Origin: Leptospiraceae bacterium | Lineage (GTDB): Bacteria > Spirochaetota > Leptospiria > Leptospirales > Leptonemataceae | Direction: 5' to 3' | Assembly: GCA_020440915.1 (NCBI GenBank) | Contig: JAGRNE010000009.1 | Coordinates: 1-33,100 of the forward strand | DNA length: 33,100 bases | Part shown: piece after piece, positions 1-33,100 of the stretch | Layout of the letters: each line of letters starts with the position of its first letter | How positions within the stretch are numbered: position 1 is the stretch's first letter | Translations under genes and position numbers: made by a program | Notes under the pieces: generated by a model | What the model was told of the DNA's origin: nothing | Databases searched by the model: none | Seen by the model: only the letters and a program-made list of their open reading frames with translations

Positions 1-860
1 CATTGTTGGATATTATTGCCAATAGACGAAATCCTGACCATGGAAGAGTGGAATACGGGGAAACGCTGCGCATAGGCTATTTCGATCAGATGGCCCGGCA
101 CATGCCAGAGGAGATGCGGGTCGAAGAATTCTTCAAGCGCGAAGTGGGCAACCATGTAATGGGTAGCGGCCTTTCGCCCGCCGAGCTTCTGGAGGCTTTC
201 CTCTTTCATCCTTCGGTGCTGTATCGCCCCCTGGGAAAATTGTCTGGAGGCGAAAAGAGACGGATCCTTCTGGTTTCCATACTCTTATCTGCGCCCAACT
301 TCCTGATTCTGGATGAGCCCACCAATGATTTTGATATAGCGACTCTAACCGCTCTGGAAGCTTATCTGGATGGCTTTCCGGGCCCGGTGGTTACTGTATC
401 CCACGATCGCTGGTTTCTGGATCGTATTGCATCGCATCTCTTTCTCTTTCGCCCGGATGGACAGATCCAGGACTATATTGGTAGCGCATCGGACTATCTC
501 GTGGATCGCAAGGATGCAGATTGGTTGGCCGAACAGGGTTTATCCTCCCAGGAATCTGATTCTTCTAAAGCAGGGCAAGGGGAAGCAAATAACTCTTCCT
601 CCGGAGGAATACAGCCCGTTCAGGAACGGCCGCAAAGAATGGGAAACAAAGAGCGAAAGGAACTGGCAGATCTTCCCGGCCGAATCGAGAATCTGGAAAA
701 GGAGATTGAAGAACTGGAAACAAAGCTCTCTTCCGGCGAAGCCAACCAGGAGAAGCTGGCTGCCTGGGGCGAAAGGCATGTCAAAGCCAACCAGGAGCTG
801 GAAAGGTCTATGGAACGATGGGTGGAGTTGGAGGAGTTGGCAAAGGCTCAAAAGCTCTGA
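1..860 (+). CDS. ABC-F family ATPase, C-terminal part (5' truncated by window edge)
   Basis: This is the second nucleotide-binding domain of an ABC-F (Uup/EttA-like) soluble ATPase; members act on ribosomes rather than in membranes. The visible part holds the signature LSGGEKRR (about residues 80-87 of the visible frame), Walker B FLILDEPTND and the H-loop SHDRWFLDRI, all intact. The Walker A loop would lie just upstream and is outside the window, so the gene starts before base 1. After the ATPase core comes a low-complexity Ser/Gln/Gly stretch and then a Lys/Glu-rich coiled coil (about residues 215-285), as in the C-terminal domain of Uup-type proteins. It converges with the membrane-protein gene at 953. 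Family assignment is firm. The exact subfamily is not. Confidence 0.93.
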   Translation, partial: LLDIIANRRNPDHGRVEYGETLRIGYFDQMARHMPEEMRVEEFFKREVGNHVMGSGLSPAELLEAFLFHPSVLYRPLGKLSGGEKRRILLVSILLSAPNFLILDEPTNDFDIATLTALEAYLDGFPGPVVTVSHDRWFLDRIASHLFLFRPDGQIQDYIGSASDYLVDRKDADWLAEQGLSSQESDSSKAGQGEANNSSSGGIQPVQERPQRMGNKERKELADLPGRIENLEKEIEELETKLSSGEANQEKLAAWGERHVKANQELERSMERWVELEELAKAQKL

Positions 861-898
861 AAGTCTGTAGCAGACCTTTCTGGACTGGAAGTGTCCGG

Positions 899-925
899 GC
901 AGGGACTCCGGGAAGGAGTGCCTGC
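899..925. repeat. Imperfect hairpin between convergent genes
   Basis: An 11-base arm (899-909) pairs with 915-925 except for one central G-G mismatch, leaving a 5-base loop. No T-run follows on either strand, so it is not a classical intrinsic terminator. It lies between the stop codons of two convergent genes and may mark their transcript ends. Confidence 0.35.
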
Positions 926-952
926 TCGTCTATTAAGACGCTGCCGGGAGAA

Positions 953-1474
953 TTAACTTATAGCAGCAACTTCTTCATCAGTCAGCTGGCGAAACGCAAA
1001 TCGATAGCCTTCGTAGATCGCGATTCCATAGAAAAGCAGATCCATGGGGGAGAAGGTTTCCTGGTAGATGTCTGCGATTACGTCCGGCGTAATATAGGAT
1101 AGCAGAGTCAGGAAATTCATATCCTCTTGAATCGACGCGGAAACCAGCACAGCCAGCAGGTTCCCTCCGGCGCAGCCAACCAGGGCAAGAGCTCCTCCGA
1201 TAATTCCGTAGATTGTATCGATTCCCTTTCCCAGAATACGCACCCCAAATCCTACCAGGATGCCCACAACCATGGCAATGAAACCAATCTGATAATGGGT
1301 TATTGCTGTTACCAGAGCCCAGATACCGGCTCCCAGCGCGGCGCCCAGGAGTCCGCCCGCCACGCCGCCAGCCAGACTTTGCTGGGCACGGATATCTTGA
1401 ACCAGTTTTCCTGCAGGGGTGTTGTCAGTTTGCGTTTCCGGGTTGGAACCGGGGAATTCTCTTAGATCGTTCAT
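953..1474 (-). CDS. small integral membrane protein of unknown function
   Basis: A 173-residue protein. I place the start at the ATG of 1472-1474, beginning MNDLREFPG, because the open frame further upstream (to 1687) has non-protein-like composition. After a polar N-terminus of about 30 residues there are several Gly/Ala/Ile/Val-rich hydrophobic segments (roughly residues 33-55, 60-78, 85-110 and 140-157), so three or four membrane helices are likely. The Gly-rich helices (AGGVAGGLLGAALGAG) suggest tight helix packing. I do not recognise a family with a known function. It converges with the ABC-F gene, and upstream lies a decayed methyltransferase, so it seems to stand alone. Confidence 0.75.
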   Translation of the reverse strand: MNDLREFPGSNPETQTDNTPAGKLVQDIRAQQSLAGGVAGGLLGAALGAGIWALVTAITHYQIGFIAMVVGILVGFGVRILGKGIDTIYGIIGGALALVGCAGGNLLAVLVSASIQEDMNFLTLLSYITPDVIADIYQETFSPMDLLFYGIAIYEGYRFAFRQLTDEEVAAIS

Positions 1475-1590
1475 TGTTTTCTCTTTTTTCCGAGTACCGG
1501 AAATCGTTGAGGTCAACAGAAGAAATAGTTCTGTAAAATTCAAGTCAAGGAAAAATAACCGGCATCGGGTGGGCGCGCCAGAAGTGATAA

Positions 1591-1608
1591 AACGGCCCAA
1601 AGAGCCGT
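1591..1608 (-). terminator. possible weak terminator after the methyltransferase remnant
   Basis: A 5-bp stem, ACGGC (1592-1596) with GCCGT (1604-1608), is followed on the minus strand by TTTATC. It lies about 100 bases after the methyltransferase remnant and could be its original terminator. The stem is short, so confidence is low. Confidence 0.25.
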
Positions 1609-1706
1609 GGGGGCGACGTTGAGCCAACAAATACGGGTCGATCTCCGGCTGTTCTGTGGCATGGTGCCTCGGTGACAGGATATCCACTCAGGCTGGAAGC
1701 GCGAGT

Positions 1707-2087
1707 TTATTGTGCGCGATGCACGGCCGTGAGAAGAAATACAGGGTACTGCCCCCGAGGTTTTTCCACGACGCCAACGCGTCTGCATTCAACATTCCTG
1801 AAGTCTGCTTCCTCCGCGATGGCAAGAAAGCCATCCGGCAGAAGAAGGTTGCGGAATCTGGCAAACATGGCTGGTATATCTGCGATATGGTGCATGGTCA
1901 TGGATGAGACGATGCCGGCGAAGCGTCGCTCCAGGGTTTCGGTCGTTAAATCCAGTTGAAGGCTTTCCAGTTCGCAGGCAATGGTACTTGCTTTGGCCAG
2001 TAATTGACGGTTCATGGAAGGGGAAATATCCACTGCAGTGATCTTTCTTACATGGGGCGCTATTCGCTCCAGGAGCGGTTGGGGTAT
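1707..2087 (-). pseudogene. remnant of a class I SAM-dependent methyltransferase
   Basis: The minus-strand frame from 2087 to 1707 reads PLLERIAPHVRKITAVDISP, the end of methyltransferase motif I and the acidic strand-2 motif. It continues through IVSSMTMHHIADIPAMFARF (motif IV/helix region) and LLLPDGFLAIAEE (motif VI-like). The C-terminal VEKPRGQYPVFLLTA resembles the last strand of YcgJ-like methyltransferases. Two parts are missing. The Gly-rich SAM loop should lie just upstream, but the frame is stopped at 2088-2090. The usual 30 or so residues between AIAEE and ADFRNV (often an EDGSFH...HHGFDR-type segment) are absent, as if deleted in frame. A GTG at 2031-2033 could start a 108-residue product, but it would lack the cofactor loop. 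I read it as a pseudogene. Confidence 0.7.
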
Positions 2088-2164
2088 TTATGATGGCAGT
2101 TACCGTGCCCGCACATTGTATTGTCGTGTTGACGGGAACAGTCGCAAAAAGCAGCGAGTGGGCT

Positions 2165-2560
2165 CTAACTCTGCTGTTCCAGAATCTTTCTGGCTTCTTT
2201 CAGTAATTCTGAAGCCACCGGTACCCTCACCATTCCGTCCTTATCTGGACTGGAATAGTCCAGAGGAGCATAGACCTCCTCCAGCGAGTCCTCTTTTAGC
2301 TTCTCGGGTCCGATCCATTGAGCAAAGGCTCCAACCATTCTGCGATGCAGATCGTCGATTTTGATCTGGGCTCCCGCTTTCTTATAATAGCCGTAGGCCA
2401 TGAGCGGAAGCCGTTTCTCGTACATGTAATAGTCGCCAATGCGAATCAATCCTTCGTTGTGGCCCGCCCGGGAATAGAACTCCCGGGCGCGATGGAAATC
2501 TTCCTCATCAAAGGCTGCATCCCCTCTGCGGATGAGTTCTTCCTTAATTCTGGCGTCCAT
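2165..2560 (-). CDS. small helical-repeat protein, unknown function
   Basis: A 131-residue soluble protein starting at ATG 2558-2560. No good ribosome-binding site is visible (AATAAGTATTA precedes the ATG). The N-terminal half, with AAFDEEDFHRAREFYSRAGH, GLIRIGDYYMYEKR and LMAYGYYKKAGAQIKIDDLHRRM, has the A-Y-G spacing of TPR/Sel1-like helical pairs (about residues 12-75). The C-terminal half is acidic and then basic, without a known motif. There is no signal peptide, so it is probably a cytoplasmic scaffold or adaptor. Its upstream neighbour is the bactofilin operon on the same strand, but a gap of about 350 bases separates them. Confidence 0.72.
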   Translation of the reverse strand: MDARIKEELIRRGDAAFDEEDFHRAREFYSRAGHNEGLIRIGDYYMYEKRLPLMAYGYYKKAGAQIKIDDLHRRMVGAFAQWIGPEKLKEDSLEEVYAPLDYSSPDKDGMVRVPVASELLKEARKILEQQS

Positions 2561-2911
2561 TAATACTTATTACGGCACTTTGTATGAGTTGGGCAAGGGG
2601 AAAAACCGCCGTCCTTTTTCGAATCTTACCTGCTTTTCCATAAATCCGGCGCTGCTGGCCGGGGCCCGCTTTGGATTTGTGGTCTGGATTTCGGTTGATG
2701 TTTTAATTCCTGGATTCGGCCGGGCCGCAGGGGACGGGCTCTGGCCCGGAAAAGCCCGCCGGAAGCCCTCCAGAATGCAAGAAAGCGTGCTGTCCGGCGT
2801 GCCTTTGCCGCTGTCGCAATGCCTGTTTGGCACCTCCGAAAAGGGCTTCTGTCATGCACTCGGCGATGCAGGCCCGCCGCCGAATATCGGCCCTTCAGAA
2901 ACGTTAGAGCG
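2561..2911. other. 351-base gap with no supported gene
   Basis: Open frames here on both strands are short, Pro/Arg-rich and lack motifs. They overlap each other in ways typical of GC-rich non-coding DNA. I see no convincing terminator, tRNA or repeat. Confidence 0.5.
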
Positions 2912-3262
2912 TCAGGCAGTAGCCGGAGTGTTTATGGTGCAACGGCCCTGAAATACTGTGCCGTCTTCAACGATCAAGCTGGGCGTTACAATATCTCCAT
3001 ACAAACGGCCGGTGGAAAGAAGTACAACCCGGGTCTTCGCCTGTATAGAGCCACGAATTTCCCCGCCCACCACAACGATGCCTGCGCGAATATCGGTATC
3101 GACCACACCGCTCTGGCCTACAAGAACCTTGCCATCAGTGATGATGAGACCTTTGAAGTAGCCGTCGATTCGGATGAGATCTTTGACTTTGAACTCTCCG
3201 CGAAATTCGGAGCCTTCGCCGATCAGGGAATTGACGATTAACGATTCGGTGGATTCAGCCAT
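2912..3262 (-). CDS. bactofilin (polymer-forming cytoskeletal protein)
   Basis: A 116-residue protein with the bactofilin beta-helix. After a short polar N-terminus (about 15 residues) come repeated short strands: GSEFRGEFKVKDLIRIDG, YFKGLIITDGKVLVGQSGVV, DIRAGIVVVGGEIRGSI and LLSTGRLYGDIVTPSLIVEDG, ending near FQGRC. Bactofilins assemble into nucleotide-free filaments, commonly at the membrane, and localise cell-wall enzymes that set cell shape. In Leptospira a bactofilin has been linked to helical cell form. The ATG (3260-3262) lies inside the last codons of the upstream M23-like gene (25-base overlap), implying translational coupling and joint function. Confidence 0.93.
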   Translation of the reverse strand: MAESTESLIVNSLIGEGSEFRGEFKVKDLIRIDGYFKGLIITDGKVLVGQSGVVDTDIRAGIVVVGGEIRGSIQAKTRVVLLSTGRLYGDIVTPSLIVEDGTVFQGRCTINTPATA

Positions 3263-4401
3263 TGTTCTTGCAGGTGATTCATGAAGGCATGGGGATTGTA
3301 AGCCACCGTGCCTATATGAAGCTCGTAGTAAAGCATGTTCGTAGGAGCCTGTCCCGTCTGGCCGCTAAGGCCAATGGCCTGGCCCTTTTCTACCTGGTCG
3401 CCCACGCCTACATCTACGCGATCAAGATGCGCATAGAAGGTTTTCATACCAAAACGATGTTCAACCCAGACGTGTAATCCAAAAACGGCATCGTAATCTA
3501 CGCTCACTACTTCGCCGGGAGCGGTGCTCACTACCTCTGTTCCCGGCACCGTTCCGATCTCAATTCCCTGGCGAAAGACCTGCTTGCCTCGCAATGCATC
3601 GGTTTGCCAGCCAAAGGGGCTGAGGATGTAGCCCCGGGCCGGCCAAATACTCGGAGTGTTGGAAAGCAGGTTTTGCATCTCCCTTCCTTTCAGCTCTTTG
3701 AGAATCCGGTCCGAAAGTTCTACGGCCCGCTTCAGGTTTTCGTTGTCCTGCCTGGAAAGAAAAAGGACTCTCTGCAACAGCTCTTCGGTGCGACTTTGTT
3801 CGCAATCGCTGCCCAGGGACTTACACTCATCCACTGCTTCGCGAAGCCTGGTTAGCTCCTCTTCCATAATGGCCTGGCCGGCTCCGCCCTGCGCATAGGG
3901 CTCGGTGCGATCGCCACCAAGCTTCAAGTAGAGCTCGGCGATGGTGTTTGCATAACTGGTGATTGTGCCATGTAGAGGCAAAATCTCTTCTGCCATGCGA
4001 ACGCTCTGGAGATTGAACTGGGAATTGGAAAGGCCCATGTCATAGAACTGAATGTCTTCTCCGGATTTACCTACCAGGCTAAATACGGAGATGGTCATAA
4101 CAACCAGAATGGCCAGAACGCCTGCCGAAAGCGAATAAAGGTTAATGTGTGCGTTAAAGATTTTTCGTTCGTTATGGGGAATCACCATGATGGTGAGTTT
4201 TTCCCGGCCCTTCAGATGAACCAGTTCCAGAAATTCCCGTACATCCTCTTTCCATTTGTCCCAGCGAGTGGGTGGACGAGCTGGTTGGCCTGGATCCCGC
4301 AGATAGTCCTGAAGTTGAGAATAGGACATGGGGTCCTGATTCTTCTTTTTGCTACTTCGAGCTCCGGACTTACGCTGTTGATTCTTCTTTTTCTCAGACA
4401 T
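3238..4401 (-). CDS. membrane-anchored M23/LytM-like protein lacking metal ligands
   Basis: A 387-residue protein with a basic cytoplasmic N-terminus (residues 1-87), one membrane helix (about 88-110), a periplasmic coiled-coil region (about 130-245) and a C-terminal LytM/M23 domain (about 252-377). The domain fold is clear (ILSPFGWQ, GTEVVSTAPGEVVSVDYD, KTFYAHLDRVDVGVGDQVEKG). Catalytic M23 enzymes have HxGxD and HxH zinc motifs. Here the first reads RQGIE (R277 for His, E281 for Asp), and the second has Y358 where the metal His belongs (MLYYE instead of HLHYE). Only H325 (YAHL) remains. It is therefore probably a non-catalytic regulator or scaffold, like EnvC/NlpD-type degenerate LytM proteins. 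It overlaps the downstream bactofilin gene. Topology resembles bactofilin-linked M23 proteins such as LmdC. Confidence 0.9.
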   Translation of the reverse strand: MSEKKKNQQRKSGARSSKKKNQDPMSYSQLQDYLRDPGQPARPPTRWDKWKEDVREFLELVHLKGREKLTIMVIPHNERKIFNAHINLYSLSAGVLAILVVMTISVFSLVGKSGEDIQFYDMGLSNSQFNLQSVRMAEEILPLHGTITSYANTIAELYLKLGGDRTEPYAQGGAGQAIMEEELTRLREAVDECKSLGSDCEQSRTEELLQRVLFLSRQDNENLKRAVELSDRILKELKGREMQNLLSNTPSIWPARGYILSPFGWQTDALRGKQVFRQGIEIGTVPGTEVVSTAPGEVVSVDYDAVFGLHVWVEHRFGMKTFYAHLDRVDVGVGDQVEKGQAIGLSGQTGQAPTNMLYYELHIGTVAYNPHAFMNHLQEQWLNPPNR

Positions 4402-4821
4402 TGTCGCTATTGCATTTCATAGAATCGTCGCCCTTTCCCGAGGAACGGGCCCTTCTTCACTGAAACTCACCGATCTTTTTCTATAACAGGCGTTGCCTGC
4501 ACATTTTGCGGGCAACCATTTCCTGTCATTTGCATTTTCGGCGGTCGGAACGGGGCTCTGCAAGCCAGGGTCCGGTCCCGGAGCCATTTATGGCCCATTG
4601 CGCCGTTTTTCGTTCTTTTTTGACCCGTACCATGGGACAGGGTTGTTGTCTGGCCAGCCTTTTTTATTCGTCGGCCGAGCACTGTTGGCGAAAAGCAATG
4701 GGGCTGGCAGAATCCTGGCAGCCGAGAGTATCCCTGGAAGAGTCCTGGAAACAATTCCATTGGAATCCCATTTCAAAAAAGGTTTGCGTGTACGGAGTAA
4801 GCACCGGACTATTCGTGGCTT
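4402..4821. other. 420-base divergent intergenic region with a hairpin
   Basis: This stretch separates the minus-strand M23-like gene from the plus-strand acyltransferase and must carry both promoters. A 9-bp stem with one G-T pair lies at 4492-4500/4508-4516 with a 7-base loop. Just beside it the minus strand reads TGTTATAGA, a possible extended -10 for the M23-bactofilin operon (4480-4488). No convincing open frame or terminator is seen. The short frames present lack motifs. Confidence 0.4.
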
Positions 4822-6882
4822 ATGGCAGAAAAAGATAGCAATACGAGTCATGATGCGGAAGGCGGAGGAAGTACTCATGCCCCATGGCAACGCGAATTCT
4901 TCAAGAACGTGGAAGGATTTATGCGTTACGGCGTTTCCGAGGAAAAAGCCAAGGAAATCCTCACCAAATTCCTCAAGCTATCGGTAAGCACGCCGCTGCC
5001 AGATGTGACAAAAACCTTCCAGGATCCTGATCTTCTGGATGAAGTAGGTGTGCATACGCGGCAGGATCCAGTTCTGCGGGACTTCATGGTGGAGTTTCTG
5101 ACTCCGCTTATGCGGAACTTCACTTTTGAGGGAAGCGAGAATGTGCAGTACATTACTCCGCTACTGGGTAAGTTTCCTGTAACTCTGATCTCCAATCACA
5201 TGAGTCACCTGGATGCTCCGGCCATCTACAACATGCTTTACAATGAAGGCGGAGAGGCGCGAAACATTGCAAATCAGCTGGTCTTCATTGCCGGTCGACT
5301 TGCTTTCGAGCCGGACTTTGCTCGCCTGGCGCTGTACATGTTCGACACGCTGCTTGTATGCTCCAAGCTGGACATGTCCGACAATCCCGGTCTTGCAGAT
5401 TTGATGACCCGAATCAATATGCGGGCCTTCCGTCAATCCCAGCAACTGCAGAAAGAAGGAAGAATCCTTTCCATCTTCCCCGAAGGTACGCGAAGCCGCA
5501 CCGGTAGATTGATTTCTTTCGTAGATACCGTATACCATTACGTGGCGAACAAGATTATCATTCCGGTGACCCTGGAAGGCACCGATAACATTCTGCCCAC
5601 TTCATCGTTTCTCTTTAATGCGGCAAATGGTAAGATGGCCCTGGGACGTCCTATTCTGGTTGGTAAGCTACCGCCTAAACTAATGGAACAGCTTCCGGAT
5701 TTTGTGGATCGTCTGGACGTTCCGGAAACCGCAGATAAGAAGCAATACATTATCGATAACCTCGCTACAATTGTAGGGCAGAATCTTCACAAACACAGAC
5801 ATGGAACCTATCGAAACCTGTATCTGGCGGACGATCCTCGTAACAAAGAAAATCGATTGATCTCCAGGTCTGTGAAGCCGGACCAGCGCGTGGTGGTGAT
5901 CGGTCATTCTCCTTATGGCACGGCCATCGCTTCTGTGCTGGCCAACAAAAATGCGGATATCCTCATCTACACCGACGATGCGGAGAAAGCAGAGGAATAC
6001 AATGCTCGAAGGGTGGACGGTCAGCATTTTCCTCTCTTCAAACTTCCACCAAACATTAGCTTCACTTCGAATCCCGTGGATGTGGAGCAGGGCACCCTTT
6101 TTGTGCAGGCCGCTCGGCCCTGGGAACTGGATCGATACTACAGCAGACTGAAGCTTTATCTACAAAAGAATGATGCCCCTGTTGTAAGCGTAGTGAAGGG
6201 CTTCACAGGTTCCGAAAAAGGGCTGATCCTGGACGATCTATCCAATGAATACGATATTCATCCTGATCGCCACGTTGTGATGGCCGGCGCCAACTATCCG
6301 GAACAGATCATGGAACGCAAGATCTCAGGCTATGAAATGGCAGCGAATCGCCCGGACCTTGTGGCTGAGCTTACTCAGCTTTTCAGTACTGCCTATGTCT
6401 TTGTTCGCCCGGCTCTGAACGCTGCCGATGTGAGAGGTGTCCAGCTCGGCGGAGCACTGAAGAATATCTATGCTCTGGCCACCGGTCTGCTGGATGGCTA
6501 CTATGAAAGCAGCCTGGGAGGAAACTGTGACAACTCGCTGTTCCACGTTTCCAATCGCTTCTTCCGGGAAATGACGGCCATCGGCACTGCGATGGGTGGC
6601 AAGGCAGAGACCTTTAGCGGATTATCCGGCCTTACGGATCTGATGCTGGCCTGCTTTGGAGCGGATGCCCGGGATCGACAGTATGCCCATGACTTCGTGA
6701 ATGGAAAAGCGGAAAAGGATCACAAATCCAACGGAGTGTTCGGCGTACGGTCTTTGCCAAATCTTATCAATTTGAATCCTGACGACTACCCGGTTGCTTT
6801 TGCTGTGCATGCCGTGATGGTAAAAGGAATGGAAGGCGAGCATGTGCTGGAAAGCATTATGTACAGCCTGCGGAAATTCTAA
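4822..6882 (+). CDS. fused PlsC-like acyltransferase / GpsA-like glycerol-3-phosphate dehydrogenase
   Basis: A 686-residue two-domain protein. Residues about 90-330 form a PlsC/PlsB-type acyltransferase with the HX4D catalytic motif (H126 to D131, NHMSHLD) and the phosphate-binding FPEGTRS block (219-225). Residues about 355-686 resemble NAD(P)-dependent glycerol-3-phosphate dehydrogenase. These include VVKGF (K459), the catalytic-lysine block LGGALKN (K547, N548) and the C-terminal GLTDLMLAC (D606). Together the two halves could make glycerol-3-phosphate from dihydroxyacetone phosphate and acylate it for phospholipid synthesis. The dinucleotide loop reads GHSPYG at 361-366, with Ser for the middle Gly of GxGxxG, and the usual SGP segment reads AGA, so cofactor use may differ. 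No Shine-Dalgarno is evident at the ATG. A strong terminator follows at 6904. Confidence 0.9.
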   Translation: MAEKDSNTSHDAEGGGSTHAPWQREFFKNVEGFMRYGVSEEKAKEILTKFLKLSVSTPLPDVTKTFQDPDLLDEVGVHTRQDPVLRDFMVEFLTPLMRNFTFEGSENVQYITPLLGKFPVTLISNHMSHLDAPAIYNMLYNEGGEARNIANQLVFIAGRLAFEPDFARLALYMFDTLLVCSKLDMSDNPGLADLMTRINMRAFRQSQQLQKEGRILSIFPEGTRSRTGRLISFVDTVYHYVANKIIIPVTLEGTDNILPTSSFLFNAANGKMALGRPILVGKLPPKLMEQLPDFVDRLDVPETADKKQYIIDNLATIVGQNLHKHRHGTYRNLYLADDPRNKENRLISRSVKPDQRVVVIGHSPYGTAIASVLANKNADILIYTDDAEKAEEYNARRVDGQHFPLFKLPPNISFTSNPVDVEQGTLFVQAARPWELDRYYSRLKLYLQKNDAPVVSVVKGFTGSEKGLILDDLSNEYDIHPDRHVVMAGANYPEQIMERKISGYEMAANRPDLVAELTQLFSTAYVFVRPALNAADVRGVQLGGALKNIYALATGLLDGYYESSLGGNCDNSLFHVSNRFFREMTAIGTAMGGKAETFSGLSGLTDLMLACFGADARDRQYAHDFVNGKAEKDHKSNGVFGVRSLPNLINLNPDDYPVAFAVHAVMVKGMEGEHVLESIMYSLRKF

Positions 6883-6903
6883 CAGCTTTCCCTGCGCCTG
6901 TTG

Positions 6904-6935
6904 ACCGGAAGATCTTGAGATTTTCCGGTTTTCTT
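6904..6935 (+). terminator. strong intrinsic terminator after the acyltransferase fusion
   Basis: The stem ACCGGAAGATCT pairs with AGATTTTCCGGT (6904-6915 with 6918-6929, one G-T pair) across a 2-base nominal loop, followed by TTTTCTT on the plus strand. It lies 22 bases after the stop codon. Confidence 0.85.
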
Positions 6936-7134
6936 AGTTCGCAGTTCGCAGATCAGCCAGTCATTGGCATCCGATCCCGGGGGCACATTCGTACCACCAG
7001 GACCCGGAATGCGCCGTTTGCTGGAGGGTTGAATCAGTGGCGCCCCAGGTGATTCGTTTCGCTGGGGCCGGTACCAGATGTTCGCCAGAGAATGGCGAAG
7101 GAATGTGGCCACCGTCCTAACATTTGTGGCTTCA

Positions 7135-7170
7135 ATCAGAAGCGATCAGAAGCGATCAGAAGCGATCAGG
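7135..7170. repeat. 10-bp tandem repeat (AGCGATCAGA type), about 3 copies
   Basis: Three consecutive AGCGATCAG units at 7141, 7151 and 7161, preceded by a partial unit (ATCAGA) and followed by a degenerate one. It sits just downstream of the DinB-like gene (minus) in a non-coding gap and looks like a simple slippage repeat. Confidence 0.8.
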
Positions 7171-7201
7171 GGCAAGCAGAGGCACTGAAACTTAATAGGA
7201 T

Positions 7202-7726
7202 TCAACTCCGCATCTTCTGACGGTTGAACTCCAGGGAACCGCCCGGCGGAATCGTAAGCCAACTCCATTCACCTTTCTTGAAGAGCCGGCAAAGATACAT
7301 GATCTGTCCAATATGATAGCCGGTATGCGAAAGGGAACGCTGCACAGCCAGATACACCGTATGGGGCTCCTGACGGATTGTAACGGTGCGATTTAGATCT
7401 TCTTCGGTGAGCGAAAGAAGAGTAGAGTCCAGGGCATTCCAGCCATCATTCCAGATTTGAAAAATGGAACTGCGGTTTTCGCCTGCTGAAATCTTGAACT
7501 CATTGTCCCGATTGCGATCGGCCTTTTCTCCATCGGTGGTGAGAAAATTAGTCCAGCGTGAATTCAGATTTCCCCCCACATGCTTCACGTTGATTGCGAT
7601 GGAATGCGAGCGAGGGCCAGGACAATAGAAGAATTCTTCATCGTCATTCAGTTGCTGTATAGCGCCCTCGGCCATGGTCTTGCCCTGCAGGAAGGTCGAT
7701 CGAGTGGATTCAATAAAGGGATGCAT
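7202..7726 (-). CDS. DinB-like / DUF1572 protein
   Basis: A 174-residue protein. The start at ATG 7724-7726 is chosen because GGAG lies 6 bases upstream. An in-frame upstream extension to 7783 has no such site. The text INVKHVGGNLNSRWTNF, the DGEK/DRNRDNEF block and SLSHTGYHIGQIMYLCRLF are characteristic of DUF1572 in the DinB/YfiT four-helix superfamily. The three metal-site histidines are present at H49, H134 and H138. Known members of the superfamily are metal-dependent thiol transferases or hydrolases, but the substrate cannot be read from sequence. It is cytoplasmic, without a signal peptide, and monocistronic with its own upstream region. Confidence 0.85.
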   Translation of the reverse strand: MHPFIESTRSTFLQGKTMAEGAIQQLNDDEEFFYCPGPRSHSIAINVKHVGGNLNSRWTNFLTTDGEKADRNRDNEFKISAGENRSSIFQIWNDGWNALDSTLLSLTEEDLNRTVTIRQEPHTVYLAVQRSLSHTGYHIGQIMYLCRLFKKGEWSWLTIPPGGSLEFNRQKMRS

Positions 7727-8028
7727 TTGATTCTCCGGGGATGGATTTGTAATTCGCGGAATCGCGGTGCTTCGATGGTCCACGCTTTCGTATTCTTTGG
7801 AACGACGATGGTATCCGGTCCAGTACGTTTCAGTTCAAGCCTGGCAAGCAGGGATACAGGCATAGGATCATCGGGACGACCCTATGCGATACCAATAGAC
7901 ATGGTTAGGTTCTTAAATGGTTAAGTATCTCGAAGAATACCGGCTTCCATTTCTGTTAATCACGGTTTACAGATCTTTCAAGTCTCATTCTATAGTGGTT
8001 AGAAAGTTACAGATCCAAGGAGATTACA
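7727..8028. other. 302-base divergent intergenic region
   Basis: It lies between the minus-strand DinB-like gene and the plus-strand small lipoprotein gene. The plus-strand half becomes AT-rich and holds the candidate promoter at 7966-7996. Short frames here lack motifs. Confidence 0.45.
7966..7996 (+). promoter_or_regulatory. candidate sigma-70 promoter for the small lipoprotein
   Basis: TTTACA (7966-7971) and TATAGT (7991-7996) each match consensus at 5 of 6 positions, separated by 19 bases, slightly long. A strong AAGGAG ribosome-binding site follows before the ATG at 8029. Confidence 0.35.
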
Positions 8029-8430
8029 ATGAAAGCAAAAAGAATACTGGCTCTTCTCATGCTTGGCCTGGCGCTCGCCTGGCTACCCGCCTGCGAATCC
8101 ATTACCGGCGAAGACGACGACGATAATACAGAACTACTCCTTCTGGCATACCTGGGACTGAACAAGGTCCAGATCAACCTGACCAACAACAGTACATCCG
8201 GTAGTTTTACTCTGTGGACAGCGTCCAATGACGGGCTGAGCTGCGTCACTCAGGCCGCGGACTTTGGAACCATTGCCAATGGCGCCACCGGTACAGTGAC
8301 CATTGCTCCTGTTTCTGGAGGGTACATGTTCAAGGATCCCAGCAACAATTGTCAGGCAGTGACGCCCATCGGAACTTCAGTGGGTGTTGCGAATTGCACC
8401 TGGGATGGGGGGGTAATATCCTGTAGCTAA
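8029..8430 (+). CDS. small lipoprotein, unknown function
   Basis: A 133-residue protein preceded by AAGGAG at good spacing. The N-terminus MKAKR plus a Leu-rich segment ends in LPAC, a spirochaetal lipobox, so Cys23 is the predicted lipidated residue. It is followed by an acidic tether (GEDDDDN), as often seen in exported lipoproteins. The mature part is rich in Thr, Ser, Asn and Gly with short predicted beta strands and three more cysteines that could form disulfides. No domain is recognised. It is probably anchored to a membrane facing the periplasm or the cell surface. A terminator follows at 8488, so it is likely monocistronic. Confidence 0.85.
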   Translation: MKAKRILALLMLGLALAWLPACESITGEDDDDNTELLLLAYLGLNKVQINLTNNSTSGSFTLWTASNDGLSCVTQAADFGTIANGATGTVTIAPVSGGYMFKDPSNNCQAVTPIGTSVGVANCTWDGGVISCS

Positions 8431-8487
8431 ATCCGGCCTTCGAAAGGCATTTTCAACTGAAGTTTTCCGGTTCTGCCCCGGGGGCAG

Positions 8488-8510
8488 TTCCGGGAAGCCC
8501 GAATTTTTTT
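8488..8510 (+). terminator. intrinsic terminator after the small lipoprotein
   Basis: A short GC stem CGGG-AAG-CCCG (8491-8501), extended by TT/AA with one bulge, is followed by seven T residues. A second hairpin (CTGCCC/GGGCAG, 8473-8487) lies just upstream and could reinforce it. Confidence 0.5.
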
Positions 8511-8593
8511 CGCTTTCGGGAACCTTTTTCCCGGCTGGCGGGTTTTCTCATCAGAAGCGGCCAGAATGCCGCAATCCACAAAGGATGGGAAAA

Positions 8594-9052
8594 ATGAACA
8601 CAACTCTAAAAGCAATTTCCGCCACCGCCCTGATGGTGAGCTTTCTTGCCGGAGCAGGACTTTCTGCCAGACCAGATCGCGAGGGTCCAAAAATGGATAC
8701 TGAAAAGCGTCTGGAGCATATGCAGAAAAACCTGAATCTGTCCGCCGAGCAGACAGAACAAATCCGAACCATAATGAAGAAATACGAGCCGCAAAGAGAA
8801 GCGCTTGTTCAAAAGCTTCGTCCGCTAAACAAGGAACTTTTTGAGCTCATGGCTCAGGAAGAACCCAATCGCAATGCGATCAAGGCCAAGATGCAACAGA
8901 TAAGCGATATTCGCATCGAACTGCGTCTTCTGATGCTGGACGGGCGGACCGAAACGTTCAAGGTGCTTAACGCCGACCAGAAAGCAAAGTGGAAGGAACA
9001 AATGAAAAAGTTTGCAGAGAAAAGAGGGCCCAAAGGAAAGGACCGTGACTGA
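8594..9052 (+). CDS. Spy/CnrX-like periplasmic helical protein
   Basis: A 152-residue exported protein. I prefer the ATG at 8594, because AAGGATGG sits at proper distance, over the ATG at 8585. An N-terminal hydrophobic segment (about residues 6-24, ending AGLSA) is a signal peptide or anchor. The rest is helical and charged: LEHMQKNLNLSAEQTEQIRTIMKKYEP is the LTxxQ-type repeat of the Spy/CpxP/heavy-metal-resistance superfamily, and LNADQKAKWKEQM near the C-terminus is the second LTxxQ-like motif. The superfamily includes the chaperone Spy and the metal sensor CnrX. Its stop codon overlaps the start of the ECF sigma gene by 8 bases, so the two are translationally coupled. This points to a sensory or feedback role. 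Confidence 0.85.
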   Translation: MNTTLKAISATALMVSFLAGAGLSARPDREGPKMDTEKRLEHMQKNLNLSAEQTEQIRTIMKKYEPQREALVQKLRPLNKELFELMAQEEPNRNAIKAKMQQISDIRIELRLLMLDGRTETFKVLNADQKAKWKEQMKKFAEKRGPKGKDRD

Positions 9053-9590
9053 GGCCCGATTTCGTCAGATTATATCCGGCACCAAGCGAGCGGTGCTGGG
9101 CGCCATCCGGGCTCATTTGAGTCCGGCTCTGGCGCATGCGGTGGACGATGTAGCGCAGGAGACTTACCTGCGGATGTACCGGGCTCTGCTGAAGGCGGGA
9201 ATTCCGGAAGACGAAAAGGGGCTTTCCAGTTGGGCCTACGTTATTGCTCGAAATGAATGCTACCGATTCCAGAAGAGGGAAAGCGGCATTCGTAAGAAAG
9301 CAGATGCGGCGGCCGATGTAATGAATCTTCAACAATGGACCCAGGATAAGTCCCTGGATGAATTTCTGGATCTGGAAGAACTGGAAGGGTGGTTGCAGAT
9401 GTTGGAAGAGCCGTTCCGAAGCGCCATACAGGGAATTCTGGAAGGAAGATCCATAGCCGAGCTGGCGGCCAGCCTGGGCGTACCGGAAGGCACCGTGAAG
9501 TCTAGAATTCATCGGGCTCGTAGCAAACTGACTGAATTCCGCGACGAGCAGAACCGGGATCTGGCGCTCAGTGCGCAGGAAGAATCATGA
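9045..9590 (+). CDS. ECF-family RNA polymerase sigma factor
   Basis: A 181-residue sigma-70 family protein of the extracytoplasmic-function type. I choose GTG 9045 because AGGAAAGG lies just before it and region 2 then begins at the usual position. A TTG at 9012 is less likely. Region 2 (about residues 5-75) contains VDDVAQETYLRMYRAL and SSWAYVIARNECYRF. Region 4 (about 118-165) contains LEEPFRSAIQGILEGRSIAELAASLGVPEGTVKSRIHRARSKL, a complete helix-turn-helix. Regions 1 and 3 are absent, as usual for ECFs. It overlaps the Spy/CnrX-like gene by 8 bases and is followed by a small one-TM protein, so its activity is probably set by those neighbours. Confidence 0.93.
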   Translation: MTEARFRQIISGTKRAVLGAIRAHLSPALAHAVDDVAQETYLRMYRALLKAGIPEDEKGLSSWAYVIARNECYRFQKRESGIRKKADAAADVMNLQQWTQDKSLDEFLDLEELEGWLQMLEEPFRSAIQGILEGRSIAELAASLGVPEGTVKSRIHRARSKLTEFRDEQNRDLALSAQEES

Positions 9591-9603
9591 GGGGAACAAG
9601 AAG

Positions 9604-9900
9604 ATGAAAGCGAATCGGCAAAACAGAATGGAACTGGAACAAAAAATTGAAGAAAGACTCAATGACGAAACCTGGGATTACCGGATGGCTTCGGCCGTGC
9701 TGCGCAAAGAGGGAAGGAAGCGAAAGGCATTTTTGGCCACAGCTGCCATTGCGCTTCTGGGCCTGGGTCTGGGGTATCTTTCCTGGAGTTCCGACTCCGC
9801 GAATCCTGAAGAAGAATTGAGCCCTTACGTTTTTTCCGATGCGACGGTGTCTGCAGATGAGAGTGTGGATTTGTTGGCAAGCGGTCTGGTCTTCGAATAG
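9604..9900 (+). CDS. one-TM small protein, candidate anti-sigma factor
   Basis: A 98-residue protein. The ATG at 9604 is preferred over 9571, with AGGGGAA about 9 bases upstream. Residues 1-41 are highly charged and helical (RMELEQKIEERLNDETWDY), residues 42-61 form one Ala/Leu/Gly-rich membrane helix, and the acidic C-terminal 37 residues would be periplasmic. This size and topology match CnrY-type anti-sigma factors, whose short cytoplasmic N-terminus clamps the ECF sigma. No zinc-binding anti-sigma motif is present. The gene starts 13 bases after the sigma stop codon. The anti-sigma role is inference from position and topology, not from recognised sequence identity. Confidence 0.75.
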   Translation: MKANRQNRMELEQKIEERLNDETWDYRMASAVLRKEGRKRKAFLATAAIALLGLGLGYLSWSSDSANPEEELSPYVFSDATVSADESVDLLASGLVFE

Positions 9901-9938
9901 GAATTGACTTTCAGCCTGAGTAGCAAGCCCACTGCACT

Positions 9939-10169
9939 ATGCCCGATCCTTCGATTAAACAACCTGAAAACTCCGCTGGAAAGTGGTATGTGGACCAGAC
10001 CTGCGTACCCTGTCACCTCTGCATGGATGAGGCTCCGGACCTTCTGAGTTATGCGGAAGGAGAAACCCACACCTACTTTGCCCGCCAACCACAAAATGCA
10101 GAAGAGGAGAAGCAAGCTCAAGAAGCCATGGAAGCATGTCCCACAGAAGCCATCGGAAACGACGGCTGA
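9939..10169 (+). CDS. single-cluster ferredoxin
   Basis: A 76-residue acidic protein. CVPCHLC (C22, C25, C28) and a distant CPTEAI (C67) supply four ligands for one [4Fe-4S] cluster. The framing text (KWYVDQTCVPCHLC and the QxAxEACPTEAIGNDG tail) is typical of small bacterial ferredoxins. It carries electrons in the cytoplasm, but the partner enzyme is not evident here. No good ribosome-binding site precedes the ATG, and the 38-base gap after the sigma/anti-sigma genes leaves open whether it shares their transcript. It ends shortly before the terminator at 10262. Confidence 0.9.
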   Translation: MPDPSIKQPENSAGKWYVDQTCVPCHLCMDEAPDLLSYAEGETHTYFARQPQNAEEEKQAQEAMEACPTEAIGNDG

Positions 10170-10261
10170 GCGACGGACCCTGCCCTGGTCGGGGACAACC
10201 CGGAGCGCCATCATCCAATACATTATGTCTTGCCTTTTCTGAAAGACCACGGCGTGCGCAC

Positions 10262-10292
10262 AAAAAAAGGCCAGCTTAAATAGCTGGCCTTT
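10262..10292 (-). terminator. intrinsic terminator, probably bidirectional
   Basis: A perfect 10-bp stem AAAGGCCAGC/GCTGGCCTTT (10266-10275, 10283-10292) with a 7-base loop. On the minus strand it is followed by a run of seven T residues, so it ends the RRM gene well. On the plus strand the tail is TTTGTT and may also stop the ferredoxin transcript. Confidence 0.85.
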
Positions 10293-10316
10293 GTTCATTA
10301 TCCGGTTGCGGAAAAA

Positions 10317-10667
10317 TCAATATTCGTCGTCGTACTGACGTCGTCCACCACCACCTCGGTGGCCTCCGCGACCCCCTCCCGATCGGCCTCCACCGCCAGA
10401 TCTCTCAAAACGCGGTTTGTTTTCCTTTGGTTTCGCTTCATTGATCCTTAGCGCTCTGCCATTGATCTCAAAACCGTTCAATGCCGAGATGGCAGCCAGC
10501 GCCTGGCTTTCTTCTGGCATAATTACGAATCCAAATCCTCTGGATCGGCCTGTTTCACGATCCATCATGATCGTGGCTTTCTCAACTTCTCCGTGCTCTG
10601 CGAACAGCGCCTGGAGTTCCTCATCATTCAAGCTGTACGGGAGGTTGCCCGCATAGATATTCATCAT
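10317..10667 (-). CDS. RRM-type RNA-binding protein with Gly/Arg-rich tail
   Basis: A 116-residue protein with one RNA-recognition motif (about residues 1-80): RNP2 is IYAGNLP and RNP1 is RGFGFVIM. Both carry the aromatic residues that stack on RNA bases (Y5, F45, F47). The tail (about 85-116) is rich in Gly and Arg (repeats of GGGG, RGG and HRGGG) and ends DDEY, as in Rbp-type bacterial RRM proteins related to plant glycine-rich proteins. Such proteins bind single-stranded RNA and are often cold-induced. Whether that holds here is unknown. It appears monocistronic with its own candidate promoter (10723-10750) and terminator. Two adjacent ATG codons leave the first residue uncertain. Confidence 0.95.
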   Translation of the reverse strand: MMNIYAGNLPYSLNDEELQALFAEHGEVEKATIMMDRETGRSRGFGFVIMPEESQALAAISALNGFEINGRALRINEAKPKENKPRFERSGGGGRSGGGRGGHRGGGGRRQYDDEY

Positions 10668-10722
10668 ACTTAACCCAATCGAAATTTCCCGGATAAACGA
10701 CCTGTAGATCCAGGATGCAAGC

Positions 10723-10750
10723 GTTGTAGGCCAAGCTGAGCAAGGGTCAA
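10723..10750 (-). promoter_or_regulatory. candidate sigma-70 promoter for the RRM gene
   Basis: On the minus strand TTGACC (10745-10750) and TACAAC (10723-10728) are 16 bases apart, matching consensus at 5 and 4 of 6 positions. They lie about 60 bases before the ATG of the RRM gene. Confidence 0.4.
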
Positions 10751-10768
10751 CACATAAATTGAGCCAGG

Positions 10769-10798
10769 AAAAAAATTAGCCCGGGCGAAATTTCGCCC
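10769..10798 (-). terminator. probable terminator after acetolactate synthase
   Basis: The minus strand carries the palindrome GGGCGAAATTTCGCCC (10783-10798), then seven bases, then seven T residues (10769-10775). The offset between stem and T-run makes it suboptimal. It lies about 30 bases after the stop codon of the synthase gene. Confidence 0.45.
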
Positions 10799-10826
10799 CA
10801 TCAAGGGTCGGCTTTTTTCGAGTTCG

Positions 10827-12521
10827 CTATTTTTTTTCCTTCATCCGCATTATGTCGGAAAACTGGAGCATGTCCCGCTGACTCTTGCCGGCCGCGATCA
10901 TAGGAAATACCTTTTCATCGGCGGGGATGACCGCTTCCAGAAGGGCAGGGCCGTCATCATGAAGCAAGAATGCCAGACCTTCTTCTACCTCGGAAGGATG
11001 GCTAATCTGCATAGCGGGGATATGATACGCTTCCGCCAATTTGACGAAGTCCGGATTGTATTGCCATTCGGACTCGGCGTAGCGTTCCTCGTAGAAGAGT
11101 TCCTGCCATTGTCGCACCATACCCAGGAAATTGTTGTTCAGTAGTAGAATTTTCACGCCCAGGTTGTACTGGCGAATGGTTGCCAATTCCTGAATGCACA
11201 TCTGATAGGAACCGTCCCCGGTAATGCAGACTACCAGATCGTCCGGGTGAGCGAATTTCGCCCCAATGGCCGCAGGGAGTCCGTAACCCATGGTTCCCAG
11301 TCCGCCGGAGGTCAGCCATCGATTTGGTCGATCAAAAAGATAGTACTGGGCGGCCCACATCTGGTGCTGGCCCACATCGGTGGATACGATGGCCTTTCCT
11401 TCCGTATGTTTATAGAGTAGGCTTAACACCCTCTGTGGCTTTATGTGTTGCTGGCTTTCTTCGTATTCCAGAGGGAATTTCTGTTTGTAGCCATCCAGAT
11501 GGTTCACCCATTCGGAGCGATCCTTGTTCTCGATGTAGGGCAGAAGGGCCCGAAGCACTTCCTTGAGGTCTCCGTGGAGCATATGGTCCACGGAGACTCG
11601 CTTGTTGAATTCTGCAGAGTCGATGTCAACATGGGCGCGAACCGCATCGGCTGCGAAATCATGGGGTACGCCCGCTACGCGATCGTCAAACCTCGCCCCC
11701 AGCGAAAGGATATAGTCGCATTCAAGAATGGCTTTGTTCGCGGCTGCGGTTCCATGCATACCGGGCATGCCCACTGAAAGTATGTGGCTGCCTGGAAAAG
11801 CGCCCAGGCCCATGAGGGTACAGGTTACAGGGCTCATGGCCTTTTCGGCCAGATCCAGGATTTCTTCGGCCGCGGCTGCGTTGATGGCGCCGCCGCCTAC
11901 GTAAAGCAGAGGTCGTTGCGCCTTGTTCAGCGCTTCGGCAAATTTTTGAAAGTCGCCGGATAGCTGTGGCTGACTGGAAAAGCGCGGGCTCAGATCGCTC
12001 TGACCCTTTTCGCGCTCTGTGAGACCGGTCTGAACATCTTTGGGAAAATCGATGAGCACTGGTCCGGGACGGCCGTGACTGACCATGGTCCAGGCCTCTT
12101 CGAATACATCAGCAATTTCGTCTGCGGATTTGATGAGCGCATTGTACTTTGTAATGGGAATGGAAATCCCGAACATATCCGCTTCCTGGAAGGCGTCGGA
12201 GCCGATGGCTGTGGTGGCTACCTGTCCTGAGATCACGAACAGTGGAATTGAGTCCATTTTCGCATCCGTCAGTCCTGTGACGATATTGGTGGCCCCTGGG
12301 CCGGAGGTAACGATGACAACGCCGGGTTTGCCGGTGGACCGGGCATAGCCTTCAGCCATATGAATGGCGCCCTGTTCGTGCCGGACCAGAATATGTCGAA
12401 TGTTGGAATGATAGAGTTCGTCGTAGAAAGGTAATATGGCTCCTCCCGGGTACCCAAAGACCAGGTCCACTCCCCTGGATTCCAAAAGCTCTACAAGTAG
12501 CCTGGCGCCGGTTTTGCTCAT
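10827..12521 (-). CDS. ilvB: acetolactate (acetohydroxyacid) synthase, catalytic subunit
   Basis: A 564-residue thiamine-diphosphate enzyme that condenses pyruvate to acetolactate, or pyruvate plus 2-oxobutyrate to acetohydroxybutyrate, the first common step of branched-chain amino-acid synthesis. The start at ATG 12519-12521 follows AGGAAGG. An extension to 12554 is only Arg-rich. The catalytic Glu is E49 (RHEQGA) after [14 protein letters not shown]. The FAD/central domain follows, and the ThDP/Mg motif runs from GDGS (435-438) to NNN (462-464). All are intact and the length is normal. The regulatory small subunit gene (ilvN/ilvH) is not adjacent, so it must lie elsewhere or be absent. The gene diverges from holA. 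No convincing T-box or leader peptide is seen in the 119-base gap. Confidence 0.95.
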
Positions 12522-12640
12522 TTCCTTCCTCCGTGGGCGCCGCCTATACCGCACCCATTATGGTCAAAGAAATGAAAGTAACGGTAGACTGCAAAAAAAA
12601 TCTCCGGGAAAAGGTAGGAATTTGAAGGAAACCCGCCGGC

Positions 12641-13711
12641 ATGGAAGTGAAAGATCTAAAACAGTTCTATCAGAAGCTGTCCCAGCTCGACCCCCAGAAT
12701 CCGCCGGTGGTGCTGGTATCCGGCACCGATGAAAGCATTTTTGACGAGGTTCTGAAGAAGCTCGAGGCGAAGATGCAGAGTTTCGAGCCAGTGATCACAA
12801 CGTTCAGCGGAGAACCAGGGGATGGTGAAAGGTTTCTGGAGGAGGTGTTTAATATCCCTCTCTTCAGTCCCTATAGGATGATCGTATTTCGCCATGCAGA
12901 AGCGGTGCTACCCGCCTTGCTTTCCCGGGACTCCAGCCGGGACAGCTATCAGACCGATCTATCCTCCCGTCCCGATGCGACACTACTCGTTATCCAGCAT
13001 GAAGGCACGGTTGGCAAGGCCCTTCAGAAGGCTCTGGGATCGAAGACTCTCCATTATGTCTCAAGAGATATCTTCGCAGAGAAGCTGGAGCAGGCCATAG
13101 AGCAAATGGCTCATGGAGCCGGATTGATACTTTCCCAGGAAGCGCTCTATGAAATCAAAGAAAGAACTCCTCCTCGAACCGGTGCGCTGCAAAGCGCTCT
13201 TCAAAGGTTAAAGGATCTTCTGCCGGCAGAGAAGCATAAATCGGTATCGCTGGAAGATGTGCGAGAAGTGCTCTTCCCTAGAGTTGGCTGGAATCTCTTT
13301 CGCCTGGTAGATAGCCTTTTTGCCGGCGACGTTATCGGTTACCGAGCAGAAATTCAGAGCTACAACGCCTCCACCGACTCCTTTCTATCTTTGCTTTCGC
13401 AGATCCTTCGAAGAGCCAATGAAATAAGGCATTATCGCCTGGGCGCCTCTATGAGTATGCGTCCACCAGAGATGGCTCAGTTTCTGGGTATTCAGGGAAG
13501 GCATGAGTTTGTGCAAAAGAAGATCATGCAGCAAAGGGATCAGGAAAAGAATCGATTTTCCCATGATCGTCTGGAGAAGATTTACGACTTTCTTGTGGAG
13601 GCCGGGGAGTCTTTTCGCAGCAATGTGCGGCTGGAGCATCAGAAATCCTATTTTGATTTTAAGGCCATGGAGATCTTCTTTCCCCGGGATTCAAAGCAGC
13701 GAACCGGCTGA
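12641..13711 (+). CDS. holA: DNA polymerase III delta subunit
   Basis: A 356-residue protein matching the delta subunit of the clamp loader, which opens the beta sliding clamp. The N-terminal domain (about 20-150) has VVLVSGTDESIFDEVLKKL and the segment SPYRMIVFRHAEAVLPALL. The middle and C-terminal helical domains carry GAGLILSQEALYEIKERTPPRTGALQ in pieces and the collar-domain text NLFRLVDSLFAGD...SFLSLLSQILRRANEIRHYRLG. There is no Walker A, as expected for delta. GAAGGAA lies about 10 bases before the ATG. It diverges from ilvB and is followed 45 bases later by cinA, probably on the same transcript. Confidence 0.88.
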   Translation: MEVKDLKQFYQKLSQLDPQNPPVVLVSGTDESIFDEVLKKLEAKMQSFEPVITTFSGEPGDGERFLEEVFNIPLFSPYRMIVFRHAEAVLPALLSRDSSRDSYQTDLSSRPDATLLVIQHEGTVGKALQKALGSKTLHYVSRDIFAEKLEQAIEQMAHGAGLILSQEALYEIKERTPPRTGALQSALQRLKDLLPAEKHKSVSLEDVREVLFPRVGWNLFRLVDSLFAGDVIGYRAEIQSYNASTDSFLSLLSQILRRANEIRHYRLGASMSMRPPEMAQFLGIQGRHEFVQKKIMQQRDQEKNRFSHDRLEKIYDFLVEAGESFRSNVRLEHQKSYFDFKAMEIFFPRDSKQRTG

Positions 13712-13756
13712 TTCTGTTTGACCTGCTACGGTACTCTCGCCAGGATTTGATTTTCT

Positions 13757-15016
13757 ATGCAATATTCAATTCATATCCTGTCTACCGGTACCGAGCTGGT
13801 TTCCGGTCGTTCCAGGGATGGAAATGGTCCTTTCCTATGCAGTTACTTTTCGGATGCGGGCTACAGCGTTTCCTCTATGGTTATACTGCCAGACGATCCA
13901 GAAGAGCTCTATCGGTACTTCCTGAAACTGGAAGCGAATGCAAATAAAGAGGAAGTCCTGGTCGTTGTGATGACCGGTGGGCTCGGACCCACCGAGGACG
14001 ATCATACGGTGGATGTTCTGTCACGCTTCAGCGGATCGCCGACGAAAGAGGATCCCGAAGCATTGCGTCGGTTGCAGTGGGTGGCCAGGAAGTCTTCCAG
14101 GGTGAAGCTGGAGTCTGCGCGAAGACAGGTTCGAGTGCTGGAGGGCCAGGAAGTAGTAAACAATCGCCGAGGACTCGCTCCTGGCATCTTGATGAAGAAA
14201 AACAGGCCTGCCGGCGGGCAGATGACCGTGCTGGCGCTGCCGGGTGTGCCGTCCGAAATGCATCCCATGTTTGAGGCCGCGTCGAATGCCCTTATGCAGA
14301 TTCTGCCTTCCACAAGCATTCATCGAAGTGTGCTGTACATCTATGGGGAGGGAGAGTCCAGTTTTCAGGCCAAAATCATCGAGCCCATACGGGACGATCT
14401 TTCCCCGGACTTCCGCTGGGGCATAACCTCCGGTCGGGGGCATATTCGCATCTTTCTGGAATCCCCGCAGCGCCGGGAAATCGCACTAATCGAAGATAGC
14501 GTTGCCGGATCCTATGGTCGGAAGTACTTTCGTAAGCCGGTGGAGGAACTCATCCACGAACACTTCCTGGAAAAGAAGTATTTGCTGGCTACTGCGGAAT
14601 CCTGCACGGGCGGTCTGGTGGGAAAACTCATTACAGATCGGCCAGGAAGCTCAGGATTCTACTACGGTGGCGCAGTGGTCTATTCCAATGAGGCAAAGGT
14701 TAAAGTCCTGGGCGTCTCCCGGGAAATCCTGGATAAATCCGGAGCCGTCAGCGAGCCATGTGCGAGGGCCATGGCCTCGGAACTCCGCATTCGAACCGGC
14801 GTCAGTTACGCTCTTTCTATCACAGGAATTGCGGGGCCAGAGGGCGGCAGCGATGAAAAGCCTGTGGGTACAGTCTTTGTTGGACTGGCCGGTCCGGAGG
14901 GATCAGAGGTTATTCCTCTTTTTTTCCCTCTGGATCGCGAAAGGGTAAGGGAATACACGGCGATTATGTCCATGTATCTGCTCTATGATTTTGTGCTTCG
15001 CACAGAAGGCCGTTAA
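13757..15016 (+). CDS. cinA: CinA-family protein (nicotinamide-nucleotide amidase domain)
   Basis: A 419-residue two-domain protein. The N-terminal domain (about 1-250) is the MoCF-like COG1058 module: ILSTGTELVSG, VVVMTGGLGPTEDD and LALPGVPSEMHPMF. The C-terminal domain (about 260-419) is PncC-like: LLATAESCTGGLVGKLIT (ESCTGG at 281-286), GGAVVYSNEAKVKVLGV and SITGIAGPEGGSDEKPVGTVFVGL. Known relatives deamidate nicotinamide mononucleotide in pyridine-nucleotide salvage, and the N-terminal domain hydrolyses ADP-ribose in some. In some species cinA is part of the competence regulon. All motifs are intact and the length is usual. The ribosome-binding site is weak. It follows holA by 45 bases. 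Confidence 0.93.
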   Translation: MQYSIHILSTGTELVSGRSRDGNGPFLCSYFSDAGYSVSSMVILPDDPEELYRYFLKLEANANKEEVLVVVMTGGLGPTEDDHTVDVLSRFSGSPTKEDPEALRRLQWVARKSSRVKLESARRQVRVLEGQEVVNNRRGLAPGILMKKNRPAGGQMTVLALPGVPSEMHPMFEAASNALMQILPSTSIHRSVLYIYGEGESSFQAKIIEPIRDDLSPDFRWGITSGRGHIRIFLESPQRREIALIEDSVAGSYGRKYFRKPVEELIHEHFLEKKYLLATAESCTGGLVGKLITDRPGSSGFYYGGAVVYSNEAKVKVLGVSREILDKSGAVSEPCARAMASELRIRTGVSYALSITGIAGPEGGSDEKPVGTVFVGLAGPEGSEVIPLFFPLDRERVREYTAIMSMYLLYDFVLRTEGR

Positions 15017-15278
15017 ACCCCTGGCCGTCGCCTCCCTCTCTTCAAGGCATTCACAATAACCGGGGAATTTCCTTTATTTGCGGTGGCAATTTGTCGTGCT
15101 GGAGCAGGCCGCTTTCATGGTCGGCATTGGTACAAAGGCGGCTGGCAAGCCTCGGGGTAGTTTCGGTATACCAATCATAGGGGGCCCACAAGCATTCGGA
15201 AGCCAGGCATTGCTCACCGGTAAACCGTGTTGCGGGCAATTTGATTTACAAATGTAGCGGCCTCCGTACACTGAGCCC

Positions 15279-15850
15279 ATGGCATTAAAGTGGATTGATC
15301 TTTTCGAAGGATTGATGAAAGAGGCGATACCATTCGACGAGAATGGCTACATAGTCAAAGCCACCTTCGATACAGAAGCCAGCAACTACGCAGTCATAGA
15401 GCTTATTGCATTCAAGAATGTGAAGAACATGAACATGAGCGACAAGAGCGTGACCTTCTACTCCGACGGTTACAAGGTCTTCGTAGCCTATGAACCAGCT
15501 ACGTATCGCTTTCGTTTTCAGGAACCTTATCTTCGGGACGGGATCTATCAGTTTCCAGTCCGGTTTAACGAAGTGGAGGCCCTGGAGCTTCCGAAACATG
15601 ATAAGATTTTCATTTCCAAAGAGCCCTACATGAGCCAGGGCTCCTTTAATGTGGATCGACCTACCGGCGGAAACATAACATACTACATCTACAATAATGA
15701 GAAAGTAGAAGAGCACATCTTTCAGTTCATCAATTCCATTCTTGTGGACGATCTGAGGATTACGAAATCAGTGATGCCTCAGGTAAATGAGCACGTGAAG
15801 AGAAACCTGGAGTATTTCTATCGCGCCGAGCGCAATGCCTCCGGCGAAGG

Positions 15851-15854
<4 letters not shown>
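15279..15854 (+). CDS. conserved-looking protein of unknown function
   Basis: A 191-residue soluble protein that I do not recognise. It has no signal peptide or membrane segment. The N-terminal two thirds is a mix of strand-like blocks (GYIVKATFDTE, YAVIELIAF, DKSVTFYSDGYKVFVAYE, YRFRFQEPYLRDGIYQFPVRF) suggesting a beta-rich domain. The end (about 140-185) is helical (VEEHIFQFINSILVDDL, VNEHVKRNLEYFYRAER). The alternating pattern and clean codon use support a real gene. The start is ATG 15279; a stop lies close upstream and no clear ribosome-binding site is visible. It converges with the LpxL-like gene, and the two stop codons overlap by 4 bases (15851-15854). Confidence 0.8.
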
Positions 15855-16771
<917 letters not shown>

Positions 16772-16912
16772 AGCTACTAAGAATCGGCCAAGTTGCTACC
16801 GTTGAAAGCGAAAAAAGACCGGGTGTTGGGTTGCTAACAGGGCCCTGGAAGCGAGAAGGAGAGCAGGCGTTGGGTGGCTGCCAGGCTCCCCGGATCCCGA
16901 TTACCAGTCATT

Positions 16913-17629
16913 TCATCCGGAAGATATTTCGTACACTACATCGCCAATTCGCACAGTGCTGGATTCGGTTCCGTCTGTGGACCAGAGCTCGGCTCCATTC
17001 GTACCGTCGTTGGCCTTGAAAAATACCCGATTTCCCATTACGGTGAGTGACGATGGGGCGGAACTACTCGAAGGATTGATATTCTTGATCATGTTCGTGC
17101 CGGAAGCGGTACCGTCGCTGATCCAGATTTCTGATCCCTCCGTAGCATGATTGGCACGGAAGATAAGCTGGTCATTCAGAACCACCATAGATTCGATGCC
17201 TGAATTACCGGAAGGATTGCTCCTTGTTACCATTTCCGTGCCGCTTTCGGTTCCATTTGTTTTCCATAGCTCTCGTTCCCCGGTTGAATCTTCGGCAAGG
17301 AAGTAGACGATACCGTTCAGTTCGATGAAATGGCTCGGCGAACTGGAACCGGAGGTATTGATATTCTTCACCAGATACGTTCCTTCATCGGTTCCGTCCG
17401 TTCTCCAGAGCTCGTAGTCCGAGCTTCCGTCCATTGACCCTTCGAAAAAGGCGATCCGTGCACACTCTTGCGGAGCATCCGAAGTTCCGTGCACGGTGGG
17501 ATTAAGATTTCCGCAACTCTGTGAACTGGAAGCGGCCAATAGAGCCAGCAGCGCCATTTCATTTTCGCTCCTGCTTTTCTGGCAACTGGCCGCGAAGGCT
17601 AATGCGAACAATAAAAGAAGGATTTTCAT
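16913..17629 (-). CDS. lipoprotein with ELWxTDGT repeats, possibly truncated
   Basis: A 238-residue exported protein. The ATG at 17627-17629 is chosen because MKILLLLFALAFAASC then makes a signal peptide with Cys16 as the likely lipidation site, and GAGG precedes it. The mature part has four repeats of about 48 residues, each centred on an ELWRTDGTDEGT-like motif (ELW or EIW, then T/S-DGT or NGT) with a following VxFxA strand. Such repeats occur in surface and secreted proteins and probably fold as beta-propeller blades. Most such proteins have more copies. Here the fourth repeat ends abruptly at DVVYEISSG, so the gene may be shortened at its 3' end. Function unknown, likely envelope or surface. 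Confidence 0.82.
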   Translation of the reverse strand: MKILLLLFALAFAASCQKSRSENEMALLALLAASSSQSCGNLNPTVHGTSDAPQECARIAFFEGSMDGSSDYELWRTDGTDEGTYLVKNINTSGSSSPSHFIELNGIVYFLAEDSTGERELWKTNGTESGTEMVTRSNPSGNSGIESMVVLNDQLIFRANHATEGSEIWISDGTASGTNMIKNINPSSSSAPSSLTVMGNRVFFKANDGTNGAELWSTDGTESSTVRIGDVVYEISSG

Positions 17630-17983
17630 GGTGCCTCGACGATGCCTGCTTTGCCGGCCGGCCTGACCGCCATGCTGGTATTTTGTTTTCGCTATCATAG
17701 TGTTCTTCTCCCCGGGTCTCCGCTTTTGGTGCCGGCTGGTTGACCACCAGCCGGCAGGGAAACCGTTGCGTTATGGTAGAATCCCGGTGCGGGCTATCCA
17801 CGTCGGGTTCCGGCTTTCTGCCGGTGATGACTTATGATTCTATGGGATTCCAGGGGGAGTGTATTGGATAATACGGAGAAAAAGGCGCTCGGTCGCCCGG
17901 GCCCACACAGTCACTTTTGAAAACGAGTGGAAAAAACTTCTGGCAATTCCGCTATTCGGCGCCACGGTTATCCGTGCGAATCC
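17630..17983. other. 354-base divergent intergenic region with a strong hairpin
   Basis: It lies between the ELW-repeat lipoprotein (minus) and the AraC-type regulator (plus). It contains the hairpin at 17730-17756. No gene is supported. The AraC protein could start earlier (GTG 17927). Confidence 0.45.
17730..17756. repeat. perfect 11-bp inverted repeat
   Basis: TGCCGGCTGGT (17730-17740) and ACCAGCCGGCA (17746-17756) are exact complements around a 5-base loop. No T-run follows on either strand, so it is not a normal terminator. It lies about 100 bases upstream of the lipoprotein start and could be an operator or an mRNA structure. Confidence 0.7.
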
Positions 17984-18814
17984 ATGGGCTACATGCGACT
18001 GCACATGCCAGCGCCAGAACTGCAGCGCTTTATCAAAGGATATCTATTCTCCCGAACTACGATCCACGACCGCCTGTTTCCTGCCTGGACTCAAAACTTT
18101 CTGTTCCTGCACTTGGGCGATGTGTACTCCGCAGTGATGGCCAATGGAGATGTGCAACCGGGTTTTCCAGAGATGCTTGTGGGCCCGCGATCCTATCCTT
18201 CGCGGTTGCGGCCCGTGCCCTGCTACAATCGCTCCATAGTTTTGGAGTTTCGCCCTACTGCATTTTTCCTTCTGGCGCATGGGGGGCCGGCTGCTTTTTC
18301 CAATAGCATAGTCAATGCGCAGGACTATCTTCCTCGCATCTCCGAGATCAGGAAAGAGGCCGCGGATAGCAAGAGCGAGATCCGAGCATGCGAAAGTCTG
18401 AACCGATACTTCAACGCCTACTTTCGAAATGCAGACGCGACCATACCTGAGAACAAAAAAAGGATTCTGGATACGTTGGATAGACAATCGGATTTTCGTG
18501 AGATCCAGAAGGAACTGGATGCGCTACCCTTGAGCGTTCGTCATTTGCGGCAACTATTCGCGGAAGTCACAGGGCTCAGTCCGTACCTCTACCTGCGAAT
18601 TCGCAGAATGGAACAGATGCTTGCCGAATTTCATCAGAATCCAGACATCAAATATTTAACCCGGATATATGACTTCTATGATCAATCCCACTTTATTCGG
18701 GAGTTCCGGCGTTTTACCGGAATGCGACCTCTGCAATTTCTGGATGATATGAAGAAGGAAGAAGAGCGAACCCTGCATTATAATCTTGCCCTTCATTTCT
18801 TTGACCCGGAATAG
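17984..18814 (+). CDS. AraC-family transcriptional regulator
   Basis: A regulator of about 276 residues. I start at ATG 17984, just before RLHMPAPELQRFIKGYLF, where the sensor domain begins. ATG 17993 or GTG 17927 are alternatives, and no ribosome-binding site decides. The N-terminal part (to about 160) resembles the DUF6597-type sensor of AraC proteins (PAPELQRFIKGY, VGPRSYP). The C-terminal 100 residues carry the two helix-turn-helix motifs. The second is the usual signature YDFYDQSHFIREFRRFTGMRPLQFL, and the first is less canonical (REIQKELDALPLSVRHLRQLFAEVTGLSP). It binds DNA in the cytoplasm, with ligand and targets unknown. The divergent lipoprotein gene is the obvious candidate target. 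Confidence 0.9.
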   Translation: MGYMRLHMPAPELQRFIKGYLFSRTTIHDRLFPAWTQNFLFLHLGDVYSAVMANGDVQPGFPEMLVGPRSYPSRLRPVPCYNRSIVLEFRPTAFFLLAHGGPAAFSNSIVNAQDYLPRISEIRKEAADSKSEIRACESLNRYFNAYFRNADATIPENKKRILDTLDRQSDFREIQKELDALPLSVRHLRQLFAEVTGLSPYLYLRIRRMEQMLAEFHQNPDIKYLTRIYDFYDQSHFIREFRRFTGMRPLQFLDDMKKEEERTLHYNLALHFFDPE

Positions 18815-18928
18815 TCGATATCGGGCTTCCAATGCGCCGATTCGATCTGCGCTAATTCGCTGATGCTCGCTCCCGGTTCAGAACCAGGTAGATGATATCG
18901 GCGACGGACGCTCCGAGGGTCTACGGAT

Positions 18929-20038
18929 TTATTCTCCCTCGGCCAGACGGCTTTGAATATAATCCAGAGCCTGTTTTTCTGTGTCCCGGGCCCAGGAGCT
19001 TCTGGACTGGTTGAAGTTGTGATCTCCTCTGGGAACCAGAACAAGCTTTGTGGAGGTCAGGCCAATCTTTCGCGCCTTCCAGTAAAAGCTAATACTCTGG
19101 GTGGCCGGAACCAGTCTATCCTGTTGACCGTGAATCAATAACATGGGAGGAGCAAATCGATGAAGCTGGGCGCCCGGAGAAATCTCCTGAAATTTCTCCC
19201 CAAGGTAGGCATTTCTCTTTGCCGGATCTGCTTTCAGATTGTCCGGAGGCTCCGGCAGATACCGCTCCAATATCGTGCGAATGCCCGGGCTACCTATCTG
19301 ATACAGCTCGCCTGGCTCCATGGGAGCGTAAAACGATACCACGGCCACCGGCGGATAGGCATCGGCCCGATTCTGCTTGCTACGTCGAATGTCGTCCTCG
19401 GTGGAATCCAACTCATTTCCTGAAGGATTGCTGGCGCTTTGCTGGCGAGTCAGTTCCAGGCCGGTCATCACTGCGATGTGGCCGCCGGAGGAGAATCCCA
19501 TGATGGCAATCTTATCCGGTGGGATATTGAAATCGCTGGCATGGCTTTGAATATAGCGAAAGGCCTGAATGCTGTCTTCGATGGGATCCATGCCTCGATA
19601 TGCAGGTGAAATTCGATGTTCGATGGAAAATGCTTTGATTCGCCTTGCGTTCAGTTCTTCTACCCAATCCTGAAACAGCGGCATGTCCGGTCCTGCAATG
19701 GACCAGCCGCCGCCATGGATAAAGATAACAGCGCCTACGGGCTCATCGCCACCCGTGGGATAGGAAAGGAGGGTCAGCTCCTGAGGTTCTCTCTGATAAA
19801 CGATTTCCTTTGTGCCTTCCGGTCGGTAGTAGAGCTGTTTGTGGGCCAGATCCGTGCGCAGTCCGGATGGGGTGGCGCAGGAGGGGAGGCCCGTGGTGGC
19901 CAGCATCAGCAGAAGTGCTGCAAACCGGATGCCCCAGCGCTTTCTAGTTCTGGATAGCGATGGCGGCAGGGATTTTTTCGATCCTTGCGTCGTTTGTAAT
20001 GGTACTCTTTGTCCAGGTATCTCGGATGGCGCAGCCAT
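18929..20038 (-). CDS. exported alpha/beta-hydrolase lipoprotein (BD-FAE-like esterase)
   Basis: A 369-residue protein. ATG 20036-20038 follows GGAG at 4-5 bases and overlaps nothing, whereas the frame to 20236 runs antisense-like through the SufT-type gene. An Arg-rich n-region, a hydrophobic segment (about 38-50) and LPSC (Cys54) indicate a lipoprotein. The catalytic domain has the oxyanion motif HGGGW (108-112), nucleophile S183 in GFSSG, D307 (HGQQDRLVP) and H340 (GDHNF), a complete Ser-Asp-His triad. The arrangement matches HSL/BD-FAE-type carboxylesterases. Substrate unknown; location periplasm or surface. It starts 41 bases after the SufT-like gene ends and is probably co-transcribed from the promoter at 20554-20582. 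Confidence 0.9.
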   Translation of the reverse strand: MAAPSEIPGQRVPLQTTQGSKKSLPPSLSRTRKRWGIRFAALLLMLATTGLPSCATPSGLRTDLAHKQLYYRPEGTKEIVYQREPQELTLLSYPTGGDEPVGAVIFIHGGGWSIAGPDMPLFQDWVEELNARRIKAFSIEHRISPAYRGMDPIEDSIQAFRYIQSHASDFNIPPDKIAIMGFSSGGHIAVMTGLELTRQQSASNPSGNELDSTEDDIRRSKQNRADAYPPVAVVSFYAPMEPGELYQIGSPGIRTILERYLPEPPDNLKADPAKRNAYLGEKFQEISPGAQLHRFAPPMLLIHGQQDRLVPATQSISFYWKARKIGLTSTKLVLVPRGDHNFNQSRSSWARDTEKQALDYIQSRLAEGE

Positions 20039-20079
20039 ATTCTCTCCTGCGACCCGGAGCCTATGCCAAGCGCCCGGGC

Positions 20080-20544
20080 CTAATAAAGGCCCAGCATCAT
20101 CTGCGCCTCTTCCGAGGCCATTTCTCTGGGATTCCACGGAGGTGAAAAGACAATCTCTACTTCTGCATCTTCGATGCCTTCTACCCGGCTGCAGGCGCCC
20201 TGCACCGCCGCCTGGATTTGCGGGCCCACCGGGCAACCCATGGACGTCAGCGTCATGGTCACCGTGGCTTTGTTTCCATCGACCTGGACATCATAGACCA
20301 GGCCCAGTTCGGTTATGGCAATTCCGATTTCCGGATCGGCCACAGTGCCGATTTCCGTCCAGAGCTGATCGATGGTTCCGGCCGTGGAGCCCGAGGAAGC
20401 GTTTTCATTGGATGGACCATCTGCCTCTGTTGAAGAAGGACCGGAGTCATTTTTGGCCGCAACGCCATGATTTGCCGGCGCATCCACTCCGGTGGCCGGT
20501 TCCGCCGATGCATCTATGCGTGGGTTCTGAGTTTCTTCTGCCAT
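20080..20544 (-). CDS. SufT-like MIP18/DUF59-family Fe-S assembly protein
   Basis: A 154-residue protein. Residues 58-154 are the MIP18 (DUF59) domain: DPEIGI (D70, E72), ELGLVYDVQV, TMTLTSMGCP (C104) and FSPPWNPREM. This is the SufT/PaaD-like fold that helps deliver iron-sulfur clusters to target proteins. The reactive cysteine of the TxxxCP motif is present. Residues 1-57 form a low-complexity Ala/Ser/Pro/Glu extension not seen in standard SufT. The ATG (20542-20544) lies within the 3' arm of a perfect inverted repeat and 2-4 bases from the predicted transcription start, so the mRNA is probably leaderless, consistent with no ribosome-binding site. No suf genes are adjacent. The downstream lipoprotein esterase probably shares the transcript. 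Confidence 0.9.
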   Translation of the reverse strand: MAEETQNPRIDASAEPATGVDAPANHGVAAKNDSGPSSTEADGPSNENASSGSTAGTIDQLWTEIGTVADPEIGIAITELGLVYDVQVDGNKATVTMTLTSMGCPVGPQIQAAVQGACSRVEGIEDAEVEIVFSPPWNPREMASEEAQMMLGLY

Positions 20545-20574
20545 CTATGGATCAATATAGAGCATAGATGGCAG
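20538..20574. promoter_or_regulatory. perfect 12-bp inverted repeat over the sufT-type promoter (putative operator)
   Basis: CTGCCATCTATG (20538-20549) and CATAGATGGCAG (20563-20574) are exact complements separated by 13 bases. The repeat centre falls on the -10 box, one arm lies in the promoter spacer, and the other covers the start codon. This is ideal for a dimeric repressor. It could also fold in a longer transcript and hide the ATG. Confidence 0.75.
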
Positions 20575-20582
20575 GTGGTCAA
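20554..20582 (-). promoter_or_regulatory. sigma-70 promoter for the sufT-like gene and esterase
   Basis: On the minus strand TTGACC (20577-20582) and TATATT (20554-20559) each match consensus at 5 of 6 positions with an ideal 17-base spacer. The expected start point lies 2-4 bases before the ATG at 20544, giving a leaderless message. Confidence 0.7.
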
Positions 20583-20592
20583 TAAGTGCAGC

Positions 20593-20622
20593 AGAGCACT
20601 GCTTCTGGCAGCGCTCTTTTTT
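20593..20622 (+). terminator. intrinsic terminator with no plus-strand gene upstream
   Basis: A 10-bp stem with one wobble, AGAGCACTGC (20593-20602) with GCAGCGCTCT (20608-20617), and a 5-base loop, is followed on the plus strand by TTTTTCC. The nearest plus-strand gene upstream ends at 18814. On the minus strand no T-run follows. Confidence 0.6.
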
Positions 20623-20648
20623 CCAGGAAATCCGGCCATCGCAGCGGT

Positions 20649-21746
20649 TCAGGGACCCGACACACAACGAATGAGAGGGCCCGTTCCGGCCTTACCGTTC
20701 AGCGCAACTATGGCGGAGGCGTAGTCCACCGTCCAAACCTGGTTGGGACTGCCGTGAACAGTAGTGCTGCTCCAGAAGCTGCCAGTAATACCCCCGGGAA
20801 AAGCAACGGAGTCGATGCGCGGATTGCTGGCCGTGCTGTAATCCAGTAAAGACATCAATTCGTTGCGGTTGGGTAGGCGCCATACTCGACCGTCAAGTAG
20901 AAGCGCGCCACAGTACTGCAAGGCCTCCTGCCAGGCCGATCCGGTGGCTCCACCATCCAGGGAGCAACCAGGCAAGGTCAGGTAGCCCCTGGGACACTTC
21001 TGCCAGACCAATCCGGTGACGGAGTCGGTAACTGAATAGGTGCCGCTGTCGGCGAAAGACCGGGTCGGCGCGGTGGGCCCCTGGACGCAGCGGGCCGCAT
21101 TTGAGTTGGTATCGGCAACGGAGATCAGCACCCCCAGTCCGAAGTTCAGCTGGAAGTTGGAACCCGGGCTGCCAGCATCCGCTGTAGCAGACCAGTAAGG
21201 CACGGCGAAACTGCTTCCCGGGAAGGCAGTCCCATCGTAAGACGGCGAAGAGCGCCCGGAATCCATGAGGGTGGACAATTCCTGGATAGAGGGAAGGCGC
21301 CAGTCTGTTCCCAGAGAAGTGCAAGAAGCGTTGGCCTGAGCTACGGTAAAGGTGGTCTGCGCTCCAACAATGGAGCAATCTTCGCCGGAGTATCCCTGAC
21401 TACATCGCTGCCAGATTAATCCGGTGGATTTTTGAAGGACGTTTCCGTCGCCGGTGAGCAAGAACTGCCGCTCCAGCCCTTGCTGAATTTCACCATCTTC
21501 GTAAGGGTAATTCAGAAGAGGGCAGGGGAAAGAGGTTCCGGCTGTATCCGAACAGTAGGTCTGACCGGTCTTCAGGATTCCCAGGGCCCCACCACCCAGG
21601 TTTCCCGGAAGCAGCACCAGCAAGGCAGTGCCGGCCGCCGATGCATTGCAAAGGGGATCGCCGTAGTGGCAGGGCACGCGAAGGCATCCAGGATTCTCCA
21701 GGGCAAGCAGAAGGATAATGGCAAGAGACCGGATGCGTATTTTCAC
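20649..21746 (-). CDS. exported DUF1566 (Lcl-type) repeat protein
   Basis: A 365-residue exported protein. GTG 21744-21746 is chosen as start because AAAGGG lies 6 bases upstream and a signal peptide (KIRIRSLAIILLLALENPGC) follows directly. The Cys may be lipidated, but NPGC is a poor lipobox. Two DUF1566/Lcl-type domains follow, at about residues 90-225 and 235-365. Both carry the family pattern TGLIWQRC or TGLVWQKC, then WRLPSIQELSTLMD or WRLPNRNELMSLLD, then FPGSSF...YWSATAD or FPGGITGSFWSST, and a final RCVxG. In Leptospirales such domains occur in surface-exposed lipoproteins. Function is unknown. It is not clearly linked to the MaoC gene upstream (219-base gap). Confidence 0.85.
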   Translation of the reverse strand: MKIRIRSLAIILLLALENPGCLRVPCHYGDPLCNASAAGTALLVLLPGNLGGGALGILKTGQTYCSDTAGTSFPCPLLNYPYEDGEIQQGLERQFLLTGDGNVLQKSTGLIWQRCSQGYSGEDCSIVGAQTTFTVAQANASCTSLGTDWRLPSIQELSTLMDSGRSSPSYDGTAFPGSSFAVPYWSATADAGSPGSNFQLNFGLGVLISVADTNSNAARCVQGPTAPTRSFADSGTYSVTDSVTGLVWQKCPRGYLTLPGCSLDGGATGSAWQEALQYCGALLLDGRVWRLPNRNELMSLLDYSTASNPRIDSVAFPGGITGSFWSSTTVHGSPNQVWTVDYASAIVALNGKAGTGPLIRCVSGP

Positions 21747-21855
21747 CGGCAACCCTTTCCAGAAGACCGGTAATTCGCAATTTCTTTTGGACCCCCCGGG
21801 AGGAAAAAGTTGCGACCTTAACATACCCTCATGCACCTTAAGGCCATGGAAAACT

Positions 21856-21876
21856 ACCGGGGCAGCCCGGTTTTTC
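21856..21876. terminator. probable terminator downstream of the MaoC-like gene
   Basis: A 6-bp stem ACCGGG/CCCGGT (21856-21861, 21866-21871) with a 4-base loop. On the minus strand AGTTTTCC follows, suiting the MaoC-like gene that ends about 95 bases away. On the plus strand TTTTC follows, so it may work in both directions. Confidence 0.45.
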
Positions 21877-21965
21877 TCCGAGGATTGGGGCCGCTGCTTC
21901 GCTCAGGGCCGTCTGATTTCCCGATATCCATCCGCAGGAAAGGCCCCTGGAGGCTAAAGCTACAG

Positions 21966-22403
21966 CTACAGCCTTTCCAGCATCTTTCTCTGCTGCTCAT
22001 CCGGAAGCCTGCCTTTAATATGAGCCACAAGGATGCGTCGGCCGGCTGCATTGGTGAAGGTAACCTCCGCTTCGGCAAGAAGACCGTGTACGTCCGTGAA
22101 CATCCATTCGCAGCGAATCTTTTCGCCGAAGTATGCCGGCTGTAGAAATTCAAAGCGCATCTCTGTAGCCAGAAATGCCAGCTGTCCGCCGATGTCGGTA
22201 AGCATGCTGGCAGTCAAAAGTCCGTGGTTGATAGGGCCGCGAAATCCCTTCGCCCGTGCAAAGGCATCGCTACTATGGACAGGGTTTTCATCGCCGGTGA
22301 GTCCGGCAAAGGACTGGCTTTCGGACAGGGAAAAGACTCTTTCAAGAGTGAAGCGATCGCCGGTCTTGATGCCTTCGATGGCTTTCTTTCTTTCCCCTCG
22401 CAT
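21966..22403 (-). CDS. MaoC-like (R)-specific enoyl-CoA hydratase / dehydratase
   Basis: A 145-residue hot-dog-fold protein. The start at ATG 22401-22403 gives the normal family length. The longer frame to 22523 is aromatic and unlike the family. Features are TGDRFTLERVFSLSESQSFAGLTGDENPVH in overlapping blocks (catalytic D and H of DxNPxH) and GPINHGLLTASMLTDIGG, the second conserved block. Members hydrate (R)-enoyl-CoA or act in fatty-acid and polyester metabolism. Small PhaJ-type proteins of this size are stand-alone dimers. Substrate chain length cannot be read. No good ribosome-binding site precedes the ATG. The neighbours are unrelated, so it is probably a single-gene unit. Confidence 0.87.
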   Translation of the reverse strand: MRGERKKAIEGIKTGDRFTLERVFSLSESQSFAGLTGDENPVHSSDAFARAKGFRGPINHGLLTASMLTDIGGQLAFLATEMRFEFLQPAYFGEKIRCEWMFTDVHGLLAEAEVTFTNAAGRRILVAHIKGRLPDEQQRKMLERL

Positions 22404-22757
22404 GGCATGATTCTGCGGCGGGGCAAAATATAGGCGATGAAAAAAACGAGCGAAGGAAGGTTTTTCGGTTTCGGAACCAGAAAAATGGCCAAACGGAGCA
22501 CAGAGGGGCAGCGGCGCAAACAACGCAAACTCAGGAACCAGCCAGGATGCGAAGATAGCTTTGAATTACTCGGGACCGCAGCCCTGAAGTAGCTGGAGTG
22601 CCGCTAAGGCCTTTGCCTCAATCCATCTGCAGACTGAGAAGCAGAATACCCCAGCCCAGGATCAGCGGCGGAAACAGGAAAAAAGCCCGCCATGGTGGCG
22701 GGCTTTCCAGAGAGGCCGGCGAAACCGACTTCGTAAAGGCTCCTGAAAGAATCAGGT
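22404..22757. other. 354-base gap with the pyrophosphatase terminator
   Basis: It contains the terminator at 22679-22706 and otherwise no supported gene. A short minus-strand frame ending near 22619 reads like a membrane helix but has no start codon. Confidence 0.5.
22679..22706 (-). terminator. strong intrinsic terminator after the pyrophosphatase gene
   Basis: A perfect 10-bp stem AAAGCCCGCC/GGCGGGCTTT (22682-22691, 22697-22706) with a 5-base loop is followed on the minus strand by a run of T (six in all). It lies about 50 bases after the stop codon. Confidence 0.88.
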
Positions 22758-24983
22758 TTATTGAACGTTGATCAGAGCTCCTGCCGCTTTCAGCATGGGA
22801 GCAATAACCAGAGCAACAACACTCATAAGTTTGATCAGGATGTTGATGGACGGTCCGGAGGTATCCTTCAGAGGATCGCCTACGGTGTCGCCTACAACCG
22901 CCGCTTTGTGCGGCTCGGAACCTTTTTTGTAGGTAACTCCATCAATATCTACCCCGCCTTCGAACATCTTCTTCGCGTTGTCCCAGGCGCCGCCAGCGTT
23001 AGACTGGAAAATGGCCATCAGAACGCCAGAAACGGTTACACCGGCCAGAAGGCCACCCAGAGCCTGAGCTCCAAAAAGAAAGCCAATCACTACCGGAGTA
23101 ATCACGGCTAGCAGACCGGGAAGAATCATTTCGCGAATCGCTGCCTGAGTAGAGATTTCCACACACTTGGCATATTCGGCCTTTCCGTCTGCTGCATCAA
23201 AGACGGCGCGGTCTTTGTCAGTGATCTTTTCGAAGTCATTGTCGTACTTCTTCATGATTGCCAGCGCTTCTTTCAGTTCCGGAATGCTGTGGAACTGGCG
23301 TCGCACTTCAGCGATCATGTCCATGGCTGCGCGACCAACTGCGCCCATGGCCAGAGCAGAGAAAAGGAATGGCAGCATACCGCCAATGAACAGACCGGCC
23401 ATTACCAATGGGTTGGCAACGTCGATTACATTGATGCCAGCCTGACTCATGAAAGCGGAGAACAGGGCCAGTGCAGTTAGAGCCGCAGAGGCAATGGCAA
23501 AACCTTTTCCGATGGCTGCCGTAGTGTTACCAACGGCATCCAGTTTGTCGGTTCTTTCGCGTACCTCTTTGGGCAGCTCGGACATCTCGGCAATACCGCC
23601 TGCATTGTCAGAGATGGGACCGTAAGCATCTACAGCCAGCTGAATACCGGTGTTGGCCAGCATCCCCAAAGCGCCAATGGCAATACCATACAGGCCTGCA
23701 AAAGAGTACGCGAAGAAGATACCGGTGGCGATAACCAGAATAGGCAGCGCTGTGGATTGCATGCCCACACCCAGACCGGCGATGATGTTTGTGGCCGAAC
23801 CGGTGGTGGATTGCTTTACGATGGATTTAACAGGGCCGGTACCCGTTCCTGTGTAATGCTCGGTAATGAAACCTACGGCCAGACCTGCTATCAGACCGCC
23901 AATGGCCGCTACGAAGACTCCCCAGCTATGGAAAGTTCGCTCAACTCCAGTGAGGATACCTTTTTCGGTCCACTGAGACGGAAGGAGGTAATCGATGGCA
24001 AACCAGGCGCCTACCAGCATCAAAGCTGCTGCTACCAGTTCGCCAATGTTCAGAGCTGTTTGCGGGTTTCCGCCTTCTTTTACTCGAACAAAGAATGTTC
24101 CAATGATGGATACCAGGATTCCCAGAGCAGCCAGTACCAGAGGAAGCAGTACAGCTCCCAGAGGACCGATGCCGCCAAAGTCCGCCTGAGCTGTTCCCAG
24201 GGCTCCCATAAAAGTGGCGCCCAGAACCATGGAACCTAGAATAGAGCCTACATAGGATTCGAAAAGGTCCGCGCCCATACCGGCCACGTCACCAACGTTA
24301 TCGCCCACGTTGTCGGCGATGGTTGCAGGGTTCAGTGGATGGTCTTCCGGGATACCTGCTTCTACTTTACCCACCAGGTCGGCGCCCACATCGGCCGCTT
24401 TGGTGTAGATACCGCCGCCCACACGAGCAAACAGAGCAATGGAAGAGGCTCCCAGCGAGAAGCCAGAAAGTATGTTCAGCACTTTGCCGGTCAGTTCCGG
24501 TTTCTTAGGATCGAAACCAAAATAGGCTTCGTAGAATCCAAACAGACCTGCCAGACCCAGAATACCCAGGCCCACTACAGAAAGTCCCATTACGGAACCG
24601 CCCGAGAAGGCAATTGCCAGGGCTTTTTCCAGAGAGGTACGGGCTCCATTGGTAGTGCGTACGTTAGCTTTTGTAGCCACGCGCATGCCAAGGAAGCCGG
24701 CCAGGGCAGAGCAAAGAGCTCCTACCACGAAGCTCACGGCTACCATCCATGAGGAAGTTTCAGGGTTGGCTGTGATCCCCAGAAGGATGGCTACAGCAAT
24801 AACAAAGATAATCAGTACTTTGTACTCAGCCTTCAGAAAGGCCATAGCGCCATCGGCAATGTGTTTACCGATGCTTTTCATTTTATCTGTTCCCGGGTCC
24901 TGCTTTCCAATCCACAGGGTACGCCAGAAGCTAAACAGAAGGGCCAGAATGCCCGATCCGATCGCAAGATACACGTATTCCAT
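22758..24983 (-). CDS. hppA: membrane-bound ion-translocating pyrophosphatase, predicted K+-dependent
   Basis: A 741-residue polytopic protein (about 16 membrane helices expected) that couples pyrophosphate hydrolysis to ion export across the inner membrane. The catalytic blocks are intact: [20 protein letters not shown] (K195), [21 protein letters not shown] (224-244, Mg-PPi ligands) and the later [17 protein letters not shown]. The subclass position reads GNTTAA (485-490). Ala at 490 (Lys in K+-independent enzymes) predicts a K+-dependent pump. Whether it moves H+ or Na+ cannot be settled by eye. AAGGAG sits correctly before the ATG. It is monocistronic with a strong terminator. Confidence 0.97.
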
Positions 24984-25334
24984 GTAATCTTCTCCTTATA
25001 TTAATAATTGCGCAAAGTCATTGCTGCCATGCGCCCTCAGAACGAATCCCGGTGCCACCGGGCACTGGAACTCCGGCCGTTCGGTAGCCGAGGCGGCCTT
25101 TCCTGACCTGGAATGGTGACGAATGAATCAAGTTCTGTGGAGATTCATCGAAGATGGAATATAGAGCCATCCCATCTTGCCAGGAAGGCCATCAGCACAA
25201 TGACTGCCTTACATCTGTCAAGCCGAAAACCCGGCATCCCCATGGCGGCCCACGGCGGCCGGCGATCTGCGGAGCCATTTGTAGAATCTGTGGTCTACCG
25301 GTGTATTCAAGTGCAGGGCCCGGATCCTGTTCGG
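24984..25334. other. 351-base divergent intergenic region
   Basis: It separates the pyrophosphatase (minus) from the unknown secreted protein (plus). The first 30 bases are AT-rich (TATATTAATAATT) and probably hold the -10 region of the pyrophosphatase promoter, but I cannot fix the boxes. The plus-strand frame is open from 25113, without signs of coding before 25335. Confidence 0.4.
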
Positions 25335-26651
25335 ATGCCGATACGATCTCTTCTACCAGTTGCGTTATTGCTGCTCTTTTTTTCTTTCAGCATCGGGGCC
25401 CAGCCATCCCGGGACCAGGCGGACCTTCGAAATCTTCGTTCCGCCGAGGAAGCCTTCCGCCGGGGCTTTCCTTCCGAGGCCGCGCATTATTTGAACCGAA
25501 TTCCTCCGAACAGCGAAGTAAGAAAAGGAGCCGAATTCCTGCGCCTCGGCACTTTGCTAGATTTCCACGAAGGGAATCTTGTCCAGGCAAGACAGAAGCT
25601 AAAGGAGCTTTATCGAGGACGTGGTATTCAGGCAGACTCCGCGGATAAGTATTCTCTTTTCGATCTCTACTTGCTGGAAGAGGTGGTGCTTCTTCGACAG
25701 TTCCGATCTCTGGGCATTCTCCGTTCGGCGCCTCCAGTTGTGACCGGCAGTGCCGGATTTCAAAGCAACCTTGCTGCCAGCAATTACCCGCTCATAGTCT
25801 GTAGTTTCCGGAAAGAGGAGGAAGGGATCCGCATTGGTCCTGGACTTCCGCCCAACAAGCACTTAATGTTTGCCAATCCGCTGGATATGGAGCGCATCTG
25901 GAAGCTCGAGCCCAATCAGGGAGATGGCTTCCAGTTACGGGTGCTGTCCCGGATTGCAGGAAGATATGAAAAGACCGCCGACAAACTTGATGCTTCCCTT
26001 TCCAGCGAAGACAGCCGGCTCGCAGATGAGCTTCGACTCTGTCGCGAAAAATTGGAAGGCATCTACGGGGCTGCCCGCTTGAGCGCGGAAGAGAGCAGTG
26101 GAATTCGAGAGTATCTGTATCGTCTGTATTTCTATTCCTGGGCTCTGGATGGAGGTCCATCTCGCACATTCGAGCTGGCGGATTTTCTATTCCGGGATGA
26201 GCGCCAGGCCAGCCGTCTGGAATCGCTGCATCTGTTTCGGCGGGTGATGGCTCAATTGCTCTCGCCGGACCTATTTATGGCGGATTCGCATATGGAAAGC
26301 TCGGAACAGGATCGCAGCTTTCACAGACTGGCTACTGTGCTGCGAAAGGTGCAATCACTGTATTCCAGCGTAGAGCTCGATGCCGATGCCCGAACCACAG
26401 GCGATCTGGCGCGAGCCCTGGAGGTCTACATATTCTCCTCCAGGGAAGAAACGGATTTTCGCATCCTGCGCCGGGCGCTGCTGGATGTTTGCGGCGAGAA
26501 TCAGGGCAACCGGGAAGCGATGGTATTTCAGATGAATTTGAATCCTTCGCAAGCCCCCGAGATTCAGGAAAAGATTGGTCGACGGGACATGGAGCAAGAC
26601 AGCCAGGAACTATTCTCGTTAATGCAGTTCAGGTATGGGGAACTAGACTGA
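25335..26651 (+). CDS. secreted protein of unknown function
   Basis: A protein of about 438 residues. I start at ATG 25335 because MPIRSLLPVALLLLFFSFSIGAQP is then a signal peptide with cleavage near GAQ. The frame is open from 25113, but that extension is not protein-like. The mature N-terminus (about 30-95) resembles TPR-like helical pairs (SAEEAFRRGFPSEAAHYLNRIP, ...LLDFHEGNLVQARQKLKELY). The rest is mixed helical with no motif I recognise. No lipobox is present, so it is periplasmic or outer-membrane-associated. No ribosome-binding site stands out. Its last 23 bases overlap the convergent adenylate cyclase gene (26629-26651), so the two mRNA ends are antisense to each other. Confidence 0.75.
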   Translation: MPIRSLLPVALLLLFFSFSIGAQPSRDQADLRNLRSAEEAFRRGFPSEAAHYLNRIPPNSEVRKGAEFLRLGTLLDFHEGNLVQARQKLKELYRGRGIQADSADKYSLFDLYLLEEVVLLRQFRSLGILRSAPPVVTGSAGFQSNLAASNYPLIVCSFRKEEEGIRIGPGLPPNKHLMFANPLDMERIWKLEPNQGDGFQLRVLSRIAGRYEKTADKLDASLSSEDSRLADELRLCREKLEGIYGAARLSAEESSGIREYLYRLYFYSWALDGGPSRTFELADFLFRDERQASRLESLHLFRRVMAQLLSPDLFMADSHMESSEQDRSFHRLATVLRKVQSLYSSVELDADARTTGDLARALEVYIFSSREETDFRILRRALLDVCGENQGNREAMVFQMNLNPSQAPEIQEKIGRRDMEQDSQELFSLMQFRYGELD

Positions 26652-28095
26652 GCTTCACCACAACCGTGGGCGCGCCCACACCTTTTAGCGTAGCTTCCTG
26701 TATTTCCGTGCTAAGTCCTTTTTCCCTTACGATTTCGCTTACTGCAGGAAAATTCCACACCGAATCCGTAATCCAGATCTCGCCTGAGCCCGCCAGACCT
26801 TGCACGCGAGCGGCCACATTTACGGATTGGCCAAAGTAGTCCAGGCGATCGTCGGTCATAACGGCCAGGGCCGGCCCTTCGTTGAGTCCCACCTTGAGCC
26901 CCAGTTCGTAGCCCTGTTCTTTCCATCTGCCGTTCAAATTGTCCAGGCGTTCCAGCATCTCCAGCGAAGCCATGAGACCGTCCACCGGCCGCGAGAAGGT
27001 GGCCATGATCGCGTCGCCCATGGTCTTTACGATGGCACCCTGGTGCTTCTTTACGGTTTCGGTGAGCTCTTTGAAGTGATCCTGCACCAGACGGTAAGCA
27101 ATGAGATCTCCGGCTCGATCATACATCTCGGTGCTTCCACGAAGATCTGTAAAGAGGATGGTAAGGCTCTTTATGTTCAGATTCAGGTTGGGCGAAAGAT
27201 GGTGAATGCGAAAAAGCTCTCGAAAGCTCTGATTGTTCAACAATTCTCGGGCGGTTAAGAACGGCAGAATCTGCGTCGGGCTTCTTTCGGCAATCTCAGT
27301 TATGCGATCCGGATTGGGCTGCAAATAGGTGGTGCCCACGCGTCTTCCGGTGCGATTGTGAACATGGACAATGTACTTTCCGGGCGGAACTTTCTTCTCA
27401 TACGGAGTAAATCCGCTGGCCAGCAATTCCACATGCAGCTCATCCCCTGGATGGGGCGCTTCATCGTCGACGATAAAAAAGGAACCGGAATTGGCATCTA
27501 CTGTTGCGATTTGAAGAATATGACCCTGGCCGTTTTCGCGCATATGGCTTAGCGCAATTCCGAAGGAGAAGCTGCCTTCCGGCTCCAGGACTTCGAATCC
27601 ACGCAGTGTGCTTTGTATCCAGGAGAGTAGCTCCGGCGATTTCTTGAAGTTAGGGGAAAAATGATAGCGGAAGTAGCTCTCCAGGTCCTGCAATGGATCC
27701 ACCTTGAGATCGCGTACAGACTGATGAATGCGAAAGGCCACTTCAACGTGGTCGTCTAATTGAGTGGGCACATTGACATTGCAAATGTAGCAATGAAAGG
27801 ACTCTCCATCGATCTGGTCTAGTTCGTGATGAGCATGCACAATGCCGCCGCAGAGCGGGTATGTCAGATTGTAGAGAAAATCGAACATACCTACTTTAGC
27901 AGCATGAACGAAGGTATGTACGGCGCTCTGGGGATCCAGGCCACGGGAGGCTGCGAATGAGTAGGGATTGATTCTAGTAAGGGCCCAGTCATCCATTCGC
28001 GGCAGTTCCTCTTTCAAGGCTGCCAGAACATCGGCAGGAAGATGAGGATAGCTCTTCAGGGAATGGAATTTCTGATCCAGTACGGCTGTGTTCAT
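26629..28095 (-). CDS. class III adenylate cyclase with N-terminal Cys-containing (DUF5939-like) domain
   Basis: A 488-residue soluble protein, start at ATG 28093-28095 (an earlier in-frame start at 28173 is less likely). The C-terminal cyclase homology domain (about 305-485) makes cAMP from ATP. Metal-binding aspartates are D317 (FTDLRGST) and D361 (GDAIMATF). The adenine-selecting pair is K357 and D419 (RLDYFGQ), and N426 and R430 (VNVAARV) complete the transition-state site, so it is predicted active and ATP-specific. The N-terminal region resembles DUF5939 of other bacterial cyclases, with C82, C102 and C105 and nearby His (YPLCGG, FHCYIC) that could bind metal. It has no membrane helix. 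The 3' end overlaps the convergent secreted-protein gene. Confidence 0.92.
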   Translation of the reverse strand: MNTAVLDQKFHSLKSYPHLPADVLAALKEELPRMDDWALTRINPYSFAASRGLDPQSAVHTFVHAAKVGMFDFLYNLTYPLCGGIVHAHHELDQIDGESFHCYICNVNVPTQLDDHVEVAFRIHQSVRDLKVDPLQDLESYFRYHFSPNFKKSPELLSWIQSTLRGFEVLEPEGSFSFGIALSHMRENGQGHILQIATVDANSGSFFIVDDEAPHPGDELHVELLASGFTPYEKKVPPGKYIVHVHNRTGRRVGTTYLQPNPDRITEIAERSPTQILPFLTARELLNNQSFRELFRIHHLSPNLNLNIKSLTILFTDLRGSTEMYDRAGDLIAYRLVQDHFKELTETVKKHQGAIVKTMGDAIMATFSRPVDGLMASLEMLERLDNLNGRWKEQGYELGLKVGLNEGPALAVMTDDRLDYFGQSVNVAARVQGLAGSGEIWITDSVWNFPAVSEIVREKGLSTEIQEATLKGVGAPTVVVKLSLVPHT

Positions 28096-28299
28096 CGGAC
28101 CAAAGGAAGAAAGCCCCGATCTGAATGACAAGTGGAAATTTGTATGTGCAATTGATTCGAGTTGGGCCGTCAACTCCAGAAGTCCACGGGATTGGGCCCT
28201 GCCTGCGGCGCGGAGGCGGCGGCCTGCTTAGCACAGCGCCCTGGCCTTCGGAGCGCACGGGGCGGCCCTGTAGAGCGCGGGACCGCCGAATCTGCAAGC

Positions 28300-28731
28300 T
28301 TACTTCGAAGGAGAGGGCCAGCCGGCCGGAACTGTATCGTCGATCTTGCCCAGTCCGACTTCGCTCATATTCAGGGTCTGCACAAACAATTGATTGAATC
28401 GACTGCTATCCGCCGGATCCTGGGACCGGATGGCCACCAGGGTTGCCTTTCCGTTTTCATCGTGGAAGCTAATGTCCACCATGCGGCCTCCAGGTTTCAT
28501 GGTGATCAGCAGACCCAGCTTTCCGTCCGTTTTCTCATCGTAGGTCTTTTCCACCCGGAATTTCATACCCGCCCCGGTCATTGCATCGATCAGCATAGGA
28601 ATAAACTTTCCCACGGGCTGGGAGGCTCGATAGATGCGCTTCTGGGCCATGAGGCTGGAAGAGGCCAGCATTACAGCCAGAGCCAGGATGGCAGTGGCAG
28701 GTCCTATCTTAAATTGGAATCGTCTATACAT
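28300..28731 (-). CDS. small exported protein, unknown function
   Basis: A 143-residue protein with GGAG seven bases before the ATG. The N-terminus (MYRRFQFK, then a hydrophobic stretch ending SSSLMAQ) is a signal peptide cleaved near residue 29. The mature domain is about 110 residues with alternating strands and helices (KFRVEKTYDEKTDGKLGLLITMKPGGRMVDISFHDENGKATLVAIRSQ read in blocks), so a small alpha/beta fold is likely. No cysteine or lipobox is present. I recognise no family. It lies upstream of the cyclase on the same strand, separated by about 200 GC-rich bases with no gene. Confidence 0.75.
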   Translation of the reverse strand: MYRRFQFKIGPATAILALAVMLASSSLMAQKRIYRASQPVGKFIPMLIDAMTGAGMKFRVEKTYDEKTDGKLGLLITMKPGGRMVDISFHDENGKATLVAIRSQDPADSSRFNQLFVQTLNMSEVGLGKIDDTVPAGWPSPSK

Positions 28732-28868
28732 AATAATGCTCCGTAAATCTTCGTTTCAGGCAGTTTGCATATCCAGGATCATCGGATCCGGGCAGACTAC
28801 TGTTGTATCCATCGGCTACCTTCGCTTTTCCTTGACACCAATGTGGCGCAAAAACATGCGAAAGGTCC

Positions 28869-29186
28869 GTGGTAGAAAAAGTAAATCAACTCCTGTTTTT
28901 TGACAACCTTGCCCTGTACTACGTGATGCGGGAAATCCCCCCGGTAGTTCTGGCCAGGGCCTTCCTGACGGTGGATTCGCGGCTCAGTGGCAGCCTTCTA
29001 GGAATCATGGATCCAGAGCAAAGGGCCATGATCCATGCAATGATGATCAAGGAAAACGATGAAGACGCCGCAAAAAACGAGCAAGCTGCGCAATCCCTCC
29101 TTGTTATGGGCAATGAACTCATCAAGAAAGGCATCATCCGAAAAGAAGGACCTCACTTTCGCGGAGTGCCCGCCGCCGATGAATAG
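28869..29186 (+). CDS. small helical protein, unknown function
   Basis: A 105-residue cytoplasmic protein. GTG 28869 is the only plausible in-frame start, since a stop lies about 35 bases upstream; AAAGG sits just before it. It is nearly all helix: LLFFDNLALYYVMREIPPVVLARAFLTV, then SLLGIMDPEQRAMIHAMMIKEND, then an Ala/Glu/Gln helix and a basic end. The middle loosely recalls FliG-type helical repeats (LxxMDPEQxAxIxxxM), but this is too weak to name. A probable terminator follows at 29293. Confidence 0.7.
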   Translation: MVEKVNQLLFFDNLALYYVMREIPPVVLARAFLTVDSRLSGSLLGIMDPEQRAMIHAMMIKENDEDAAKNEQAAQSLLVMGNELIKKGIIRKEGPHFRGVPAADE

Positions 29187-29292
29187 GCAGTACCATTCAT
29201 CTCCATCCTAACCCTTTATTGGACTCACCTGCGTATTTTCGTCGTTCCCGTTCCTTTGGTGTTGCCCTTTCTGTTTCCGCTCCCGGTTCGGC

Positions 29293-29320
29293 CCCGGGGC
29301 AATGCTGGACCCGGGTTTTT
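29293..29320 (+). terminator. probable intrinsic terminator after the small helical protein
   Basis: CCCGGG (29293-29298) pairs with CCCGGG (29310-29315) across an 11-base loop and is followed by five T residues on the plus strand. It lies about 105 bases after the stop codon and just beyond the convergent DUF4349 gene end. Confidence 0.45.
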
Positions 29321-30260
29321 AAGAGTCCTTTCCCACCATTCGCTTGATACCATGCCAGATCCATTTTCTCTTCCAGATCAGAATTGCCAGAATGATTACC
29401 AGAATCAAGTTTTCCAGAAGCCAGTATGTCAGCGAAAGGAAGGAATTTGTCAGACTGATCAAAGCGTTCTGGTAAGTCGGAACTTCGAGCTGTGACACAG
29501 CTTCCGGTCCGCTTACATAAATGCTTACAGTGGCCCATTTAACGCGGTCTTCGATCTTCCAGCGTTCAAAGCGAGCTTGATCCTGTCCGTCTTCCGATTG
29601 CGATATCAAATTCTCCGCCTGAATCTGATTGTTTGCGTTGGTCCTATTCTGAAGCGCCTGCCTTCGTATGGATCTAAGCTTTTCTCGATCCAGTTTGATA
29701 CCCTGCCAGACCATGTCGGATGTATGATCCGTAACATCAATGCTGCTCTCATAGAGAAGGCCAGCCGCCTCTAATTCCTTTAGCGCATCGTAAAGTCGAT
29801 CCGCCGAAACCCGAATTGTAGCCCGAAACGATTGCTCCCCGGAGGTATAGGTTCTGGAGTTTGAAAGAAATCCGTACTTCTCTGCCACTGCAAAGGTAGT
29901 CTCCCTTGATTTGAGAATCGAGTCCGATCGAAAGCCTAGGTTCACGGTATACTCTAGCATCCGATCCTCGGCAAGCTTCGACACGCTGAGTGGAAGGACG
30001 CTCAGTTGCTGGTTTTCATTTCTTCCCGTTCCATCTTCTTCCTGCGCATTTCTTTCCCGGCTGAAGGCCTCATCCTTTTTGCTTTCCATCTGCGCGGTCG
30101 GCGCTCCGGGTGCGGTTGAATCTTCGGAAAGCTCCATTTCTCCTTCGGTCTGATCCGAAGGGGAAGAGCGCTGGGAACGGTCTTCCGAGCATCCCGGAAG
30201 TATGAGCATTACGGTAAAGATTGCAGTTGCAGGAATTAAAGAAAGAAATGGGCGATTCAT
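29319..30260 (-). CDS. DUF4349 lipoprotein
   Basis: A 313-residue envelope protein, start at ATG 30258-30260 (a TTG at 30275 is the alternative). The signal peptide ends in LPGC (Cys about 24), a good spirochaetal lipobox. Next comes a long Ser/Glu/Pro-rich linker (to about 95), then the DUF4349 domain (about 100-275). It carries MLEYTVNLGFRSDSI, FLSNSRTYTSGEQSFRATIRVSADRLYDALKELEAAGLL and YESSIDVTDHTSDMVWQGIKLDREK, with a central coiled-coil segment. One C-terminal membrane helix (about 278-300) is followed by basic residues. The protein would therefore be tethered at both ends: lipid at the N-terminus, helix in the inner membrane at the C-terminus. Function of the family is not established. 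Confidence 0.9.
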   Translation of the reverse strand: MNRPFLSLIPATAIFTVMLILPGCSEDRSQRSSPSDQTEGEMELSEDSTAPGAPTAQMESKKDEAFSRERNAQEEDGTGRNENQQLSVLPLSVSKLAEDRMLEYTVNLGFRSDSILKSRETTFAVAEKYGFLSNSRTYTSGEQSFRATIRVSADRLYDALKELEAAGLLYESSIDVTDHTSDMVWQGIKLDREKLRSIRRQALQNRTNANNQIQAENLISQSEDGQDQARFERWKIEDRVKWATVSIYVSGPEAVSQLEVPTYQNALISLTNSFLSLTYWLLENLILVIILAILIWKRKWIWHGIKRMVGKDS

Positions 30261-30339
30261 GTTCTGTAGACGCAAAAAGATCTGCGGCGGTTCAAATGAG
30301 CTTGCAAACGTGGATCGAATTCACTAGCTTCTACTTCTT

Positions 30340-31596
30340 ATGGAACCGTTCAAACTGGCAGATTGGGTTCTGCAGGGCACAGGCAAACTCAGCACGGATA
30401 CACTGAATGGGCTTCGCAGCTTCCTGCATCAATCCATGGATTGGTCTGGCGATCAACTGGAGAAGCTTTCGGATCAACCCATGATCCGGGAATCGGATGT
30501 TGGACGGGCTCTCTACCAGGCTTCACGTGGCATGAAGGAGGGAGCGGCGGCCACCTCCGATGCCCTCTCTGTGGCGGCCGGGGCTACGGGCTATGCATTT
30601 GAAGTGGCTCGAAAAAGCGTGGCCGACTCCGATCGCACGGTGGAGCAGATATTATTTGATAACGTTGCTGTGGCCAGTGTTGCCGGTTCCTCTTTTGCCG
30701 GAGTCACCATTAGCAAAATTCAGCCTTCCTTCCGACTGAATGGAGAAAATGTAAGCCTGGCGGATATTTCCGAGGATTATCGCCGACAGGACCGGGATTC
30801 TGTGAAGAGGGGACCTTTGCTGCTCATTCCCGGTCTTTTCTGCGATGAAAGCCTGTGGTCCGATTCTGGACAGCCAGAATCCTTTGCTGCGATGGTGCGA
30901 AACCTGGGCTACTATCCGGTGAACTTTCGCTTCAATCCAGGAAATCCCATACCGGAAAATGGCAGAGCTCTCTTTACCATGCTCAATGAGTTCTTTGCGC
31001 ATGAAGATTTCTATGAAAGTCGTCCCAGAGTACTATCCTACAGCCAGGGCGGACTTATCCTGAGGGCAGCCATCTATCTTTCCATGCAACCCGGGGCGCC
31101 GGTGGGGGACTATAGTCGCTGGCTGGATCATTCCATATTTATTGCCAGTCCAGACGGAGGTTCCTACATCGAAAAGCTGGGCTTCTGGATTGGTCTTGGT
31201 CTTTCCAGAGTGCCTCTACCTGTGGTATCTATTCTGGGCGCCATCGGAAATGAAAGAAGCGATGCAATGAAAGATCTTTCTCATGGCATTATTCGCGAAG
31301 AAGACAGGGCAGTGCACCATCCGGATCGCTACGGTCTGGACACCTATCACGGAGAATTGGATAACATTCCTGGAACTCAGATCTTCAGCTCGATATCCAA
31401 CAAAACGGAAATCTGGGGCTCATGGTTTGGCGATGGAGTTGTGGAAGACACAAGTCTACGAATGCTTTCGGATTCCGTGTTTCGAAAGAAGAAGAATCCC
31501 GAAGACCGCGTCCATCATCTGGAGGGACTCAGTCATTTCCAGATCATGAATTCGCCGGAGACGCTGAAAATTGTAAAGAGGATTCTGGCCGATTGA
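30340..31596 (+). CDS. alpha/beta hydrolase (lipase/PGAP1-like)
   Basis: A 418-residue protein without a signal peptide. Residues 1-150 are a helical, Ala/Ser-rich extension with no known motif. Residues about 155-418 form an alpha/beta hydrolase: GPLLLIPGLFCDESLWS (oxyanion loop region), the nucleophile elbow SYSQGG with S235 (Ser in place of the first Gly of GxSxG), and H399 near the C-terminus (HLEGLSHFQIM). The acid residue is not certain. The pattern fits lipases and PGAP1-like esterases acting on lipid substrates. No ribosome-binding site is obvious. It is followed 23 bases later by the exonuclease-TfoX gene, probably on one transcript, and diverges from the DUF4349 gene. Confidence 0.85.
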   Translation: MEPFKLADWVLQGTGKLSTDTLNGLRSFLHQSMDWSGDQLEKLSDQPMIRESDVGRALYQASRGMKEGAAATSDALSVAAGATGYAFEVARKSVADSDRTVEQILFDNVAVASVAGSSFAGVTISKIQPSFRLNGENVSLADISEDYRRQDRDSVKRGPLLLIPGLFCDESLWSDSGQPESFAAMVRNLGYYPVNFRFNPGNPIPENGRALFTMLNEFFAHEDFYESRPRVLSYSQGGLILRAAIYLSMQPGAPVGDYSRWLDHSIFIASPDGGSYIEKLGFWIGLGLSRVPLPVVSILGAIGNERSDAMKDLSHGIIREEDRAVHHPDRYGLDTYHGELDNIPGTQIFSSISNKTEIWGSWFGDGVVEDTSLRMLSDSVFRKKKNPEDRVHHLEGLSHFQIMNSPETLKIVKRILAD

Positions 31597-31619
31597 GATT
31601 CTGGCCTGTATGAGACGTC

Positions 31620-33100
31620 ATGCTCTATTTGATCGACGCCAGCGTTTACATCTTTCGAGCTTTCTTTTCTCTACCTGACAGTATTCGCGACAACCGCGGC
31701 CAGAGCGCTAACGTCATCTATGGCTTCGCAGACTTTCTGATTCGTTTTCGAAAAGAAAGCGGAGCCGTTAGAGGAGCTCTGTGTTTTGACGAAAGCCTCA
31801 CTACAAGTTTTCGCAACGAAATCGATCCACATTACAAAGCCAACCGTCCGGAAGCGCCGGAAGATTTGAAACGGCAGATGCAGGCCTGCAAGGATATAGG
31901 CAGGTTCATGGGCTTTCCGGTTTATGCCAGCCCCAGGTATGAAGCCGACGACCTCATCGGGAGTCTGGCGCAGCAACACAGACATTGGACTGCGGGGCCC
32001 ATCTGTATTGTTTCTACCGACAAAGATTTGCTTCAGGTTCTTACTCCTGGCGATGAGTTCTGGAATTTTGGTAAGAATGATCGCTTCGAAACGGCGGGAG
32101 TGCAGGAACGAATGGGGGTGGCCGCATCGCAGATGGCGGATTTGCTGGCCATCACCGGCGATGCAGTGGATAACATACCCGGTTTGCCCGGAATCGGCGG
32201 TACCACGGCAGCGAAATTGCTTCAGCATTACGGCAGTCTGGATGCTTTGCTGTCCAACCTGGACTCACTTGAGAAAAACAGTGAGATACGCGGAGCTCCC
32301 AGATTCAAGAGCATCATTGAGCAGAACCTGGATGTATTGGAAAGATCCAGAAAATTGACGGCCATTGTTACCGATCTGAAGGTGGAGAAGAACTCGAAGA
32401 ACCTGGAACTGAAAGCCCCGGACATGGAAAAACTCAAAGAATACTTCGACGATCTGGGAATCGGGGCCCGGCTTCTGGGGCGCTTGAACAGCGAGAGCGG
32501 AGGCGGCACTGGGCGCGAAAGCGGTCGGCGGAGGGAGAACAAGGGAAAGGAAAATGCTTCGGGCAAAATCAAGCAGAATCAAAGGGCTGGCAAAGGGGCC
32601 GCAAAACGCGACCCTGAAGTGGATTCCCGGGGCAAGGCTTCGCCAGGTGGGCAAAAGCAACTGCCCGGGCAGACAATACAGAGAAAACCGCGGGGGCCGA
32701 AAAATATGAAAAGAAGCGAATCGCAGGACTCGTTTGTAGAATACGTGGAAGATCTTTTCTCCGGGCTGGGACAGGTGAGCGCTCGAAAGATGTTCGGAGG
32801 ATACGGGATCTACCAGCGACAGAGAATGTTTGCGCTCATCGCCTATGACCGGCTCTATATGAAGGTGGACGATGTATTGATTCCGGAATACGAGAGAGAA
32901 GGAAGCGAGCCTTTTATTTACGAAAGCGAAGGACGAAAGCCGATTCAAATGTCCTACTGGAGCCTACCGGAGGATGCCATGGAAAGTCCTGCCCTGGCGC
33001 AGCAGTGGGCTCTCAAATCCGTGGAGGCCGCGATTCGGTCAGCGACCAAAAAGAAACCGGCGAAGAAGAGCAAAGCTACCGCTGGCAAGAAGTCCGCGAA
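31620..33100 (+). CDS. 5'-3' exonuclease fused to a TfoX N-terminal domain (runs off window)
   Basis: A continuous frame of at least 493 codons from ATG 31620, with no stop before the window edge. Residues 1 to about 295 are a complete PolA-type 5' nuclease (flap exonuclease). The acidic metal ligands are visible: D6 (LIDAS), D57 (CFDES), E108/D110/D111 (EADD), D134/D136 (STDKD) and D181/D184 (GDAVDNIPG). R76 and Y72-K73 lie in the HYKANR block, and a helix-hairpin-helix follows (LPGIG). Residues about 296-362 are a basic, Gly/Lys/Arg-rich linker. Residues from about 363 match the TfoX N-terminal domain: FVEYVEDLFSGLG, SARKMFGGYGIY, MFALIAYDRLYMKVDD, SEPFIYE and MSYWSLPEDA. A Lys/Ala tail (KKKPAKKSKA) follows. 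An internal ATG (32706) could start a free TfoX domain. Confidence 0.93.
   Translation, partial: MLYLIDASVYIFRAFFSLPDSIRDNRGQSANVIYGFADFLIRFRKESGAVRGALCFDESLTTSFRNEIDPHYKANRPEAPEDLKRQMQACKDIGRFMGFPVYASPRYEADDLIGSLAQQHRHWTAGPICIVSTDKDLLQVLTPGDEFWNFGKNDRFETAGVQERMGVAASQMADLLAITGDAVDNIPGLPGIGGTTAAKLLQHYGSLDALLSNLDSLEKNSEIRGAPRFKSIIEQNLDVLERSRKLTAIVTDLKVEKNSKNLELKAPDMEKLKEYFDDLGIGARLLGRLNSESGGGTGRESGRRRENKGKENASGKIKQNQRAGKGAAKRDPEVDSRGKASPGGQKQLPGQTIQRKPRGPKNMKRSESQDSFVEYVEDLFSGLGQVSARKMFGGYGIYQRQRMFALIAYDRLYMKVDDVLIPEYEREGSEPFIYESEGRKPIQMSYWSLPEDAMESPALAQQWALKSVEAAIRSATKKKPAKKSKATAGKKSA

Follow-up and report, generated by a model that had tools for sequence, protein, structure and literature searches.

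Bacillus subtilis FenA (YpcP) is a stand-alone PolA-type 5' nuclease encoded in addition to a separate PolA; it has both metal sites, with all eight Cat1 and Cat2 carboxylates, and acts in Okazaki fragment maturation (PMC10191290). In the flap endonuclease (FEN) of T5 these ligands are D26, D68, E128, D130 and D153 for Cat1 and D155, D201 and D204 for Cat2, and the three Cat2 aspartates are missing from the discrete FEN-fold protein Xni/ExoIX of Escherichia coli (PMC3783174). TfoX_N, the second domain considered here, is found in the Sxy/TfoX competence regulators (PMC6728893). It also exists as a stand-alone protein, of which one structure has been solved (2od0, VP1028). It is a common small domain for which we know of no biochemical role outside Sxy/TfoX. 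In the literature library searched, no paper joined the term "TfoX N-terminal domain" with exonuclease, and two broader matches dealt with type VI secretion in vibrios.

The DNA analysed here (the window, 33,100 nucleotides) is contig C450 of G000, a draft Leptospiraceae genome in 450 contigs that is 78% complete. Its plus strand ends in a single stop-free frame of 493 amino acids (31620-33098) that is still open at the contig end. The initial annotation had described this frame as a PolA-type 5' nuclease, a basic low-complexity linker, a full TfoX_N domain and a Lys-rich tail, read without interruption from the start at 31620 to the ATG of the TfoX part at 32706. All four parts are present in the one frame, the two start codons are in register (offset 1086, or 362 codons), and the assembled sequence has no stop between them. 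In a Pfam search of the full protein, 5_3_exonuc_N, 5_3_exonuc and TfoX_N all scored far above cut-off. The parts are as follows.

31620-32474, plus strand: discrete FEN-type 5' nuclease core, residues 1-285 (Pfam, invariant ligands, AlphaFold2)
32475-32705, plus strand: low-complexity basic linker, which aligns with the Lys-rich C-terminal tails of the separate nucleases of sister genomes
32751-33032, plus strand: TfoX_N domain, PF04993 (Pfam, match to 2od0, AlphaFold2)
33033-33100, plus strand: start of a Lys-rich C-terminal tail, within which the contig breaks

AlphaFold2, run with a 25-row alignment, gave confident domains at about residues 1-290 and 370-478 with a disordered segment between them (residues 297-368, pLDDT <50). 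The missing end of the TfoX gene could be inferred from synteny to be the opening of contig C428, whose bases 1-110 (L145:1-110) hold a matching Lys-rich tail end and a TAG stop adjoining hpt. The continuous frame is confirmed in the assembled sequence; one draft genome does not suffice to show that the organism has it too.

Both nuclease domains were matched (5_3_exonuc_N at residues 2-166, E 1.7e-40; 5_3_exonuc at residues 168-269, E 2.5e-24); only TfoX_N follows them, and polymerase domains are absent. Ligands were assigned by motif against the FEN carboxylates of PMC3783174. Cat1 (D6, D57, E108, D110 and D134) and Cat2 (D136, D181 and D184) are complete and invariant in seven aligned sequences, so that the acidic metal ligands reported by the initial annotation comprise all eight FEN ligands; D111 is likewise present and invariant across the aligned relatives. 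The pLDDT of the core is mostly >90, and the nearest solved relative is the 5' nuclease of Taq Pol (E 2.8e-36). The NCBIfam models for PolA, 5'-3' exonuclease and Xni match this part, each below its curated cut-off. Although ExoIX shares the discrete FEN fold (3zd8, E 3.7e-20), identity with Xni/ExoIX was rejected, as the Cat2 aspartates are retained and the NCBIfam Xni score is 124 against a cut-off of 261. Judged by its sequence, the nuclease is most like the discrete FENs that keep both metal sites, and it is predicted to be active. It resembles FenA in its eight carboxylates and differs from it in having a Lys-rich tail or linker and a frame that runs on into TfoX_N.

The discrete nuclease was found in the genus of the window genome, in one further member of the family (G009) and in part of the Gammaproteobacteria. 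In a tree, the nucleases of the genus and of G009 join the discrete nucleases of Gammaproteobacteria; the PolA 5' nucleases of their own class fall elsewhere. Long branches meet there, so that the join of the groups is uncertain. Each of the four sister genomes (G017-G020) also encodes a PolA 5' nuclease, as B. subtilis does beside FenA; none was matched in G000, where it is probably missing through the 78% completeness of the assembly. In the G009 nuclease (L005:1534-2526) the Lys-rich stretch is N-terminal, not C-terminal.

The TfoX_N domain occupies residues 378-471 (E 2.6e-28; 98.4 bits against a gathering threshold of 30.1; profile positions 1-91 of 91), has a pLDDT of ~95 and, as a full-length domain, matches the stand-alone 2od0 (E 8e-13). 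It differs from that protein in that a nuclease precedes it in the same frame and a Lys-rich C-terminal tail follows. TfoX_C was matched neither in the window protein, whose tail is cut by the contig end, nor in the sister TfoX proteins; by its domain architecture, this TfoX_N without TfoX_C is not a Sxy-type regulator, and no sign was seen of the CRP partnership by which Sxy/TfoX regulators co-activate CRP-S promoters. A ComEC homologue was found in G000 and three sisters. Its presence says nothing about TfoX_N, and nothing connects it with the window protein. Apart from the adjacency of the two genes nothing speaks for a role in competence or with incoming DNA, and the recognition of branched DNA raised by the initial annotation is likewise hypothetical.

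The four other genomes of the genus that were examined, each from a different species, all encode the nuclease, with its Lys-rich tail, and TfoX_N as two genes side by side. The two genes overlap by 1 nt in G018 (TAATG, L003) and by 4 nt in G017 (ATGA, L033:101-104); in G019 (L004) the nuclease stop lies 17 nt ahead of the tfoX_N ATG at 2745, and in G020 (L006) the gap is 92 nt. The adjacency in G017 was deduced across a contig break, its locus consisting of two consecutive contigs (L002 and L033) broken inside a 12-nt repeat that is unique in the G017 genome. Where contigs reach, the gene order is conserved: a lipase-like gene, the nuclease and tfoX_N, followed on the opposite strand by hpt and a SNF2-type helicase. 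The hpt side of the locus in G000 falls on the separate contig C428; the upstream gene, for which no Pfam match was found, is present:

30340-31596, plus strand: lipase-like alpha/beta-hydrolase gene with a GYSQGG-like motif, 77-86% identical in the sisters

The nuclease gene of G020 (L006:640-1831, G020:C232) is in two frames, split in the core just before the EADD motif; this may be a true break of the frame or an error of the draft. Of the five drafts of the genus, three have contig breaks within the Lys-rich tails of the nuclease or tfoX_N (end of L002, start of L033, end of L004, window position 33100 and L145:1-110), and low-complexity tails of this kind seem to break assemblies systematically.

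The segment between the two domains bears on how the single frame arose. T makes up 9% of the linker and 5-10% of the sister nuclease tails; because of this low content the linker is poor in stops and alternative frames are open in the sister tails. In three sisters the tfoX frame is open upstream over 77 codons (L003), 116 codons (L004) and at least 33 codons (L033), so that a single frame change in the tail would fuse their genes too. Three features mark the end of the linker.

32649-32705, plus strand: last part of the linker, with a better tail-coding score in the +2 frame than in frame 0; putative site of the frame change, whose exact base is not resolvable
32706-32708, plus strand: Met codon (Met 363) aligned with the start codons of the sisters' tfoX_N genes
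32707-32709, plus strand: +1-frame TGA sharing bases with the TfoX ATG (ATGA), the stop/start arrangement of G017

A GGGGG upstream of Met 32706, similar to a ribosome-binding site, gives an anti-SD duplex of -8.6 kcal/mol, stronger than at 90% of random positions. For the frame comparison, the window linker was scored with a codon model derived from the tails of the sisters, under two tail-composition weights. A switch from frame 0 to +2 near 32649 gains 7.5-9.4 nats over one uninterrupted frame. The maximum gain was 5.2-5.7 in 300 simulated in-frame tails (+2 switch) and 3.3 in the sister tails; in ordinary in-frame gene windows (n=98) it was 5.3 or 9.2 depending on the model weight, with one of the 98 windows at 9.2 under weight 0.6, near the 9.4 of the linker. 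The frame-change signal is modest, since the linker is short and its composition biased. Moreover, the +2 frame near 32649 stays open to 32846, beyond the TfoX start, and so a single switch there does not restore the layout of the sisters. That the fusion is an established domain architecture was not supported: the genes are two in all four congeneric genomes, the internal Met corresponds to their start codon and the linker carries the signature of a frame change.

The genus encodes a discrete flap endonuclease/5' exonuclease that carries a Lys-rich tail and, immediately after it, a small TfoX_N protein that has a Lys-rich tail of its own, an ancestral state read from the four sisters and G009, with one genome representing the window species. 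The two neighbouring genes are probably coupled. We think it probable that a frame-changing indel in the basic, stop-poor tail joined these coupled neighbours into one frame, the net change letting the nuclease frame run on into tfoX_N. If this is real, a polypeptide made of the FEN, a disordered basic linker of ~75 residues, TfoX_N and a Lys tail would be produced, and translation from the internal start codon (32706) would probably also yield some free TfoX_N. The expected work of the nuclease is the removal of 5' flaps and RNA primers in Okazaki fragment maturation and repair, and the Lys-rich stretches may add non-specific affinity for nucleic acids. TfoX_N would be a small protein-binding passenger module with at most a hypothetical effect on the nuclease. 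The apparent fusion looks like a recent or mis-assembled joining of neighbours and not like a new kind of enzyme.

The joining may also have occurred in the data, by a base-calling or assembly error in the linker, with the genes separate in the organism as they are in the sisters. Such a base error, which the initial annotation had itself considered, is in keeping with the frame-change signature, although a natural indel fits that signature equally. Several circumstances point the same way: the fragmented and incomplete draft (450 contigs, 78%), the closeness of the linker (400-600 bases) to a contig end lying within a Lys-rich tail, the +1-frame TGA that overlaps the TfoX ATG exactly as in G017, and the core frame break in the nuclease gene of the sister draft G020. 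Against an error, ~26 other window genes (~25 kb of coding DNA) align to sister genes in one frame each and clear frame breaks are absent, so that base-level indels should be uncommon in this contig (by the rule of three, perhaps <0.12 per kb), which favours a real joining. We regard the frame change as probably a real event and an error as a possible but less probable origin; both fall within the explanation that neighbouring genes were joined.

Wider pairing of the two proteins was surveyed. TfoX_N is present in 78 of 247 genomes of the phylum, and a frame shared with the nuclease was seen only in the window copy; the detailed look did not extend to three longer TfoX frames of the phylum (G044, 320 aa; G118, 272 aa; G117, 665 aa) or to the 337-aa frame of L055, one of the further TfoX_N loci. 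The nuclease match of G044 (frame of 1019 aa) is on a contig other than that of its TfoX_N, and the nuclease query had no match in L055. Among ~80 TfoX_N loci of other phyla, none was seen with the nuclease in frame. The initial annotation knew of no description of this fusion, and no second in-frame case turned up in the sisters, the class, the 247 phylum genomes or the ~80 other loci. A conserved family of nuclease-TfoX_N fusions was rejected, the one-frame architecture being confined to the window genome and the genes being separate in all sisters.

In a selected fusion, TfoX_N would serve to bind or steer the flap endonuclease (or the substrate of this enzyme), and the pair in five species, together with the fusion, would mark a shared pathway. 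Consistent with this, the pair is adjacent and co-directional in five of five species (in G017 across the contig break) and overlapping in two, both domains are intact in the fused frame, and of the 18 genomes of one gammaproteobacterial order that have both a discrete nuclease of this kind and TfoX_N, 15 carry them at a distance of 2-4.5 kb. However, the nuclease is divergent to TfoX_N in that order (L123-L130, L032, L092). The loci that were read have a TPR gene and an L,D-transpeptidase gene between the two; TfoX_N follows the transpeptidase gene and, in L092 and L032, overlaps its end. Other gammaproteobacterial genomes with both genes keep them on different contigs (0/6 together), as does G009, and other class members have TfoX_N without a discrete nuclease. 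A general nuclease-TfoX_N neighbourhood was rejected on the comparison of 15/18 in one order with 0/6 in other gammaproteobacterial genomes, and the pattern was taken as synteny of that order. A TfoX_N-L,D-transpeptidase fusion in G261 (688-aa open frame) was rejected as well, the two genes being in different frames. Selection for the fusion is unlikely in our view, and we likewise consider it improbable that the organism makes a single FEN-TfoX_N polypeptide in which TfoX_N acts on the nuclease or its substrate.

Programmed -1 frameshifting in the sister tails, giving a minor fusion product throughout the genus that the window species fixed in frame, is very improbable: tfoX_N is in the -1 frame in four of four sisters and open far upstream in three, but overlaps of the TAATG or ATGA type produce a -1 frame by themselves, low T (5-10%) accounts for the openness, the tfoX frame of L006 is closed downstream of the nuclease stop, and the repeats of L003 and L033 are without an obvious slippery run. 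A consistent slippery site was not found among the sister tails, and this candidate was rejected.

Elsewhere in the window, positions 7133-7180 hold a short tandem repeat of ATCAGAAGCG in 3.5 perfect copies, outside the longer predicted genes. A protein of repeated ELWxTDGT units is encoded at 16913-17698; with 261 aa it is less than half the length of its 566-aa counterpart in G019 (L144:4121-5821).

If TfoX_N did act on the FEN or on its substrate, this would tie the domain directly to DNA processing. A Rosetta-stone hint would come from a conserved gene pair with a discrete flap endonuclease that one lineage has fused. As it is, one genus has the pairing, with order-level synteny in a single order of Gammaproteobacteria, and the fusion is confined to a single draft. 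The main value of the finding is cautionary: where tails are Lys-rich and poor in T, one indel can be enough to make neighbouring genes look fused.
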